Assembly: GCF_023746535.1 (NCBI RefSeq) | Contig: NZ_CP098747.1 | Location: 2,564,501 to 2,628,500, forward strand | DNA: 64,000 bases | DNA from: Sneathiella marina | GTDB lineage: Bacteria > Pseudomonadota > Alphaproteobacteria > Sneathiellales > Sneathiellaceae | Direction: 5' to 3' | Part shown: piece by piece, positions 1 to 64,000 of the stretch | How the letters are laid out: each line of letters opens with the position of its first letter | How positions within the stretch are numbered: the first letter of the stretch is position 1 | Made by a program: the position numbers and the translations under genes | The notes under the pieces: model-generated | What the model was told of the DNA's origin: nothing | The model's database searches: none | What the model saw: the letters and a program-made list of their open reading frames with translations, nothing else

Positions 1-369
1 CAGCACATGGGACAGGCCGTTGACCAGGGCATCCTGAAACCAGTCGCGGGCAAAAATGTTCAATCCGCGCCCCATCAGGTCCATATTCTGTAGCAGGGCC
101 ACAAGTACGGGTGGGGTGGCGGTGTCAATGATCAGCGGCTCTGCCAGAACCCGGCCGGTCAGTTTCTGCACGGTCCGGCGAAAATAATTGCGCAGCACGG
201 ACCGGCGGGCCCGCTCCGCATAGGTGCGGCCATGTTCTGCCGGATGCCGTGGTAAATAGCGGCTACCCGCCGCCTGCATCGCCAGACTGCCGCCCATTAA
301 AGCTTGTGGCAGGGCCCAGCGGCGCGCCATGCGCGCATAAGCCAGAGAGGGTGTCGAGGGATCATTCAT
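1..369 (-). CDS. Phage portal-like protein (DUF4055 type), N-terminal 123 codons, cut by the window edge
   Basis: An open frame on the minus strand starts with ATG at 369 and runs off the left edge with no stop. It begins MNDPSTPSLAYARMARR. A segment with YLPRHPAE, then YAERARRS and NYFRRTVQKLTGRV, matches the N-terminal pattern I associate with DUF4055 phage structural proteins, which usually follow the large terminase and are thought to act as portals. Its ATG overlaps the terL stop (ATGA), so the two are translationally coupled. The residue pattern and its place after terL are seen directly; the portal role is inferred. A different virion protein of the same module is possible. Confidence 0.6.
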   Translation of the reverse strand, partial: MNDPSTPSLAYARMARRWALPQALMGGSLAMQAAGSRYLPRHPAEHGRTYAERARRSVLRNYFRRTVQKLTGRVLAEPLIIDTATPPVLVALLQNMDLMGRGLNIFARDWFQDALVNGLSHVL

Positions 370-1715
370 GCGTCCATATCCTGTTGTCTTTTTTGCGGAT
401 ACCCGGTGAGCCCGTTAAAGGCCTCGCAGACCGCATCAACCTGATCATCATGCAGGCCGCCGGGAAACCCTTCCAGCTCACTCAGGAAGGCCTCGTTCCA
501 CGGCCCCGCCACCAGCAGGACATTGCCCACTTCGGCTTGTCCGGCGAAGGGTTTCGCCCGCACATATTTACTGCCGGTCACCGGTTGCGTCGAAATCCGG
601 TATCCGGCCAGCAGCCGGGCCAGAGACTGGGTCTGGGACTTGCCCGCCTGCCCCGGATCCTGCGGCAGGGCAACGCCCACCCGCCGGCCATCCTGTTCCG
701 CCAGCGTCCGCAGGGATTTCTCCACTTCATGGGGAGATCCCTGAAACCGTTCCACATGCTCCACATAAAACACGCCGCGATCATCGCAGCTCACCTTCGC
801 TCCGACGGTCCAGTCGCGGGGCTGGCCCGGTTCGCCGCGACATGAGGCCAGATCCCATCCGCGGATGCAGTGGCGCTGACGAGCCGGCGCGGCGGCGACA
901 ATGGGAAACCAGCTGCGGCGAAACACCACCCCGGCATCGGGCCGGATTTTCCAGTTGCCGCGCAGCAGCCGTTCCCGGTCAACCGTGGCAAGGGTCGCCA
1001 GATTGGCCTTATATCCCGGATCCTTTTTCATCAGGATCCTGTTATCCTCCACGTTGGCCGCAACAAAGGTCACCGACTTGGCCACCTGCCCCGGATATCT
1101 GGCTTCCAGCTTATGCCGGTCGCCGCTCCATTTCAGGCTATCCTCATGGCGGATAAACCAGCGCAGCCGACCGGATCGCTCCGGCCGGGGATAGCCGGTT
1201 TTGGGGCTGATCCACCAACGGACAAACTCCGCGACCCAGCTATCCGCATCGGGATTACAACTGGCCCGCACATAGGGCCGGCTGCCGGACAGGGAGCGAT
1301 TGCGGCTCAGCAGGTAAAAAAACTGCGACTGGGAAAAATGCGTCAGTTCATCAAAGCCCAGATAGCTGATCTGCGCCCCTTGCCAGTCAAACTTGTTCTT
1401 CTCATGCTCCAGATGCCCGAAACTGATGATGCTGCCGGCGGGAAACCGCCAGCTCAAGGTACTTTCCCGTGCCGTCCCGCCCATGTCGCCATACAGACCC
1501 GATGCCGTATCCCAGAGGCCACCTTCGTTGCGCACCTGTTTCACGGTCCGCCGGAAAATCACGGCGCGAAACTCGCTGTCATGCAAATGCCTGAGGGGTT
1601 CCATCAGCAAGGCAAAACTTTTCCCCCCACCGGCCGCACCGCCATAAATGGCTATGTCAGCCGCGGACGACAGGAACAGCTCCTGCGGTCCGGCTTGCGG
1701 TTTAATCGCGTCCAT
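366..1715 (-). CDS. terL: Phage terminase large subunit
   Basis: ATPase/nuclease motor that packages phage DNA into proheads. The 449-residue protein has a Walker A loop GGAAGGGKS (residues 25-33), a hydrophobic strand ending in FDE near residues 121-123 (Walker B), and a C-terminal nuclease part with GWDLAS and the HDDQVDA signature near the end. The frame is open further upstream to 1766. The ATG at 1715 is preferred because the protein then begins MDAIKPQAGPQELFLSS, the usual family start, and overlaps the terS stop by only 14 bases. It is followed by an ATGA overlap with the portal-like gene. Length is normal for the family and no frameshift is seen. Confidence 0.9.
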   Translation of the reverse strand: MDAIKPQAGPQELFLSSAADIAIYGGAAGGGKSFALLMEPLRHLHDSEFRAVIFRRTVKQVRNEGGLWDTASGLYGDMGGTARESTLSWRFPAGSIISFGHLEHEKNKFDWQGAQISYLGFDELTHFSQSQFFYLLSRNRSLSGSRPYVRASCNPDADSWVAEFVRWWISPKTGYPRPERSGRLRWFIRHEDSLKWSGDRHKLEARYPGQVAKSVTFVAANVEDNRILMKKDPGYKANLATLATVDRERLLRGNWKIRPDAGVVFRRSWFPIVAAAPARQRHCIRGWDLASCRGEPGQPRDWTVGAKVSCDDRGVFYVEHVERFQGSPHEVEKSLRTLAEQDGRRVGVALPQDPGQAGKSQTQSLARLLAGYRISTQPVTGSKYVRAKPFAGQAEVGNVLLVAGPWNEAFLSELEGFPGGLHDDQVDAVCEAFNGLTGYPQKRQQDMDA

Positions 1716-2133
1716 TTTCGGGCAAATACAAACGGGGCGCCTTGAAGGACGCGGATCCTGTGTCATTGGCGGCGACGGGACGGTCGCTATATTTCATCGG
1801 GGAGAAATTCGCCATCAGCCATTTACGCGTATCAATGCGCAGCTTGGAGCGCGGGACATCTTCCCCCGGGCTCTCGGCCTCCGCCTCATTGTCATTGTCA
1901 TTGTCATTGGCCCCGTCGGAAATTTCAAGAATTTCCCCGGCCAGCACATCGGCCATAAACTGCCGGATGATCACTTCCTCCTTTCGCTGAAAAACCGATC
2001 CCAGCACCGCCACCATATCGACCAGCCGTCCGGCTTTGCGAATTTCCTCAAGGATCGGCACGGCATTCTTGCGCCATTGAAACCGTTCCTGAACCGTCTT
2101 TTTGATCACGTCCAATGTATTCATTGGTTTCAT
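1702..2133 (-). CDS. Phage terminase small subunit-like protein
   Basis: 143 residues directly upstream of terL and overlapping its start. The C-terminal half carries LRIDTRKWLMANFSPMKYSD, a pattern typical of small terminase subunits, which recognise the phage packaging site and load TerL. The N-terminal part is helical and charged. The middle holds an acidic low-complexity run, NDNDNDNEAEAE, written by about four copies of a 6-base unit at 1886-1909. An internal ATG at 2124 (residue 4) has better ribosome-binding-site spacing (GGA 9 bases upstream) and could be the true start. Assignment rests on the motif and on position. Confidence 0.7.
   Translation of the reverse strand: MKPMNTLDVIKKTVQERFQWRKNAVPILEEIRKAGRLVDMVAVLGSVFQRKEEVIIRQFMADVLAGEILEISDGANDNDNDNEAEAESPGEDVPRSKLRIDTRKWLMANFSPMKYSDRPVAANDTGSASFKAPRLYLPENGRD
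1886..1909. repeat. 6-bp tandem microsatellite inside terS
   Basis: About four in-frame copies of a CATTGT/CATTGG unit. On the coding strand they encode alternating Asn-Asp. Copy-number change would keep the reading frame, so length variation should be tolerated. Confidence 0.8.
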
Positions 2134-2187
2134 TCCAATTCAATTTAAATACTAGTTAATAGTGTATATAATTTCCCGAATAAGAGC

Positions 2188-2201
2188 TTTTCCCGGGAAA
2201 A
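2188..2201. promoter_or_regulatory. 14-bp perfect palindrome upstream of terS
   Basis: TTTTCCCGGGAAAA is a perfect palindrome about 55 bases upstream of the terS start. Its size and place would suit a repressor operator, but no matching regulator is in the window. Confidence 0.35.
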
Positions 2202-2232
2202 TGACACGGCGAGTGTCCCGCCATCCTGATCC

Positions 2233-2301
2233 CTGAAATCTGAACCTTGATGCCAAAGTCACAGCGTTTGCAACTGCTTATGGCTTCAAGTCAGATTTCA
2301 G
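2233..2301. repeat. Long imperfect hairpin beside terS
   Basis: CTGAAATCTGA (2233-2243) pairs perfectly with TCAGATTTCAG (2291-2301). The pairing continues inward: CTTGA with TCAAG, then GCC with GGC, with a two-base bulge and a T-T mismatch. The result is a stem of about 19 pairs around a loop of roughly 26 bases. It lies in the noncoding spacer between terS and the upstream gene. It could be a packaging or regulatory site, a structured RNA, or a remnant of a palindromic repeat. Confidence 0.6.
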
Positions 2302-2307
2302 AAAGCC

Positions 2308-2346
2308 AAAAAAAAGGTCCAGAGGAAAATTGATTTCCTGTGGACC
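2308..2346 (-). terminator. Rho-independent terminator for the gene at 2420-2947
   Basis: Read on the minus strand, GGTCCA and AGGAAA arms pair with their complements (one internal mismatch, 5-base loop) and are followed by eight U residues (2315-2308). It ends transcription from the orphan gene and separates it from terS. Confidence 0.8.
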
Positions 2347-2349
2347 CAC

Positions 2350-3047
2350 CTCTCGACTATGAAAATTATATTAGCTTAATGTTCCCCGCTTGTCAAGCCC
2401 TTTTCTCGCGGTTGGTGTTTCATAGAAACTCGCACTCGAATAAATACAGGCTTTTCATGAGGTTTTCCTTGGCAAATCCGTTTCTTTTCCGGCGCGCCTT
2501 ATCGACAGCCCGGCAGCTTTTGCCAAACACGAGAATGTCCAGCGCCGCAGTTACGGACAGCCCCTGTTCCTGCATGCGCGCCGCCCATTGCACAAAGCCC
2601 CGCATCAACTCCAGATGCCAGGCGCCGCTGTTGCCCGAAGAGGTTGGCATGCGGGAAAAGGATTGTGTCCGAAACCCCAGCCCGACCGTCCGCAACCTGA
2701 AGCCCAGCATAATCCGCTCCGCCGCCCGTATTTGGGATGCGGACATTTGAGTGAACAACCGCTCAGGGGCTGCGCTCCGTCTTTTTCCTGTCCCCTGGCC
2801 CTTGGCCTTGCCTGGCGCCGTCCCGTTATTGTTGGCTGGCTGCCGGGTTCCCTGTTTTGAAATGGTCGCCAGCTTACGGGGGCCGGCTGATGTTGTCTGA
2901 CCCTTGGATCCTGTTTTGGATCCGGCCTTGGAATTTTCACCCTTCATAACTCCTCACAATCTATAATTTGCTGTGGAAAATACCCCTCCACATATTTAAA
3001 TTTAAACGGCCGAAAGCCAGCCGTCGTTTCAGGTTAATAGTCGAGAG
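2350..3047. repeat. 11-bp inverted repeats flanking the orphan gene
   Basis: CTCTCGACTAT at 2350-2360 has its exact reverse complement ATAGTCGAGAG at 3037-3047. The pair brackets the whole gene at 2420-2947 and its promoter region. Both copies are also preceded by CACCT on the strand that reads CTCGACTAT, with a 7-base difference in spacing. Confidence 0.4.
2420..2947 (-). CDS. Unknown protein with basic low-complexity N-terminus, phage-associated
   Basis: 175 residues. The first 65 are rich in Lys, Gly, Ser and Thr and probably disordered. From residue 67 a predicted helical domain starts with TQMSASQIRAAERIMLGFR and continues to VTAALDILVFGKSCRAVD and AKENLMKSLYLF. The order of helices recalls DUF6456-type domains (an AAER helix, then an ALD..L..FG segment near the end), but I could not confirm membership. 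It has its own terminator downstream, so it is separately transcribed from the terminase genes. It may be a DNA-binding or regulatory protein of the phage remnant; function is not established. Confidence 0.55.
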   Translation of the reverse strand: MKGENSKAGSKTGSKGQTTSAGPRKLATISKQGTRQPANNNGTAPGKAKGQGTGKRRSAAPERLFTQMSASQIRAAERIMLGFRLRTVGLGFRTQSFSRMPTSSGNSGAWHLELMRGFVQWAARMQEQGLSVTAALDILVFGKSCRAVDKARRKRNGFAKENLMKSLYLFECEFL

Positions 3048-3409
3048 AAAGTAGGTGTCAGAAGGCCGCGTCGTTTCTGGTTATATATAGGTTAGCGGCG
3101 AATTCGATGTCCCTGGTTGCCTTATAAATTGCTCCGCAATGAAAATGCCAGGCGAGCGAATAATACCAAAAATAGTTTCTAAAAGTATTTAATTCTAATT
3201 ATACTATAGTTTATTCCGGCAAAACTGTCAACAGGGTACGGGGCTATTGGAGAGCAACCTCTTGAAATTAAAAGTATTATTTAATAAACCTGCAATCTGC
3301 CCTGAAACCAATAGCCACCAGGTGACACGCATTTGATCTGAGCTCTTGAATATAAAGTGGTATATCCATAGATTAACAAGAATGTACTGGTAAAAACAAC
3401 AAACCACAG
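2948..3409. other. AT-rich intergenic spacer, possible prophage/host boundary
   Basis: 462 bases without a credible gene between the phage-associated orphan gene and cysK. It contains the right copy of the 11-bp inverted repeat (3037-3047), a second inverted pair GGCTATTGG (3242-3250) / CCAATAGCC (3308-3316), and a very AT-rich stretch at about 3170-3220. A sigma70-like promoter for cysK lies at its right end. No tRNA, integrase or clear direct-repeat attachment site was found. Confidence 0.5.
3346..3374 (+). promoter_or_regulatory. Candidate sigma70 promoter of cysK
   Basis: TTGAAT (3346-3351), a 17-base spacer, and TAGATT (3369-3374). The expected transcript start is about 30 bases before the cysK ATG. 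Confidence 0.45.
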
Positions 3410-4423
3410 ATGGATCAAATGGAAACGCGCAAAGACTTCGTCGACAGCATCGGAAATACTCCCCTTATCAAACTAACCGCCGCCTCGGAGCTCACCGGAT
3501 GCGACATTTATGGCAAAGCCGAATTCCTGAATCCCGGCGGCTCGGTCAAGGATCGCGCGGCCCTGGGTATCATCAAGGACGCAGAGGAAAAGGGCCTGCT
3601 CAAACCCGGCGGCATTATCGTTGAGGGGACAGCGGGCAATACCGGCATTGGCCTGGCCCTGGTCGCCAATGCCAAGGGCTACAAGACGGTCATTGTCATG
3701 CCGGAAACCCAGACAGATGAAAAGAAGGCATTGCTGCGCTATTGCGGTGCTGATTTACGACTGGTCCCGGCCAAACCCTATAAGGACCCGGACAACTATA
3801 TCAAATATTCCGGCCGCCTGGCGGAGGAACTGGCCAAGACACATCCACAAGGGGTGATCTGGGCGAATCAATTTGATAATGTCGCCAACCGGCAAGGACA
3901 TATCGACGGCACCGGCCCGGAAATCTGGGAGCAGACCGATGGCAAGATCGACGGATTTGTCTGTGCTGTCGGCAGTGGCGGCACATTGGCCGGCATTTCA
4001 ACTGTCCTGCGCGGCAATAATCCAGATGTCAAAATCGGTCTTTCGGACCCCATGGGATCAGCATTGTACAATTATTACAAACATGGTGAATTGAAAGCCG
4101 AAGGCGGTTCTATCACGGAAGGAATCGGTCAGGGACGGATTACCGCCAATCTGGAAGGATTGAACGTGGACCTGACCTATCAGATCGACGATGTAGAGGC
4201 GCTGAATGTCTTGTATGACCTGAATATCCATGAAGGGTTGCAGCTGGGAATCTCGACAGGAATCAATGTGGCCGGGGCCATTCGCATGGCCCGGGATCTG
4301 GGTCCGGGACATACCATTGTCACCATTTTGGCAGATACGGCGCAAAAGTACTTTAGCAAACTGATGGACGTTGATATGCTTCGGGAAAAGAATCTTCCGG
4401 TCGCACCCTGGCTGGCGGATTAG
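3410..4423 (+). CDS. cysK: Cysteine synthase A (O-acetylserine sulfhydrylase) family
   Basis: PLP enzyme of fold type II that replaces the acetyl group of O-acetylserine with sulfide to make cysteine in the cytoplasm. SIGNTPLIKL and NPGGSVKDRA are seen near the N-terminus, with the PLP lysine at about residue 47. The phosphate-binding and substrate loops appear as EGTAGNTGIGLALVA and GSGGTLAGIS. Length (337) is slightly above classic CysK. A second ATG at 3419 gives METRKDF and is also possible. It heads a plus-strand run with alaX, sseA and a GNAT gene. Its acetylserine supplier cysE is 20 kb away in this window. A cystathionine beta-synthase-like specificity cannot be excluded. Confidence 0.85.
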   Translation: MDQMETRKDFVDSIGNTPLIKLTAASELTGCDIYGKAEFLNPGGSVKDRAALGIIKDAEEKGLLKPGGIIVEGTAGNTGIGLALVANAKGYKTVIVMPETQTDEKKALLRYCGADLRLVPAKPYKDPDNYIKYSGRLAEELAKTHPQGVIWANQFDNVANRQGHIDGTGPEIWEQTDGKIDGFVCAVGSGGTLAGISTVLRGNNPDVKIGLSDPMGSALYNYYKHGELKAEGGSITEGIGQGRITANLEGLNVDLTYQIDDVEALNVLYDLNIHEGLQLGISTGINVAGAIRMARDLGPGHTIVTILADTAQKYFSKLMDVDMLREKNLPVAPWLAD

Positions 4424-4443
4424 GAGACTAACCGGAGCCATTT

Positions 4444-5169
4444 ATGACACTACCCCTGTTTCGAGATGATGCCTACCTGACCACCACGGATGCCGTTGTC
4501 ACGGCCATTAACGAGGCCGGCGGTATCATCCTCGACCAAACTGTTTTCTATCCCACCGGCGGTGGCCAGCCCGGAGATAACGGCTGGCTGACCACCGCGG
4601 ACGGAACGGAAATTGCCCTCGTCACCACCGTCAAGGGGGATACAGCTGGCGAAATCGTCCATGTGCCCGCCGAAGGATCGATGCTGCCGGATATCGGCAG
4701 CCCGGTGGAAATCGAAATCGACTGGAAAACACGGCACCGCTATATGCGCATGCATAGCTGCCTGCATCTGCTGTCGGCTGTCCTGCCCTATCCGGTGACC
4801 GGGGGTCAGGTCTCCGACGGCAAGGGCCGGCTGGATTTTGACCTGCCCGAAGCGACCCTCGACAAGCAAGAGATCACGGATGAGCTGAACCGGCTGATCG
4901 CGCAGGGTCATGCCCTGTCCAGTGACTGGATTGGCGAAGAAGAACTGGACGCAAAGCCGGAATTGGTTAAAACCATGTCCGTGCAGCCGCCGCGCGGCAA
5001 TGGTCGTATTCGCCTGATCAAGGTCGGGGACATCGATTTGCAACCTTGCGGCGGTACACATGTTCGCAACACCTCGGAAATCGGGCCCGTACGGGTCCGC
5101 AAAATAGAAAAAAAGGGCCGGCAGAACCGCCGGGTATCCCTGATATTTGATGACGAAACCACTGGATGA
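4444..5169 (+). CDS. AlaX-type alanyl-tRNA editing protein
   Basis: Stand-alone relative of the AlaRS editing domain that deacylates mischarged Ser- (or Gly-) tRNA(Ala). The four zinc ligands are present: His104 and His108 in HSCLHLL, and Cys202 and His206 in CGGTH. The N-terminal FYPTGGGQPGDNG is the family signature. At 241 residues it has the short N-terminal beta-barrel plus editing domain but no aminoacylation domain. It starts 20 bases after cysK. Placement with cysteine genes is notable because serine is the precursor of that pathway; any link to serine toxicity is inference. Confidence 0.88.
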   Translation: MTLPLFRDDAYLTTTDAVVTAINEAGGIILDQTVFYPTGGGQPGDNGWLTTADGTEIALVTTVKGDTAGEIVHVPAEGSMLPDIGSPVEIEIDWKTRHRYMRMHSCLHLLSAVLPYPVTGGQVSDGKGRLDFDLPEATLDKQEITDELNRLIAQGHALSSDWIGEEELDAKPELVKTMSVQPPRGNGRIRLIKVGDIDLQPCGGTHVRNTSEIGPVRVRKIEKKGRQNRRVSLIFDDETTG

Positions 5170-5182
5170 CGAAAGAATACGC

Positions 5183-6040
5183 ATGTCCTATGTAAACCCC
5201 AATTCCCTTGTTTCCACTGACTGGCTGGCAGAGCATGCCAAGGCACCTGATGTGCGCATTGTCGATGCGTCCTGGTATATGCCCGCCGCCAACCGCAACC
5301 CGCGGGCAGAATATGACGCGGCACATATTCCAGGTGCCGTCTTTTTCGATATCGACGAGATTGCCGATACGGACAACTCCCTGCCCCATATGGTGCCAAG
5401 CCCGGAGAAATTCTCCAGCCGCATGCGCAAACTGGGACTGGGAGACGGCAACCGCATCGTCATTTATGATGGATCGGGTCTGGTCAGTGCGGCCCGCGCC
5501 TGGTGGTTGATCCGGTTATTCGGCCATGAAGATGTGGCAATCCTCGATGGCGGCCTGCCCAAATGGAAAGCCGAAGGACGCCCGCTGGAAGACTTGCCGG
5601 TCAAACTGGCCGAGCGCCATTTCACTTCCCGCATCAACAGTTTTATGCTGCGGGAGAAAGATCAGGTACTGCGCAATATTGACAGCAATCGTGAACAGGT
5701 CCTGGATGCCCGCTCCGCCGGGCGTTTTACCGGATCCGAGGCAGAGCCCCGCGAAGGGCTCCGTGGCGGTCATATTCCCAATTCGCATAATCTGCCCTTC
5801 ACCGAACTGCTCAATGAGGGCGACAGCACAGTACGCACTGCCGAAGAGCTATCCGCGGCATTTACAGAGGCCGGTATTGAACTCAAGCAACCGGTTATTA
5901 CCTCCTGTGGATCCGGCATTACGGCTTGTGTGCTGGCATTTGGACTGCATTTGCTGGGCCATCGACGGGTTGCCGTCTTTGATGGTTCCTGGACCGAATG
6001 GGGTCTCGACGAAACAACACCTGTGGAAACTGGACAATAA
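5183..6040 (+). CDS. sseA: Sulfurtransferase, 3-mercaptopyruvate/thiosulfate type
   Basis: Two-domain rhodanese of 285 residues that moves sulfur from 3-mercaptopyruvate or thiosulfate to a thiol acceptor. The active-site cysteine is Cys242 in SCGSGITAC; CGSG followed by I/V-T-A favours mercaptopyruvate as donor. The first domain contains IPGAVFFDID and IVIYDGSG and lacks a cysteine at the equivalent position, as expected for the inactive repeat. The frame is open from 5147, but ATG 5183 (MSYVNPNSLVSTDWL) has a GAAAGAA ribosome site and fits the family start. It follows alaX closely. Confidence 0.85.
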   Translation: MSYVNPNSLVSTDWLAEHAKAPDVRIVDASWYMPAANRNPRAEYDAAHIPGAVFFDIDEIADTDNSLPHMVPSPEKFSSRMRKLGLGDGNRIVIYDGSGLVSAARAWWLIRLFGHEDVAILDGGLPKWKAEGRPLEDLPVKLAERHFTSRINSFMLREKDQVLRNIDSNREQVLDARSAGRFTGSEAEPREGLRGGHIPNSHNLPFTELLNEGDSTVRTAEELSAAFTEAGIELKQPVITSCGSGITACVLAFGLHLLGHRRVAVFDGSWTEWGLDETTPVETGQ

Positions 6041-6043
6041 CCG

Positions 6044-6601
6044 ATGCCGATTAAACGCCCCCCCGAACCGACGTTGTCGGGCAAATGGCCCGTGACGATT
6101 ACCTATCTGAAAATGGAAGACCGCCCCGCCCATGCCACGCTGCCTGCCCCGGCGGCGGCTCATGCGATTATCCGCGCTGAAGACCCGACGGTGTCCTTTT
6201 ATCGTTATCTCTATGATGCGGTGGGACGGGACTGGGCCTGGACGGATCGCAAGAAAATCACCGATGAGGCCCTGGCCGAGATTATCACCAATCCAGCCAC
6301 TGAACTCTATGTGCTGTATATCAAAGGGGTTCCCGCAGGCTTTGCCGAGCTGAATAAAGCGGACATGCCCGATGTGGTTGATCTCGCCTATTTTGGTATC
6401 ATGCCGGAATTTATCGGCATGAAAATGGGCCCGTATTTCCTCAGCTGGGCGCTGGAAGAAGCCTGGCGCGATGATCCTGACACAGTGACCGTCAATACCT
6501 GCACGCTGGATCACCCCAAAGCCCTGCCCATGTATCAACGCTTTGGCTTTCAGCCGATCCGTCAGCAGGAACTGGAAATTGACCCGATCCCTGATCCGTG
6601 A
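6044..6601 (+). CDS. GNAT family N-acetyltransferase
   Basis: 185 residues with a GNAT core: VPAGFAELNK (strand beta-4), then LAYFGIMPEFIGMKMGPYFL, which holds the acetyl-CoA pyrophosphate loop, and a C-terminal HPKALPMYQRFGF, a hallmark of the fold. It begins 3 bases after sseA and is surely co-transcribed. Substrate is unknown. The position suggests a small molecule or protein linked to sulfur amino-acid metabolism, but that is only context. Confidence 0.8.
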   Translation: MPIKRPPEPTLSGKWPVTITYLKMEDRPAHATLPAPAAAHAIIRAEDPTVSFYRYLYDAVGRDWAWTDRKKITDEALAEIITNPATELYVLYIKGVPAGFAELNKADMPDVVDLAYFGIMPEFIGMKMGPYFLSWALEEAWRDDPDTVTVNTCTLDHPKALPMYQRFGFQPIRQQELEIDPIPDP

Positions 6602-6630
6602 TCACTTTTTTGGCAAAATCCTGAGATTTC

Positions 6631-6659
6631 TTGACCTCAGGGACATATGAACTTACTCT
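6631..6659 (+). promoter_or_regulatory. Possible promoter of the secreted-protein gene
   Basis: TTGACC (6631-6636), 17-base spacer, TACTCT (6654-6659). The -35 is good and the -10 weak. It lies in the 100-base gap after the GNAT gene. Confidence 0.3.
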
Positions 6660-6701
6660 GATGGAAGGGTGCATGGATGCCCTGTTATCAAGGTGGTCCT
6701 T

Positions 6702-7520
6702 ATGAAATCTCAAACTTCAAGGGCAAGATTGTCACGATCCACTGCCCTCGCGTTACTTGCAACACCTCTTTTCGCCTTCGCCAGTGCCGCGGCGCCGCAA
6801 ATCATGGCCGTCGCCTCTACGGATCTGGATATCCCGGTTACCTGTGAGGGCGGTGAATGCAGTGTGGAACTTTCCTCTATTTGCCTGCAGGAACATCGCG
6901 GCTCGCCTTATCCCGGCACCGCCTATTATGTGCATGGCGACAACAATTTCCAACTGACGGGTGTCACCGACGCGGGACAGGAAATCAAGCTGTCCAGCAT
7001 TGACCTGAAAGTCGAGGCCGCCCGCGGTCATAACGCCGTTAAAGTTGCCTTTAATGAAACGGCACTGCGCAAATACGGACCGATGTCGGTCAAGATTTCC
7101 GTGCCCAAGGATATGTCCATTGTGCCCCTGCCCATCGCCAACGACGTCAACCCGCAAACTGAGGCGGATATCGAGCTGGCCACCGGCCCGCTCCGGCAGC
7201 TGGCCAGCAGCATTGTCGATGACGATGTGCAAAAGCGCGATGCAGCGGAACTTCTCAACCAGACGATCAATCGCCTGCCCTGGCGCGGCCGGGCAACGGA
7301 TGGGGAACGACTGGCCGCCGAAGCGGAGTATCGCGAGATATTGGCAACGGCGCCCTTCTCTCAGCGGGCGAAAGCCAATGCCGATGCTGTCATGAAAGAA
7401 TGCGCGACCCGTACCTATGCCGGGTCCTTGACCCTGCGCCAATGCCTCGGCAGCTGGCATGACCGGTTGATCGGCAAGCTCAACACCAAATACTGGAGCC
7501 AGCTGAAATCCGGCAGCTAG
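6702..7520 (+). CDS. Unknown exported protein
   Basis: 272 residues starting at an ATG preceded by AAGGTGG. A signal peptide is clear: a basic start (MKSQTSRARLSRS), the hydrophobic core ALALLATPLFAFAS and a likely cleavage after ASA or AAA. The mature part has two clustered cysteine pairs, CEGGEC plus a following ICLQ, and CATR/RQCLGSW near the C-terminus, so periplasmic disulfides are likely. I do not recognise the family. A short open extension to a GTG at 6669 is rejected because it would bury the signal peptide. It ends at a strong bidirectional terminator. Confidence 0.7.
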   Translation: MKSQTSRARLSRSTALALLATPLFAFASAAAPQIMAVASTDLDIPVTCEGGECSVELSSICLQEHRGSPYPGTAYYVHGDNNFQLTGVTDAGQEIKLSSIDLKVEAARGHNAVKVAFNETALRKYGPMSVKISVPKDMSIVPLPIANDVNPQTEADIELATGPLRQLASSIVDDDVQKRDAAELLNQTINRLPWRGRATDGERLAAEAEYREILATAPFSQRAKANADAVMKECATRTYAGSLTLRQCLGSWHDRLIGKLNTKYWSQLKSGS

Positions 7521-7536
7521 CTTTTATTCAGTCGAC

Positions 7537-7571
7537 AAAAAAAGCCCGGCGATTTCTCACCGGGCTTTTTT
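7537..7571. terminator. Bidirectional rho-independent terminator
   Basis: GCCCGG (7544-7549) pairs with CCGGGC (7560-7565), flanked by an A run on the left and a T run on the right. It serves both the plus-strand exported-protein gene and the minus-strand aap operon. Confidence 0.9.
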
Positions 7572-7586
7572 GTTGTCTTGCGCGCG

Positions 7587-8357
7587 TCAGGCGTTATGCA
7601 GGATTTGCGACAGGAACAGTTTCGTCCGGTCGCTTTGCGGATTGTCGAAAAACTCCTGCGGGGGAGCCTGCTCGATAATCTCACCGGCATCCATGAACAT
7701 GACCCGATCCGCCACGGTCTTGGCAAAACCCATTTCATGGGTCACACAGATCATGGTCATGCCTTCTTCGGCCAGACTGATCATGGTGTCCAGAACCTCA
7801 GAGATCATTTCCGGATCGAGCGCCGATGTGGGCTCATCAAACAACATGATCCGCGGGTTCATGCACAGCGAGCGGGCAATCGCCACACGCTGCTGCTGAC
7901 CGCCCGATAGCTGTCCGGGATATTTCAGCGCCTGTTCGGGGATCTTCACCCGTTCCAGGAACTTCATGGCCACAGCCTCGGCTTCCTCTTTCGGTGTCTT
8001 GCGAACCCAAATCGGCGCCAAAGTGCAGTTTTCCAGAACCGTCAAATGCGGGAAGAGATTGAAATGCTGAAACACCATGCCGACTTCGCGGCGGATTTCA
8101 TCAATCTTCTTCACGTCATTGGTCAGCTCTATGCCATCGACGATGATCTGTCCCTGCTGATGCTCTTCCAGACGGTTGATGCAGCGGATCATCGTCGATT
8201 TACCGGACCCGGAAGGCCCGCAAACCACGATTTTCTCACCCCGTTCAACACTCAGGTTGATATCTTTGAGGACATGGAATTCACCATACCATTTGTGCAT
8301 CCCGATCAACTGGATAGCAACATCTTCTTGCGTTTGAGTATTGGCAGCTTCACTCAT
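7587..8357 (-). CDS. aapP: General L-amino-acid ABC transporter ATPase
   Basis: ATP-binding subunit of a polar/general amino-acid importer acting at the inner membrane. Walker [10 protein letters not shown], signature [15 protein letters not shown] and Walker [16 protein letters not shown] are all intact. The 256-residue length is typical. The start MSEAANTQ is preceded by GGAGGCAGAG. It is the last gene of the minus-strand aapJQMP order and sits just before the shared terminator. The specific Aap assignment rests on the complete four-gene context and the very long permeases. Confidence 0.92.
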
Positions 8358-8368
8358 ATCTCTGCCTC

Positions 8369-9472
8369 CTATCTTTTATGACCGGTATGGAGTTTGTTCT
8401 CCAACCAGATGCTATAACGTGACATGCCGAAACAGAAGACCCAGAATACCATGGCAACGAAGATATACCCTTCCGTCGCCATTCCGAGCCATTCCTTATC
8501 CGTGGTGCCGGCTTTAACGATGCTCAAGAGATCCAGCAGACCAATGATCAGCACCAGTGTCGTGTCCTTAAACAGACCGATAAAGGTGTTCACAATGGAC
8601 GGGATGGATATCTTCAGCGCCTGGGGCAGAACAATCAGCCCCATGGCTTGCCAGAAACCAAGGCCAAGTGACTTGGCAGCCTCCATTTGTCCTTTCGGGA
8701 TCGCCTGCAGGCCACCGCGCACGACTTCCGCCATATAAGCAGCGGAGAAGAGCGACATACCCACCAACGCCCGCACCAGCTTATCGAAATTCACGCCTTC
8801 GGGCAGGAACAGCGGCAGCATGACAGACGCCATGAACAGCACCGTGATCAGCGGCACGCCGCGGATCAATTCGATAAAGCCAACACAGAGCATTCTGACG
8901 ATCGGCATTTCCGACCGGCGTCCCAGGGCCAGAACAATTCCCAGTGGCAGCGCCACGAAAATCGATACCGACGCCAAGACCAAAGTCAGGAACAACCCAC
9001 CCCATTCAGATGTTTCAACCACCGGCAAGCCGAAGTAGCCGCCTGAGAACAGGAAGAAGCAGATTACCGGATAGATCGCGAACATATAAATGGCAGGCCA
9101 TTTTTTGTTCTTCACCCAATCCGACAAAATTCCGAACAGGCCGATGGCCCCCAGAACATAGCCGACATCCACTCGCCAGCGTTCTTCAGCCGGATAGAAG
9201 CCATACATGATCTGACCAAATCGCGCCTTGATAAACACCCAGCAGGCGCCAGAACCCGTACAATCATCTCGGGTTTCCCCGGCAAAATTTGCATTGATGA
9301 TCGTATAGGAAACAAAACCACTGATAGCAGTCCAGGCCACATAAATGGACACAAGCGTAAGGATAATATTCAGCGGGCTGGAAAATAGATTATTCCGCAC
9401 CCATCCGATAACACCCGATTCTGACACCGGTGGTGGCAGGTCGGGATGACGATCTGTTTTTACAATAGCCAT
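8369..9472 (-). CDS. aapM: General L-amino-acid ABC transporter permease, M subunit
   Basis: Inner-membrane permease of 367 residues, longer than ordinary His/Glu-type permeases because of an N-terminal extension with extra membrane segments and a loop with two cysteines ([10 protein letters not shown]), as in known AapM proteins. The C-terminal half has the permease core ending in the EAA-like loop [23 protein letters not shown] 9472 is chosen because it lies 1 base after the aapQ stop with the ribosome site GGAGAGG overlapping that stop. Translational coupling to aapQ is likely. Confidence 0.92.
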
Positions 9473-9473
9473 C

Positions 9474-10664
9474 TTACCTCTCCACCAATGCAATACGTTT
9501 GTTATACCAGTTCATGAACATTGAGATAATCAGGCTGATCGATAGATAGAACAGCATGGTAATCCCGATGACCTCAATGGCCTGGCCGGTCTGGTTCAAC
9601 GATGTTCCGGCGAAAATCGCCGTAATATCCGCATACCCGATGGCGGTCGCCAAAGACGAGTTTTTCACGAGGTTGAGATATTGACTGGTCAACGGCGGTA
9701 CGATCACGCGAAGTGCCTGTGGCAGAACCACCAGGCGCATGGCAAGGCCGGCCCTGATACCCAATGAATTGGCAGCTTCCGTTTGTCCATGACTGACCGA
9801 GTTAATACCCGAGCGCACAATTTCAGCAATAAACGCCCCTGTATAGACGGACAATCCAATCCACAGGGCCAGGAATTCCGGCTCCAGAACCCAACCGCCC
9901 TTAATTCCAAATCGTCCGAAATTCGGATAATCAATGGTGTAGGGCAAGCCCATAATAAGTGCTGCAATTGTCGGCAGGACAATGATCAAACCAACCGTTG
10001 TCCAGAAAACCGGAAAGGTCTGGCCCGTCAGATCCTGACGTTTTTTTGCCCATTTGGAAATAAACACCCCGATGACAATCGCCAGGATCAGGGCAACTGG
10101 AATGACCCAGAACCCTTCTGACGGAATGATGCTGGGAAAATTTATTCCCCGGTTATTGACGTAGAAATTGTCGCCAATTTGCAAACTTTCCTTCACCAAC
10201 GGCAAAACGCCGAGCACGGCAAAATACCAGAATAGTAATTGCACCAAGAGTGGAATATTCCGGACGACCTCGATATAAACTGCAGATATCTTGTTAACAA
10301 CCCAGTTCTTGGATAGCCGCAAGACTCCGAATATGAAGCCGATGATAGTTGCAAGGAAAATACCGGAGATCGAGACGGCAAGTGTATTGATAATACCAAT
10401 CAACAAGACGTCAAAATGAGTGGAAGTCTGGCTGCTATAGTCCATGATCAGGACAATGCCAATTCCAAAACCCGAAGGCTGTTGCAAGAAACCCAGTCCG
10501 GAGGCGATCCCCCGTTTCTCTAAGTTTTCTGCGGTGTTGCTGCCAACATAGGCAACAAAAGCGACAAATAGAACGATAACGAGAATTTGGTAAATGATAG
10601 CCCGAACTCTCGGATCTCGTAACTTACTATCTCCCGCTCCTAGACCCTGTACATCAGTGGTCAT
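9474..10664 (-). CDS. aapQ: General L-amino-acid ABC transporter permease, Q subunit
   Basis: 396-residue permease paralogous to AapM. The N-terminal part has one membrane helix near residues 27-43 followed by an exported domain. The core shows AVYIEVVRNIPLLVQLLFW and the EAA-like loop EAANSLGIRAGLAMRLVVLPQ with its trailing residues. Long loops between helices are characteristic of AapQ. It is separated from aapJ by a 111-base gap that contains a hairpin, and it overlaps the ribosome site of aapM. Confidence 0.92.
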   Translation of the reverse strand: MTTDVQGLGAGDSKLRDPRVRAIIYQILVIVLFVAFVAYVGSNTAENLEKRGIASGLGFLQQPSGFGIGIVLIMDYSSQTSTHFDVLLIGIINTLAVSISGIFLATIIGFIFGVLRLSKNWVVNKISAVYIEVVRNIPLLVQLLFWYFAVLGVLPLVKESLQIGDNFYVNNRGINFPSIIPSEGFWVIPVALILAIVIGVFISKWAKKRQDLTGQTFPVFWTTVGLIIVLPTIAALIMGLPYTIDYPNFGRFGIKGGWVLEPEFLALWIGLSVYTGAFIAEIVRSGINSVSHGQTEAANSLGIRAGLAMRLVVLPQALRVIVPPLTSQYLNLVKNSSLATAIGYADITAIFAGTSLNQTGQAIEVIGITMLFYLSISLIISMFMNWYNKRIALVER

Positions 10665-10711
10665 AAGAGTCCCCTCCTCAAAACGTTACTGCAAAATCAG
10701 GTATGAAAAGC

Positions 10712-10747
10712 AAAAAGAGTGCATGTCCCGTGAGGGGCATACACTCT
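10712..10747 (-). terminator. Intercistronic hairpin between aapJ and aapQ
   Basis: On the minus strand a 14-pair stem, including two G-U pairs, with a 4-base loop (10747-10734 pairing with 10729-10716) is followed by a short U run. A hairpin after a binding-protein gene commonly lets only part of transcription continue and stabilises the upstream message, which would raise AapJ over the membrane subunits. Confidence 0.75.
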
Positions 10748-10775
10748 TTTCTTTTCTTTTCGTTACTAACCTCGC

Positions 10776-11792
10776 TTAACGCATTGGTGGGGTGTAAAGG
10801 ATACCTCCCTTGTTCCACTGAGCGTTTAGACCACGGGCAATGTTCAGAGGTGTCCCTTCACCAAGGTTCTTGGAGAAGCTTTCACCGTAGTTTCCGACCA
10901 TTTTGATAATGTTGTAAGCGAACTCTTTTGACAGTCCCAGCTGCTCGCCAAGATCACCAGAAGTACCAAGAATACGGGCGATGCCAGGATTTTTGGTGTT
11001 GGCTTTCAAATCATCAACATTTGCAGAAGAGATATTATGCTCTTCGCCGGCGATCATTGCATTCAAAGTCCAACGAGCAATATCACCCCACTGGTTGTCG
11101 CCGTGGCGAACCAACGGACCAAGAGGCTCTTTGGAAATGATTTCTGGAAGAACGATATGTGCTTCCGGATCAGCAATCACTGAACGCTGTGCATACAGGC
11201 CGGATTGGTCAGTTGTGTAAACATCACATGTATCTTGCATGTAAGCTTCACGAACTTCGTCAGCTGTGTCGAACAGAACTGAGTCATATTTCATGCCATT
11301 GGCAGTGAAATAGTCGGCCAGGTTCAATTCAGTTGTTGTACCAGACTGCAGGCATACACGGGCGCCATCAAGTTCAAGAGCGGATTTAACGCCCAGAGCT
11401 TTTTTGACCATGAAGCCTTGGCCGTCATAGTAGTTCACGCCGACAAATTCAAAACCGAGATTAACATCACGGCTGAATGTCCAGGTTGTATTCCGGGCCA
11501 ATACATCAATTTCACCAGACTGAAGCGCTGTGAAGCGTTCTTTGGCTGTCGTTGGTGTATATTTTACTTTGTCCGGATCCGCGAAGATTGCGGCGGCCAT
11601 TGAACGGCAGAAGTCGACATCAAAGCCTTCCCACTTACCGTCGTTATTTGGGGCTGCGAAGCCGGCAAGACCTGTGGTTACACCACATTGGATAAAGCCT
11701 TTAGCTTTCACATCGTCCAAGGTTCCAGCAGTTGCTGCTGTCGCCAAAAGTGTCGCAGAAGCAGCGACAGCAATAAAAATTGCTTTCTTCAT
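10776..11792 (-). CDS. aapJ: General L-amino-acid ABC transporter substrate-binding protein
   Basis: 338-residue periplasmic binding protein. ATG 11792 gives a textbook signal peptide (MKKAIFIAVAASATLLATAATAG) and has AGGAAGG upstream; the frame stays open to 11846 but that part is not needed. Family features include GVTTGLAGFAAPND-type N-terminal lobe residues and WEGFDVDFCRSMAAAIF. It binds a broad set of L-amino acids and delivers them to AapQM. It is the first gene of the operon, with a candidate promoter at 11937-11964. Confidence 0.93.
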   Translation of the reverse strand: MKKAIFIAVAASATLLATAATAGTLDDVKAKGFIQCGVTTGLAGFAAPNNDGKWEGFDVDFCRSMAAAIFADPDKVKYTPTTAKERFTALQSGEIDVLARNTTWTFSRDVNLGFEFVGVNYYDGQGFMVKKALGVKSALELDGARVCLQSGTTTELNLADYFTANGMKYDSVLFDTADEVREAYMQDTCDVYTTDQSGLYAQRSVIADPEAHIVLPEIISKEPLGPLVRHGDNQWGDIARWTLNAMIAGEEHNISSANVDDLKANTKNPGIARILGTSGDLGEQLGLSKEFAYNIIKMVGNYGESFSKNLGEGTPLNIARGLNAQWNKGGILYTPPMR

Positions 11793-12099
11793 GAATAAAC
11801 CTTCCTGTCTATTTTTAACATTTTGTATTTTGCACCCTTTAATCATGAGTACTTTTTCACATGCCCTTATATTTGGACATTTAGGTGAAAAAAACTGAAA
11901 ATCATAATTGAACTTTCCTGACTTTCTTCAAAAATGACGATAGTATTTCTGGCTAGATCGTCAACGGAAAAATTTTACAGAATTCAATTTTTTGCCAAAA
12001 CAGCTTCTTCGGTACCTCAAATTTTGCCCTTTTAACTTCTCCCGCCTTCCTATATGCAACTACCAATAACTGGACAATAACCATAAGGAGACAGAACGA
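11793..12099. other. Divergent control region between aapJ and metC
   Basis: 307 bases without a gene. On the minus strand a candidate sigma70 promoter for aapJ lies at 11937-11964 (TTGACG, 16-base spacer, TATCGT), leaving a leader of about 140 bases. On the plus strand only the metC ribosome site AAGGAG (12085-12090, 9 bases before ATG) is clear. No SAM riboswitch was recognised. Confidence 0.5.
11937..11964 (-). promoter_or_regulatory. Candidate promoter of the aap operon
   Basis: On the minus strand TTGACG (11964-11959), 16-base spacer, TATCGT (11942-11937). Confidence 0.35.
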
Positions 12100-13275
12100 A
12101 TGAGAGACGAGACCAAGCTGGTGACGGCGGGCCGGGATCCGGAAGGAAATTTTGGTGTCGTGAACGCCCCTGTCTATCATGCGTCGACGATTCTTTATCC
12201 CTCTTTGGAAGCTTTGCAAAAAACCCATGCCGCCCGCGCAGCAGGTGAACGGGTCGTCTCCTATGGCCGCAAGGGCACCCCGACAACCTGGTCCTTGGAA
12301 GATGCGATTACCGCCCTCGAAGGGGGGTACAGATGCCAGGTTTTCCCGTCCGGCCTCGCGGCCTGTTCTAACGCCATGATGGCCTTTTTGAAAACCGGCG
12401 ATCATCTTCTGATTACAGATAGTGTCTATGGGCCAAGCCGCTCCTTCTGCGATACCGTCCTGCGCCGCTTCGGTGTCGAGGTAACCTACTATGATCCGTT
12501 AATTGGCGCCGGAATAGCGGATCTGATCCAGCCTAATACAACTGTTCTATATGTGGAGGCACCAGGCTCACAGACCTTCGAAATGCAGGACATCCCTACG
12601 TTAACGGAAGTTGCTCATGGCAAAGGGCTGGTGGTTATGATGGATAATACCTGGGCGTCACCGCTGTTTTGCAAGCCCTTCGATCTGGGTGTTGATGTCT
12701 CTATTCAAGCAGGCACAAAGTATGTGGTTGGCCATTCTGACGTGATGATCGGAACTGTAACGGCGACGAAAGAATGCTGGCCAGCACTGGAAGCGAGCGC
12801 CGGGGCATTCGGTCAAACTGCTGGGCCCGATGATGTCTATCTGGCGCAGCGCGGGATCCGTACTTTGTCCGTTCGATTGAAGCAGCATATGGAAAGTGGT
12901 ATTGCCATCGCTGAGTGGCTAAAGGGCCGGCCGGAAGTTCACTCCGTCCTGCATCCTGCCCTGCCAGATCATCCGGGACATGACATTTGGAAGCGGGATT
13001 TTCTTGGCGCTTCTGGCTTGTTTTCGCTCCGTTTGAATGCCGTTTCAAAAGACGCCATTGCCGCCTTTATCGACGATCTTGAATTGTTCGGAATGGGCTA
13101 TTCTTGGGGCGGATATGAGAGTCTGGTGGTCTTGGCAGATCCGACGTCATACCGGACGGCAACCCACTGGGATAATACCAACCCTCTTCTTCGTTTCCAT
13201 ATCGGATTGGAAGCTGTTGATGACCTGATTGGCGATTTAAGCGCGGGTTTTGACAGGCTAAATACAGCAAAATAG
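12100..13275 (+). CDS. metC: Cystathionine beta-lyase
   Basis: 391-residue PLP enzyme of the Cys/Met-metabolism family that splits cystathionine to homocysteine, pyruvate and ammonia. The PLP lysine is Lys207 in SIQAGTKYVVGHSDVM, the phosphate site appears in FPSGLAACSNAM, and the aspartate binding the pyridine nitrogen is in MDNTWASPLF. The YSWGGYESLV motif near the C-terminus and the GRKGTPT segment favour MetC over cystathionine gamma-synthase. It has a strong AAGGAG ribosome site and stands as a single gene between aapJ (divergent) and hisI. Confidence 0.88.
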   Translation: MRDETKLVTAGRDPEGNFGVVNAPVYHASTILYPSLEALQKTHAARAAGERVVSYGRKGTPTTWSLEDAITALEGGYRCQVFPSGLAACSNAMMAFLKTGDHLLITDSVYGPSRSFCDTVLRRFGVEVTYYDPLIGAGIADLIQPNTTVLYVEAPGSQTFEMQDIPTLTEVAHGKGLVVMMDNTWASPLFCKPFDLGVDVSIQAGTKYVVGHSDVMIGTVTATKECWPALEASAGAFGQTAGPDDVYLAQRGIRTLSVRLKQHMESGIAIAEWLKGRPEVHSVLHPALPDHPGHDIWKRDFLGASGLFSLRLNAVSKDAIAAFIDDLELFGMGYSWGGYESLVVLADPTSYRTATHWDNTNPLLRFHIGLEAVDDLIGDLSAGFDRLNTAK

Positions 13276-13377
13276 TGTATTAAAAGCGAATCGCTGTTGA
13301 GAAACTGAGATAAGGAATAGGGTTAACAGGTTGAATCGCATCCGGATTATGACCTTTTTGAAATTTAGGACACGCGC

Positions 13378-13779
13378 ATGAACGCAGATCTATTACGTCA
13401 AATCAGCTTCGATAAAGCCGGACTTGTCCCGGCGATCGCCCAACAGCATGATAGCGGTGAAGTGTTGATGATGGCCTGGATGAACGCGGATGCCGTCACG
13501 GAAACCCTGGAATCGGGCCGGGTATGCTATTGGTCCCGCTCCCGCGCTGCTTTGTGGCGTAAAGGGGAAAGCTCCGGTCATGTTCAGAAACTGGTGGATT
13601 TTCGCGTTGATTGTGATGGCGATACAATATTGCTGCTTGTCGATCAAACCGGCGTCGCCTGCCACACGGGCCGGCATAATTGCTTTTTTACCTCCTTTAA
13701 AGACGGAAAAAGTGAGGTAATTGCTGACGTTATGGTCTCCCCGGAAGATATGTACGGAAAGCCGGCAGACCCGTCATGA
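13378..13779 (+). CDS. hisI: Phosphoribosyl-AMP cyclohydrolase
   Basis: Third step of histidine biosynthesis: opens the purine ring of phosphoribosyl-AMP. The 133-residue protein is the cyclohydrolase alone, with no HisE domain. The metal-binding aspartates DCDGDT and the cysteines in GVACHTGRHNCFF are present, along with WSRSRAALWRKGE. It is not next to other his genes here. Its stop overlaps the modB start (ATGA), an unusual pairing. Confidence 0.93.
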   Translation: MNADLLRQISFDKAGLVPAIAQQHDSGEVLMMAWMNADAVTETLESGRVCYWSRSRAALWRKGESSGHVQKLVDFRVDCDGDTILLLVDQTGVACHTGRHNCFFTSFKDGKSEVIADVMVSPEDMYGKPADPS

Positions 13780-14471
13780 TGCTGTCTGCGGAAGAATGGG
13801 ATGTTATCCAGCTTTCCTTGAAAGTCGCCATCTGGTGCGTGCTGGTAACCCTGCTTCCCGCCATTGCTCTGGCTTGGGTCCTCGCCCGCCGGGATTTCTA
13901 TGGAAAGACGGTCTTGAATGCCCTTGTCCATTTGCCCATTGTCCTGCCGCCCGTGGTCGTCGGCTATTTTTTGCTGATTACCCTGGGTCGCCGCGGCTTA
14001 ATCGGAAGCTGGCTCTTAGAAACATTTGATATCTCGTTGATATTTAACTGGAAAGGTGTTGTGGTGGCAACCGCTGTCATGTCTTTTCCATTAATGGTAC
14101 GGACGATCCGGCAGGGGATTGAAGCCATTGATCAAAATTTGGAAGTCGCCGCCCAAACCCTCGGCCGGTCGCCATTATTTGTGTTCCTGTCCATAACGCT
14201 TCCGCTTGCGCTTCCCGGAATTTTCGCCGGTGCTATTCTCGGCTTTGCCCGGGCCTTGGGTGAATTTGGGGCAACCATTACCTTTGTCTCCAATATTCCC
14301 GGTGAAACCCGGACCCTGCCGCTCGCCATTTATTCCTTGCTGCAAGTCCCCCATAGTGAGGACGCCGTCATGCGTCTGGTCATAATCTCCGTTCTCCTGG
14401 CCTTTGCCGCCATCGCCCTTTCCGAATGGCTGGCGCATCGTTCTCTTAGAAAGTTGGGAGTACGGGATTAA
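13776..14471 (+). CDS. modB: Molybdate ABC transporter permease
   Basis: 231-residue inner-membrane permease with about five helices. LPIVLPPVVVGYFLL near residue 50 and the EAA-loop AAQTLGRSPLFVFLSITLPL followed by a GRALGEFGAT-like segment (ARALGEFGATITF) are strong ModB markers. It overlaps hisI by 4 bases and modC by 1 base, so the three are translationally coupled. No modA is adjacent. Close relatives transport tungstate or sulfate, but the ModB/ModC signatures favour molybdate. Confidence 0.88.
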   Translation: MMLSAEEWDVIQLSLKVAIWCVLVTLLPAIALAWVLARRDFYGKTVLNALVHLPIVLPPVVVGYFLLITLGRRGLIGSWLLETFDISLIFNWKGVVVATAVMSFPLMVRTIRQGIEAIDQNLEVAAQTLGRSPLFVFLSITLPLALPGIFAGAILGFARALGEFGATITFVSNIPGETRTLPLAIYSLLQVPHSEDAVMRLVIISVLLAFAAIALSEWLAHRSLRKLGVRD

Positions 14472-15538
14472 TGCTGGACGTTCATCTGAAAAAGCAATTC
14501 GATAGCTTCAATCTTGATGCGACCTTCTCGGCTGGTCCGGGCATTACCGCCTTGTTTGGCCCCTCCGGCGCCGGGAAATCCACCATCGGTAAAATGCTGG
14601 GCGGAATGTTGGCCCCCTCGGAAGGCCATATCGCCATCGACGGGCACATGGTTTTTGACTCCAGCTCGCGCCTCAATACCGCTGCTTATAAACGGGAAAT
14701 AGGCTTTGTTTTTCAAGAGCATAGATTATTTCCGCATTATACGGTCCGCGGCAACCTGAAATATGGCTCCCGGCGGCGGCGAGATGGAACGCCAACCTTT
14801 AAGTTCGACGAAATTGTCTCGCTGCTTGACTTGAGGCAGGTTTTGGACAGGCGACCTAACACCCTGTCTGGCGGTGAGCAGCAACGGGTGGCAGTTGCCC
14901 GCGCCCTTTTGAGCAACCCCCGCATTTTGGTCATGGACGAGCCACTGTCCAGCCTTGATGATGCCCGCAAGAATGAAATCCTGCAGCTTCTGGAAACTCT
15001 GAAACGAGAATTGAATCCGACAATATTGTATATCTCTCATTCAATATCAGAAATCAGCCGGCTGGCGGACAGCCTGGTTCTGATCGACAAGGGTGAGATC
15101 AAGGGATTTGGCCCCCTGGAGGAAACGCTGAACAGGTTGGACCTGTTCCCCTTTAGTGGTGGATATGATGCTGGATCCGTCGTGACAGCCACGGTTGCCC
15201 GACATGATACAACCTATCAGATGTCGGAACTGGAAACCGCAGGCGGGCGTTTGTTTATTCCCGGATGCAAAACTGCGGTTGGGGCGAAATTACGATTGCG
15301 TATTCGCGCCCGCGACGTGGCCATATCAATGTCGGAGCCGTCTGACATATCAATCCTTAATCGGTTTAAGGGGACGTTAAGCGACCATCGTTCCGGTGCG
15401 GACGGGATGGAAGAGTTACTTTTGGATGTCGGCTTCCCCCTCACCGCACGGATTACCCGCCAATCCTATGAGCAGCTGAACCTTACGGTTGGGTGTTCCC
15501 TTTGGGCATTGGTCAAATCCGTTACCATCAGCGCCTGA
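14471..15538 (+). CDS. modC: Molybdate ABC transporter ATPase with C-terminal molybdate-binding (TOBE) domain
   Basis: 355 residues. ATPase domain: Walker A GPSGAGKST (30-38), a Q-loop in FVFQEHRLFPH, signature LSGGEQQRVAVARAL, Walker B ILVMDEPLSSLD. After about residue 230 a TOBE-like regulatory domain follows (LRLRIRARDVAISMSEPSD), typical of ModC. It couples ATP hydrolysis to oxyanion import through ModB. The binding protein ModA must be encoded elsewhere or be missing. Confidence 0.9.
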   Translation: MLDVHLKKQFDSFNLDATFSAGPGITALFGPSGAGKSTIGKMLGGMLAPSEGHIAIDGHMVFDSSSRLNTAAYKREIGFVFQEHRLFPHYTVRGNLKYGSRRRRDGTPTFKFDEIVSLLDLRQVLDRRPNTLSGGEQQRVAVARALLSNPRILVMDEPLSSLDDARKNEILQLLETLKRELNPTILYISHSISEISRLADSLVLIDKGEIKGFGPLEETLNRLDLFPFSGGYDAGSVVTATVARHDTTYQMSELETAGGRLFIPGCKTAVGAKLRLRIRARDVAISMSEPSDISILNRFKGTLSDHRSGADGMEELLLDVGFPLTARITRQSYEQLNLTVGCSLWALVKSVTISA

Positions 15539-15545
15539 CACCGAC

Positions 15546-16247
15546 TTATTTTGATCCCTGCCCGGATGTCATGGCAAGCGTATTGATATAGTCTTCGATC
15601 GCCGTTCGATCCTTCAGATAAAGGCTTTTCCCTTTTTTCAGAACCATGGCTTCCTGAGTAAGCTGGCCAAGAACCCGTGCCACGGTTTCCCGCGTCGTTG
15701 AGACACGGCTGGCAATCACGCTTTGTGTGGGCATGGGATAAATGATCCAGGAGTCTGGCGTGACAGGATCAGGTTCCGCCATCCGGATCAGTTCCTGGCA
15801 GACCCGCTGTACGGCGCCCAACGTGGACAAATCCAGAATACGGTCATCATTGACCCGGATAATCCGGGCAAGTCGCTGCAGCACAGCCATCATGATATCC
15901 GGATGGGTCATCAACAACTCTTTGAAATTTTCAGGGCTTAACGACGCCACTAGACATTTGGAGCGAGCGATAACGTTGGCCGACCGTGGTCGTCCGTCGA
16001 TGGCTGAAAGCTCTCCGAAATAATGGCCGGCTTCAACTGTTGCATAAGCAACTTCCCGGCCGGTCACACCGAAATTGACAATATTGACGCTGCCTTCAGC
16101 CACGAAGAATACGTCACGGCTTTCCGTCGAGCGCTCGAGAATCTGTTCTGCGTTTTGAAAGACCCGCCAGACGCATTTGGCACCAAGGGCGGTTCGATCC
16201 TCGGGCGACAGGTCTTTGAAAAGTTCTATGTTATCAAGATTTTGCAT
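15546..16247 (-). CDS. Crp/Fnr family transcriptional regulator
   Basis: 233 residues. The N-terminal cyclic-nucleotide-binding fold has FVAEGSVNI and GELSAIDGRPRSANVIA, a nearly complete cAMP-binding phosphate cassette (G-E-L...R-S-A). A C-terminal helix-turn-helix reads TQSVIASRVSTTRETVARVL. No N-terminal cysteine cluster for an Fe-S centre is present, so it resembles CRP rather than FNR. The ATG at 16247 (MQNLDNIELF) is preferred over a TTG at 16268. It is convergent with modC and divergent from the amidohydrolase; targets are unknown. Confidence 0.85.
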   Translation of the reverse strand: MQNLDNIELFKDLSPEDRTALGAKCVWRVFQNAEQILERSTESRDVFFVAEGSVNIVNFGVTGREVAYATVEAGHYFGELSAIDGRPRSANVIARSKCLVASLSPENFKELLMTHPDIMMAVLQRLARIIRVNDDRILDLSTLGAVQRVCQELIRMAEPDPVTPDSWIIYPMPTQSVIASRVSTTRETVARVLGQLTQEAMVLKKGKSLYLKDRTAIEDYINTLAMTSGQGSK

Positions 16248-16427
16248 AACGTATTTTATCTGATCCAACTGACTTTTGCGAACGGAACATGGTATTTTTG
16301 TTGTCGCAGATTACGGAGAGAACGGCCCAAGAGCAATAAAGATTTGATTTGACAGAAAAATTTCCTTCCCGGAGTGAAAAAAAGATAAGATAATTGAACG
16401 AGAAATCTTCATGAATAAGGAACGGGC

Positions 16428-17786
16428 TTGGCACATTTAACCTGGATAAAAAATCCGCTGGCAATTCTTGCGGACAATGCCACGGGCGGCATTGTCATCA
16501 AGGATCAGGAAATCGTTGAACTGCTCCGTGCCGGGGCCTCTCCGACCGTTGATCCTGCAGACCGGTTGACAGTTTTTGATGCCTCTTCACATGTGGTATT
16601 GCCGGGTCTTATCAATGTCCATCATCATTTTTACCAGACCCTGACACGGGCCTGCCCGGTCGCCATCAACAAGCCGCTTTTTCCCTGGCTGAAATCACTC
16701 TATCCGCTTTGGGCCGAACTGGACGGGGACATGATGCGTCAGGCCTCCACCCTGGCATTGGCAGAATCCATGCTCTCGGGATGCACGACGGCGTCCGACC
16801 ATCACTATCTGTTTCCAAAAGCCCTACCCGATGCCATCGATATTCAGGTCGCGCAGGCGAAGATGCTGGGGGTCCGGGTTCACTTGACCCGTGGGTCCAT
16901 GAGCCTGGGGGTGGATCAGGGCGGCCTGCCGCCGCAATCAACGGTACAGGATGAGGATGTTATTCTGGATGACAGCGAACGATTAATAAATCTCTATCAT
17001 GACCCCAACAGCGGCGCCATGGTGCAAATCGCCCTCGCCCCGTGCTCGCCGTTTTCGGTCAGCACGGACTTGATGAAATCTTCCGCTTTGCTGGCCCGGA
17101 AATTCGGTGTCAGGTTGCATACCCATCTGGCAGAAACCCATGATGAGACAGATTTTTGCCTGTCCATGTTTGGCCGCCGTCCGGTGGATTATCTGGAAGA
17201 TGTCGGATGGCTGGCCGGGGATGTCTGGCTTGCCCATGGTATTCATTTCAATGATGAGGAAATCAGTCGCCTTGGTAAAGCCGGGGTCGGTATCGCCCAT
17301 TGCCCGTCGTCGAATATGATCCTGTCTTCCGGCATCGCCAGAACACTGGAGCTGGAGCGAGCGGGATCCCCCATTGGTCTTGGTGTTGACGGATCCGCCT
17401 CCAATGACGGATCAAACATGATTCAGGAAGTCCGGCAGGCCTTGTTACTGCAACGTCTGCGCTACAAGGCCAGCGAGATCACGCATCATTCCGCTTTTCG
17501 TTGGGCCACGGAAGGATCTGCCCGATGCCTGGGTCGCACCGATATTGGAAAGCTTGAAGTCGGCAAACAAGCCGACCTTGCCTTGTTCAAACTGGATGAG
17601 CCGCGGTTTTCCGGCTCCGGTGATCCCCTTGCCGCCTTGATCCTGTGCGGGGCGCATCAGGTGGATGCCTTGATGATCGCCGGTGACTGGCGTGTGCAGC
17701 AGGGAGAAATACCAGATCTTGATATGGCGGAGCTTATGCATCATCATCACCAACTGGGATTGAAGTTGCAGGCGGGTAGCGCGTAA
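16428..17786 (+). CDS. Amidohydrolase, 8-oxoguanine deaminase-like
   Basis: 452-residue metal-dependent deaminase of the AtzA/TrzN/guanine-deaminase branch. Metal ligands are seen as HxH in INVHHHFYQT (His65/67), HTHLAETHDET, LAHGIHFN and the catalytic Asp in GVDGSASND. The N-terminal HHHFYQTLTRACP and the HHYLFPK segment match my memory of bacterial 8-oxoguanine deaminases, but hydroxyatrazine-type or other purine/pterin substrates remain possible. The start is TTG 16428, supported by AAGGA six bases upstream; no ATG fits. It may form one unit with the PaaX-like gene that follows. Confidence 0.75.
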   Translation: MAHLTWIKNPLAILADNATGGIVIKDQEIVELLRAGASPTVDPADRLTVFDASSHVVLPGLINVHHHFYQTLTRACPVAINKPLFPWLKSLYPLWAELDGDMMRQASTLALAESMLSGCTTASDHHYLFPKALPDAIDIQVAQAKMLGVRVHLTRGSMSLGVDQGGLPPQSTVQDEDVILDDSERLINLYHDPNSGAMVQIALAPCSPFSVSTDLMKSSALLARKFGVRLHTHLAETHDETDFCLSMFGRRPVDYLEDVGWLAGDVWLAHGIHFNDEEISRLGKAGVGIAHCPSSNMILSSGIARTLELERAGSPIGLGVDGSASNDGSNMIQEVRQALLLQRLRYKASEITHHSAFRWATEGSARCLGRTDIGKLEVGKQADLALFKLDEPRFSGSGDPLAALILCGAHQVDALMIAGDWRVQQGEIPDLDMAELMHHHHQLGLKLQAGSA

Positions 17787-17802
17787 CCGGACAGGTGATA
17801 AT

Positions 17803-18738
17803 GTGAAGAATGATATGGACAAGCAGCTCGACTTCTTGTTCGAAAATCTCGATTTAAAGGCGAAATCCCTTCTGGTGACAGTATGGGGCGATTGCGTCGC
17901 CCCCCATGGCGGGACCGTCTGGCTGCGGAGTTTGATCAATCTTGTCGAACCGCTCGGGCTTAACGACCGAATGGTCAGGACTGCGGTATTCCGCCTGCAA
18001 AAGGATCAGCTTCTGTCGTCCGAACAACAGGGCCGCAAGAGTTTCTACAGCCTGACAGAAAATGGCCGTCACCGTTTTGCCGAAGCCACCCATCGTATCT
18101 ACGCAGCTGAAGACATGCCGTGGAATGAAAAATGGGTTTTGGTCTTCGCCGCCCGGCGTGACATGAGCGAAAAAGACAGGCGGCAATTGCAGACAGAGCT
18201 TGGATGGCTTGGCTTTGGCAGCCTCGGGGCCGGTATCTTCGCCCATCCGACTATATCCCTGCCGTCGGTGGAATCCGTGCTCAGCGATCTGGGATTGAAG
18301 GAACGGGCAACCCTTTTATATGGCAGCAGCCTCCCGCAATCACAATTTGGCGCACCGGATGCACTGGTCCGCAAGGGTTGGAATTTGGAAACCCTGGAAG
18401 CGGATTACCAGCAGTTCATTGACCGGTTCACAGGATTTTTATCACTGAAAGAACAGAAACCTGCCATCGACGAAAAAAAATGTTTCATTATTAGGAGCCT
18501 TCTGGTGCATGATTATCGTCGCGTTCTGTTACGGGATCCGATGCTGCCAGCAAAACTGCTGCCTGATGGATGGAATGGAAATCAGGCACGGGCTTTGTTT
18601 CAGCAGATTTATCAACAGGTCTGGGAGGGCGCCGAAAGGCATTTGTTGAATGTGCTGGAAAATTCCACTGGGAGATTGCCTCCCGCGTCAGAAGAATTTA
18701 AAGCCCGCTTCGGCGGCCTGAAAACGGTAAACGAGTAG
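17803..18738 (+). CDS. PaaX family transcriptional repressor
   Basis: 311 residues with the PaaX layout: an N-terminal winged-helix segment (SLLVTVWGDCVAPHGGTVWL, then INLVEPLGLNDRMVRTAVFR) and a long C-terminal domain with FYSLTENGRHRF and AEDMPWNEKW. PaaX proteins repress phenylacetate catabolism and are relieved by phenylacetyl-CoA. No paa genes are in the window, so its target may be the upstream amidohydrolase or genes elsewhere. Start is GTG 17803; an ATG at residue 5 is a minor alternative. Five bases separate it from the next gene. Confidence 0.82.
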   Translation: MKNDMDKQLDFLFENLDLKAKSLLVTVWGDCVAPHGGTVWLRSLINLVEPLGLNDRMVRTAVFRLQKDQLLSSEQQGRKSFYSLTENGRHRFAEATHRIYAAEDMPWNEKWVLVFAARRDMSEKDRRQLQTELGWLGFGSLGAGIFAHPTISLPSVESVLSDLGLKERATLLYGSSLPQSQFGAPDALVRKGWNLETLEADYQQFIDRFTGFLSLKEQKPAIDEKKCFIIRSLLVHDYRRVLLRDPMLPAKLLPDGWNGNQARALFQQIYQQVWEGAERHLLNVLENSTGRLPPASEEFKARFGGLKTVNE

Positions 18739-18743
18739 TAGAG

Positions 18744-20060
18744 ATGGTAGCAGGCTTAAAGATTGTTATTGTCGGATCCGGTCCGGCAGGAATGTACGCC
18801 GCAGGGGCAATCGTAAAGAAAAACCCGGAAAGTGTTATAGATATCGTCGATAAACTGGCCACGCCCTACGGGTTGGTCCGGGCAGGAGTGGCCCCCGATC
18901 ACCAGACAACCAAGAATGTTACCCGGGCCTATGACAAGGTCATGGAAAATGACAATGTCCGGTTTGTCGGAAATATCGGCCTTGGCGACGATATTCCTCT
19001 TGATAAATTACGGGATCTGTACGATGTCGTTATTATTGCAACCGGGACGCCGAAAGATCGAAATCTAGGCATTCCCGGAGAAGACAAGGATGGCGTCTTT
19101 GGCGCTCAGACTTTTGTTTACTGGTATAACGGCCATCCCGAGTATCGGGACGCTGTCCCTAACCTGGACATCACAACAGCCGTTGTTATCGGAAATGGAA
19201 ATGTCGCCCTTGATGCCGCCCGTATCCTGATGCGAACAGAGGAAGAGATGGCCCATTCCGATCTTGCCGACCATGCCGCCACAGAGATTTTCAATAGTCC
19301 GCTGCAGTCCGTTCATGTGGTTGGCCGCCGGGCACCGGAAAATGCTCAGTTCTCGTCGAAGGAATTAAGCGAATTTGGCGACCTCACATCAGCTAAGACC
19401 TATACGGACAAAACAAACCTGCCGGAGGAATTCATCTCCGAGGATAAAAAAGAAACCAAGGTTGTGAACACCAATCTGGACTTACTCCGGAGTTTCGAAC
19501 AAATCGGCCCCGGCATTAAGGGCCGGTCAGTTCATCTGGACTTTCTGGCAAGCCCCATTGAGGTCATGGGCGATACATCCATTACCGGTGTCCGCTTCGA
19601 ACGCAATGAAATTGTCGACGGCAAGGCCGTGGGGACCGGAGAAACCTATGATATCGACTGTCAGCTTCTTGTCTCCTGTATCGGCTATGAAATGGGTATC
19701 CTCGAAGGGCTGCCCGTTGAGAAAGGCATTGTAAAAAATGACGAAGGCTGCATTGCCGATGGCCTGTATGTGGTCGGTTGGGCGAAGCGCGGCCCGTCGG
19801 GTACCATCGGGACGAACCGGATTGATAGCCAGAATGTGGTCGATAGAATTCTTGGTGATTTTGACACGGGCGGAAATCCGGACAAAGCCGGTCCTGCAGG
19901 TCTGGACCAATGGTGTCAGGACAGAAATATCCGGGCCGTGTCGTTTGACGACTGGAAGAAAATAAACGCAGCCGAAATCGACCGGGCGGGCGATCAATCC
20001 CCGCGCCGGAAATTTGTCCGGACCCGCGATATGCTGTCTCTGCTGAAGGAAGGCAGCTAA
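18744..20060 (+). CDS. fprA: Adrenodoxin-reductase-type ferredoxin-NADP+ reductase
   Basis: 438-residue FAD/NADP flavoprotein that passes electrons from NADPH to a [2Fe-2S] ferredoxin. The FAD loop is VIVGSGPAGMYAA (residues 8-20). Family signatures are TPYGLVRAGVAPDHQ, GNGNVALDAARIL for NADP, and GWAKRGPSGTIGTNR near the C-terminus. These place it with mitochondrial adrenodoxin reductase and mycobacterial FprA rather than the plant-type FNRs. It sits between the PaaX-like regulator and a phosphodiesterase gene with 3-5 base gaps. A partner adrenodoxin-type ferredoxin is encoded 1.5 kb downstream on the other strand. Confidence 0.9.
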   Translation: MVAGLKIVIVGSGPAGMYAAGAIVKKNPESVIDIVDKLATPYGLVRAGVAPDHQTTKNVTRAYDKVMENDNVRFVGNIGLGDDIPLDKLRDLYDVVIIATGTPKDRNLGIPGEDKDGVFGAQTFVYWYNGHPEYRDAVPNLDITTAVVIGNGNVALDAARILMRTEEEMAHSDLADHAATEIFNSPLQSVHVVGRRAPENAQFSSKELSEFGDLTSAKTYTDKTNLPEEFISEDKKETKVVNTNLDLLRSFEQIGPGIKGRSVHLDFLASPIEVMGDTSITGVRFERNEIVDGKAVGTGETYDIDCQLLVSCIGYEMGILEGLPVEKGIVKNDEGCIADGLYVVGWAKRGPSGTIGTNRIDSQNVVDRILGDFDTGGNPDKAGPAGLDQWCQDRNIRAVSFDDWKKINAAEIDRAGDQSPRRKFVRTRDMLSLLKEGS

Positions 20061-20063
20061 CCC

Positions 20064-20870
20064 ATGCTGATTGCCCAGATTACAGATATGCATGTGGTAT
20101 TACCTGACGATCCGATGGCGGAGCTGTATCAGACCGCTGACCGACTGGCGGAAGCTGTCCGGCATCTCAACATAACGGTCAATAAGCCAGATATGGTTTT
20201 TATGACGGGAGATCTGGTGAACTGCGGGAAAGTTAAAGAATATGAGTTGCTGCGGGAGCTGATATCACCGCTCGGCATGCCGGTGTATCTTATGGCCGGG
20301 AATCATGACGACTGTGACAACCTGCGCTCTGTTTTTCCTGATCATGACTATCTTCCAGCCACAGGTCCCCTCTGTTATGCCATCAATGACGGGCCGCTGA
20401 AACTTATTGCACTGGACACCAACTTACCCGGTAAATCGCAAGGTCAGCTGGGCGATGCCCAACTAGCCTGGCTTGATGCCGAACTGCAAGCCTGCACGGA
20501 TCGAAACGCCCTGATTTTCATGCATCATCCGCCGTTCAGAACCGGCCTGGTCACCATGGATGACATGAACTTGATCGATGCCGACGCCTTTGGCGAGGTT
20601 GTTTCCCGTCACAGCAATATTGAACGTATTCTATGTGGCCATCTGCATCGGGCAACCCAGACCCTGTATAAAGGCACATTGGCGCAAACCTGTCCCTCCA
20701 CTTCCCATCAGATCAATCTGCTTCTGGGGGAGACGAATGAGCTGGAAACAGTGAAGGAGCCACCGGAGCTTTTGCTGCATTACTGGACGGAGGAGGACGG
20801 CCTGGTCACCCATAATGACTATGTGAAAAACTACCCCGCCGTCTGGAAAATGAAAAGTGGCGTTCAGTAA
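20064..20870 (+). CDS. Metallophosphoesterase, CpdA (cAMP phosphodiesterase)-like
   Basis: 268 residues with the complete calcineurin-type motif set: ITDMHV (Asp7, His9), MTGDLVN, MAGNHDD, FMHHPP and GHLHRAT. This arrangement is that of class III cyclic-nucleotide phosphodiesterases such as CpdA, which hydrolyse 3',5'-cAMP. A Crp-type regulator gene lies 4 kb away, which would fit cAMP control, though the substrate cannot be read from sequence. It begins 3 bases after fprA. Confidence 0.8.
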   Translation: MLIAQITDMHVVLPDDPMAELYQTADRLAEAVRHLNITVNKPDMVFMTGDLVNCGKVKEYELLRELISPLGMPVYLMAGNHDDCDNLRSVFPDHDYLPATGPLCYAINDGPLKLIALDTNLPGKSQGQLGDAQLAWLDAELQACTDRNALIFMHHPPFRTGLVTMDDMNLIDADAFGEVVSRHSNIERILCGHLHRATQTLYKGTLAQTCPSTSHQINLLLGETNELETVKEPPELLLHYWTEEDGLVTHNDYVKNYPAVWKMKSGVQ

Positions 20871-20885
20871 ACAAGCCGGTCTCGC

Positions 20886-21560
20886 CTACCCCCGATAATC
20901 CAGACCCATTTGCCAGAATCCAACTTCCAACCGGGTTGCGTCGCGAAAAATCTTGGAAATTTGCGGTGCTCGCTGGTCTGTCATATATCTGGCGGACAGC
21001 TCATTAAGATGGGCCTGCGTATTCTTGACCACTTCCTGATAATCGTCGCTGGCATACATGTCGATCCAGGACATATAGGGGTTGCCCTCCACCACCGTCT
21101 CCGGGGAGGCTTTCAACCGCGCGCCAATCTCGCCATAGCCAATGACGCATGGACTGAGCGCGATCAACAAATCGAACACATCCCCGGCCATTCCCCGGTC
21201 CAGCACATAACGGGTGTAGGCTAGATTCTCCTGCGCTTCCTCCACATGTTCCAGCGTCTCAACGTCGATACCCCACTCCTTGCAATAGGAAATATGCATA
21301 TCCATTTCCACATTGATCAAACCATGCAGGGTTTCGGACACGGTCCGCATCTCTGCTAGGGAATGGGATTTGAAAATCGCCAGCGCATACGCGCGCGCGA
21401 AATGGATTAAAAAGACATAATCCTGTTTCAGGTAATATTGAAACATCTCTTTTGGCAAATCCCCGCGTTGCAGGGCAGCAATAAATTCATGATGGGTATA
21501 GGCGTGCCATACGTCCTGATTTTCTGATTTCAATCGATCGAAAATACCGTTTTTTATCAT
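20886..21560 (-). CDS. tenA: TenA family aminopyrimidine aminohydrolase (thiaminase II)
   Basis: 224-residue all-helical enzyme of thiamine-pyrimidine salvage. The catalytic cysteine is Cys138 in LSPCVIGYGEIG, and a C-terminal glutamate is in EVGFWQMGL. The TYTHHEF-like start (AYTHHEFIAAL) and FQYYLKQDYVFL are typical. It is the last gene of the minus-strand cysE-desulfurase-ferredoxin-tenA series, 34 bases after ferredoxin. No TPP riboswitch precedes it and no other thi gene is present. Confidence 0.88.
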   Translation of the reverse strand: MIKNGIFDRLKSENQDVWHAYTHHEFIAALQRGDLPKEMFQYYLKQDYVFLIHFARAYALAIFKSHSLAEMRTVSETLHGLINVEMDMHISYCKEWGIDVETLEHVEEAQENLAYTRYVLDRGMAGDVFDLLIALSPCVIGYGEIGARLKASPETVVEGNPYMSWIDMYASDDYQEVVKNTQAHLNELSARYMTDQRAPQISKIFRDATRLEVGFWQMGLDYRG

Positions 21561-21594
21561 AACGTTACGCCTTGCGGAGAGGGAGTGGGTTTAA

Positions 21595-21924
21595 CTAGAG
21601 AAGCAGGTTGTTCGAGCCGCTGGGTAGATTAACGACAAGGCCGTCAAGTTCTTCGGTAATCCGAATTTGGCAGCCAAGCCGGGAGGTCCGCGTCAGGCCA
21701 TAGGCCAGGTCCAGCATATCCTCCTCGTCGTCATCTGCATCCGGCAAGCGGTCAAAATCTTCTTCATCAACAATAATATGACATGTCGAACACGCGAGAC
21801 TGCCTTCACATGCCCCTTCCAGATCAAGTTTATTCCGATGGGCGATTTCTAAAATGGACATGCCCAAAGGCGCCTCCACTTCCAGCTTGCTGCCATCGGG
21901 CTTAATAAAAGTCATCTTGGGCAT
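21595..21924 (-). CDS. fdx: Adrenodoxin-type [2Fe-2S] ferredoxin
   Basis: 109 residues with the cluster ligands Cys39, Cys45, Cys48 ([10 protein letters not shown]) and Cys85 (RLGCQIRI). The spacing C-x5-C-x2-C-x36-C and the acidic [11 protein letters not shown] patch, which docks the reductase, are those of adrenodoxin and Isc ferredoxins. It passes electrons one at a time, probably to Fe-S cluster assembly. It follows a cysteine desulfurase gene on the same strand, and an adrenodoxin-reductase-type gene lies nearby. Confidence 0.93.
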
Positions 21925-21959
21925 AAAATATTGGCTCCTGATTAATCCACCTATTTTAC

Positions 21960-23117
21960 CTATCGTGCTGATTGTTCGCTGTCCAGCTCTAAGGGTATAT
22001 AATCAGTTGATTTTCGCTGAAATAAGGCAGTCCAGCATTTTAACAGGGCATCAATATCTGATTGGGCCGTTGTCGGGCCAAGACTGATGCGGATTGCTGT
22101 TCCGGCTTCGCCTTCGGGCACGCCCATGGCCATCAGGACGTGGCTGGCCTTGACCTTGCCCGATGAACAGGCAGAGCCCGCGCTCACCGCGACACCGGCC
22201 AGATCAAAGTTCATCACCTGTAGCTCCGACGGGACGCCGGGCATGGAGACAGAAACCGTGTTGGGTAACCGCGGAACATCGGCCCCATAAATCACGGCCC
22301 CGGGCGAGACATCGTTAATCGCGCGTTCCAGACCATCGCGTAGCTGCCGCACGTTATCCTGTTCAGCAAGCCGCGCGTCGGCCAGCGCGGCGGCTACCCC
22401 AAATCCGACAATTCCGGCGACATTTTCTGTTCCGGCCCGCCGTCCCAACTCCTGCCCGCCCCCTTTAACTACGGGCTCGATGGCCACCCCCTCACGTAAG
22501 ACCAGCGCCCCCATTCCCTGGGGGCCACCGAATTTATGAGCGGAGATTGACATCATATCAACGCCAAGGTCTTTAAAATCAACGGGGATCTTGGCAACGG
22601 CCTGAATGGCGTCACAATGTAAAAGGGCTTCATATCGGTGAACAATTTGGGCGATTTCCTTAACCGGCTGGATAACGCCGGTTTCATTATTGGCCATCAT
22701 GACAGAAACCAGTACCGGTGCCGATGCCGCCTGTAATTGCGCTTCCAGATCAGACAGGTCTGCAAGTCCATTATGGTCCACCCGAACAACAACAGGCTCA
22801 TGCGCCAAGGCAACCGACAAAATTGAGTCATGTTCGGTGGCCGAGATCATGAGCTGCCGGTTGGGCAATCCGGACAGGGCGAAATTATTTGCTTCCGTAC
22901 CGCCAGAGGTGAAGATGATTTCGGGCGCTTTACAATTGATCAGCCCGGCGATCTGCCGCCGTGCCTCTTCCACTTTATTGCGCGAAGAGCGCCCCTGCTG
23001 ATGGACGGAAGATGGATTGCCCCCCTCTTCCATGGTTGCCACCATCGCGGCGATAACTTCGGGCCGGATCGGCGCTGTCGCATTGAAATCAAGATAGATT
23101 ATATTAGTCATGCCCAT
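21960..23117 (-). CDS. Cysteine desulfurase, NifS/IscS family
   Basis: 385-residue PLP enzyme that converts cysteine to alanine plus a persulfide. It has [14 protein letters not shown] at the N-terminus, the base-stacking histidine in ATEHDS, the PLP lysine Lys195 in [12 protein letters not shown], and the active cysteine Cys317 in [10 protein letters not shown]. The short loop with SACSSG is that of group I enzymes. IscR, IscU, HscA and HscB are not adjacent, so iscS is not assigned. It lies between cysE (cysteine supply) and ferredoxin, a functional series from sulfur source to electron donor. Confidence 0.9.
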
Positions 23118-23175
23118 AAAATAGGCCCTGCCGATGGTTGCGGCAAGGCCTTACTCCTGTCCTGCAGAAGAGATA

Positions 23176-23940
23176 TTAAAGTTCGCTTTTTCGATCCGGT
23201 GCCGTCGATTTTTCAGACGGTTTCTTTCCTTCCAGCGGAAGCGTCGTTTCCGGCGCAGAACCATTTTCGCGTTCCAGTTCTTCCACCCGCATCGACAGCG
23301 ATTGTACTTTATCCAACAAGCCATCCATGACCTTAAAGACCGGATCCGGCAAATCATGTGTTCCGACACCATATGCCGCAAACTTCGCATCTTCTCGTAC
23401 TTTTTTCGACGCGCTGACGGCACGGGCGGGTATGCCGACAACCGTTGTCCGCTCGGGTACATCTTTCAAGACAACGGAATTCGCACCAACCCGCGCGCAA
23501 TTGCCGACGGTGATCGGTCCGATGATCTGAGCGCCGGAGGCAATAATAACGTTATCGTTCAATGTGGGATGACGTTTTACGCCCCGTTGCGAATCTGAAT
23601 CGATCGACGGCGCCACGCCGCCAAGGGTGACCCCCTGGTATAATGTGACATTATCGCCAATTTCAGCAGTCTCACCGACAACGATGCCCGTGCCATGGTC
23701 CATAAAGAACTTCCGGCCGATGCGGGCACCGGGATGAATTTCAATGCCGGTTATAAAACGGCTAAACTGCGAGAGAAACCGCGCAGTTATGCGCCATTTT
23801 CGGGACCAGAGCCAATGCGCTATCCGGTGGCTGACGATAGAATGGAAGCCTGGATAGAGCAACGCGACTTCGAATCTGCTCCGCGCTGCGGGGTCCCGCT
23901 CCATAACGCAGGTAATTTCTTCGCTTATATGCTTGAACAT
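23176..23940 (-). CDS. cysE: Serine O-acetyltransferase
   Basis: 254 residues. It makes O-acetylserine, substrate of CysK. The left-handed beta-helix hexapeptide region is visible from [18 protein letters not shown] onward, including [21 protein letters not shown] and [17 protein letters not shown]. The catalytic His/Asp are in MDHGTG. The C-terminal tail after about residue 190 is longer than in short CysE forms and ends in a charged low-complexity stretch, so feedback inhibition through the tail may differ. First gene of the minus-strand run; candidate promoter at 24017-24044. Confidence 0.92.
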
Positions 23941-24016
23941 TTACCTATACCTTCTGTATTGTGCCGCACTTGATGCGGAAATCATCGGAGGTTGTTTATA
24001 GCGCCCTTAACTACGA

Positions 24017-24044
24017 GATATATGTATTTCACACGTCCAGTCAA
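24017..24044 (-). promoter_or_regulatory. Candidate promoter of cysE operon
   Basis: On the minus strand TTGACT (24044-24039), 16-base spacer, TATATC (24022-24017). The start of transcription would be about 70 bases before the cysE ATG. Confidence 0.4.
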
Positions 24045-24154
24045 GGACCGAAAGACAATTGTAGCTGGCATTTCAACACTATACCGGTACAGATGCAACA
24101 GAATTAGAATTTTTTGGTCGGTATGCCGGCCCAGATTTAGGAATAATACGAATA

Positions 24155-24808
24155 ATGCCTGACGTAATTTTTAATGGACCAGAAGGCCGCCTTGAAGGGC
24201 GCTATCATCATTCGGAAATTACCAATGCCCCACTTGCACTGGTTTTACATCCTCATCCGCAATATGGCGGAGCGATGAATAACAAGGTTGTCTATCACCT
24301 GTTTACGACGTTCAAAAGACGGGGATTTTCCGTTCTTCGGTTTAATTTCCGCGGTGTTGGCCGTAGTCAGGGTGATTATGACAGCGGCATTGGCGAATTG
24401 TCAGATGCAGCCTCAGCACTTGACTGGATGCAGACCCATAATCCGAATGCGCCCGCTGTCTGGATCGCCGGCTTTTCCTTTGGTGCCTGGATCTCCATGC
24501 AGCTGTTGATGCGGCGCCCCGAAGTTGCCGGCTTCATTTCCGTCGCACCGCCAGCCAATATGTACGACTTCTCGTTTCTGGCGCCCTGCCCGTCATCGGG
24601 TATCATCATTCATGGTGAGAAAGACGTGCTTGTCCCGCAAAGCGATACATTGAAGCTTGTCGAAAAACTACAGTCTCAAAAAGGCATTGTCATTCATCAT
24701 GACGAAATTCCCAATGCGGATCATTTTTTCGAAAACAGCCATGATGCCTTGATGCAATCCGTTGACGGCTACCTTGATATGCGCCTGCATGGCGGAGACG
24801 AAGAATAA
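24155..24808 (+). CDS. Alpha/beta hydrolase
   Basis: 217 residues. The nucleophile elbow is GFSFGAW (Ser near residue 109), the oxyanion region HPHPQYGGAMNNKV near the start, and a late HDEIPNADHFF supplies the histidine. The pattern HPHP..GG.M.NKVV and FRGVGRS.G.YD matches the COG2945-type predicted hydrolases found widely in Proteobacteria. Substrate is unknown. It is convergent with anmK, separated by 3 bases, and divergent from cysE. Confidence 0.82.
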   Translation: MPDVIFNGPEGRLEGRYHHSEITNAPLALVLHPHPQYGGAMNNKVVYHLFTTFKRRGFSVLRFNFRGVGRSQGDYDSGIGELSDAASALDWMQTHNPNAPAVWIAGFSFGAWISMQLLMRRPEVAGFISVAPPANMYDFSFLAPCPSSGIIIHGEKDVLVPQSDTLKLVEKLQSQKGIVIHHDEIPNADHFFENSHDALMQSVDGYLDMRLHGGDEE

Positions 24809-24811
24809 AGG

Positions 24812-25939
24812 CTATCCGGCGGAGCTCAGGCGAGATGACGAGGCGGCATACAGCGTTCCGCCGGTCATCGGTTTGGGCACACCGGTTGTGGTTGGCAGAC
24901 TGAGTGGCAATCCTTTCAAGCTTCGAACAGCGAGAAAGGCAAAGGCTTCGGCTTCCAGGTCATCTCCGCGCCAGCCAACATCCTCAACCGGGCCAACCGG
25001 CGCAGCGACAGCTTCTGAAATCAGGCGGATAAGCTCGGGGTTTTTTCGGCCGCCTCCCGTCAGTAACCAGCGCTTGGGCGGTGCGGGTAAATGAGCCAGT
25101 GACTTTCTGATGCTTTCGCTGGTGAAGCGCAGCAAAGTGGCTGCGCCATCTTCCAAAGAAAGACCCTGCACAGCAGCCGTCGGGAACTGGTCCCGATCCA
25201 GGCTTTTCGGAGGGGCAATGTCAAAATAAGGATGGTCCATCAACTGCTCAAGCACCTGCATATTGACTGTCCCTGTCGCAGCCAGTCTCCCATCTTCATC
25301 ATATGTCCGGCCGGTATGCCGAAGCACCCAATCATCCACCAATGCATTTGCGGGCCCGGTATCAAAGGCGAGAACGGTATCGCCCTCTATGTAGGTTACG
25401 TTTCCGACCCCCCCTAAATTGAGAACGGCCAGCGGCCCGTCAAGCCCGCGGGATAACGCCTGATGATAGAGCGGTGCGAACGGGGCGCCTTCACCGCCGG
25501 CGGCCACATCTTCCACTCGAAAGCCGGCAATGGTATCAATTCCCGTCAGGTCCGCCATCAACTGGCCATCCCCGATTTGCACGGTTATTCTATTCGCCGG
25601 GTCATGAAATATGGTCTGCCCATGAAATCCGATGAGATTGATATCCGCCGGCGTCAACCCGTTGCGGGCTAGCAGATCCTGTACAATATCGCTCTGTATC
25701 CGTGTAAAGTCCGCAATCAGATCCGCAGATGCCGTTTGCTGTCCCAGACAGGTGCGCAGCTTGTCGCGAAATTCCGTTTCATATGTCGTTGAGCAGACGG
25801 GCCCGTGCTCAAATACCTGAACACCATCTGTTTTGATCAGCGCGGCGTCTATCCCATCCAGAGAGGTTCCGCTCATCAATCCGATCACCGTGAAGGAATG
25901 ATTTGAACCGTTATCTTGCCAATTCTGCGCCATTTCCAA
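24812..25939 (-). CDS. anmK: Anhydro-N-acetylmuramic acid kinase
   Basis: 375-residue kinase of cell-wall recycling: converts 1,6-anhydro-MurNAc to MurNAc-6-phosphate. The ATP-binding motif GLMSGTSLDGIDAAL is near the N-terminus; FHGQTIFHDP, NLGGVGNVTYI and FDTGPANAL are further signatures, and LLTGGGRKNPEL is in the C-terminal lobe. Gene order anmK next to tyrS (divergent) is seen in many alphaproteobacteria. A second Met at residue 3 could be the start. Confidence 0.93.
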   Translation of the reverse strand: MEMAQNWQDNGSNHSFTVIGLMSGTSLDGIDAALIKTDGVQVFEHGPVCSTTYETEFRDKLRTCLGQQTASADLIADFTRIQSDIVQDLLARNGLTPADINLIGFHGQTIFHDPANRITVQIGDGQLMADLTGIDTIAGFRVEDVAAGGEGAPFAPLYHQALSRGLDGPLAVLNLGGVGNVTYIEGDTVLAFDTGPANALVDDWVLRHTGRTYDEDGRLAATGTVNMQVLEQLMDHPYFDIAPPKSLDRDQFPTAAVQGLSLEDGAATLLRFTSESIRKSLAHLPAPPKRWLLTGGGRKNPELIRLISEAVAAPVGPVEDVGWRGDDLEAEAFAFLAVRSLKGLPLSLPTTTGVPKPMTGGTLYAASSSRLSSAG

Positions 25940-26017
25940 TCCTGCCCTTTAAATTAGGTTCCCTTATGTGCTAAAGGAGTGCTCGCATCCAACCTACTAG
26001 AAACAGATTAATTTCCA

Positions 26018-27271
26018 ATGACAGATTTAAGCTCGCAATTCCTGAACGTGTTTACCGAACGCGGATACCTTCATCAATGTACAGATATCGAGGCTTTGGA
26101 TAAAGCCTTTGATGACGGCATTGTGCCTGTCTATATCGGTTTTGACTGCACCGCGACAAGCCTGCATGTGGGAAGTTTGATGCAGATCATGATTTTGCGC
26201 TGGCTGCAGAAAAGCGGCCATAAGCCCATCGTCCTGATGGGCGGCGGAACGACGAAAGTCGGTGATCCCACGGGCCGCGATGAAAGCCGCCCCATTATCA
26301 CGGACGAAATCATCGAAAAAAACATGAACGGCATTAAAAGGGTGTTTGAGAAGTTTCTGACTTTCGGCGATGGCCCAACAGATGCAATTATGGTCAATAA
26401 TGCGGACTGGCTCGACAAGCTGGAATATATTCCGTTTTTACGGGAATATGGTCGGCATTTTTCCATCAACCGCATGTTGTCTTTTGAAAGCGTCAAACTG
26501 CGCCTGGACCGCGAAGAATCCATGAGCTTTCTGGAATTCAACTACATGATCCTGCAGGCATATGACTTCGTTGAGTTAAAGAAAAATTACAATTGTCAGG
26601 TACAAATCGGTGGCTCTGACCAATGGGGAAACATTGTCAATGGCGTGGAACTGGGTCGTCGCACCAACGGCTTCAACCTGTTCGGACTGACGTCGCCACT
26701 TTTATCCACCGCATCCGGCGTTAAAATGGGCAAGACGGCTGGCGGTGCTGTTTGGTTGAACGAAGATATGCTGTCAGCCTATGATTACTGGCAATATTGG
26801 CGGAATACGGAGGATGCGGATGTCGGGCGCTTCTTGAAGCTCTTTACCGAAATCCCGCTCGACGAAATATCCCGGCTGGAAGCCCTTCAGGGGCAGGACC
26901 TTAACGACGCCAAAAAAATTCTGGCTGACGCCTGTACAACCATGGCCCATGGTGAAGAGGCCGCAAAGGCCGCTGCAGAAACCGCCCGCCAGACGTTTGA
27001 AGCCGGGGAAACCTCGGAAGGGCTACCAACTCTGGAAATTCCGTCAGCAGAATTAAAGCAGGGAATTCCAGCGTTTATCCTGTTCCAAAAAACCGGATTA
27101 TGCAGCTCAAGCTCCGAAGCACGCAAGCTAATCAAGGGCGGCGGCGCCCGCCTGAATGACGAGAAAATAAGCGATGAAAAACTGCTGCTGACAGACATCC
27201 ATCTGGACAGTTCGGGCCGGCTCAAGCTTTCAGCGGGTAAAAAACGTCATCATCTGGTAATCCCGGCCTAG
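26018..27271 (+). CDS. tyrS: Tyrosyl-tRNA synthetase
   Basis: 417-residue class I aminoacyl-tRNA synthetase. The HIGH-equivalent is in [12 protein letters not shown] and the KMSKS-equivalent reads KMGKT ([13 protein letters not shown]). Tyrosine-binding residues are in [25 protein letters not shown]. The C-terminal S4-like RNA-binding domain is present ([17 protein letters not shown]). Divergent from anmK; convergent with the AsmA-like gene. Confidence 0.96.
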
Positions 27272-27281
27272 AAATTCCGGG

Positions 27282-30200
27282 TCACGGATCAACACTATTA
27301 TTTTTTCCACCGATATTGTCTGGCGGGACAATATCGGTTTGATCCCAGGGCTCAAAAAACATGCGGCGTAAAATACCCGGCGCTAATGCTGAAACGGCAT
27401 TTACACTGACATCAGGGTCTTCCAAACCGCCCGTCACCTTATAGGAAAAGCCGAAGATCCCCTCCCCTTTTTTACCGACCAGCAATGTGCCTAAAATGGG
27501 AATATTACCAAGAGCAGAATTAAGCGTATAAGATGGGATTACCGTGCCAAAAGCATCTATGGTACCTTTTGGCTGGCTAATTTTTCCGGTGACCGTAATG
27601 CCGATCGAACCGACGGCTCGAAGATCCTTTGTGGTCAATATTCCATTTTCGTAGGTGAAGGGGCCTTCGATTGTCGCAAACACGATGCCATCCCCATTGA
27701 GCAAATCGACAATACCACCTAGCGATCCCAAGGTCAGGACCTTGCCAAGCACCGGCGCATCAACAAGCCGTACATTTTCAATATCAACCGTACCTGTTGC
27801 CGGGCGCCCTTCCACGGTGTCATCAATTTCCGCACTAAGTGTCAGTTTCCCATCTCGCAAATCATCATAAAGGTCCAACCCTGCAAACAAGGAGCCCGCG
27901 TCATCGGTGACAAAGCTCAACAGCCGCGTGGTTGAACGATCCTCAATTTTAAAGCTGATGTCTGAACCATTGCCAAATTTTCCGGTTAGGTCAGCGGTCA
28001 TTATCAGACTACCTTCAATATCCATATCGGCCTGGATATTATTCAGCGACTTATCTGCGTCGAGCAAAAGCTTGTCCAGACGGCCTGAAATTCTGAGGTT
28101 TCGGTCTAACGCCAAACCCTCAACATCTGCCTCGTTGAAATCATAGGTCCCAACGACAAAGGGGCGCAAATCAAATTGGCGGCCGTTGAACTCGACTTCC
28201 ATGAAATCCGTCCCGTCATCCTTGAAAATAAACCCAAGGTCATTGGATCCAAAGGTTAGGGATGGAACATCCATCCTGATGACAGAGTTATCGCGAAGGA
28301 CGGCACTCCCATTTGCTTTTAACCCACCAGCCACAATTTTGACATCGGACAGGTTCACATCCCCGTCCGGTTTGGAATTAATATTTGCTGTTATGTTGCC
28401 CGGTACGGAAATTTCTTTCGACCAGCGTAAGCCTTCCATCGTAATCTCTGTATCTGTGAGATCAGCGGCAAAATTTCCTGTTGTGGAGCCATCAGGGCGG
28501 GTTTCAATCGTGAAATCAAGCTTAACAAGGCCTCCAATATAATCATTGGCAATGTCCAGCGCTTCCCTATCTGCCTCGTCCAAATCAAGTTTGACATGAT
28601 AGGATCGATACCCGGCTTTGGCACCATCAAACCAGCTTTGTGCTTCAATTACCGACTCAACGCCCTTTATTTTGCCGACACCCTGAATATCAATACCGGT
28701 CGCATCCACTTCAACCAACATATTGGCATCGGACAAATTCACGTCTTCAACAACATCGGCAATAAAGGCATCCTTAAACGTTCCCTTGGCTTCATAGCCG
28801 ACCCGCTCCATTGTCAGGTCATCTTTCAAGGGAAACTGGAAAGAAGCGTCGACAACGCCCGTTCCCGTCATTTCAGCAAGAGTAATGCCATACTCGGTCG
28901 CAAATCCCAGAGGGTCCTGGTCCAGGAATGTAAAGATATCCTTGCTTTTGCCTTCCACATGAACATTGATATCGGCCCGCTGGGTTTCTTTGTCAAAGCC
29001 GAATATATGCACTTTGTCAGAGGTGACATTCATATCGCCAAGCTTGCCTGTCAAGTTTGTCAACATGACACCACTTGCCGTTAAGACGGCATCCCCTTTG
29101 ATATCCGTCACTTTGTCAAGCGGCGGAAAATAATTTGTCGAAGCCCCGTCGATTTTGAATTTCAATGTCACAGCGTCAGCAGGAATATCGCCCGACTCTA
29201 AAGAACCGGCGGGAAGATTTACATCAAATGTTGCCGATGGAACCTCGCCGTCCCGAATACGCGCCGTGACCCAGTTATATCCATCCACTGCCATGGAATA
29301 TGGCCAGAAACGGCCAAGATCGTTGGTTTTCAGATTACGGACATCCCCGGATAGTTTTAGGCCGATGCCCTCTTGCGCCAGGGCAATCGAACCGCTCATA
29401 TCAACAGTCGTTCCCAGGGTAAGCGCCGAAACTTTTTCCAGAGTGACCTCCCTAAAGGCCTGGTCAACCGAGCCGGAAATCTGAAGATTGTCAATTCGCA
29501 AGGGCTCATGATACAGGTCTGGTCGGTTAATAAAGCCGATACCTGAGGTAATTTCAAAATCAATATCCTGAAATGAAAAGGTTTCGTCCAAATCCATATG
29601 CAACTGACCGGAAACCAACATATCCAGCCCAGCCAATTCGGCAAGTTCAGGAGATTGTTCGGACAACAATTTAAGCGGGACATCCTCAATTTTACCATCC
29701 AGCTGCACGCGCTTCAGCTGACGGTCATAGTCCACAAAAGCAATCACATCGACATTTTCTGTCCCGACCTTCAAGGCACCGTTCGCCTGACCGCTCAAAC
29801 CATTTTCCTGCCGCCAGACAAATAAATCAACATTCCTGGCCTGCCAGAATTTCTCCAGCGGTTCATCTTCTATGAAAATTTTCGTATTGTAGAGTTCAAC
29901 CCGTGTGAGATAACCGGTAAGGGAGGAAGGGTTCGGCGCCGAGCTTAACTCATCCAGCAAAGCCAATAACGCCTCCTTTGAGGCTTCGTCGAACTCGGGC
30001 TTCTGCACCTCCTCCGCCGGTACCTGAGAAGGGCTTTCATTCATCAAGGCATATTGGTAGCCGAATTCAATGCTGCCCTCTTTAGTGCGTGTCAGGCGAA
30101 TGCTCATGCCGGTAAATTCAAGTTCCGACGGGGCGACCTGCCCTTTCAGGAGGGCTTTTCCGCTAAAGGTTACAGCGACATCCGGGATCGTCGCAATTTG

Positions 30201-30464
30201 TCGCCCCTTTTTCTTGATCACCAGGTCATCCACGGCAACAACCAGATTCTTGTCCCGGCCATTCCATTCCAGTTCCAGCTTGCCGAAGGCGAGGTTAAAT
30301 AGTGGATATTGCGCGACCAGTGTCTGTTCAACATAAGGCGCGATATAGGTGAGAGAAACCGGTCCTCTCGCCAATCCCGCGATCACCGCCAAAAGCGCAA
30401 TAAAGACGAGAACAAATGTGCCCAGGATAACGCGCAGAAAAATTTTAGAAGTCGCTGTTACCAA
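27282..30464 (-). CDS. Giant AsmA-like / YhdP-type envelope protein
   Basis: 1060 residues with one N-terminal membrane helix (about residues 8-30, LRVILGTFVLVFIALLAVIAGL) and a long periplasmic part rich in beta structure (repeated short V-x-V/D-I patterns), ending with an AsmA-like C-terminal region (NALGNIPILGTLLVGKKGEG, then FSYKVTGGLEDPDVSVN). This is the layout of DUF3971/AsmA-superfamily proteins that form hydrophobic grooves and carry phospholipids to the outer membrane. The start codon appears to be TTG at 30464; later starts would lose the membrane anchor. Divergent from glnE with a 78-base gap. Confidence 0.85.
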   Translation of the reverse strand: MVTATSKIFLRVILGTFVLVFIALLAVIAGLARGPVSLTYIAPYVEQTLVAQYPLFNLAFGKLELEWNGRDKNLVVAVDDLVIKKKGRQIATIPDVAVTFSGKALLKGQVAPSELEFTGMSIRLTRTKEGSIEFGYQYALMNESPSQVPAEEVQKPEFDEASKEALLALLDELSSAPNPSSLTGYLTRVELYNTKIFIEDEPLEKFWQARNVDLFVWRQENGLSGQANGALKVGTENVDVIAFVDYDRQLKRVQLDGKIEDVPLKLLSEQSPELAELAGLDMLVSGQLHMDLDETFSFQDIDFEITSGIGFINRPDLYHEPLRIDNLQISGSVDQAFREVTLEKVSALTLGTTVDMSGSIALAQEGIGLKLSGDVRNLKTNDLGRFWPYSMAVDGYNWVTARIRDGEVPSATFDVNLPAGSLESGDIPADAVTLKFKIDGASTNYFPPLDKVTDIKGDAVLTASGVMLTNLTGKLGDMNVTSDKVHIFGFDKETQRADINVHVEGKSKDIFTFLDQDPLGFATEYGITLAEMTGTGVVDASFQFPLKDDLTMERVGYEAKGTFKDAFIADVVEDVNLSDANMLVEVDATGIDIQGVGKIKGVESVIEAQSWFDGAKAGYRSYHVKLDLDEADREALDIANDYIGGLVKLDFTIETRPDGSTTGNFAADLTDTEITMEGLRWSKEISVPGNITANINSKPDGDVNLSDVKIVAGGLKANGSAVLRDNSVIRMDVPSLTFGSNDLGFIFKDDGTDFMEVEFNGRQFDLRPFVVGTYDFNEADVEGLALDRNLRISGRLDKLLLDADKSLNNIQADMDIEGSLIMTADLTGKFGNGSDISFKIEDRSTTRLLSFVTDDAGSLFAGLDLYDDLRDGKLTLSAEIDDTVEGRPATGTVDIENVRLVDAPVLGKVLTLGSLGGIVDLLNGDGIVFATIEGPFTYENGILTTKDLRAVGSIGITVTGKISQPKGTIDAFGTVIPSYTLNSALGNIPILGTLLVGKKGEGIFGFSYKVTGGLEDPDVSVNAVSALAPGILRRMFFEPWDQTDIVPPDNIGGKNNSVDP

Positions 30465-30542
30465 TTGCTTTTTGCGCCTATATTAGTTGCTACTGCCCTG
30501 ATCAATCGAACCGTAACGTAACCCATTAAAAACGGATAAGGA

Positions 30543-33518
30543 ATGCAGGATATAAAAAACCTGAAAAAATTTCCGTTTGCCGACGAAGTAACGGATCTGC
30601 CCGCCGTCAGTGATCAACAATCATTAAAGATTGGGATGGAAGAATGGGACAACCTGATATCCGCCTCACCGGAATGGGCAAATTTTGCCAACGCATTTCA
30701 AGACAGCACAACCAATTTGAAAATTTTGCAGTCCGTTTTTGGCAATAGTCCCTATCTCAGCCAGTGCCTGCAGTCAAACATCCCTTTCTTTCAGCATCTT
30801 ATGTACGAAGGGTCAGATGCCGCATTATCACTTATATATAGCGACCTGGATGCAAAGGTAAGTCCACGCAGCGATAAAAACGAAATCATGTCCGTTTTGC
30901 GCAAGGCGAAACAGCAAATAGCGCTGCTGACGGCCCTTTGCGACATGGGGCATGTTTGGCCATTAATGCAGATCACTCGCGTATTATCGGATTTTGCCGG
31001 ATGCGCAGTCGAGATCTGTTGTCGGCATTTGCTCACTATGGCGGCGGAAAAAGGCGAATTCACGCTCCCGGACATTGAGGACCCAACCAGAGAAAGCGGC
31101 CTTGTTATTCTTGGAATGGGGAAACTTGGAGCCAACGAGCTCAACTATTCAAGCGACATAGATTTAATTGTCTTGTTTGACGCAGAAAAGATTGATTATA
31201 CAGGCCGTCGCAGCCTTCAGGACTGCTTCGTTAAAATTGCCCGGGACCTTGTACAGATGATGCAGGACCGTACCGCCGGCGGCTATGTCTTTCGAACGGA
31301 TCTGAGGTTACGGCCTGACCCCGGTGCGACGCCCATCGCTTTGTCTTTCGCCGGGGCCCATGTCTATTATGAAAGCCAGGGACAGAACTGGGAACGGGCG
31401 GCCATGATCAAGGTTCGCCCCATCGCCGGTGACCTGGTTGCCGGCGCGGATTTCGTCGAATTTCTGGTCCCCTTTGTCTGGCGGAAATCCATGGATTTTG
31501 CCGCCATAGAAGACATACAGGCGATAAAGACACAAATTCATGCCCATAAAGGATTTGCCGAAATTTCCCTGGCTGGCCATAACATCAAAATCGGACGCGG
31601 CGGCATTCGCGAAATCGAGTTTTTCTGCCAGACCCAACAATTGATCGAAGGCGGGCGACATCCTCAGCTCCGAACTCCGAAAACGCTGGATACCTTGGAT
31701 CAACTGGCAGATTTCGAGAAAATATCTGAAACAGTTCGCGACGATTTAAGGGATGCCTATGTGTTTTTGCGGACCCTTGAACATCGATTACAAATGATCA
31801 ATGACGAGCAAACCCAAACACTCCCGGAATCCCAGGTCGAATTCGATCAATTGGGTGTTTTTATGGGATATGATGACCCTGAGACTTTCCGTAGTACTTT
31901 ATTGTCAACTCTGACTTGCGTGAAAGGCCATTACGACAATCTGTTCAGGTTTGAAGAAACCCCGGAAAGAACGGCGGGCCGGCTTGTCTTTACCGGCTCC
32001 GACGATGATCCTGAAACACTCAAATCCCTGTCGGCCCTCGGCTTTACGGATGTTGGTCAACTGTCCCAGACAGTACGGGACTGGCATCATGGACGATATC
32101 GCGCGACCCGCACAGTCAGGGCACAGCAAATTCTGACGACCCTTATGCCGACACTGCTGGAAGCGCTGGGAAATACCAGCAATCCGGATGCCGCATTCGT
32201 TCGGTTCGACACGTTTTTGAAAAAGTTACCGGCGGGTATTCAGCTGTTCTCTTTATTCAAAGCCTATCCCAGCTTGCTGGAACTGGTGGCGCGAATTATG
32301 GGTATGGCACCCGAGCTGGCCGATAATCTGGCTCAGAACCCGACTTTGCTGGACGGTGTCCTGACGACTGACTTCCTGTCGCCCCTTCCGCCCCGACCGG
32401 AGTTGGAAGAGGATCTGTCACTTATCCTGTCTACTGCGCGGGACTTTCAGGATATTCTTGATCTGTCCAGACGCTGGGCCAATGATCTTAAATTCCGTGT
32501 GGGCGTCCAGATACTGGACAACATGGATCATGTCAGCGGAACAGGGGCAACGGTTGCTGCCGGCATTCCCTTGTCCAACATCGCCGAAGTCTTGTTGAAC
32601 CGTCTTTATCCTCTGGTTTTAGCGGATCTGGCCCAAAAACACGGCATCGTTGAAGGCGGGGAATTTGCGGTGCTTGGCATGGGCAAGTTTGGCAGCCGGC
32701 AGTTGATGCCCCGTTCTGACCTGGATCTGGTTTTCATATTTGACACCCCTGAAGACGATATGATGACCAATGGCGAGAAGCCTATTTCTGCCGGTCTTTT
32801 TTATACACGGATCAGCCAGCGCTTTATAAATGCGTTGAGCGCCCTCACCAGTGAAGGAGCGTTGTATGAAGTGGATATGCGCTTGCGGCCTCATGGAAAA
32901 TCAGGACCCATCGCCCTGAACCTTGCGGCATTTCAGAAATATTATGAAGAAGATGCCTGGACCTGGGAGCATATGGCCCTTACCCGCAGCCGAATTGTCG
33001 GGGGAGATGCGAGCTTGCGAAAAAGGGCGGATGCGGTTCTGTTGAAACTGAATAGCATGAAACGTGATCCCGCAAAATTGAAGCAGGATATTCAAAGCAT
33101 GCGGGAACGGGTTCATAAAGAACATTCCGATGGCTCTCTGTGGTCCTTGAAACATGCTGTGGGCGGTCTTATGGACCTTGAGTTTCTGTGCCAGTATTTT
33201 CGTTTGCTGCACGGTCATTCCCAACCGGAAATATTGATTCCCAACACGGTTCAGTGTTTTTTAAAACTGGCCGAGCTCAAGCTACTGCCGGAAGAGGAAA
33301 CTGCAGAACTGGTTCGGGCTGGCCGTCTGTATCTGAACATCATGGGTTTGCTGCAACTTTGCCTTGGAAGCCGGAAAATGAACGATGACGCCCCCCTTGC
33401 CCTGCGATCCGCCCTGGCAAAGGTTTGTGGTTCCAATGAGTATGAAACTCTAAAAAACAAACTATCCGCCGCGCAAAGCTATGTGGATGATCGCATCACA
33501 TATTATTTAAGCTCGTAA
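30543..33518 (+). CDS. glnE: Bifunctional glutamine-synthetase adenylyltransferase/deadenylase
   Basis: 991 residues that adenylylate and de-adenylylate glutamine synthetase in response to PII. Two nucleotidyltransferase domains carry GMGKLGANELNYSSDIDLIV (about residue 190) and GMGKFGSRQLMPRSDLDLVF (about residue 710), each followed by regulatory helices with RIGRGGIREIEFFCQ-like and AVGGLMDLEFLCQ segments. Order deadenylase then adenylylase is as expected. The ATG lies almost on top of its AAGGA ribosome site, a short spacing that may lower expression. Confidence 0.95.
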   Translation: MQDIKNLKKFPFADEVTDLPAVSDQQSLKIGMEEWDNLISASPEWANFANAFQDSTTNLKILQSVFGNSPYLSQCLQSNIPFFQHLMYEGSDAALSLIYSDLDAKVSPRSDKNEIMSVLRKAKQQIALLTALCDMGHVWPLMQITRVLSDFAGCAVEICCRHLLTMAAEKGEFTLPDIEDPTRESGLVILGMGKLGANELNYSSDIDLIVLFDAEKIDYTGRRSLQDCFVKIARDLVQMMQDRTAGGYVFRTDLRLRPDPGATPIALSFAGAHVYYESQGQNWERAAMIKVRPIAGDLVAGADFVEFLVPFVWRKSMDFAAIEDIQAIKTQIHAHKGFAEISLAGHNIKIGRGGIREIEFFCQTQQLIEGGRHPQLRTPKTLDTLDQLADFEKISETVRDDLRDAYVFLRTLEHRLQMINDEQTQTLPESQVEFDQLGVFMGYDDPETFRSTLLSTLTCVKGHYDNLFRFEETPERTAGRLVFTGSDDDPETLKSLSALGFTDVGQLSQTVRDWHHGRYRATRTVRAQQILTTLMPTLLEALGNTSNPDAAFVRFDTFLKKLPAGIQLFSLFKAYPSLLELVARIMGMAPELADNLAQNPTLLDGVLTTDFLSPLPPRPELEEDLSLILSTARDFQDILDLSRRWANDLKFRVGVQILDNMDHVSGTGATVAAGIPLSNIAEVLLNRLYPLVLADLAQKHGIVEGGEFAVLGMGKFGSRQLMPRSDLDLVFIFDTPEDDMMTNGEKPISAGLFYTRISQRFINALSALTSEGALYEVDMRLRPHGKSGPIALNLAAFQKYYEEDAWTWEHMALTRSRIVGGDASLRKRADAVLLKLNSMKRDPAKLKQDIQSMRERVHKEHSDGSLWSLKHAVGGLMDLEFLCQYFRLLHGHSQPEILIPNTVQCFLKLAELKLLPEEETAELVRAGRLYLNIMGLLQLCLGSRKMNDDAPLALRSALAKVCGSNEYETLKNKLSAAQSYVDDRITYYLSS

Positions 33519-33535
33519 TACAGGAAATGGAAAAC

Positions 33536-33994
33536 ATGGATATTGGAAACCCCGCCCCTGACTTCACAATGTCGACGGATACCGCTGGTGAAATTAGCCT
33601 TCGGGGCCTTGCAGGGCAAAAATTCGTTCTTTATTTTTACCCCAAAGACGATACTCCCGGCTGCACGAAGGAAGCCATTGGATTTACGGAAAGCGCGGCG
33701 GAATTCGAAAAATTGGGTGTTCAGGTCATCGGCGTCTCCAAGGATACTATCGCAAAGCATGCAAAATTCAGGACAAAACATAATTTGTCAGTCCTGTTGG
33801 CATCCGATGAGGATGGCACAACTTGCGAAGCCTTTGGTGTCTGGGTGGAAAAGAACATGTATGGCCGAAAATATATGGGGATAGAACGCGCAACATTCCT
33901 CGTTGATGGTGAGGGTGTTCTTCGCTCTATCTGGCGGAAGGTTAAGGTAAAAGGTCATGTAGAGGCTGTCCTTGCCGCCGCCGCGGATCTTTGA
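33536..33994 (+). CDS. bcp: Peroxiredoxin of the Bcp/PrxQ type
   Basis: 152-residue thiol peroxidase. The peroxidatic cysteine is Cys43 in YPKDDTPGCTKEAIGF. The usual Bcp resolving cysteine five residues later is replaced (the position reads Gly/Ile), and the next cysteine is about 60 residues on in GTTCEAFGV, so it is probably 1-Cys or uses an atypical resolving partner. ATG 33536 is chosen over 33527 because AGGA at 33522-33525 is well spaced for it. Its stop overlaps the next start (TGATG). Confidence 0.88.
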   Translation: MDIGNPAPDFTMSTDTAGEISLRGLAGQKFVLYFYPKDDTPGCTKEAIGFTESAAEFEKLGVQVIGVSKDTIAKHAKFRTKHNLSVLLASDEDGTTCEAFGVWVEKNMYGRKYMGIERATFLVDGEGVLRSIWRKVKVKGHVEAVLAAAADL

Positions 33995-34818
33995 TGCTGT
34001 CCATTGCGGAACTTGCCGACGGCGTTTTACAAGCTGTTGAAGGCGCAGACAAGGCAACGAAAAGCCGAGAGGCTGCGGAAGCCTGGCGAAATTCCAACGG
34101 AGTGATGCCTGTTGGCAAGGGATCGCCGCCTGACAGACCTTCCCGACCTTCAAAGCCTGATTTATTGCCCCCGAATGAAATGCCGCGCAGACGCGGGCAA
34201 TCGGATGACGCCAAGGCCGCCCTGCTCCACGCCGTCCTTCATATTGAGCTCAATGCCATCGATCTGGCCTGGGATATGATTGCGCGTTTCACCCATCTCG
34301 GACTGCCAAGGCAATTTTATGATGACTGGGTAAAAGTAGGCGATGAAGAAGCCAAGCATTTTACGCTTCTGGCAACGCGCTTGCGACAACTCGGCTATGG
34401 ATACGGTGATTTTCCGGCTCATGACGGGCTATGGGAGGCGGCCCTTTCAACCAAGAATGATTTTGCCGCCCGCCTCGCTATTGTTCCCATGGTTTTGGAG
34501 GCTCGAGGATTGGATGTCACCCCCGCCATGATCACCCGATTCGGGAAAATGGGTGACACAGATAGCGTCGACGTGCTTAAAATAATCTTAAAGGAAGAGG
34601 TCGGCCATGTCGCAATTGGCACCCGTTGGTTTCAATATTACTGCGACAGCCAGAATTTAAACGCGGAGGAATTCTGGCAACAAATGGTTCGGAAATTCTT
34701 TAAAGGCCTTTTAAAACCTCCGTTTAACACGGACGCGAGAAGTCTGGCCGGACTACCACCAGAATACTATCTTCCGTTAGCAAAAATTGACCCAATAAAA
34801 GCGACAAAAAAAGGGTAA
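33994..34818 (+). CDS. DUF455 family ferritin-like protein
   Basis: 274 residues with helices bearing HIELNAIDLAWDM, DEEAKHFTLLATRL, and EEVGHVAIGTRWF, the E...E..H arrangement of a di-iron ferritin-like fold. DUF455 proteins are common in Proteobacteria, but function is unknown. Translationally coupled to bcp (TGATG), which hints at a peroxide or iron-linked role. An in-frame TTG one codon upstream is disregarded. Confidence 0.85.
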   Translation: MLSIAELADGVLQAVEGADKATKSREAAEAWRNSNGVMPVGKGSPPDRPSRPSKPDLLPPNEMPRRRGQSDDAKAALLHAVLHIELNAIDLAWDMIARFTHLGLPRQFYDDWVKVGDEEAKHFTLLATRLRQLGYGYGDFPAHDGLWEAALSTKNDFAARLAIVPMVLEARGLDVTPAMITRFGKMGDTDSVDVLKIILKEEVGHVAIGTRWFQYYCDSQNLNAEEFWQQMVRKFFKGLLKPPFNTDARSLAGLPPEYYLPLAKIDPIKATKKG

Positions 34819-34923
34819 ATTTTAGCGACGGGTTTGCCGGTTGATGTTAACAAAAAAATCAGTTTTATTAAGATACATTGTTGCAAACTAAATCGACAAA
34901 TTTATCAAATCAGGATGAACGAC

Positions 34924-36363
34924 ATGAAGCTGAAGGCCGTACTGGATAAAATATTTACGGACCGTCAGATCATCATCAGTACGCGCGGGCAACTTAAATA
35001 TTTCCGCCTTGGTGTATCAGCGCAAGTGATGGCAATGACCGTCGCCGCAGGTTTTAGCGGCATGTTCATTTACTATTTGGCAACAGAAACCTCCCAGGAA
35101 AAACAACTGGTCGCCCAGACTGCGCAGCTGTTTAAACTGAAAAACCAATATGAAACCGCTTATGCTGATTTACAGCTGACCAGCACCACATTGGAAGCCA
35201 CACAAAACGAGCTCGATCAGCAATATGCCCGACTGGAAGGCATGCTTGCAGAGCGCAAGAATGTGGAATCTGCTCTGAAGTTGGCGTCCAAGGCAAAAAA
35301 ATCATCGAAGGAACTAACCCCGGAAGAACGCGTCCGCGCCCTCGGTGAAAGTCTGCATGCCAGCAACGCCCAGCGTGAACAGCTTGAACTTGAGGTCATG
35401 CAGATCAATAAGGTTCTCTTTCAAACGGCGCAGCAACGGGATCAGGCCGCGAATGAACGCTTGAAAACCGAGCAGAAGCTTTCCAGCCTGCGGACGGTTC
35501 TCAATATGTATGCATCGACCAAGGATGAGATTTATTCCGAACTTCAGGAAACAAAAAAGGAATTTGCCCGGCTACAATTTGACCGACAGGAAAAAATTGA
35601 TACCGAGTCCCGGCTGTCGAATGAAATTACTGGTCTGAAATCCCGACTGACCAATATTTCATCAGAAAACAGGGATCTGATTGCCCGGGTTAATGACCGC
35701 GCCCATGAAAGCATCATGGCGCTGAAAGAAGTCATTTCAATTACCGGCCTCGATTCCGAAAAAATATTGGGGATAAATGAAATACTAGGACAAGGTGGCC
35801 CCCACATGGACTTCCAGCCCGTCGGTGATTTGTTACAGATGGAGCAGGATTTTTACGAAGAGGCCCAAAAAATGGAAGCCAGCCTCGCTCGCTGGGAATC
35901 CTTGCAAATCATATTAAAGCACATTCCTCTCGCACGGCCCGTCGATGTTGGGTATGTCACGTCGCGCTATGGAAAACGCCGTGACCCCATGACCAAACGC
36001 AAAGCGCATCATTCCGGCGTTGATATAGCAGGCCCGAAAAACTCAAAAATTCTGGCGACGGCACCCGGTGTTGTTACTTTCGTCGGCACGAATGGTGCGT
36101 ATGGCCGGATGGTCACAATTGATCACGGCAAGGGTTTTAAAACCCGCTATGGCCATCTTAAGAAAGCCGTCGTCAAAAAAGGCGACAAGATAGATTTCAG
36201 AACACAAATTGGCGTTATGGGCTCCACCGGTCGAAGCACCGGACGGCATGTTCATTACGAAGTTATATATGAAGGAAAGCATCGGGATCCGGTGAAATTT
36301 TTCAAAGCCGGAAAATACGCGTTCAAAGTGACGCCAAAAATCCAGGAAGCTTCCAACAAATAA
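34924..36363 (+). CDS. M23 metallopeptidase with coiled coil, membrane anchored
   Basis: 479 residues. ATG 34924 is selected by AGGA eight bases upstream. A membrane helix (about residues 30-55, VMAMTVAAGFSGMFIYYL) is followed by a long coiled coil (about 60-300, Gln/Glu/Lys/Leu-rich) and a C-terminal LytM domain with the zinc ligands: HHSGVD near residue 363, GHLKKAV and HVHYEV. It should cut peptide cross-links in peptidoglycan from the periplasmic side. The next gene encodes a bactofilin, the known partner type of such peptidases in cell-shape control. Confidence 0.9.
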   Translation: MKLKAVLDKIFTDRQIIISTRGQLKYFRLGVSAQVMAMTVAAGFSGMFIYYLATETSQEKQLVAQTAQLFKLKNQYETAYADLQLTSTTLEATQNELDQQYARLEGMLAERKNVESALKLASKAKKSSKELTPEERVRALGESLHASNAQREQLELEVMQINKVLFQTAQQRDQAANERLKTEQKLSSLRTVLNMYASTKDEIYSELQETKKEFARLQFDRQEKIDTESRLSNEITGLKSRLTNISSENRDLIARVNDRAHESIMALKEVISITGLDSEKILGINEILGQGGPHMDFQPVGDLLQMEQDFYEEAQKMEASLARWESLQIILKHIPLARPVDVGYVTSRYGKRRDPMTKRKAHHSGVDIAGPKNSKILATAPGVVTFVGTNGAYGRMVTIDHGKGFKTRYGHLKKAVVKKGDKIDFRTQIGVMGSTGRSTGRHVHYEVIYEGKHRDPVKFFKAGKYAFKVTPKIQEASNK

Positions 36364-36383
36364 CTTTTAAAGCGAGGTTGTAG

Positions 36384-36806
36384 ATGTTTTCCAACAACAA
36401 CAAGACAGAAACGAAAATCAGCAAAATGAATTCAATGCCGTCAATTATCAGCGAAAGTCTTACCATCGAAGGCAACCTTATCTCGGAAGGTGAGGTTCAA
36501 ATAGACGGCACCGTGAACGGTGATGTGGCCGCCGCCAACCTGACAGTTGGCCAATCTGCTGTTATCAATGGTGAAATCGATGCTGGCGTTCTGACTATTC
36601 GCGGATGTGTGGATGGCCGGATCAAGGGTGAGGAAATTTCGATTATGTCGACAGCAACCGTTAGAGGCGACGTCATCCATACTTCATTGAGTATAGAACC
36701 CGGCGCAAAAATCGATGGTCATTTACAGCATAATGATAACCCGCGGGATTTGCCGCAAACGGTTTCCTATCTCGACAAGGCCGAGGCCAGCGGAACAGAC
36801 AGCTGA
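36384..36806 (+). CDS. Bactofilin
   Basis: 140 residues forming a right-handed beta-helix: repeated turns ISESLTIEGNLISEGEVQID, GTVNGDVAAANLTVG, AVINGEIDAGVLTIRG and CVDGRIKGEEISI. N- and C-terminal tails are polar and flexible. Bactofilins polymerise without nucleotide and scaffold wall enzymes. It starts 20 bases after the M23 peptidase gene and ends at a terminator, so the two form a small shape module. Confidence 0.93.
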   Translation: MFSNNNKTETKISKMNSMPSIISESLTIEGNLISEGEVQIDGTVNGDVAAANLTVGQSAVINGEIDAGVLTIRGCVDGRIKGEEISIMSTATVRGDVIHTSLSIEPGAKIDGHLQHNDNPRDLPQTVSYLDKAEASGTDS

Positions 36807-36829
36807 AATCTCCTAGTTCAGCTAAACCG

Positions 36830-36860
36830 AAAAAGGCCCGCAGAAATGCGGGCCTTTTTT
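36830..36860. terminator. Bidirectional terminator between bactofilin and ndk genes
   Basis: GGCCCGC (36835-36841) pairs with GCGGGCC (36848-36854); A run to the left, six T to the right. Confidence 0.92.
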
Positions 36861-36881
36861 GCTGGTTTTTATGTCTCAGGA

Positions 36882-37304
36882 TTAACCGACAATTTCGGAA
36901 CCGGAGAAGAAATAGGCGATTTCAATAGCCGCATTCTCGGCGCTATCGGAACCATGTGCAGAATTAGCTTCGATATTTTCCGCGAATGTCGCCCGGATTG
37001 TACCTTCTGCCGCTTCCGCCGGGTTTGTTGCGCCCATGACTTCGCGATTGCGTGCGATGGCATTTTCGCCTTCCAGTACCTGTACAACGACGGGGCCGGA
37101 TGTCATGAATTCAACAAGGTCGTTGAAGAAAGGCCGCTCTTTATGAACACCATAAAATGTTTCTGCATCAAGGCGGGTCATCACGATCCGCTTCTGGGCC
37201 ACAATCCGCAAGCCGGCTTCTTCCAGCATGGCGTTGACTTTGCCAGTTAGGTTGCGACGGGTCGCATCTGGTTTAACAATTGAGAAAGTACGTTCTAGAG
37301 CCAT
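36882..37304 (-). CDS. ndk: Nucleoside diphosphate kinase
   Basis: 140 residues. It transfers the gamma phosphate between nucleoside triphosphates. [14 protein letters not shown] opens the protein and the catalytic histidine is in NSAHGSDS. Motifs [14 protein letters not shown] and [14 protein letters not shown] are intact and length is standard. Single gene, divergent from the ABC-F gene. Confidence 0.97.
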
Positions 37305-37452
37305 TATTTTACCTACGGTTAAATCGAAAAAAGGAATATTGCGCGCCTTATAGCGGGGATGGTGCGGCTCGGCAACCTAATTGATCCTTTTTCCCCGAAT
37401 TCTGGAATTTTCAGCCTTCGCACCGGCCCCGCTTTCTGATAGAGAGTGCCCC

Positions 37453-39357
37453 ATGCTTCAAATTAAAGACATTACATACCGTATCGCGGGACGCATCTTG
37501 CTGGAAAATGCCTCCTTGCATGTTCCGGTTGGACATAAATTTGGCCTGATTGGTCGTAACGGAACGGGCAAATCCACTTTGCTCAAACTGATCATCGGTG
37601 AAATCCAGCAGGATGACGGGACTATCGAGCTTCGAAATGGGGCCCGCCTCGGTGTCTTGCCGCAAGAAGCGCCGTCTGGTCCGGAAAGTTTACTGGAAGC
37701 CGTTCTGAGTGCAGACATTGAGCGGACCCGCTTGATGGCAGAAGCGGAAACAGCAACAGATGCCCACCGTATTTCAGAAATTCATGTACGTCTGGCGGAT
37801 ATCGATGCTCATACGGCTGAATCCCGAGCGGCTAAAATTCTATCGGGCCTTGGCTTTGACCATGAAGCCCAGCAACGATCCTGTTCGTCTTTTTCAGGGG
37901 GTTGGCGAACGCGTGTCGCTTTGGCAGGAACATTATTTTCGGAACCGGATTTGCTGTTGCTTGATGAACCCAGCAACTATCTGGACCTGGAAGCAACGCT
38001 CTGGCTGGAAAGTTTTCTGCGCAATTATCAACGAACGCTGATTATTGTCAGCCATGACCGCGACCTTTTGAACAATGTCGTCACGACGATCGCCCATCTG
38101 GATAACCTGAAGCTGGTCAAATATACCGGTAATTACGACTTCTTCGAGAAAACACGCCGTCAGCAACTTGAACTTCTGAGCGGCATGCAACGCAAGCAGG
38201 ACGCCCAGCGCAAGCATCTGCAATCCTTTGTCGATCGCTTCCGGGCCAAAGCCTCAAAAGCCCGTCAGGCGCAAAGCCGTGTCAAAATGCTGGAGAAACT
38301 GAAACCCGTCGCCGCCATGATGGAAGAGCATACGGCTAATTTCAGATTCCCAGAGCCCGACGAGCTTTCGTCACCAATTATTTCCATGGAGGGCTGCTCC
38401 GTTGGCTATCAGCAGGATGTGTCAATCTTACGAGATCTGAGTTTGCGCATCGATATGGATGACCGCATTGCCCTACTCGGCTCAAACGGAAATGGAAAAT
38501 CGACTTTCGCAAAGCTGCTGGCAAACCGGCTGCAACCCCAATCCGGACATTTACAAAAATCCAATAAGCTTAAAATCGGGTTTTTCGGCCAACATCAGCT
38601 GGATGAAATGTCTGCGGAACAAACGGCTTACCAGCATTTGGCCGCAAAAATGGATAACGGCAAAGAATCCCAGGTCCGAGCGAGATTAGGCCAATTCGGA
38701 TTTTCCCGCGATAAAACTGATGTTGCCGTGCAAAAACTGTCCGGCGGTGAAAAAGCACGCCTGAATTTCTGCTTGCTGGCGCAGGACAAACCGCATCTCC
38801 TTATCCTCGACGAACCGACAAACCATCTTGATGTGGACAGCCGGGAAGCTCTGATACAGGGCCTCAACGATTACGAAGGGGCCGTGTTGTTAATCAGCCA
38901 TGATCCGCATTTAGTCAGTTTGGTTGCCGACCGCCTATGGCTGGTCAGCGATGGCGGTGTGCATCCGTTCGAAGGAGACATGACTGATTATAAAAAGCTG
39001 GTGCTCGAAGCGGCCAGGTCCGGCAATGGTACGCGTAAGTTAAATGCGCTTACCGACAACGAGCCTGCCAAACCACGGCTTTCAGGCAAAGAAGCGCGCA
39101 AAGCTCGTGCGGCCGCACGCGCGGCCCTCGCCCCAAAACGAGCTGAAGTGAAGAAGCTCGAAAAATCCATGCAGGATATCGCTGCAAAGCAGGCGAGGCT
39201 TGAAACCGAGCTGGCCGATCCGGCGACGTACGATAAGGGGCCGGAACACCAGGCCAAGCTAAGTGATGCCATCGGCCGCCTTAAATCACAGCTTGCGAAT
39301 GCAGAAGAGGACTGGATGGAAGCCCATGAGGAACTGGAACAGCTGGAGCAAGCCTGA
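37453..39357 (+). CDS. yheS: ABC-F family ATPase, YheS type
   Basis: 634-residue soluble twin ATPase that acts on ribosomes. First Walker A IGRNGTGKSTLL, signature SSFSGGWRTRVALA, Walker B LLLLDEPSNYLDLEATLW; second Walker A LGSNGNGKSTFA, signature LSGGEKARLNF, Walker B LILDEPTNHLDVDSR. The linker contains DRFRAKASKARQAQSRVKML and the C-terminal tail is a coiled coil ending DWMEAHEELEQLEQA, as in E. coli YheS. The frame is open to 37381, but ATG 37453 (MLQIKDITYR) fits the family. Its stop directly abuts the convergent next gene. Confidence 0.9.
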   Translation: MLQIKDITYRIAGRILLENASLHVPVGHKFGLIGRNGTGKSTLLKLIIGEIQQDDGTIELRNGARLGVLPQEAPSGPESLLEAVLSADIERTRLMAEAETATDAHRISEIHVRLADIDAHTAESRAAKILSGLGFDHEAQQRSCSSFSGGWRTRVALAGTLFSEPDLLLLDEPSNYLDLEATLWLESFLRNYQRTLIIVSHDRDLLNNVVTTIAHLDNLKLVKYTGNYDFFEKTRRQQLELLSGMQRKQDAQRKHLQSFVDRFRAKASKARQAQSRVKMLEKLKPVAAMMEEHTANFRFPEPDELSSPIISMEGCSVGYQQDVSILRDLSLRIDMDDRIALLGSNGNGKSTFAKLLANRLQPQSGHLQKSNKLKIGFFGQHQLDEMSAEQTAYQHLAAKMDNGKESQVRARLGQFGFSRDKTDVAVQKLSGGEKARLNFCLLAQDKPHLLILDEPTNHLDVDSREALIQGLNDYEGAVLLISHDPHLVSLVADRLWLVSDGGVHPFEGDMTDYKKLVLEAARSGNGTRKLNALTDNEPAKPRLSGKEARKARAAARAALAPKRAEVKKLEKSMQDIAAKQARLETELADPATYDKGPEHQAKLSDAIGRLKSQLANAEEDWMEAHEELEQLEQA

Positions 39358-39846
39358 TTAACCCCCTGCGTTACTCAGGCGCACACCGGTAAAGTCACTT
39401 TCAAATTCCTGCATCGGTTTTTTATCAATGACATTGACATCCACATCCAATGGATAGATTCCACCTTTAAATTTCCCTGTAACAGTTTGAAATTTATCGT
39501 CAAAGTTAAATTTCATATCGACTATACCAATTCCCTTGTTATCGTAATCAAAGCTGATAATTCGAACTGAGATTTGGTGATCTCCCGTTTGTTTCCATAC
39601 GCCAGCTCCTGGGAAATAGGAATATTTCTTTTGGTCAGCCGCGCTCCAGATGACAGATCCAAATTCTGTAAAGGTGTAGCTGGAGCGATCGGTTTCGCTA
39701 TGCTGGTCCAGGATATAGGTTCCTTCAATACTCCGGCCGAAACTAAATTTCTCCTCGGCGGAAGCCGTACCGTATATCGCTGGCGTTACCAAAGTTACTG
39801 AAAATACAAAAAATACCAATGTAAGTAGATTTAATTTATAGGTCAA
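39358..39846 (-). CDS. Unknown secreted protein
   Basis: 162 residues. A signal peptide is present (KLNLLTLVFFVFSVTLVTPA, cleavage near TASA). The mature part is predicted mostly beta, with SIEGTYILDQHSET and ISFDYDNKGIGIVDMKFNFDD, ending in KPMQEFESDFTGVRLSN. It may be a small beta-barrel or lipocalin-like protein, but I recognise no family. It is third in a minus-strand series after pepA and holC, 46 bases downstream of holC, and its stop codon touches the ABC-F stop. Confidence 0.65.
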   Translation of the reverse strand: MTYKLNLLTLVFFVFSVTLVTPAIYGTASAEEKFSFGRSIEGTYILDQHSETDRSSYTFTEFGSVIWSAADQKKYSYFPGAGVWKQTGDHQISVRIISFDYDNKGIGIVDMKFNFDDKFQTVTGKFKGGIYPLDVDVNVIDKKPMQEFESDFTGVRLSNAGG

Positions 39847-39892
39847 AATACCAATTCCCTTCGATTAAAAAATTTATTCCCTTTCAAATTTT

Positions 39893-40345
39893 TCAGGCCT
39901 TTTTCTGCCAGCCTGTTTCAGTTTGCTGAAAGTAACTTACCGGCACATCTTCATCTTTCAGCAATTTCCATCGTGCGCGAGCGGCGTCAAGAGCGGTTTC
40001 ATCATTCCCGTCGAACATATAGAGACAGCGATCAAAACTGCCAATATCAGGAGATTCCGCATCCTCTACCAAAACCAGGACGTCCGCGTTATTGAGGTTT
40101 TGATCCGGAGTTAATGTCAAAAGAATTGGTTGCGACGCCACCTCAACATCATCTTGCGCGATCGCATGAGGTAAAAAGGACGACGGATTAGCAGACCAAA
40201 GACATTCATCCAATTCAATCAGGCAATCTTCCGTGCGACCGCGGACAAGAGCTGTCATCTGCTGCTCATATACCTTTTCCAGCAATCGCGGCAGTGCCCG
40301 GCTTAATGGATCCGCTTGCAAGTGATAAAAATTAACATTTGTCAC
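39893..40345 (-). CDS. holC: DNA polymerase III chi subunit
   Basis: 150 residues of the clamp-loader-associated chi protein, which links the replisome to single-strand-binding protein. MTNVNFYHLQADPLSRALPRL opens the protein, CLWSANPSSFLPHAI and PILLTLT are hallmarks, and the C-terminal FDGNDETALDAARARWK is typical. It follows pepA by 11 bases, a gene pair conserved in many Proteobacteria. Confidence 0.93.
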   Translation of the reverse strand: MTNVNFYHLQADPLSRALPRLLEKVYEQQMTALVRGRTEDCLIELDECLWSANPSSFLPHAIAQDDVEVASQPILLTLTPDQNLNNADVLVLVEDAESPDIGSFDRCLYMFDGNDETALDAARARWKLLKDEDVPVSYFQQTETGWQKKA

Positions 40346-40356
40346 AGCCGGCGCCG

Positions 40357-41862
40357 CTACCCTTCGTAATTATCCTGGACGAATTGATTGAGAAGCCGCA
40401 CACCGTATCCTGTACCGCCTTTTGGAACGGTTGGCTTGTCTTGTTTTGACCATGCCATACCGGCAATATCCAGGTGAACCCAAGGCACATCATTCACGAA
40501 CTTTTTCAGAAACTCCGCAGCAACGATCGACCCTGCGCCCCGTCCACCTGTTCCGATATTCTGTAAATCAGCAATAGGGGATTTGGTTTGCTTGGCATAG
40601 TTAGATGACATCGGAAAGCGCCAGACACCTTCATCTACCGTTTGTCCGGCTTTGTAAAGTTTGTCGGATAAATCATCATCATTGGAAAATAAACCGGCAT
40701 TTTCATGTCCAAGTGCAATAATGATGGCGCCAGTCAGGGTCGCCAGGTCAATCATAAACTCCGGCTTGTATTTTTCTTGGGTATACCAAAGGGCATCAGC
40801 CAAGACTAACCGCCCTTCCGCATCGGTATTGAGAATTTCAATGGTTTGGCCAGACATTGACTTTACAATATCTCCAGGCCGTTGCGCATTTCCATCTGGC
40901 ATATTTTCAACCAGACCAACGACACCTATGGCGTTGACCTTGGCTTTTCGCCCTGCAAGTGCCTTCATCAGGCCGGTGACGGTTCCGGCTCCGCCCATAT
41001 CCCATTTCATCTCTTCCATACCGGGTCCGGGCTTCAAAGAAATACCGCCGGTATCGAAGCAAACTCCCTTGCCAACAAATGCCAGGGGTTTCTTGGAGGC
41101 GCCTTTACGGGTATCACCTGTCCATTTCATAACAACCAGTCGGCTTTCCCGTCGGGACCCCTGCCCGACCCCCAGTAAAGCGCCCATTCCAAGCCGCTTC
41201 ATTTTGGCTTCGTCGAGAATTTCCACTTTAATGCCCAGGCTTGTCAGCTCCTTACAACGGTCGGCGAAGCTTTCCGGATACAGCTCGTTCGCCGGTTCAC
41301 TTACCAGATCCCTGGTCAAAAATACGCCCTCAGCCAGCGCTTCCAGATCAGCAAATGCCTTTCGGGCGGCGGCGGCCCCTTTGCAAGCCACCGTCATGCG
41401 CTTCAAGGTCGGCTCCGAACTATCATCCGTATCGGTTTTATATTTCTGGAATCGATAGGATCCAAGTTTTGCGCCAAAAGCCAGGGACGCAGCAGCATCG
41501 ACAGCCTTGATACCGGGTGATTTAATATTATCCAAAACAACGGTTACATTTTGAACCCCTGAGCTATTCAGCTTTTTGACGAGGTTACCGCCAAGATTTT
41601 CCGCATCAATTCGAGAAAGCTCTGCCAGATCTCCCAATCCAAACAAGAGCACGCCGGAAACCTCAAGTCCCGCTGGTGCGAGAATTTCCAAAAGCTCGCC
41701 CTTTTTGCCACTGAAACGGCTGTTTTTCACCGCGGCCGACAAGGCTCCCTTCGTTTTTTTATCTAGTGCTGAAGCCGTTGCGGATAACGTACTGCCTGCG
41801 GATACAGCGACGGCAATAGTACCTCGTTTCGGTATGGAGATTTCTGAAAAAGCGAACTTCAT
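40357..41862 (-). CDS. pepA: Leucyl aminopeptidase
   Basis: 501-residue M17 aminopeptidase. Metal and catalytic residues are in FVGKGVCFDTGGISLKPG, MKWDMGGAGTVTG and NTDAEGRLVLADALWY. The N-terminal macro-like domain is present. It removes N-terminal residues from peptides and, in E. coli, also binds DNA (carAB control, Xer recombination). First gene of the minus-strand pepA-holC-unknown series and divergent from lptF. Confidence 0.96.
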   Translation of the reverse strand: MKFAFSEISIPKRGTIAVAVSAGSTLSATASALDKKTKGALSAAVKNSRFSGKKGELLEILAPAGLEVSGVLLFGLGDLAELSRIDAENLGGNLVKKLNSSGVQNVTVVLDNIKSPGIKAVDAAASLAFGAKLGSYRFQKYKTDTDDSSEPTLKRMTVACKGAAAARKAFADLEALAEGVFLTRDLVSEPANELYPESFADRCKELTSLGIKVEILDEAKMKRLGMGALLGVGQGSRRESRLVVMKWTGDTRKGASKKPLAFVGKGVCFDTGGISLKPGPGMEEMKWDMGGAGTVTGLMKALAGRKAKVNAIGVVGLVENMPDGNAQRPGDIVKSMSGQTIEILNTDAEGRLVLADALWYTQEKYKPEFMIDLATLTGAIIIALGHENAGLFSNDDDLSDKLYKAGQTVDEGVWRFPMSSNYAKQTKSPIADLQNIGTGGRGAGSIVAAEFLKKFVNDVPWVHLDIAGMAWSKQDKPTVPKGGTGYGVRLLNQFVQDNYEG

Positions 41863-42047
41863 AAGTTTACCCTGTTATAGATTGTGAGTAATGGAGAAGG
41901 AATAGTCGTTAAATCGGTATATTTTTCATACCCTAGCCAGCCGCTACTGGCAACATACAAACAATTTCATGGAGCCAAATCAGTCATCTAATCCAGTCCA
42001 TTCTGTATTTTCATCAGGTTCCGTCTAGCGCAATCATTTTCTATCGC

Positions 42048-42053
42048 TATACT
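42048..42053 (+). promoter_or_regulatory. TATACT box just upstream of lptF
   Basis: A near-consensus -10 (TATACT) ends 7 bases before the lptF ATG, with no good -35. If used, the transcript would begin at or next to the start codon and be leaderless. Confidence 0.25.
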
Positions 42054-42060
42054 CGCCCTT

Positions 42061-43197
42061 ATGAAAAATATAAACCGTTATATAATGAAGCAATTGGCCG
42101 TTCCGATGCTTTTCATAACGTTCTCTCTGACAGGCGTGATCTGGCTTTCCCAGTCGCTGAAGTTTGTTGAGAAATTGATTAATGGTTTGCCGGTATCGAC
42201 ATTTCTCTATTTATCGATTTTACTCCTTCCGGGCATCTTGAAATACACGCTTTTGCTCGGTATTTTTTTTGGAACGCTTTTCGCCTTCAACAAACTTTAT
42301 TCGGATTCGGAGTTGATCGTTATGTGGTCAGCAGGGCTGAGTAAATGGGCTCTCGCCCGCCCTGCAATATACTTAGCGCTTCTGACAGCTCTTGCTTTGT
42401 ACTTTCTCGGATTTCTACTAACCCCCTATGGCGTCAGAACAGTAGACGAACTCAGGCTTAAATGGCAGGATTCTCTTGCGGCCGTCGTTTTGCGAGAAGG
42501 AGTTTTCAACTCACTCACAGGAGGTGTCACGGTTTACATAAGAGAGAAAAGCTCGACGGGTGAATTGCTCGGAATTCTGGTTCATGATGAAAGAGTACGA
42601 GACAAACCGGTAACCTATATGGCCGAAAGAGGCGCTTTCATCAAAACTGCGGACGGCCCACGCTTTGTCATGAATACTGGAAACCTGCAGGAAGTAGCTA
42701 AAGATGACGCGAAACTCAGCCTTCTGTATTTTGATCAGTACATCCTTGATATCAATCAATTTGAAAAACGAAGTAATGCTGTTTGGTTAAAGCCTGAACA
42801 TCGTTATCTGATGGAACTAATCAATCCGGAAAACTCGGAACGTATCCAGCGTGAGGGCTGGAAATTGAAAGCGGAACTTCATCAACGACTGGTTTTACCC
42901 TTATACGCAATTTGCCTTGTCTTTATCGCTCTTGCCGGAGTCTTGAGCGGCGAATTCAGTCGCCGCGGTCGAGTCAAACGGGTCACCGCATCAGCGGTAA
43001 TCGGAGTTGCCCTGCTGATCGGTGCAATGGCACTATTCCGTGTTTCGGGTAATAATTCATTGATTACACCAACATTGTATTTTCTACCGATCATTTCTAC
43101 TATCATCGCTGCCTATCTTGCGGCGGGCGGGCGATTTAAAATTTTCAGCTCGCTTTTCGGTCACGAAGCAATAGTGCCAGAGGAGCCGAAACAATGA
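42061..43197 (+). CDS. lptF: LPS export ABC permease LptF
   Basis: 378-residue inner-membrane half-permease of the LptB2FG complex, which extracts LPS from the inner membrane. MKNINRYIMKQLAVPMLF opens the protein; six helices are grouped three and three around a periplasmic beta-jellyroll (about 130-260). The coupling-helix loop SDSELIVMWSAGLSKW is conserved. Overlaps lptG by 4 bases (ATGA). The ATPase lptB is not in the window. Confidence 0.93.
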   Translation: MKNINRYIMKQLAVPMLFITFSLTGVIWLSQSLKFVEKLINGLPVSTFLYLSILLLPGILKYTLLLGIFFGTLFAFNKLYSDSELIVMWSAGLSKWALARPAIYLALLTALALYFLGFLLTPYGVRTVDELRLKWQDSLAAVVLREGVFNSLTGGVTVYIREKSSTGELLGILVHDERVRDKPVTYMAERGAFIKTADGPRFVMNTGNLQEVAKDDAKLSLLYFDQYILDINQFEKRSNAVWLKPEHRYLMELINPENSERIQREGWKLKAELHQRLVLPLYAICLVFIALAGVLSGEFSRRGRVKRVTASAVIGVALLIGAMALFRVSGNNSLITPTLYFLPIISTIIAAYLAAGGRFKIFSSLFGHEAIVPEEPKQ

Positions 43198-44288
43198 GAC
43201 TCCCGAGCTCGCTTTCAATCTATTTGGGAAAACAGTATCTAAAGAATATCGGCATTATTTTTGGAATTTTAATGACCGTAGTATTCCTCATTGATTTTAT
43301 TGAGCTTCTGAGACGGGCCGCCGACAAGGACGGCATAAGTCTTTTTGTTATTATTCAAATGGTATTGTTACGCCTGCCTTATCTTGCTCAAAAGCTACTG
43401 CCTTTCATTGCCCTATTTGGCGGCATGCTGACGTTTTTTAAACTTACGAAAACCAGCGAGTTGACGGTCATCCGCGCTGCAGGGGTTTCTGTTTGGCAAT
43501 TTCTCTTGCCCTCAATGTTCATCGCTTTTGGTATCGGAATGTTGATTTTAACTGTCGTCAATCCGATTAGTGCCGCCATGCAGGCCCAATATGGGCAAAT
43601 GGAATCAAAATATTTTGATAAACGATCAAGTTTTCTAAGCATTTCCCCCAGCGATCTCTGGCTTCGTCAGGTTGACGATGACGGACTTTCCGTTATTCAT
43701 GCGCGCGGTGCACAAAATCAAGGTATTGATCTGACGGATGTAATTATTTTTGAATATAATACGGATGATATCTTCACCGGACGCATTGATGCCTCTCGGG
43801 CCAAACTCTTCCCCGGTTATTGGGAGTTACAAAATGTCGTCATTACGGGGCCAAATAAACCTGCAGAAACAGAATCCTTTATGAAATTGGAAACGTCTCT
43901 GACTGTTCATCAAATTCAGGAAAGTTTTGCCTCTCCCAAAACCCTGTCTTTTTGGGATTTACCGGAATTTATAGAAACTCTTGAACTCGCGGGATTCTCC
44001 GGTGATCGACATCGTCTTCATTGGTATAGTTTGATGGCAGGCCCTATTCTAATGATTGCGATGGTTCTTGTGGCGGCCACCTTCAGTTTGCGGTCAATTC
44101 GTCATGGACATACAAGCCTAATGGTTATTGGTGGTATCGCGACGGGTTTCGTTTTTTACTTTCTCACAGACATTATTTATGCCCTTGGCCTTTCCGGCAG
44201 CCTTCCAATCGCTCTTGCCGCCGGCATCCCGGCTATTGCGATAACTTTGTTTGGCCTTGCCATGATGTTTCACCTTGAGGACGGCTGA
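43194..44288 (+). CDS. lptG: LPS export ABC permease LptG
   Basis: 364 residues, paralogue of LptF. The N-terminus SIYLGKQYLKNIGIIFGIL, the coupling motif TSELTVIRAAGVSVWQFL and the LSISPSDLWLRQVDDDG jellyroll segment are characteristic. Six helices are expected. Translationally coupled to lptF and three bases before lptD. Confidence 0.94.
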   Translation: MRLPSSLSIYLGKQYLKNIGIIFGILMTVVFLIDFIELLRRAADKDGISLFVIIQMVLLRLPYLAQKLLPFIALFGGMLTFFKLTKTSELTVIRAAGVSVWQFLLPSMFIAFGIGMLILTVVNPISAAMQAQYGQMESKYFDKRSSFLSISPSDLWLRQVDDDGLSVIHARGAQNQGIDLTDVIIFEYNTDDIFTGRIDASRAKLFPGYWELQNVVITGPNKPAETESFMKLETSLTVHQIQESFASPKTLSFWDLPEFIETLELAGFSGDRHRLHWYSLMAGPILMIAMVLVAATFSLRSIRHGHTSLMVIGGIATGFVFYFLTDIIYALGLSGSLPIALAAGIPAIAITLFGLAMMFHLEDG

Positions 44289-44291
44289 AAC

Positions 44292-46457
44292 ATGAAATCC
44301 CTCGCGCGACTATTATTAGCGACTACTTTTCTATGCACCGCATTTGTCCCACATTTTGCTCACGCCGAGAAAACACCGGAACTGGACTTTGCCAAGGAAT
44401 CCTTATTCAGTGCGAAAAATATTACATACGATAAGGAAGATCAAACCGTAGAGGCGACAGGTGAGGTCGAAGTTGTTCAGGGTGACCGGGTTTTGAAGGC
44501 TGACAAGATCATCTATGACATTCCTGGAGATACGATCCGGGCAGAAGGCAATGTCGTTCTGTTGGAGCCAACCGGGGATGTTGTTTTCGCTGAGGAAATG
44601 GAGCTACAAAATGAACTTAAAATAGGCGCCATTCGGGATATCCGAATACTATTTTCGGATCAGTCGCGCCTTGCCGCACATGAGGCAATCAAGATGGACG
44701 AAAATCGGACTATCATGACGAAAGCTGTCTTTAGTACCTGCCGTTTATGTGAAAAAGATCCCGAACGTCCGGTCTTGTGGCAAGTCAAAGCGGAAGAAGT
44801 TGAGCATGATCGCGCGGAGCAATCCGTAACCTATAAAAATGCTGTTTTCGAATTTTTCGGCGTCCCCGTAATGTACACACCGTACTTCTCTCATCCTGAT
44901 CCGACGGTAGACCGGGAAAGCGGCTTTCTATCCCCGAAAGTTTACGATTCTTCGATCCTTGGCTACGGATTGAAACTTCCTTATTACATTGTGATTTCTG
45001 AAGACAAAGACATGACGATCACGCCCAATATCACTACAAAAGAAGGGGTTCAATTAGCTGCGCAATATCGACAAGCGGTCTCGAATGGCCGGTTTAAATT
45101 CGACGGATCCGCCACTTATGTTGACGAAAGGAACAATCAAAACGTAACGACTGGCGACAAGGAATTTCAAAGCCATATCCGTGGCGACGGACAGTTCCAA
45201 ATTGATGATACCTGGCTTTGGGGGTTTGATGTATTCCGTACCTCTAACGATACATATCTGGATAAATACGATATCAGCGATGATGATACCCTAACCTCTA
45301 GAGCCTATTTGCAAGGACAGCGAGGAAGGAATTTCTCCGTTTTGAGTGCCTATAGTTTTCAAGGACTGACCGAAGCAGATGTTTCCAGTGAAACACCCTT
45401 TGTGCCAGCCTGGTGGGACTATTCTTATGTTGGCGAGCCAAATGATTTTGGTGGTCGTGCCAGTGTAAATATGGACACCCTCCTGATCTATCGGGAAGAT
45501 AGTCAGGATACCAACAGACTTTCTTTATCTGGCGGTTATCACATCCCTTATACAACGTCGAATGGACAGGTCTTATCCTTTGATACCTCCCTTCGTGGTG
45601 ATTTATACTATGCGCGAAATATTCTCGCGGATCCATCTGACCCCTCTTCGGGAACCGGACAAAACGCCTTTTCGGCACGGGCTGTTCCTTCTGTCTCTGT
45701 GGAATGGAAATATCCCTTTGTACGACAAGCTGGCTCTGTTCGGCAGGTGGTCGAGCCGATTGTCGAAGGGGTTTGGTCTGACGTCATCGGCGATGAAGAC
45801 ACTCCGAATGAGGATAGCCTCAGCTTTGAATTTGATGATACCAACTTGTTTGGATCAAATCGTTTCGCTGGCCTTGATGAAGTTGAAAAGGGTGCGCGGC
45901 TAAATTACGGTATTAATATGGGGGTTTACGGCGAATCCGGAGGCTATACAACTTTGCTGGTTGGACAAAGCATCCATAGCGATAAGAATACAAGTTTCCC
46001 AGATGGAACCGGCCTAGAAGACCAGTTCTCTGATTTTGTGACGCGGTTGGAAATACGTCCTGCCAGCTACCTACAATTTATTAATCGGACACGAATAAAT
46101 CATGACAAGCTATCAATTGCGCGCAATGAACTCGATATGAAAGTTGGAACCTCAAAGAATTACTTTGATTTGGGATATGTGTATTTACGTGACGATCCAA
46201 ACGGATTGACTCAGGATACACGAGAGGAAGTTTATGTTGAGGGCAAGGTAGAAATCGCGGAATTCTGGAGTGCTTACGGAAACTATCGGCGAAATCTTGC
46301 AGGGACAGGTAATTCGGTTGATGGCAGAATTGGCATAGAGTATCTCGATGAATGTTTTGGATTTTCTCTGGAATTAAAAAAATCCTTCACTCGGGATAGA
46401 GATTTGGAACCCGACACGACGATTGGCTTCAATATCAGATTGCTACCTTTTAATTAA
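44292..46457 (+). CDS. lptD: LPS-assembly protein LptD
   Basis: 721-residue outer-membrane translocon. Signal peptide MKSLARLLLATTFLCTAFV with cleavage after AHA. An OstA/LptA-like jellyroll follows (about 35-160: ITYDKEDQTVEATGEVEVVQ), then the beta-barrel that ends in ITIGFNIRLLPFN-type aromatic/hydrophobic termini (TTIGFNIRLLPFN). Mature cysteines are limited to CRLC near residue 153 and one in DECFGFSLEL near the C-terminus, so the disulfide pattern differs from the four-cysteine E. coli protein. Same operon as surA, its chaperone. Confidence 0.94.
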   Translation: MKSLARLLLATTFLCTAFVPHFAHAEKTPELDFAKESLFSAKNITYDKEDQTVEATGEVEVVQGDRVLKADKIIYDIPGDTIRAEGNVVLLEPTGDVVFAEEMELQNELKIGAIRDIRILFSDQSRLAAHEAIKMDENRTIMTKAVFSTCRLCEKDPERPVLWQVKAEEVEHDRAEQSVTYKNAVFEFFGVPVMYTPYFSHPDPTVDRESGFLSPKVYDSSILGYGLKLPYYIVISEDKDMTITPNITTKEGVQLAAQYRQAVSNGRFKFDGSATYVDERNNQNVTTGDKEFQSHIRGDGQFQIDDTWLWGFDVFRTSNDTYLDKYDISDDDTLTSRAYLQGQRGRNFSVLSAYSFQGLTEADVSSETPFVPAWWDYSYVGEPNDFGGRASVNMDTLLIYREDSQDTNRLSLSGGYHIPYTTSNGQVLSFDTSLRGDLYYARNILADPSDPSSGTGQNAFSARAVPSVSVEWKYPFVRQAGSVRQVVEPIVEGVWSDVIGDEDTPNEDSLSFEFDDTNLFGSNRFAGLDEVEKGARLNYGINMGVYGESGGYTTLLVGQSIHSDKNTSFPDGTGLEDQFSDFVTRLEIRPASYLQFINRTRINHDKLSIARNELDMKVGTSKNYFDLGYVYLRDDPNGLTQDTREEVYVEGKVEIAEFWSAYGNYRRNLAGTGNSVDGRIGIEYLDECFGFSLELKKSFTRDRDLEPDTTIGFNIRLLPFN

Positions 46458-46519
46458 TTCCTGAGAAGGTTATTCTTGTCCAACATGATTATGCGTGAAA
46501 CTTTTACTATATTATATTT

Positions 46520-47806
46520 ATGAAAAACTACATGTCTGCTCTACGTACCTTGTTTAATGCAGCTGCTTTCGCAGGCTTGCTTGCCCTGCCCTCTCCATCT
46601 GCAACGGCGCAAGATGTTCAGAATATTGCGGCGATCGTCAATGATGAAATAATTTCCGCCTATGACCTTGATCAGAGAATTTCCCTCACGATACTGATGT
46701 CAAGTTTCCCAAATACGGCGGAAACGCGACAGCAACTGGCCAAGCCGACATTGACAAAACTAATTGACGACCGGCTGAAATTGCAAGAAGCGGAGCAATT
46801 TAACCTCTCTGTTTCCGACGAAGAGGTTGCGGCGACACTTGAGGACTTCGAAAAAGGCAACAATCTGGCAAGTGGCGAACTCGACAAAATGCTCATTGCA
46901 CGCGATATTGACTTGTCAACGCTGATTGAGCAGTTTCGCGTCCAGCTCGCCTGGAATAAAATTATACGGCACCGAATAGTTCCACGGATTACCATATCTG
47001 ACGAAGAGGTCATAGCGGTCCAGCAAAAACTGGAAGCGAACAAAGGTAAAAATGAGTATTTGTTGAGCGAAATATACCTTCCCATAGAAGGCGACACAGA
47101 TGAAGCAGAATTGCGAAAATCCGCACAAAACCTCGTCGATCAAATTCGCAAAGGTGCACCGTTCGGACGAGCTGCCGCTCAATTCAGTGAAGGATCTACT
47201 GCCTCTGCTGGTGGATCCATCGGTTGGATTCTTATCGATGACGTAGAGCCTGAAATTAGCGAGGTTTTGGTCAATTTGCCGGAAAACCGGGTATCTGATC
47301 CGATCCGCACTTCTCTTGGTTATTTCATTGTCGCGGTTCAGAAAATTCGTACCGTGATGGAAAATAACCCAGACGACGTTGTTTTCGACTTGACCCAAAT
47401 TGTCGTTCCCGCAAGTAACGAAGGAGAATTAGCGGGCCCGAGGTCGCAAAAAATTCTGGCTGAATCACTGAGCAAGTTCATCGATGATTGCCGTTATTTA
47501 CCTGATTTTCTAACCGAAATATCTGGCATCGAATCTGGCAGCGGGAAACTTGGGAAAATTCGGCTCGGTGATTTACCTGATACCATCAAGGAAATTTTAC
47601 GGGACATGCAGCCGGGACAGGCCAGCGCACCTTATGAAGATGATGGCGTCTATAGAATCTTTGTCGTCTGCGATCGCCAGGATCCGCAAATGTTAAGTGG
47701 ATCGGAGGATCAAATCCGACAGAATATAATGATACGCCGCGCCGAAAATAGAGCCCGTGGATATTTACAGGACATGCATAATTCGGCGACCATTGAAACA
47801 CGATAA
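46520..47806 (+). CDS. surA: Periplasmic chaperone / peptidyl-prolyl isomerase SurA
   Basis: 428 residues. A signal peptide (FNAAAFAGLLALPSPSATAQ) is followed by the SurA N-terminal chaperone module (IAAIVNDEIISAYDLDQR) and one clear parvulin domain (about 170-275: LLSEIYLPI, FGRAAAQFSEG, GGSIGWI). A second parvulin-like region (about 290-390) is degenerate. It escorts outer-membrane proteins, including LptD, to the Bam machine. Sits 62 bases after lptD. Confidence 0.92.
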   Translation: MKNYMSALRTLFNAAAFAGLLALPSPSATAQDVQNIAAIVNDEIISAYDLDQRISLTILMSSFPNTAETRQQLAKPTLTKLIDDRLKLQEAEQFNLSVSDEEVAATLEDFEKGNNLASGELDKMLIARDIDLSTLIEQFRVQLAWNKIIRHRIVPRITISDEEVIAVQQKLEANKGKNEYLLSEIYLPIEGDTDEAELRKSAQNLVDQIRKGAPFGRAAAQFSEGSTASAGGSIGWILIDDVEPEISEVLVNLPENRVSDPIRTSLGYFIVAVQKIRTVMENNPDDVVFDLTQIVVPASNEGELAGPRSQKILAESLSKFIDDCRYLPDFLTEISGIESGSGKLGKIRLGDLPDTIKEILRDMQPGQASAPYEDDGVYRIFVVCDRQDPQMLSGSEDQIRQNIMIRRAENRARGYLQDMHNSATIETR

Positions 47807-47849
47807 AAAAGCTGTCAAACATGTCTTTTATTAAACCGGATGCAGTGTA

Positions 47850-48824
47850 ATGGCCGTCGCCCCGCTAGTTGTAACAATAGGTGATCCAAACGGAATTGGG
47901 ATTGAGATAATCTCCAAAGCCTGGATGCAGCGCGACTTGAATAATCTCCCGGTTTTTTTTCTCCTCGGCAATGTTAAAACAATAGAGCACTACCTGAAAT
48001 CTACGGGAATAGCCGTACCCTTCCTGGAAATCGCCTCCCCTGCCGATGCGGCAAATGTTTTTTCAAAAGCCCTGCCCGTACTGTCACTTGAGGGGTCAAA
48101 CAGCGTTGCCGAAGAAATCATACTGTCCATCCGCCGTGGTACCGAATACTGTCTAAGCGGGGAAGCCAGCGCTCTGGTAACAAACCCTATTCAGAAAAAG
48201 AGGCTCTATGATACAGGGTTCAGTTTTCCAGGGCATACGGAATATCTCGCTAGCTTAACCGGTGTAACCGATCAAGCCGTCATGATGCTGGCGTGCCGCG
48301 AATTGAAGGTTATTCCTGCGACAATACATGTTCCGCTAAACAAGGTTCCTGCCCTGCTTTCCGCAGACTTGCTTACTCACGTCATTTCCACCGCCCATCG
48401 GGATCTGAATTACCGGTTTGGTATCGCTAATCCGCGGATAGTTGTTGCCGGTCTCAATCCTCACGCCGGCGAAGATGGCAGTATTGGCACTGAAGAAGTC
48501 GACATTATATCTCCGGCCATCAAAAACCTGCAACAAAGCGGAATGGATGTAAAAGGACCTTTTCCAGCGGACAGCCTCTTTCATAAAGCGGCGCGCGGGA
48601 AGTATGATGCAGCGATCTGCATGTATCATGATCAAGCCTTGATCTCGATTAAGACCATAGATTTCGATGGCGGTGTCAATATTACTTTGGGATTGCCGAT
48701 CATCCGGACCTCGCCTGATCATGGTACGGCGGAAGATATCCATGGAAAAGGCATTGCAAATCCAACCAGCTTGATCGAAGCGATGAAAATCGCCGCGGAA
48801 ATTGCCTCAATAGCCAATGACTGA
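47850..48824 (+). CDS. pdxA: 4-hydroxythreonine-4-phosphate dehydrogenase
   Basis: 324 residues; NAD-dependent step of pyridoxal-phosphate synthesis. [13 protein letters not shown] at the N-terminus, metal-binding histidines in [18 protein letters not shown] and MYHDQALI, and the C-terminal [16 protein letters not shown] are intact. The order surA-pdxA-ksgA is the classic proteobacterial one. It overlaps ksgA by 8 bases. Confidence 0.96.
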
Positions 48825-49653
48825 AGCCGATCCCCTCCCTCCCTTGCGGGATGTCATAAATCGATATGGCCTGCGTGCCGAGAAGGCCTTGGGGCAAAAT
48901 TTCCTGCTGGACCTTAATTTAACAGGAAAAATTGCCCGATCAGCGGGGGCGCTTGATGGAGAAACTGTTCTTGAAATCGGTCCGGGTCCAGGCGGCCTAA
49001 CACGTGCCATTCTGGCGGAGGGAGCATCAAAACTAATTGCCATTGAAAAGGACAGCCGCTGCCTGCCTGCGCTTGCCGAGATCAGTAAAGCTTACCCAAA
49101 CCGTATTGAAGTGCTCAATACAGACGCCCTTGAGCTCGACGAAACAACATTATTTGAGGGGCAGGCTAAAATTATCGCCAATTTGCCTTATAATATAGCG
49201 ACACCATTGCTGATAAAATGGCTTGGACAAGTTGATCGCTTTTCGTCAATGACGTTAATGTTCCAAAAAGAGGTTGCCGATCGTATAACGGCTCAGCCAA
49301 GCACAAAGGCCTATGGCCGACTGACGATATTATGCCAATGGCTATGCGTATGTACCCGCCAGTTTGATATCTCGCCAAAAGCATTTACACCGCCACCGAA
49401 AGTCACCAGCACTGTCGTTAAATTGGTGCCACGGCCCGAACCTGCCTTCCCCGCCAACCAGATGATTTTAGAGAAAATTGTTGCAGCTGCCTTCGGTCAG
49501 CGCCGTAAAATGCTGAGGGCAAGCTTGAAACCGCTGGGAAAACCTACGGAAATTCTTTTACAAAAAGCGGATATTGATCCAACAAGACGCGCGGAAGAGC
49601 TAACTGTTGAAGAGTTTTGCCGGTTGGCGTTGGTTTTTGAAAACTCTCAGTAA
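48817..49653 (+). CDS. rsmA: 16S rRNA dimethyladenosine transferase
   Basis: 278 residues (KsgA). It dimethylates two adjacent adenosines in the last helix of 16S rRNA. SAM site [16 protein letters not shown], catalytic [11 protein letters not shown] and N-terminal [15 protein letters not shown] are intact. Starts inside pdxA and its stop overlaps that of gmk on the opposite strand by 7 bases. Confidence 0.96.
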
Positions 49654-50276
49654 CCTTCGCGCAAGCCGCTCACAAAATCGATTAGTCCTGTCCGGCGGCT
49701 GCAACGCACGCGCTCCGCTTTTAAAATGGCCCTTACCTCAGACAGGCATTCATCAACATCATCATTTACAACGACATAATCATACTCCCGCCAATGGCTG
49801 ATTTCTTCAGAAGCCTTTGACATTCGCTGTGCCACAACTTCATCGGAATCCTGAGCTCTGGACTTAAGTCGTTTCTCCAGAGCGGCAGTTGACGGTGGCA
49901 GGATAAATATGCTGACCAGATCATCGCGCATTTTCTGTGCCAGTTGCTGGGTTCCTTGCCAATCAATATCGAAAAGCACATCATTCCCACTGCTTAAAGC
50001 ATCTTCCACAGCTGCGCGCGGTGTGCCGTAATAATTACCAAAAACTTTCGCATGTTCCAGCAGCTCGTCCCGGTTGATCATGAGATTAAAATCTACGGGT
50101 TCGACAAAAAAATAATCCTCCCCGTCCGTTTCACCCGGGCGCATCGGGCGCGTCGTTGCGGAAACCGACATCTTCATGTTGTCAGTGTCCGCTAACAATG
50201 CCCGTGAAAGAGTGGTTTTTCCGGCGCCGGACGGTGACGACAAAACTAGCATCAAGCCGCGACGATCAACGGACAT
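49647..50276 (-). CDS. gmk: Guanylate kinase
   Basis: 209 residues that phosphorylate GMP to GDP. P-loop [19 protein letters not shown]-binding STRPMRPGE-like segment ([19 protein letters not shown]), and [11 protein letters not shown] are seen. Upstream frame extends to 50303, but ATG 50276 has AGGGA with good spacing and gives the family-like [12 protein letters not shown]. Last in a minus-strand line after yicC, 33 bases downstream. Confidence 0.95.
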
Positions 50277-50309
50277 AGATTCCCTCATAGCTGGCATATC
50301 CACCCACTC

Positions 50310-51203
50310 CTACTCAATATTCTGTACTTGCTCGCGCAGTCGATCAATCACGGCTTTCATATCCAACCCGGTCTGAGTCAGTGCTTTATCACTGGATTTA
50401 GAGCAAAGAGTATTGGCTTCACGATTAAATTCCTGACAAATGAAATCCAAGCGTCTGCCCATGCCATGATCGCTGGTTCCATTAAGGACTTCGCGGGCTG
50501 AGGCTATATGGCTCGACAATCGATCCAGTTCTTCAGAAATATCCGCTTTCGTTGCCAACAGGGCCAGTTCCTGCTCCAATCGCCCCTCGTCCAGGGTTTT
50601 CGTTTCCGATAGTATCCGGTCCATCTGAGTTTTCAGCCGTCGCCGGCTATTATCTGGTCCGTCTACAATCTGTTCTTTTGCGCGGGAAACCAAAATCTCT
50701 ATCTCGTCCAGCTGTGCATTTAAAATAGGAGACAGACGGCCACCTTCTTCCGCCCGGACAGAAGAGAGGTTAGCTAGAACCTCGGCAGCTGACTCCAATA
50801 ATACGGCTTGCAACTCATCATTGCCTGCATGGTCCTGTGCTATGTCATTTTGCTCGATGACACCTTTGAGGGCCAGCATTCCATCCATATTCGGTAATTG
50901 GCCGCGGCCTTCCTCAACATACTGGTTGGCCAAAGTCAGCAATTCATCAAGAAACACCGTGTTGACGCGATAGGCTTGTTCACCTTGCGTATTCTCAAAT
51001 TGCAGTTGAATATTCATCGATCCACGATGAAAGGTAGACTTAAGCAGTTTCCGTATCTTGTCTTCCAGTTGGTCAAAGCCAGCCGGCATGCGACACCGGA
51101 TTTCCAAGCCTTTGCCATTAACGCTTTTGGCTTCCCATTGCCAGCTATAAGTCTTGAAGGAGCCGATGGAACGCGCGAAACCTGTCATACTATTTACGGT
51201 CAC
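50310..51203 (-). CDS. yicC: YicC family endoribonuclease
   Basis: 297 residues. SMTGFARS at the start and the C-terminal GRRLDFICQEFNREANTLCSKS with LKAVIDRLREQVQNIE are the two conserved blocks of the family. YicC of E. coli is reported to act on RNA and promote RyhB decay; the role here is by homology. Start is GTG 51203, with TGAGG five bases upstream; the alternative ATG at residue 6 would drop only five residues. Followed by gmk. Confidence 0.92.
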   Translation of the reverse strand: MTVNSMTGFARSIGSFKTYSWQWEAKSVNGKGLEIRCRMPAGFDQLEDKIRKLLKSTFHRGSMNIQLQFENTQGEQAYRVNTVFLDELLTLANQYVEEGRGQLPNMDGMLALKGVIEQNDIAQDHAGNDELQAVLLESAAEVLANLSSVRAEEGGRLSPILNAQLDEIEILVSRAKEQIVDGPDNSRRRLKTQMDRILSETKTLDEGRLEQELALLATKADISEELDRLSSHIASAREVLNGTSDHGMGRRLDFICQEFNREANTLCSKSSDKALTQTGLDMKAVIDRLREQVQNIE

Positions 51204-51279
51204 GAATGCCTCATGCGTTAATTAAAATCGAGGCCTCTTGTATATCTTTTTCGAAGGTCTATCACAAGGTCAGCAAAGG

Positions 51280-52491
51280 TTATTTTTTGTCAGGCTCAAG
51301 GATGTTTACAACAAAGGATATCGCGCGCTGTACCAGGGCAAAAATTATACTCGCGGTCATACCGACGGCAAATGCCGCAAGATTTAACCCAAATTCAGCG
51401 GCAACATTGGAAGTTGGCACCCAGATCTCCAGAACCAGAAAACAACTGCATCCCATTATACCCCCAAGCGCGCCGTGCAATGCCGACGAATACCGGATAT
51501 CTGCGTCATACTCACGTCGCCTGACCAGCAACGCAATTTTCAATGTCATCAATGTCAGCACCCCCACTGTCCCCCATAAAAAAGCAGACGACGCTCCAAA
51601 TACCCATACAAGATCAGCCGCAAAATCCGTAATGAACATTTCATTGGCCATAGTTCGTGAAAAAAGAAGAAGCGGGAAGACAACCAGAACCAGCGCGGCG
51701 ATACAAAGAGGCATAATCCATAAAAGACGCGCACCCGTTCTACTATCGATGAGTGTTTTACCGTTTATTTTCTGATGTGCGTAAGCCTGGCTTGCTACAG
51801 CTCGATATGCGTTTTGCAGACCGTGATAATCATTCAACGAATTTGCCGGTTCAGCGGCTTCATAACTGGAAATTGCAACATCCAGTGCCGCAAGATGTAC
51901 AGGTTTCGCAACAGAGGGATGCTCAAGGAAAAAGACAGAAAGACTTTTTGCATTGGCCAGAAGTCGAGAAAGTTCATCATCATTGATCAACGGGTTATTT
52001 CCCTGAACCACCACCTCTTTTTCCACCGGTTTTGGCGGTGGCACCGGTGGCGCAACAGGCTTGGTTTTTGCAGGGTCAGGTGATGTACTGCCGGGTTTAG
52101 TTTCCGACAGTTCGCCGGGCGGCTCCTCAGTGTTGGTGTTGGTGTTGTCTTGTTCGAAAAGCGTTGGTTTTACAAGATCCTCGTTTGTCGCTTTGCTTGA
52201 CTGCGACGGATCTGGGATAGGGTCTGAATGATCTGTTATCGGAGCGTCAGGCTTTTCACCCGATGTTTCCAATTGATTTGCATTGTCAGTTTCGAGAGAT
52301 TTCTCATTCGTAACAGGAAGCACTTTTTGCTGTTTGATGTTCTTGTTCACCAAATCGAGTGACGACGCGTCTAACGTTTCAATCTCCTCACGTAAATCCA
52401 GTAAAGCCTGACGAAGCTCCTGCCGTTGTCTAAGCAGGATTTGAATAGTATCTGTACTTGCTGCCATTCGCGCACCCCACGTCATTTTCAT
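51280..52491 (-). CDS. Unknown four-helix membrane protein with coiled coil and disordered linker
   Basis: 403 residues of unrecognised family. Visible parts: a short N-terminal coiled coil (14-40, QILLRQRQELRQALLDLREE), an acidic and proline-rich disordered stretch (60-165, including NTNTNTEEPP and PVPPPKP), a soluble helical region (170-240) and four membrane helices (about 256-277, 294-323, 337-358, 370-396). It lies between mltG and yicC on their strand. The alternative start at residue 9 is possible. Gene position hints at an envelope or division role, but no function can be given. Confidence 0.7.
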   Translation of the reverse strand: MKMTWGARMAASTDTIQILLRQRQELRQALLDLREEIETLDASSLDLVNKNIKQQKVLPVTNEKSLETDNANQLETSGEKPDAPITDHSDPIPDPSQSSKATNEDLVKPTLFEQDNTNTNTEEPPGELSETKPGSTSPDPAKTKPVAPPVPPPKPVEKEVVVQGNNPLINDDELSRLLANAKSLSVFFLEHPSVAKPVHLAALDVAISSYEAAEPANSLNDYHGLQNAYRAVASQAYAHQKINGKTLIDSRTGARLLWIMPLCIAALVLVVFPLLLFSRTMANEMFITDFAADLVWVFGASSAFLWGTVGVLTLMTLKIALLVRRREYDADIRYSSALHGALGGIMGCSCFLVLEIWVPTSNVAAEFGLNLAAFAVGMTASIIFALVQRAISFVVNILEPDKK

Positions 52492-52571
52492 CGATCTTGG
52501 AGATAGACGATTGGGGGCTCTTTTTTGTGCCGAGTTTCATTCAAATTTCGAAAGCGGCTTCTGTCAGGAGG

Positions 52572-53555
52572 TTATTTTTTCTTTTTCCTGTTTAGCTTGC
52601 GCCATTTCCTGACATTGGCATTATGTCCATCCAGCGTTTCAGAAAAGGCGTGCCCACCGGTTCCATCAGCAACAAAATATAGATCTTTCGTTTGCAAAGG
52701 CTGTAGAACGGCGCGCAAGCTTTCTTCCCCCGGGTTCGCTATGGGGCCCTTCGGCAACCCAGATATATGATAAGTGCTATAGGCATTCTTGGACGCCAGA
52801 TCTTTTTTGCTTAAGGGACGTCCCAATTCATGTTTACCTTCCGTAATCCCATAGACGACGGTCGGATCCGATTGCAGTTTCATCCCTTTCCTGAGCCGGT
52901 TCAAAAACACACCTGCAACATGGGGCCGCTCTGAAGCCAGCGCCGTTTCTTTTTCGACAATTGAGGCAAGAATAATCAATTCCTCCACTGTCTTTATTTC
53001 TGAATCTGGATCGCGCAACGTCCAAACTTCCATGGTCAGGATCCGCATATCCTCAGCCATGCGCGCCACCAGCTCTTCCCGGCTATCCCCCAATTGATAA
53101 TGATACGTTTCGGGAAGATACGCCCCTTCGGGCATGGCAACAGTGATATCACCGGTTAAACCATCCGCTTGTAAAACCAATTCTCGAATTTCCCGGCTTT
53201 CAAGGCCTTCGGGTATGGTTATCCGGCGTTCAATGACTTTACCAGAGACAAAGAGATTCATGAGCCCGTATCCAGACAGGCCGGCGGGTACCAAATATTC
53301 TCCGGCTCGTAAATTGCGCCCCATCTTTTCAAGCTTAACACCAAAAACAAACGCTAAATCATTGTTAACGATGTTTTTTTCAAGAAGTTCTTTGGATAGT
53401 GACCGCAGTCCTGTGCCTTTCTTAAGCAAGAACGTTGTTTCCGTCGCGAGAGGACCTGGTGACTTGAAAAGATGCCAGCCATAACCGGCGAGAGACGCCA
53501 CAGACAAGGCGGCAACAATAAAAAGGGCAAAGATGAAGAAGTAAACCCGCTTCAT
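52572..53555 (-). CDS. mltG: Endolytic murein transglycosylase
   Basis: 327 residues (YceG family). An N-terminal membrane helix (FIFALFIVAALSVASLAGYG), a LysM-like domain (TTFLLKKGTGLRSLSKELLE) and the catalytic domain with glutamate in ASIVEKETALASERP are seen, with LQSDPTVVYGI and YSTYHISGLPKGPIANPG conserved. It terminates glycan strands during synthesis. Follows fabF by 28 bases, an order common in alphaproteobacteria. Confidence 0.95.
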   Translation of the reverse strand: MKRVYFFIFALFIVAALSVASLAGYGWHLFKSPGPLATETTFLLKKGTGLRSLSKELLEKNIVNNDLAFVFGVKLEKMGRNLRAGEYLVPAGLSGYGLMNLFVSGKVIERRITIPEGLESREIRELVLQADGLTGDITVAMPEGAYLPETYHYQLGDSREELVARMAEDMRILTMEVWTLRDPDSEIKTVEELIILASIVEKETALASERPHVAGVFLNRLRKGMKLQSDPTVVYGITEGKHELGRPLSKKDLASKNAYSTYHISGLPKGPIANPGEESLRAVLQPLQTKDLYFVADGTGGHAFSETLDGHNANVRKWRKLNRKKKK

Positions 53556-53583
53556 CCTGCCCTCAATAATTCGTCATGATCGG

Positions 53584-54843
53584 TTAAACGCTTTTCATTA
53601 CAAGACTGGCATTGGTGCCACCAAATCCAAAGGAATTGGACAGAACCGCTTTCAGTTTCTTATCCTGCGCAACTTTCGGTACCAAATTAAGGTCCAGGCC
53701 ATCGGATGGATCGTCCAAATTAAGCGTTGGCGGTAAAATACCATTATTCATTGCCAGGATTGAGAATATGGCCTCAACACCCCCGGCAGCGCCCAGCAAA
53801 TGGCCGATCGCTGATTTTGTCGAGGACATTGCCAGATTCTCTTTGGCACTCCCAAACAGGCGTTTTACTGCGCCCACCTCAATTTCATCCCCCAGCGGCG
53901 TTGAGGTTCCATGCGCATTTACATAGCCAATATCTTCCAGGCTCAGGCCTGATTTCTTGATGGCCATCTTCATCGCCCGATATCCGCCATTGCCATCACT
54001 GGCTGGCGCTGTAATGTGATGTGCATCGCCAGACAAACCATACCCGACAACTTCCGCATAAATTTTTGCGCCACGCTTTTTGGCATGCTCATATTCTTCG
54101 AGAACGACAACGCCGGCACCTTCACCCATGACGAAACCATCCCGGCCTTTATCATAGGGACGCGAGGCTTGCTCAGGGTTGTCCGGGAACCCTTTTGACA
54201 GGGCTTTTGCTGAGGCAAAGCCCGCGATACCCAATCGGCAAATAGCTGCCTCTGCGCCGCCGGCTACCATCACATCCGCATCATCATCGACAATCATCCG
54301 TGCGGCATCACCTATTGCATGCGCTCCCGTTGAGCAAGCAGTAACAACGGCATGTGCCGGTCCCTTAAATCCATGGCGTATCGACACCTGTCCGGAAACA
54401 AGGTTGATCAACGCGCCTGGAATGAAAAAAGGACTGATGCGGCGGGGGCCGCGTTCATGCAGAATAACCGCGTTCTCTTCAATCGAGGGCAAGCCGCCAA
54501 TGCCCGAACCGATGGTGACGCCGGTCCGGCAGGCTTCCTCGTCATTTTTCGGAACCCAGCCGGAATCCTTGATAGCTTCTTCTGCTGCACCAATACCGAA
54601 CAGGATAAAGCTATCCACTTTACGCTGCTCTTTCGGTGCGAGGATGTCATCTGCAATAAAAGCGTCCGGGTGATCGGGCGTTTCTGGAACTTCACAGCCA
54701 TATTTGACGGGAAGATCGGTGGTATCGATCTTCGTCAGCTGTCCAGCCCCCGATTCCGAGTTAATAAGCCTCTTCCACGTCGCTTCAACACCGTTGGCTA
54801 ACGGAGTAACAAGCCCCATTCCGGTAACAACTACACGTCGCAT
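53584..54843 (-). CDS. fabF: Beta-ketoacyl-ACP synthase II
   Basis: 419-residue condensing enzyme of fatty-acid elongation. Catalytic Cys in VTACSTGAHAIGD, the two histidines in NAHGTSTPLGD and AIGHLLGAAGG, and the C-terminal SFGFGGTNASLVM are intact. ATG 54843 (MRRVVVTGMG) is chosen; the frame can start at a TTG five codons earlier, which also has a poor ribosome site. Part of fabD-fabG-acpP-fabF. Confidence 0.96.
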   Translation of the reverse strand: MRRVVVTGMGLVTPLANGVEATWKRLINSESGAGQLTKIDTTDLPVKYGCEVPETPDHPDAFIADDILAPKEQRKVDSFILFGIGAAEEAIKDSGWVPKNDEEACRTGVTIGSGIGGLPSIEENAVILHERGPRRISPFFIPGALINLVSGQVSIRHGFKGPAHAVVTACSTGAHAIGDAARMIVDDDADVMVAGGAEAAICRLGIAGFASAKALSKGFPDNPEQASRPYDKGRDGFVMGEGAGVVVLEEYEHAKKRGAKIYAEVVGYGLSGDAHHITAPASDGNGGYRAMKMAIKKSGLSLEDIGYVNAHGTSTPLGDEIEVGAVKRLFGSAKENLAMSSTKSAIGHLLGAAGGVEAIFSILAMNNGILPPTLNLDDPSDGLDLNLVPKVAQDKKLKAVLSNSFGFGGTNASLVMKSV

Positions 54844-54906
54844 GCCAAAACCTATCAAAAAGTTTAAGGAGGATTAATCGCTTTTATTACTATTTATTCA
54901 GCCTGG

Positions 54907-55137
54907 TTAGGCTGCGTCGATATGCGTAATCGCGTCTTTTACTGTCAGAATTTTTTCTGCAGCATCGTCCGGGATTTCGATGCCGAATTCTTCTTCGAAC
55001 GCCATCACAAGTTCAACTGTGTCCAGGCTGTCTGCGCCCAGATCGTCAATGAAGCTGGCTTCTTCTGTTACTTTACCTTCATCAACACCAAGATGTTCGA
55101 TAACGATTTTTATTACGCGCTCGGCGGTAGTGGTCAT
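54907..55137 (-). CDS. acpP: Acyl carrier protein
   Basis: 76 residues, very acidic. The phosphopantetheine serine is in [16 protein letters not shown]. It carries acyl chains for the neighbouring Fab enzymes. A 184-base gap before it (55138-55321) leaves room for its own promoter; a weak candidate on the minus strand was seen but not trusted. Normal length and sequence. Confidence 0.97.
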
Positions 55138-55321
55138 AGCAATATCCTTAGATAATCCGACAGTTTAAGTAATAGTCTCTTCAATCCTTACCCCCACCAA
55201 GCTTAAATTTCAAGCAGAACAGAGGTCAATTTCGTGCGGTTTCCTAGCATACTTTGTCGATCTTGCAAAGGAAACCTGTCACAGGTAGTGATTTTCCGAT
55301 TTTCGACAAGTGCATGCGCCT

Positions 55322-56059
55322 TTAGATCATCGCCATTCCGCCATTTACATGCAGCGTCTGCCCGGTCACATAACCGGCTTCATCAGAGGCAAGATATAAA
55401 ACCGCAGCAGAAATGTCGCGCGGGTCTCCCAGTTTTCCTGCGGGCACGCCGGCAAGCAATGCGTCTTTCTGGGCGTCCGGAAGAGCATCTGTCATGGCTG
55501 TCTCAATAAACCCGGGAGCCACGCAATTTACAGTAACCCCCCGGCTTGCCACTTCCTGTGCCAGGGATTTTGACATGCCGATCATCCCCGCTTTCGAGGC
55601 AGCGTAATTCATTTGCCCCGGGTTGCCTGTCACGCCAACGATGGATGTGATGCCGATAATCCGGCCATTACGCCGTTTCATCATGCCCCGAAGGCTGTTT
55701 TTAGAGAGCAAAAAAGCGGCTTTCAGATTGACATCCATCACCAGATCCCAATCTTCCTCTTTCATTCGCATGGCAAGACCGTCACGGGTCAGACCTGCGT
55801 TATTTACGAGAATATCAACTTGACCCATAGCGGCATCCGCCTCTTTGATCAAATTTCCCACAGCCTCCATGTCAGAGAGGTTGCACGGTAGAATATGCAC
55901 CCGGTCACCGAGCTCGGCAGCAACCGCTCTCAGGGCATCTTCACGTGTCCCTGACAAAGCAACAGTCGCCCCCGCGGCGTGAAGATCTTTGGCGATTATG
56001 GCCCCTAATCCGCCAGATGCGCCTGTTATGAGCGCAGATTTACCTGTTAGATCAAACAT
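55322..56059 (-). CDS. fabG: 3-oxoacyl-ACP reductase
   Basis: 245-residue short-chain dehydrogenase, NADPH dependent. Cofactor loop ITGASGGLGAIIA, NNAGLTRDGL, and the catalytic Ser...Tyr-x3-Lys in GITSIVGVTGNPGQMNYAASK. It reduces 3-ketoacyl-ACP after FabF/FabH condensation. 31 bases after fabD. Confidence 0.96.
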   Translation of the reverse strand: MFDLTGKSALITGASGGLGAIIAKDLHAAGATVALSGTREDALRAVAAELGDRVHILPCNLSDMEAVGNLIKEADAAMGQVDILVNNAGLTRDGLAMRMKEEDWDLVMDVNLKAAFLLSKNSLRGMMKRRNGRIIGITSIVGVTGNPGQMNYAASKAGMIGMSKSLAQEVASRGVTVNCVAPGFIETAMTDALPDAQKDALLAGVPAGKLGDPRDISAAVLYLASDEAGYVTGQTLHVNGGMAMI

Positions 56060-56090
56060 AATTTACTCCCATCACACAATTATCAAATCT

Positions 56091-57044
56091 TTAAAGGGTT
56101 GCCAAAAAAGCTTCTATATCCGCGGGTGACTGAACGGCTGTTCCCGTCATTTCACGGTTAATTCTACGTACCATACCCGTCAGAATCTTGCCAGCTCCCA
56201 ACTCGACAAGCTCCTCGACCCCCTGCTCTCCCATATAAAGGACGCTTTCTCTCCAGCGAACGCGGCCTGTCACCTGATCAACAAGTAATTTCCGAATTGT
56301 ATCCGGATCGCTCACTTGTGCGGCGGTGACATTGGCGACCAAGGGTACCCGCGGCGGTGCGATCGTAACCTCCGCCAGCTTTTCAGCCATCACATCTGCT
56401 GCCGGTTGCATCAACGGACAATGAAAAGGCGCGCTCACCGGCAAGAGCATTCCCCGCTTTGCGCCTTTTTCTTTTGCAATTTCAATTGCTTTTTCAACGG
56501 CACGCTTGTGACCACTCAGGACCACCTGTCCGTCGGCGTTATCATTGGCGGCAACGCATATCTCTCCGTCCACCGCAGATTTTTCAGCTTCTGCAACGAC
56601 TTCTTCTACAGGCCCAATGTCCAGCCCAAGCAAAGCAGCCATCGCGCCCACCCCGACCGGCACCGCCTGTTGCATGGCCAACCCTCTGGCTTTCAATAAT
56701 TTTGCCGCATCTGAAATCGTCAAAGCGCCGGCTGCGGTTAAGGCTGAATATTCCCCCAAAGAATGTCCGCCGACAAATGCCGCTGCGGTCCCCAGATCCA
56801 TATTCCCTTCTTTTTCCAGCACCCGTACAACTGCCAAACTGACAGCCATCAGGGCCGGCTGTGCATTTTCAGTTAATGTCAGTTCCTCGATCGGCCCTTC
56901 AAACATCAATTGCGTCAGGTTTTGCCCGAGGGAATCATTGACTTCTTCGAAAACTTCGCGGGCAGCAGAGAAACTCTCTGCCAACTCTTTTCCCATCCCG
57001 ACAGATTGACTGCCCTGGCCTGGAAATACAAATGCACGTGTCAT
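56091..57044 (-). CDS. fabD: Malonyl-CoA:ACP transacylase
   Basis: 317 residues. It loads malonyl onto ACP. FPGQGSQSVGMGKEL at the start, the serine nucleophile in GGHSLGEYSAL, and the histidine in SAPFHCPLM are all present. First gene of the fab cluster; divergent from rpsF with a 198-base shared control region. Confidence 0.97.
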   Translation of the reverse strand: MTRAFVFPGQGSQSVGMGKELAESFSAAREVFEEVNDSLGQNLTQLMFEGPIEELTLTENAQPALMAVSLAVVRVLEKEGNMDLGTAAAFVGGHSLGEYSALTAAGALTISDAAKLLKARGLAMQQAVPVGVGAMAALLGLDIGPVEEVVAEAEKSAVDGEICVAANDNADGQVVLSGHKRAVEKAIEIAKEKGAKRGMLLPVSAPFHCPLMQPAADVMAEKLAEVTIAPPRVPLVANVTAAQVSDPDTIRKLLVDQVTGRVRWRESVLYMGEQGVEELVELGAGKILTGMVRRINREMTGTAVQSPADIEAFLATL

Positions 57045-57113
57045 ATATAAGGTCCGATCTTGTTAGTTACTGAGGCACAGTCATATTACGGAAAAATTTC
57101 CTGTCAAGCCTAC

Positions 57114-57141
57114 TTGCATATGGCAGCAATATCTGTATAGT
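57114..57141 (+). promoter_or_regulatory. Candidate promoter of rpsF operon
   Basis: TTGCAT (57114-57119), 16-base spacer, TATAGT (57136-57141). It leaves a leader of about 95 bases before rpsF. Confidence 0.55.
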
Positions 57142-57157
57142 CCGCGGCCTCAATACT

Positions 57158-57181
57158 CCTTGCCGACGGAGGTCGGCTAAG
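57158..57181 (+). promoter_or_regulatory. Hairpin in the rpsF leader, possible S6:S18 autoregulatory site
   Basis: GCCGAC (57162-57167) pairs with GTCGGC (57172-57177) with a GGAG loop, and CTT/AAG extends the stem with a bulge. S6:S18 leaders are known to bind their products in many bacteria. I could not match the known consensus, so the role is inferred from place and structure only. Confidence 0.35.
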
Positions 57182-57242
57182 TTTGGCAGGTTATGGGCAA
57201 CTGTAACTCCAGACATCTAGAAGCCGTAAGGAGCTTATATTA

Positions 57243-57695
57243 ATGCCTCTATATGAGACAGTTATAATTGCGCGTCAGGATATCTCCACGCAACAAGTGG
57301 AAACCCTGACCGAACAAATGTCCGGATATGTCACAGAAGGCGGCGGAACCGTTGCTAAAGTTGAACATTGGGGACTTCGTAATCTTGCCTACAAAATCAA
57401 GAAAAACCGCAAAGGTCACTATGTTCTATTGAACATTGATTCACCTGTTGCAGCGGTTAAGGAAATGGAACGCAACCTTCTTCTACATGAAGATATCCTG
57501 CGCCACATGACTTTGCGGGTTGAAGAATTGAACGAAAATGATTCCGTTATGCTGCAATCACGAAGCGCGCGCCCAGGGGGCCGTCGTGATCGCGAAGAAC
57601 AGGAAAGCGACGCACCAAAAGCTGCGGCAGAAGAAGTTGTTGCAGCAGATGAAACAGCGACAGAAGAAGTTGCAACCGTTGAAGGAGACGCATAA
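57243..57695 (+). CDS. rpsF: 30S ribosomal protein S6
   Basis: 150 residues. [14 protein letters not shown] opens the protein; [19 protein letters not shown] and [11 protein letters not shown] are the RNA-binding core, which pairs with S18. After about residue 105 a long Glu/Ala-rich tail ([20 protein letters not shown]) follows, probably disordered. Good AAGGAG ribosome site. Overlaps rpsR by 1 base. Confidence 0.97.
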
Positions 57696-57931
57696 TGGCT
57701 GATGAACAACGCCGTCCATTCTTTCGTCGCCGGAAGACCTGTCCGTTTTCAGGTGAAGGCGCACCGAAAATCGATTATAAAGACGTGAAGCTTCTGCAAC
57801 GTTTTGTTTCCGAACGCGGTAAGATTATGCCAAGCCGGATAACAGCTGTGTCTGCAAAGAAGCAGCGCGAACTGGCAACAGCAATCAAGCGCGCAAGAAA
57901 CCTCGCGCTCCTGCCGTTTATCGTAGAATAG
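57695..57931 (+). CDS. rpsR: 30S ribosomal protein S18
   Basis: 78 residues; [17 protein letters not shown] at the N-terminus and [31 protein letters not shown] at the C-terminus are diagnostic. It binds S6 on the platform of the small subunit. Translationally coupled to rpsF. Confidence 0.98.
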
Positions 57932-57940
57932 AAAGCAAAG

Positions 57941-57958
57941 GGCAGCGGTAACGCTGCC
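57941..57958 (+). other. GNRA-capped hairpin between rpsR and the DUF2232 gene
   Basis: GGCAGCG pairs with CGCTGCC around a GTAA loop, followed by only three T. Too few U residues for a strong terminator. It more likely tunes read-through or message stability after the ribosomal genes. Confidence 0.6.
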
Positions 57959-57973
57959 TTTAGAATACAGCTT

Positions 57974-58927
57974 ATGGTCAAGGAACTGGTCGTAGCCATA
58001 TCGTTGGGTATTTTGAGTACCCTGCTCCTGTCGATTTCCATTATGGGAAATGACGGTGCTGCAAACTACGGCTCGGCCTTTCAGTCTTTGGCCTTATGGA
58101 CATTATCTCTGGTCCCCTTGTTTATTTCGGGATTGGGGTTCGGGGTTATGAGTGCAGCGGTTTCAGTTATTACCGGCGCCATTATAGCCTCCCTGGTTTT
58201 AAGCCCTGTATTCGGTTTAACATATGCCATCCTGTGCGGTGCACCCGTGATTGTCATCGTTCGACAAGCATTGTTGTGGCGGGGTACGGAAGAAGAAAAA
58301 TTCTGGTACCCGACAGAGTATTTGCTAATCTGGTGGGCAGGGATATGTGTCGGTCTGACAATCGCGGCAATGGCCGTGGTCAATATGAACGACGAGCTGC
58401 GGCAAGGACTGGTTGCTGGTATGGATCAGATGCTGGTGCAGCTAAAGGAATTACGGGGTGTCAGCCCCACTATGACCGCTGAAGAATTTGTTGCGCTGAT
58501 GCCGCAATTTCTGGGTCCTATGTGGGGTTTGTTTGTTTTGCTAAGTGGATCTCTGGCTCAAGGGCTGTTGGTTCGATTTGACAAGAACAAGCGTCCGACA
58601 CCGAAACTAACGAAAATGGAGCTGCCTGTATGGGCGGCTCTGGCGTTCGTCGCGGCAGTAGTGTTAAGTCTGTTTCTTGACGGAATCTGGCCGATATTGG
58701 GCGCCATAGTAATCGCATTGGAGATTGTCTTTTTCCTGCAGGGAATGGCTGTTATCCATGTGGTTTCGAAAAGATGGAACGGTCGGCCCATCCTACTTGG
58801 GGCGATTTATATGGTATTGATTATTATGCTGTGGCCATTTCTTTTGGTTACAGTGTTAGGATTGATGGAAAATTGGATCGGGTTCAGGCGCCGTTTTGCC
58901 GTCACCACCCACCAGGAGGAAGACTGA
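57974..58927 (+). CDS. DUF2232 family membrane protein
   Basis: 317 residues with about eight membrane helices, including [35 protein letters not shown] and [23 protein letters not shown]2232 (YybS-like) genes sit between rpsR and rplI in many alphaproteobacteria. Function is unknown. Overlaps rplI start (TGATG), so it is coupled to it. Confidence 0.88.
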
Positions 58928-59580
58928 TGGAAGTAGTATTATTAGAACGAGTTGAAAAACTTGGACAAATGGGTGACGTTGTCACCGTGAAGAACGGATA
59001 TGCCCGGAACTTTCTGTTGCCGCAGAACAAAGCACTGCGCGCCAACAAAGATAACCTGGCAATTTTCGAAGCGCAGAGAGCTCAACTCGAAGCGGACAAT
59101 CTCAAGCAGAGTGACGAAGCCAGAAAAGTCGGTGAAAAACTCGATGGCGAAACTGTCATTCTGATCCGTGCCGCCAGTGAATCCCAGCAGCTTTACGGTT
59201 CAGTCAGCACGCAGGATATTGCCAAGGCCGTAACGTCAGCCGGCTTTACCGTCGATCGCAAGCAGATCATCATGGACAAGGTTCTTAAAACCCTTGGTCT
59301 GCACGACATTAAAGTGCGTCTGCACCCTGAAGTGAATGTCACTGTTGTCGTCAATATCGCCCGCTCCGAAGAAGAGGCTGAAATTCAGGCACGTGGCGAA
59401 TCTGTTGAAGAGGTTGCAGAAGCAGCTCTGGATAATCGCGATGAAGCAATTGCTGATGTCTTCGAATCCACGGCAGATATTGATCTGGACGAATTGGCCC
59501 AGGCCGGCGCCGAAGAAGTGGACGTCAAAGTGGACGTGGAAATCGAAGTTGAAGCGGAAGCTGAAGAAGAAACCAAGTAA
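58927..59580 (+). CDS. rplI: 50S ribosomal protein L9
   Basis: 217 residues. [22 protein letters not shown] and [18 protein letters not shown] form the conserved N-terminal domain; the C-terminal domain follows a long helix. After about residue 150, a Glu/Val-rich acidic tail of some 65 residues extends beyond the usual L9 length. The start overlaps the previous stop (TGATG); the longer frame from 58774 is rejected. Confidence 0.96.
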
Positions 59581-59603
59581 GCCTCTGTTAAAAAAGAAGT
59601 GTA

Positions 59604-59636
59604 AGCGGCGCTGGCATGGCGCCGCTTTTTCTTTTT
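59604..59636 (+). terminator. Terminator after rplI
   Basis: AGCGGCGC (59604-59611) pairs with GCGCCGCT (59619-59626) over a 7-base loop and is followed by a T-rich run. Confidence 0.9.
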
Positions 59637-59671
59637 CCGGGACCGCGTAAATTCCCCCATAATTAACAGGC

Positions 59672-59692
59672 TGTGGATAATATATTTCCACA
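59672..59692. promoter_or_regulatory. DnaA-box-like dyad upstream of dnaB
   Basis: TGTGGATAA (59672-59680) is the exact reverse complement of the consensus DnaA box TTATCCACA. Its outer six bases pair with TCCACA (59687-59692), so the site is a 21-bp dyad. It lies 66-86 bases before the dnaB start, between the rplI terminator and the gene. Confidence 0.55.
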
Positions 59693-59757
59693 ACTTATCA
59701 GATCAGATTTTTCAATTTATCAATGAAGATAATCCTCCCCTGTGATACGGTCCTTCC

Positions 59758-61239
59758 ATGGAAACGGTATTAGTCAGTGAAGAGCAGTCAGACGATGGAT
59801 CAAATGAGTCCCTCGCCTATCGCTCTGCTCCCCATAACATTGAAGCGGAACAGGATCTTATCGGCGCCATCCTTGTTAATAACGAGGCCGCCGCCAAGGT
59901 AACCGGCTTTTTGTTACCTGATCATTTTTCAGAGGATGTACACAGGCGCATCTATGAAGCCGCCTCGATTTTGATCGAGCGTGGTGAAATTGCCGACCCT
60001 GTTACGCTTAAATCCTATTTCGATCATGATTCCGCTTTGGCAGATATTGGCGGCTCACAGTATCTGGCGCGTCTTGCAGCTTCTGCTACGACGATTATCA
60101 ACGCCGAAAATTACGGGCGATTGATTTATGATCTGGCCATGCGCCGGGAATTGATCCTGCTGGGCGAAGATATCGTCAATACGGCTTATGATTCCGATCT
60201 TGAAGAAACATCCCAGTCGCAAATCGAGGAAGCGGAGAAGAAACTCTTCTCCCTGGCGGAAAATGGCGCCCATGAAGGCTCCCTGGTTCCTGTAAAGATT
60301 GCGGTTGGCGAAGCTTTGAAATCAATAGAGGAAGCCTTCCATCGTGACGGGAACCTGGTCGGCGTTACAACCGGGCTGAAAGATATGGACGGGAAGCTTG
60401 GCGGCCTGCATAATTCCGATCTTCTTATTCTCGCGGGCCGGCCCTCCATGGGGAAAACATCCCTGGCAACCAATATTGCCTATAACGCGGCAAAGGCCCA
60501 TCGCAATTCAGGGGGCAAGGAAGGCGCTGCCGTCGGATTTTTCTCGCTTGAAATGGCGGCGGAACAACTTGTCGGCCGTATTCTGGCGGAGGCAACTGAA
60601 ATCAGCTCGGAAAAGCTGCGGCGCGGCGATTTGAGCGATGATGAATTTGCCAATAAGCTGGTTCCGCAAAGTGCCCTTCTGTCGGAACTGCCGCTTTACA
60701 TTGATGATACGCCCGCCCTGTCCATCGCCGCCTTGCGAACGCGGGCGCGCCGGTTGAAGCGAAGCCACGGGCTGGGATTGATTGTTGTTGATTATCTGCA
60801 ATTGATGAAAGGCTCGGGCCGGCGCAGCGAAAACCGGGTCCAGGAGATCTCCGAGGTAACCCAGGGCCTGAAGGCCGTTGCCAAGGAGTTGAACATACCT
60901 GTTATTGCCTTATCCCAGCTGAGCCGTCAGGTGGAAAACCGCGACGACAAACGGCCCCAGCTTTCTGATTTACGGGAGTCCGGCTCCATTGAGCAGGATT
61001 CTGATGTGGTGATGTTCGTCTACCGGGAATCCTATTACGAGGAACGTAAAGAACCCTCCGAAGGCACACCGGAACATGCGGAATGGCAAGAAAAAATGGG
61101 CCGCCTGCATAACATGGCGGAAGTGATCATCGGCAAACAACGGCATGGCCCGATCGGGATTATCAAATTGCATTTCAAACCGGAATTCACCCGGTTCGGC
61201 GATTATATCTCGGATGACTATTTACCGGAACATCATTAG
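59758..61239 (+). CDS. dnaB: Replicative DNA helicase
   Basis: 493 residues. N-terminal helical domain (PHNIEAEQDLIGAILVNNEA), then the RecA-type ATPase with Walker A AGRPSMGKTSLATNIA, Walker B LIVVDYLQLM and the arginine/sensor block SQLSRQVENRDDKRPQLSDL. It unwinds DNA at the fork as a hexamer. No intein is seen. Its own control region follows a strong terminator; alr is 15 bases downstream. Confidence 0.97.
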   Translation: METVLVSEEQSDDGSNESLAYRSAPHNIEAEQDLIGAILVNNEAAAKVTGFLLPDHFSEDVHRRIYEAASILIERGEIADPVTLKSYFDHDSALADIGGSQYLARLAASATTIINAENYGRLIYDLAMRRELILLGEDIVNTAYDSDLEETSQSQIEEAEKKLFSLAENGAHEGSLVPVKIAVGEALKSIEEAFHRDGNLVGVTTGLKDMDGKLGGLHNSDLLILAGRPSMGKTSLATNIAYNAAKAHRNSGGKEGAAVGFFSLEMAAEQLVGRILAEATEISSEKLRRGDLSDDEFANKLVPQSALLSELPLYIDDTPALSIAALRTRARRLKRSHGLGLIVVDYLQLMKGSGRRSENRVQEISEVTQGLKAVAKELNIPVIALSQLSRQVENRDDKRPQLSDLRESGSIEQDSDVVMFVYRESYYEERKEPSEGTPEHAEWQEKMGRLHNMAEVIIGKQRHGPIGIIKLHFKPEFTRFGDYISDDYLPEHH

Positions 61240-61254
61240 GAAGCGACCGCGTTT

Positions 61255-62370
61255 ATGGATCCTAGACTTGCCGGCGCCCATTTGATCGTTGATCTGGGCG
61301 CTCTTCAGGAAAATTACCGCATACTTCAGAGCAATGCCGCACCGGCAAAATGTGGCGCTGCCGTGAAAGCCAATGCCTACGGTCTGGGTATCGAGAAGGT
61401 CGCTCCGGCCCTTGCGGATGCGGGATGTACGGATTTTTTTGTTGCCTTGCCGGCGGAAGGCGTCACGTTGCGCAACTGCTTGCCGGATGCGACGGTCTAT
61501 GTTCTTTCCGGGTTGATGGTAGAGGCTGAACCAGCCTATCTGGAACATAACTTGATTCCTGTTCTCAACAGTCTGGACGAATTGCGGAACTGGTCGGAAT
61601 TTGCCCGTGACCACGGACCTTTACGGGCGGCAATCCATCTCGATACAGGGATAACAAGACTGGGGTTTCTGGAAGCGGAAATCCGCAATCTCGCGGCGGA
61701 ACCAACGCTTCTAGATGACCTGGAAATCGATTATATCATAAGCCATCTGGCCTGCGCTGATGAACCGGATCATCCCCTTAACCAGCGGCAGCTTGACTGT
61801 CTGCATTATTTTAAAACCCTGTTGCCGGCCCCCTTGCAGGATACGCCGGTTTCCTTTGCCAATTCCGCCGGTATTTTTCTCGGACCTGACTTTCATTTCG
61901 ATCATGCCCGGCCCGGCATTGCCTTATTTGGCGGCAATCCCACTGGCAGCACCCCAAACCCCATGCATGAAGTGGTCAAATTGCAAGGGAAAATCCTGCA
62001 AGTTCAGGACGTTGACAGTCAATTTCACGTTGGCTATGGTGCGACATACCGGACAGAAGATGTGAGCCGGATTGCCACAGTTTCGGTGGGCTACGCGGAC
62101 GGATATTTTCGAGCGCTTGGCAATAAGGCAGAATGTGCGATAAAGAATAACAAGGTACCGGTCATAGGGCGCGTCTCAATGGATATAATTACAATCGATG
62201 TCAGCAGCATCCCGCGTCATGAATGTGTCGCTGGAGGTTTCGTTGATCTGATTGGTGGCGCGGTACCATTGGATGAAGTGGCGGCACATGCCGAGACAAT
62301 TCCATATGAAATACTCACCTCTCTCGGAAATCGCTTCTACCGGGAATATTTGGAACCGGCGGACAAGTAA
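61255..62370 (+). CDS. alr: Alanine racemase
   Basis: 371-residue PLP enzyme that makes D-alanine for peptidoglycan. The PLP lysine is Lys38 in AAVKANAYGLG; the second-base tyrosine is in GYGATYRTED; VSVGYADGYFR and VPVIGRVSMDIITID are conserved in the C-terminal domain. Catabolic and biosynthetic forms cannot be separated, but position next to dnaB is typical of the housekeeping gene. Confidence 0.94.
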   Translation: MDPRLAGAHLIVDLGALQENYRILQSNAAPAKCGAAVKANAYGLGIEKVAPALADAGCTDFFVALPAEGVTLRNCLPDATVYVLSGLMVEAEPAYLEHNLIPVLNSLDELRNWSEFARDHGPLRAAIHLDTGITRLGFLEAEIRNLAAEPTLLDDLEIDYIISHLACADEPDHPLNQRQLDCLHYFKTLLPAPLQDTPVSFANSAGIFLGPDFHFDHARPGIALFGGNPTGSTPNPMHEVVKLQGKILQVQDVDSQFHVGYGATYRTEDVSRIATVSVGYADGYFRALGNKAECAIKNNKVPVIGRVSMDIITIDVSSIPRHECVAGGFVDLIGGAVPLDEVAAHAETIPYEILTSLGNRFYREYLEPADK

Positions 62371-62371
62371 T

Positions 62372-63154
62372 ATGGAATGGAATATTTTTGCGGCGATTGG
62401 CCGTGTCTTTATCTCCTTTATGGCCGCCGTTGGCCGGATTACCAAATTTACGGTCGTAAGCCTGCGTCATTGCATCATCCCGCCTTTCTATTTGTCGCTA
62501 TTTTTGCGGCAGCTTATGAATATCGGCTATTACTCTCTTCCGGTCGTCGGCATGACGGCCCTGTTCACCGGTATGGTTCTGGCGTTGCAGATTTACGATG
62601 GCTCCTCCAGGTTTAATGCGGAAAGCGCCGTTCCGACGATTGTTGTCATCGGCCTCACCCGGGAACTCTCCCCGGTTCTCAGCGGCCTGATGGTTGCCGG
62701 GCGGGTTGGTGCCGCGATTGCCGCGGAAATCGGGACCATGCGGGTGACCGAGCAAATTGACGCGCTCGCCACGTTATCAACGAACCCGTTCAAGTATCTG
62801 GTGACACCCCGCATCCTCGCGGCGGTCATCACCCTGCCCTTTCTTGTTCTGCTGGGCGATATCATCGGCGTTGCCGGTGGCTTCCTGGTCGCGACGGAAT
62901 CGCTGGGCTTCAACCCGGGCAATTACCTGACAAACACCTTCGAATTCCTGCAGGTGCGTGACGTCGTCTCCGGCTTGATCAAGGCAGCCGTCTTCGGCTT
63001 CATTGTCGCCTTGATGGGCTGCTATCACGGATTTCATTCCGTCGGCGGGGCGCAAGGCGTGGGCAAGGCGACAACAAATGCCGTCGTTTCCTCCTTTGTT
63101 CTGATCCTGATCAGCGACTATTTCCTCACAGTAATGCTTACCGTTCAACCATGA
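62372..63154 (+). CDS. mlaE: MlaE-type ABC transporter permease
   Basis: 260 residues with about five helices. FTGMVLALQIYDGSSRF, VVIGLTRELSPVLSGLMVAGRVGA and GTMRVTEQIDALATLSTNPF are the MlaE/YrbE signatures. It moves phospholipid between membranes with MlaF. The frame is open from 62252 inside alr, but ATG 62372 (MEWNIFAAI) is one base after the alr stop and fits. The substrate-binding MlaD is not seen in the remaining sequence. Confidence 0.92.
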   Translation: MEWNIFAAIGRVFISFMAAVGRITKFTVVSLRHCIIPPFYLSLFLRQLMNIGYYSLPVVGMTALFTGMVLALQIYDGSSRFNAESAVPTIVVIGLTRELSPVLSGLMVAGRVGAAIAAEIGTMRVTEQIDALATLSTNPFKYLVTPRILAAVITLPFLVLLGDIIGVAGGFLVATESLGFNPGNYLTNTFEFLQVRDVVSGLIKAAVFGFIVALMGCYHGFHSVGGAQGVGKATTNAVVSSFVLILISDYFLTVMLTVQP

Positions 63155-63927
63155 CCGCCGCGCCGAAAATCGAACTGCGGAAAGTGTGCAAGGCGTTCGG
63201 CAGCAAAGTTATCCTCTCCGATCTCGATCTCAGTATCCAGGATGGGGAATCCCTGGTTGTGATCGGCGGATCCGGAACCGGCAAATCGGTCATGCTGAAA
63301 TGTATTCTGGGCCTGCTTGAGCCCGACAGCGGTGATATCCTGATCGACGGACAGTCGGTGGTTGGCCTGTCCTCCAAGGCGCGGGAAAAAGTTCTGCTGA
63401 AAACCGGCATGCTGTTTCAGTATGCGGCCCTGTTCGACAGCTTGCCTGTCTGGGAAAATGTCGCCTTTGGCCTGCTCCAGGCGCATGGAATACCGCGCAA
63501 GAAAGCCAGGGAAATAGCCATGGAGAAACTCAGCCTTGTGGGGCTCGGCCCGGACATGGCGGATCGCAATCCGGCGGAGATGTCCATTGGTATGCAAAAG
63601 CGGGTCGGCCTCGCCCGGGCCATCGCCGCGGACCCTGAAATCATCTTTTTCGATGAGCCGACCACAGGTCTTGATCCGATTATGGGGGATGTCATCGACA
63701 GCCTTATTCGCGACTGTACCCGGCGCCTGGGCGCCACAACATTGACCATATCCCATGATATGGATGGCGCGCAGGTTATTGGCGATACGATCGCATTGCT
63801 CTATAAAGGAAACGTCGTCTGGTCCGGACCTGCGGATACCATCAAGACCTGCGGTAACCCTTATGTCGAGCAATTCGTCCGGGGCGATATTGACGGCCCC
63901 ATAAAACTGGAAGTCTTGAAACCGTAA
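63151..63927 (+). CDS. mlaF: MlaF-type ABC transporter ATPase
   Basis: 258 residues. Walker A GGSGTGKSVMLK, signature MSIGMQKRVGLARAI and Walker B IIFFDEPTTGLDPIMGD are present; QYAALFDSLPVWENV is typical of MlaF. It powers MlaE for lipid transport across the envelope. Overlaps mlaE by 4 bases (ATGA). Confidence 0.93.
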   Translation: MTAAPKIELRKVCKAFGSKVILSDLDLSIQDGESLVVIGGSGTGKSVMLKCILGLLEPDSGDILIDGQSVVGLSSKAREKVLLKTGMLFQYAALFDSLPVWENVAFGLLQAHGIPRKKAREIAMEKLSLVGLGPDMADRNPAEMSIGMQKRVGLARAIAADPEIIFFDEPTTGLDPIMGDVIDSLIRDCTRRLGATTLTISHDMDGAQVIGDTIALLYKGNVVWSGPADTIKTCGNPYVEQFVRGDIDGPIKLEVLKP

Positions 63928-63985
63928 CCTCACGGGACGGAATTTATTTTGGTTTCGGCCAAACCACGAATAACAGGAATAAGTC

Positions 63986-64000
63986 ATGGCGCGAACTGCC
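63986..64000 (+). CDS. Start of a further gene, possibly radA
   Basis: Only five codons (MARTA) are visible at the right edge, preceded by AGGA with good spacing. A RadA DNA-repair gene often follows alr in alphaproteobacteria, so it is a guess from synteny and from the MAR start, not from any motif. Confidence 0.35.

Follow-up and report, generated by a model that had tools for sequence, protein, structure and literature searches.

The early ISC machinery of mitochondria, which kept ISC, consists of NFS1, ISCU2, FDX2, and FDXR. For Alphaproteobacteria, the accessible part of PMC10631705 describes ISC as ancestral and as lost in many lineages having SUF. In the isc-suf operons of Caulobacter (PMC11475020) and Rhodobacter (PMC6956336), the accessible sections of both papers place iscR and one group I cysteine desulfurase, which they name IscS, before the suf genes; the Rhodobacter operon has a divergent putative hydrolase, RSP_0444, upstream (PMC6956336, PMC11475020). 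M. tuberculosis has SUF plus a lone iscS, according to the available text of PMC8300815. Among the matches listed for literature titles on Sneathiella with Fe-S or ferredoxin, and on adrenodoxin reductase (AdR) or FprA in Alphaproteobacteria, none was on the locus described here.

In this study, we analyzed a stretch of 64,000 nucleotides from Sneathiella marina (the window; contig NZ_CP098747.1, positions 2,564,501 to 2,628,500). We propose, with a probability of roughly 0.7, that its locus is a remnant of an alphaproteobacterial ISC operon that lost its regulator and assembly core, that SUF assembles Fe-S clusters from elsewhere, and that the leftover genes have the roles outlined in the Discussion.

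Gene content of the locus

An initial annotation had described a reductase, a ferredoxin, and a desulfurase as possibly a surviving arrangement of the mitochondrial route. All three are present as open reading frames, and iscR, iscU, and hscAB are indeed missing from the window. The genes of the locus are as follows.

16428-17786, plus strand: 8-oxoguanine deaminase, preceding paaX (NF006055 674.6, passing the cut-off of 532)
17803-18738, plus strand: PaaX-type regulator, 5 bases before FDXR (TIGR02277 285.9, passing the cut-off of 264.55)
18744-20060, plus strand: FDXR/FprA-type NADPH:ferredoxin reductase (FDXR; phmmer matches to FprA 1lqt and AdR 1cjc; sole full-length match in the genome)
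20064-20870, plus strand: calcineurin-like (SpdA/CpdA-like) phosphodiesterase (PDE; Pfam Metallophos 2.4e-17; top NCBIfam match SpdA, 150 bits, under the cut-off of 400)
20886-21560, minus strand: TenA, thiaminase II (TIGR04306 154.8 bits, passing the cut-off of 130)
21595-21924, minus strand: ISC/adrenodoxin-type [2Fe-2S] ferredoxin (fdx; structure matches and tree)
21960-23117, minus strand: group I cysteine desulfurase of the slot defined below (NIFS), not an IscS/NFS1 orthologue (scores and tree)
23176-23940, minus strand: cysE, serine O-acetyltransferase, the first minus-strand gene (TIGR01172 232.7, passing the cut-off of 210.65)
24155-24808, plus strand: divergent alpha/beta hydrolase (ABH; Pfam), the left flank of the slot

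The minus-strand genes cysE-nifS-fdx-tenA, with intergenic gaps of 58, 35, and 34 bases, look like one operon. The plus-strand genes are spaced by 16, 5, and 3 bases, PDE starting 3 bases past FDXR. FDXR lies on the opposite strand to nifS-fdx and is convergent with them, and the reductase and ferredoxin genes are separated by PDE (plus) and tenA (minus).

All 18 loci of the genus that lie on contigs long enough, the window among them, show the gene order through FDXR. Among the 24 genus genomes searched for this order, a full-length slot desulfurase was missing from five (genome completeness 65, 70, 66, 56, and 98%), and the contig of L207 stops at fdx. The 8-oxoguanine deaminase is found beside paaX in some members of the genus and is absent in others. 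NIFS, FDX, and FDXR are under purifying selection, with dN/dS values of 0.10-0.15, 0.01-0.05, and 0.05-0.09, respectively (six closest, non-independent pairs from four genomes; dS 0.3 to 1.5).

Desulfurase and ferredoxin

The desulfurase belongs to group I. Its best match among solved structures was the 'NifS-like' protein 4ixo (279 bits), and it scored under every NCBIfam desulfurase cut-off shown. Its match to mitochondrial NFS1 was 216 bits, whereas IscS of a relative (L179) reached 610 bits in the same comparison. In the phylogenetic tree, built without the SufS of this genome and without two long NIFS sequences (L089 and L103), the window desulfurase is located outside the IscS/NFS1 clade with support of 100/100. 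The C-terminal tail also differs, the IscS/NFS1 ending being absent. The initial annotation had taken this enzyme as the NFS1 counterpart, and orthology with NFS1 is ruled out by the score and the separate clade. The PLP lysine K195 and catalytic C317 align to K206 and C328 of E. coli IscS, and these residues and six other catalytic or PLP positions are kept in 18 of the 18 genus sequences. Judged by its sequence, the enzyme corresponds to the desulfurase that comes first in the isc and isc-suf operons of Alphaproteobacteria, and not to NFS1/IscS. A second desulfurase, belonging to the IscS branch, is encoded at 0.96 Mb (L012, 7853-9046, minus strand; 370 bits); its match stops before the NFS1 tail.

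The best solved matches of the ferredoxin were 2mj3, the mitochondrial ferredoxins 2mjd and 2wlb, and then adrenodoxins. It scored 95.4 against the ISC ferredoxin model TIGR02007, under the curated cut-off of 132.1. The ferredoxin clusters with alphaproteobacterial ISC ferredoxins (support 86/78) in a tree that does not settle its place relative to mitochondrial ferredoxins, and an alignment indicated counterparts of adrenodoxin's acidic binding residues. Tree and synteny together assign it to the ISC kind. Another ferredoxin of the genome, putidaredoxin-like, is encoded at 3.12 Mb.

Scaffold, chaperones, and SUF in the genome

The genome is a single contig of 99.8% completeness. A whole-genome search gave no IscU scaffold above the TIGR01999 cut-off; none of five genus genomes had one, compared with 102 of 385 genomes in the class sample. 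Two NifU_N matches (77 and 38 bits, passing the Pfam cut-off of 22) are interpreted as SufU, encoded within the suf operon, and as a member of a molybdenum-type cluster. HscB (PF07743) had no match in the genome, and the E. coli control was positive. A SUF operon is present 0.6 Mb from the window, with SUFBD_core twice above the cut-off, an adjoining NifU_N match, and a SufS-type match (gene order read in L011); it carries its own rrf2. The genome has SufB/SufD together with sufC, sufS, and sufU.

These results bear on the proposal of a working mitochondria-like route with its scaffold and chaperones encoded elsewhere. All three protein types are present, the closest structures of the ISC-type ferredoxin include mitochondrial ones, and the residues that would bind the reductase are matched. 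However, the search that the proposal invited found neither an IscU above the cut-off nor HscB, a SUF operon is present, and the desulfurase stands apart from NFS1 in both clade and tail. As a complete route, the mitochondria-like reading is refuted, and we regard a working version of it as very improbable.

The slot in related bacteria

Gene orders in relatives were mapped by tblastn; an ORF-based layout of high-GC loci hides genes under long wrong-strand frames. L179 (genome G001), a relative without SUF, has the window gene order, including the convergent PDE-FDXR pair, plus the genes missing in the window: ABH, divergent from cysE-iscR-NIFS-iscS-iscU-iscA-hscB-hscA-fdx-iscX-tenA, followed by PDE and FDXR on the opposite strand. 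The same ISC operon with tenA at its end is present in Thalassospira lucentensis (L081), Zavarzinia (L111), and a Rhodospirillales MAG (L105). The correspondence between the window and the ISC operon is shown by this synteny.

In relatives, the slot is bounded by the divergent hydrolase and cysE-iscR-nifS on one side and fdx-iscX-tenA on the other; its content varies between an ISC core, a SUF core, iscS lacking both iscU and sufB, and no such genes at all. Among the 96 mapped relatives carrying a NIFS label, 79 have the ABH flank. Of 100 mapped loci, 4 were dropped because no best hit carried the NIFS label, and 40 of the remaining 96 because they lacked the ABH flank or had less than 5 kb downstream. 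The 56 slots left for counting comprise 24 with SUF, 12 with ISC, 7 with iscS without iscU or sufB, and 13 with none of these. The 13 coreless slots, which include two of the window's genus and one of its sister genus, have fdx within 8.5 kb in 10 cases. SUFBD was found in all six genomes examined whose slot is emptied or of the iscS-only type (G000, G168, G342, G385, G281, and G060), and in neither of the two examined that combine a full ISC slot with a nearby FDXR (G001 and G093).

The frequency of SUF slots raises the alternative that the ends (ABH, cysE-iscR-nifS, and fdx-tenA) stay in place and ISC and SUF replace each other in the middle, the window's SUF core having later moved, or arrived, elsewhere. 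In L052 and L066, a single slot brings together iscS, sufBCDSUT, an A-type carrier, fdx, and tenA, and isc-suf operons with a divergent hydrolase appear in the accessible sections of PMC6956336 and PMC11475020. However, no exchange step was observed, the window genome's SUF operon is distant and has its own rrf2, and the fdx end of the slot is often not kept, fdx being absent within 8.5 kb in 22 of the 24 slots with SUF (21 of 21 named, 1 of 3 unnamed). RSP_0444 presumably corresponds to ABH, and Caulobacter endophyticus (L124) has a divergent ABH followed by RRF2-NIFS-SUFB. We consider the exchange of ISC and SUF, with the window's SUF core displaced, rather doubtful.

The reductase

Residues 7-435 of the reductase match FprA (1lqt, E 1.4e-79) and residues 6-434 match bovine AdR (1cjc, E 1.7e-74) by phmmer, indicating near full-length homology; identity to bovine AdR is 35%. 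Four AdR positions, Lys27, Arg211, Arg240, and Arg244, bind adrenodoxin, according to the accessible text of PMC7593955. Lys27 is kept in the window FDXR, Arg211 is replaced by Ser, Arg240 by Lys, and Arg244 by Lys or Val depending on the alignment, the Arg240-244 region aligning poorly.

In the class sample of 385 genomes, IscU was rarer in FDXR-positive genomes (17/95) than in those without FDXR (94/290), kinship being ignored, and the idea that FDXR presence tracks ISC across the class was rejected. FDXR-positive genomes had matches with E under 1e-30, three of them partial; IscU-positive genomes were the 102 above the TIGR01999 cut-off and 9 near it, leaving out a partial IscU-like match at a contig end in the FDXR-bearing G025 and six matches at 125-135 bits. 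Grouping of the window-genus FDXR with that of Oceanibacterium was rejected by an AU test (p-AU 0.0001; group named after seeing the tree), which weakens joint descent of the slot and FDXR within the family. In the FDXR tree, the homolog located by the slot in the sister genus does not come out as sister to the window FDXR. In the desulfurase tree, the window sequence falls together with L055, which belongs to another family (99/98), and the Oceanibacterium desulfurase is unplaced. Since FDXR is apart from that of Oceanibacterium and the desulfurase groups outside the family, descent of the slot is not simply vertical.

FDXR may instead be a chance neighbor, part of a PaaX-linked catabolic or P450 redox operon unrelated to nifS-fdx. 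It lies in a gene row of its own on the opposite strand, PaaX-FDXR-PDE occurs without slot genes in L183 (17 kb around the row), and the tree and the negative association with IscU point the same way. The genome also has two P450 genes, and tblastn with the window ferredoxin gave no match in the 11 kb around each, a search that small other ferredoxins could escape. Against this, the adjacency holds in every one of the 18 genus loci, and in at least G001, G093, and Oceanibacterium, too, a convergent FDXR is about 10 kb or less away from the slot desulfurase. The chance reading remains a serious contender, with odds somewhat below even.

Discussion

The locus looks like what was left when one assembly machine took the place of another, not like a mitochondrial pathway that has survived. 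The slot is complete in the SUF-free L179, which keeps iscS, iscU, iscA, hscB, hscA, fdx, and a convergent FDXR in place, and emptied in the window; the phrase 'surviving arrangement' is therefore correct for its history but incorrect for a working mitochondrial route. The direction, loss and not gain, is suggested by outgroup synteny and the published view.

We propose that the ancestral operon was cysE-iscR-nifS-iscS-iscU-iscA-hscB-hscA-fdx-iscX-tenA, and that iscR, iscS-iscU-iscA-hscB-hscA, and iscX would have been lost, leaving cysE-nifS-fdx-tenA. SUF would take over Fe-S assembly from another chromosomal site. CysE would provide O-acetylserine for cysteine, and the desulfurase may pass persulfide to clients other than IscU, for tRNA or cofactor thiolation or for feeding SUF. 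Electrons would flow from NADPH through the convergently encoded FDXR to the ferredoxin, its presumed partner, and possibly on to IscU-independent clients such as lipoyl synthase, heme A synthase, or the genome's two P450s. The ferredoxin, FDXR, and desulfurase probably now serve such non-ISC electron clients and sulfur donation.

More broadly, the slot may be a long-lived alphaproteobacterial Fe-S site whose ends tend to stay and whose core is exchanged (ISC, SUF, hybrid, or none), the L179 type keeping an FDXR-Fdx-ISC unit that is complete and resembles the mitochondrial one; we put this just short of an even chance. If true, the functions of the end genes are independent of the core in use. 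Emptied but living slots reveal which ISC-operon genes, nifS and fdx, are worth keeping without an ISC core. They make the roles of an ISC-type ferredoxin and FDXR testable in an IscU-free cell, a bacterial counterpart of the question on the non-ISC roles of mitochondrial ferredoxins.

Compared with known systems, the locus shares the cysE, nifS, fdx order and the left flank with the ISC operons of Thalassospira (L081), Zavarzinia (L111), and Paramagnetospirillum (L120), and its tenA with the first two, but unlike all three it is without iscR, iscS, iscU, iscA, hscB, hscA, and iscX. The upstream divergent hydrolase resembles the isc-suf operons of Caulobacter and Rhodobacter, as far as the accessible sections describe them, whereas the window has neither iscR nor following suf genes; it has fdx and tenA instead, with SUF elsewhere. 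An ISC-type ferredoxin and an FDXR homolog recall the mitochondrial early machinery, from which the genome differs in having no IscU above the cut-off, no HscB, and a desulfurase from another group I branch. S. marina also resembles M. tuberculosis as a SUF cell in which one group I desulfurase is kept along with a reductase of the FprA/AdR type, a parallel drawn from the accessible text of PMC8300815 and the FprA 1lqt match, not from loci.

Gene organization of the locus

The initial annotation had gathered an adrenodoxin reductase-type enzyme, an adrenodoxin-type ferredoxin, and a group I cysteine desulfurase in one locus. The three genes are correctly named, but the reductase lies on the opposite strand and is not part of the row that contains the ferredoxin and the desulfurase.

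Genes of the locus, from left to right
Plus strand, leftmost of the row, followed by the PaaX-type regulator: 8-oxoguanine deaminase
Plus strand, between the deaminase and FDXR: PaaX-type regulator
Plus strand, after the regulator: FDXR/FprA-type reductase (FDXR)
Plus strand, after FDXR, the last plus-strand gene before convergence: phosphodiesterase (PDE)
20886-21560, minus strand: tenA (thiaminase II), over its family cut-off
Minus strand, right of tenA: ISC-type ferredoxin (fdx)
Minus strand, right of fdx: group I cysteine desulfurase (NIFS)
Minus strand, right of NIFS: cysE
Plus strand, right of cysE and divergent from it: alpha/beta hydrolase (ABH)

The plus- and minus-strand genes converge with 15 bases between them. 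The short gaps on each strand (16, 5, and 3 bases on the plus strand; 58, 35, and 34 bases on the minus strand) suggest two operons. At 16428-18738, the deaminase gene precedes paaX-FDXR-PDE in some members of the genus and was undetected there in others (e.g., loci L204, L205, and L213).

A gene-order search covered 24 genomes from the genus of the window plus one Oceanibacterium genome (G385), 25 in all. The cysE-NIFS-fdx-tenA row faces PDE-FDXR in 18 of the 18 genus loci with a long enough contig, including the window, and NIFS retains eight catalytic or PLP positions in all 18 genus sequences. Values of dN/dS were calculated for the six closest pairs, which come from four genomes and have dS between 0.3 and 1.5: NIFS 0.10-0.15, fdx 0.01-0.05, FDXR 0.05-0.09, tenA 0.06-0.12, cysE 0.06-0.09, and PDE 0.08-0.20. 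The remnant genes are still used.

A recurrent chromosomal slot with a variable middle

We mapped 100 loci by tblastn, with queries taken from the window, from the SUF operon of the genome, and from the E. coli isc set. A frame recurs, consisting of ABH reading away, cysE, iscR (Rrf2), NIFS, a variable middle, fdx, iscX, and tenA, of which individual loci may miss some genes. Thalassospira lucentensis (L081), Zavarzinia (L111), Paramagnetospirillum (L120), and others carry iscS-iscU-iscA-hscB-hscA in the middle; sufB-C-D-S-T takes this place in Caulobacter (L124), Hyphomonas (L121), and several Bradyrhizobium. Two hybrids (L052 in genome G208 and L066 in G102) hold cysE-iscR-nifS-iscS, sufBCDSUT, an A-type carrier, fdx, and tenA in one slot. 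The window and other loci have no ISC or SUF genes in the middle. The final gene, tenA, recurs both in alphaproteobacterial isc operons (L081, L105, L111, and L179) and in emptied slots.

In 56 of the 100 loci (16/20 in one set and 40/80 in the other), the slot was flanked by ABH and 5 kb or more of downstream sequence was available. Among these, 24 slots contain SUF genes, 12 contain ISC genes, 7 contain iscS without iscU or sufB, and 13 contain none of these, two of them belonging to the window's genus and one (L113) to its sister genus; the counts are not natural frequencies, because the set of 80 was the best 80 of at least 595 by NIFS similarity. Of the 13 empty slots, 10 have fdx at a distance of up to 8.5 kb; of the 24 SUF slots, just 2 do.

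The key relative is L179 (genome G001), in which a divergent ABH is followed by cysE-iscR-NIFS-iscS-iscU-iscA-hscB-hscA-fdx-iscX-tenA facing PDE-FDXR. This is the window order, convergent PDE-FDXR pair included, with the window's missing genes added. In L180 (G093), ISC genes occur with tenA, and FDXR is convergent some kilobases further; cysE and PDE were undetected. SufB/D had no match in G001 or G093 and was matched in all six examined genomes with an emptied or iscS-only slot. Given this gene order and the lack of SufB/D matches in G001, the mitochondria-like set stands in one place in L179 and not in the window. L179 is the nearest approach seen here to such a set: the full ISC operon and the convergent PDE-FDXR pair occupy about 12 kb (L179:3926-15514, G001:C51), with SUF undetected.

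Fe-S machinery elsewhere in the genome

The genome is one 4.07 Mb contig, 99.8% complete. It carries a SUF operon, rrf2-sufB-sufC-sufD-sufS-sufU-sufT, at about 1.984-1.990 Mb, in which SufB/D were named by family match and the remaining genes by neighbour matches and gene order. NifU_N exceeded the Pfam cut-off in two proteins: SufU of this operon (77 bits) and a 38-bit protein at 2.31 Mb (L013:7258-7692), whose surrounding cluster we read as CO-dehydrogenase/molybdenum-cofactor genes. IscU (TIGR01999) was over the cut-off in none of five genus genomes and in 102 of 385 genomes of the class, and HscB had zero matches in the genome. With neither NifU_N protein read as IscU, the scaffold and chaperones that had been supposed to lie elsewhere were thus not found as IscU or HscB; a SUF operon is present. 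The proposal that the locus is a surviving arrangement is therefore partly supported: it holds historically, in view of the L179 order with its ISC genes, but not as a working mitochondrial route, with no IscU over the cut-off and no HscB.

Phylogeny of the desulfurase and ferredoxin

The window desulfurase is a group I enzyme with 4ixo as its best solved match. It falls in the NIFS clade, split from IscS and mitochondrial NFS1 with 100/100 support in a tree excluding SufS and two long NIFS rows; a fuller tree was concordant with lower support (90/81 and 80/60). This placement contradicts its reading as an NFS1 counterpart. The L179 IscS matched NFS1 with 610 bits, reaching through the C-terminal tail, and the window desulfurase with 216 bits, without the C-terminal ending of IscS/NFS1. 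A second desulfurase of the genome at 0.96 Mb, beside a gene that is presumably add, is on the IscS branch and matched NFS1 with 370 bits, stopping before the tail. In the tree, the window desulfurase clusters with others of its genus (100/97) and with L055 from another family (99/98), while that of Oceanibacterium sits at a fork without resolution; some slot genes may therefore have been exchanged horizontally. L203 (G388:C11:100244-101344) shows a frameshift at the 3' end of its slot desulfurase and an open frame of 503 aa that continues through fdx; this apparent desulfurase-ferredoxin fusion could be a sequencing error.

The best solved matches of the window ferredoxin were 2mj3, followed by mitochondrial 2mjd and 2wlb, and then adrenodoxins. 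The 2mj3 entry carries no label beyond 'iron-sulfur cluster binding protein' and is taken here for an Ehrlichia protein. In a small tree, the window ferredoxin lies within a group of ten alphaproteobacterial ferredoxins from ISC-type loci (86/78); the mitochondrial ferredoxins fall outside this group without a resolved placement. The second ferredoxin of the genome (L016), which is putidaredoxin-like, is distant in the tree.

Relationship of the reductase to the slot

The window reductase matched FprA and bovine adrenodoxin reductase (AdR) over nearly full length (aligned identities of 38% and 35%, respectively) and is the sole full-length match of its kind in the genome. Its adjacency in the 18 genus loci argues that it belongs to the slot, as does its convergent position, no more than about 10 kb from the slot desulfurase, in at least G001, G093, and Oceanibacterium. 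Several observations argue against this. IscU occurs in 17/95 FDXR-positive versus 94/290 FDXR-negative genomes of the class sample (Fisher p 0.006, odds ratio 0.45, kinship ignored); the FDXRs of the window's genus and Oceanibacterium do not form one clade (p-AU 0.0001, for a group chosen after tree inspection); and in L183 a PaaX-FDXR-PDE set occurs without slot genes across the 17 kb read around it.

PMC7593955 lists adrenodoxin Asp79, 76, 72, and 39 together with AdR Arg211, Arg240, Arg244, and Lys27. All four adrenodoxin places are acidic in the aligned window ferredoxin. In the reductase, K27 is kept, R211 is replaced by S and R240 by K, and R244 is alignment-dependent. Of 21 aligned alphaproteobacterial FDXRs, 9 have R at position 211; those of the slot neighbours L113, L179, and L180 have A. 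Pairing of FDXR with the ferredoxin in the window is plausible.

Proposed function and comparison with known operons

We propose that CysE would supply O-acetylserine for cysteine, that the slot desulfurase would provide persulfide for non-IscU clients, and that electrons may pass from NADPH via FDXR and the ferredoxin to clients that survived ISC loss. Human FDX1 reportedly has a role in lipoylation (PMC10470009), by which lipoyl synthase becomes a candidate client. Heme A synthase is another candidate. P450s are likewise candidates, and the two P450 genes of the genome could encode such clients. The terminal tenA hints at thiamine-related sulfur use, which is a guess.

Garcia et al. 2023 (PMC10631705) regard ISC as ancestral in Alphaproteobacteria and as lost from many lineages that possess SUF. 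Our literature search found no description of emptied nifS-fdx-tenA slots among the listed matches and passages it covered, and we do not claim their absence from print. According to two reports (PMC11475020, PMC6956336), the isc-suf operon comprises iscR, one 'IscS', suf genes, and a divergent putative hydrolase (RSP_0444), and the Caulobacter isc-suf 'IscS' has 34.9% identity to E. coli IscS. By position in the Caulobacter locus (L124), this published 'IscS' would correspond to the slot desulfurase.
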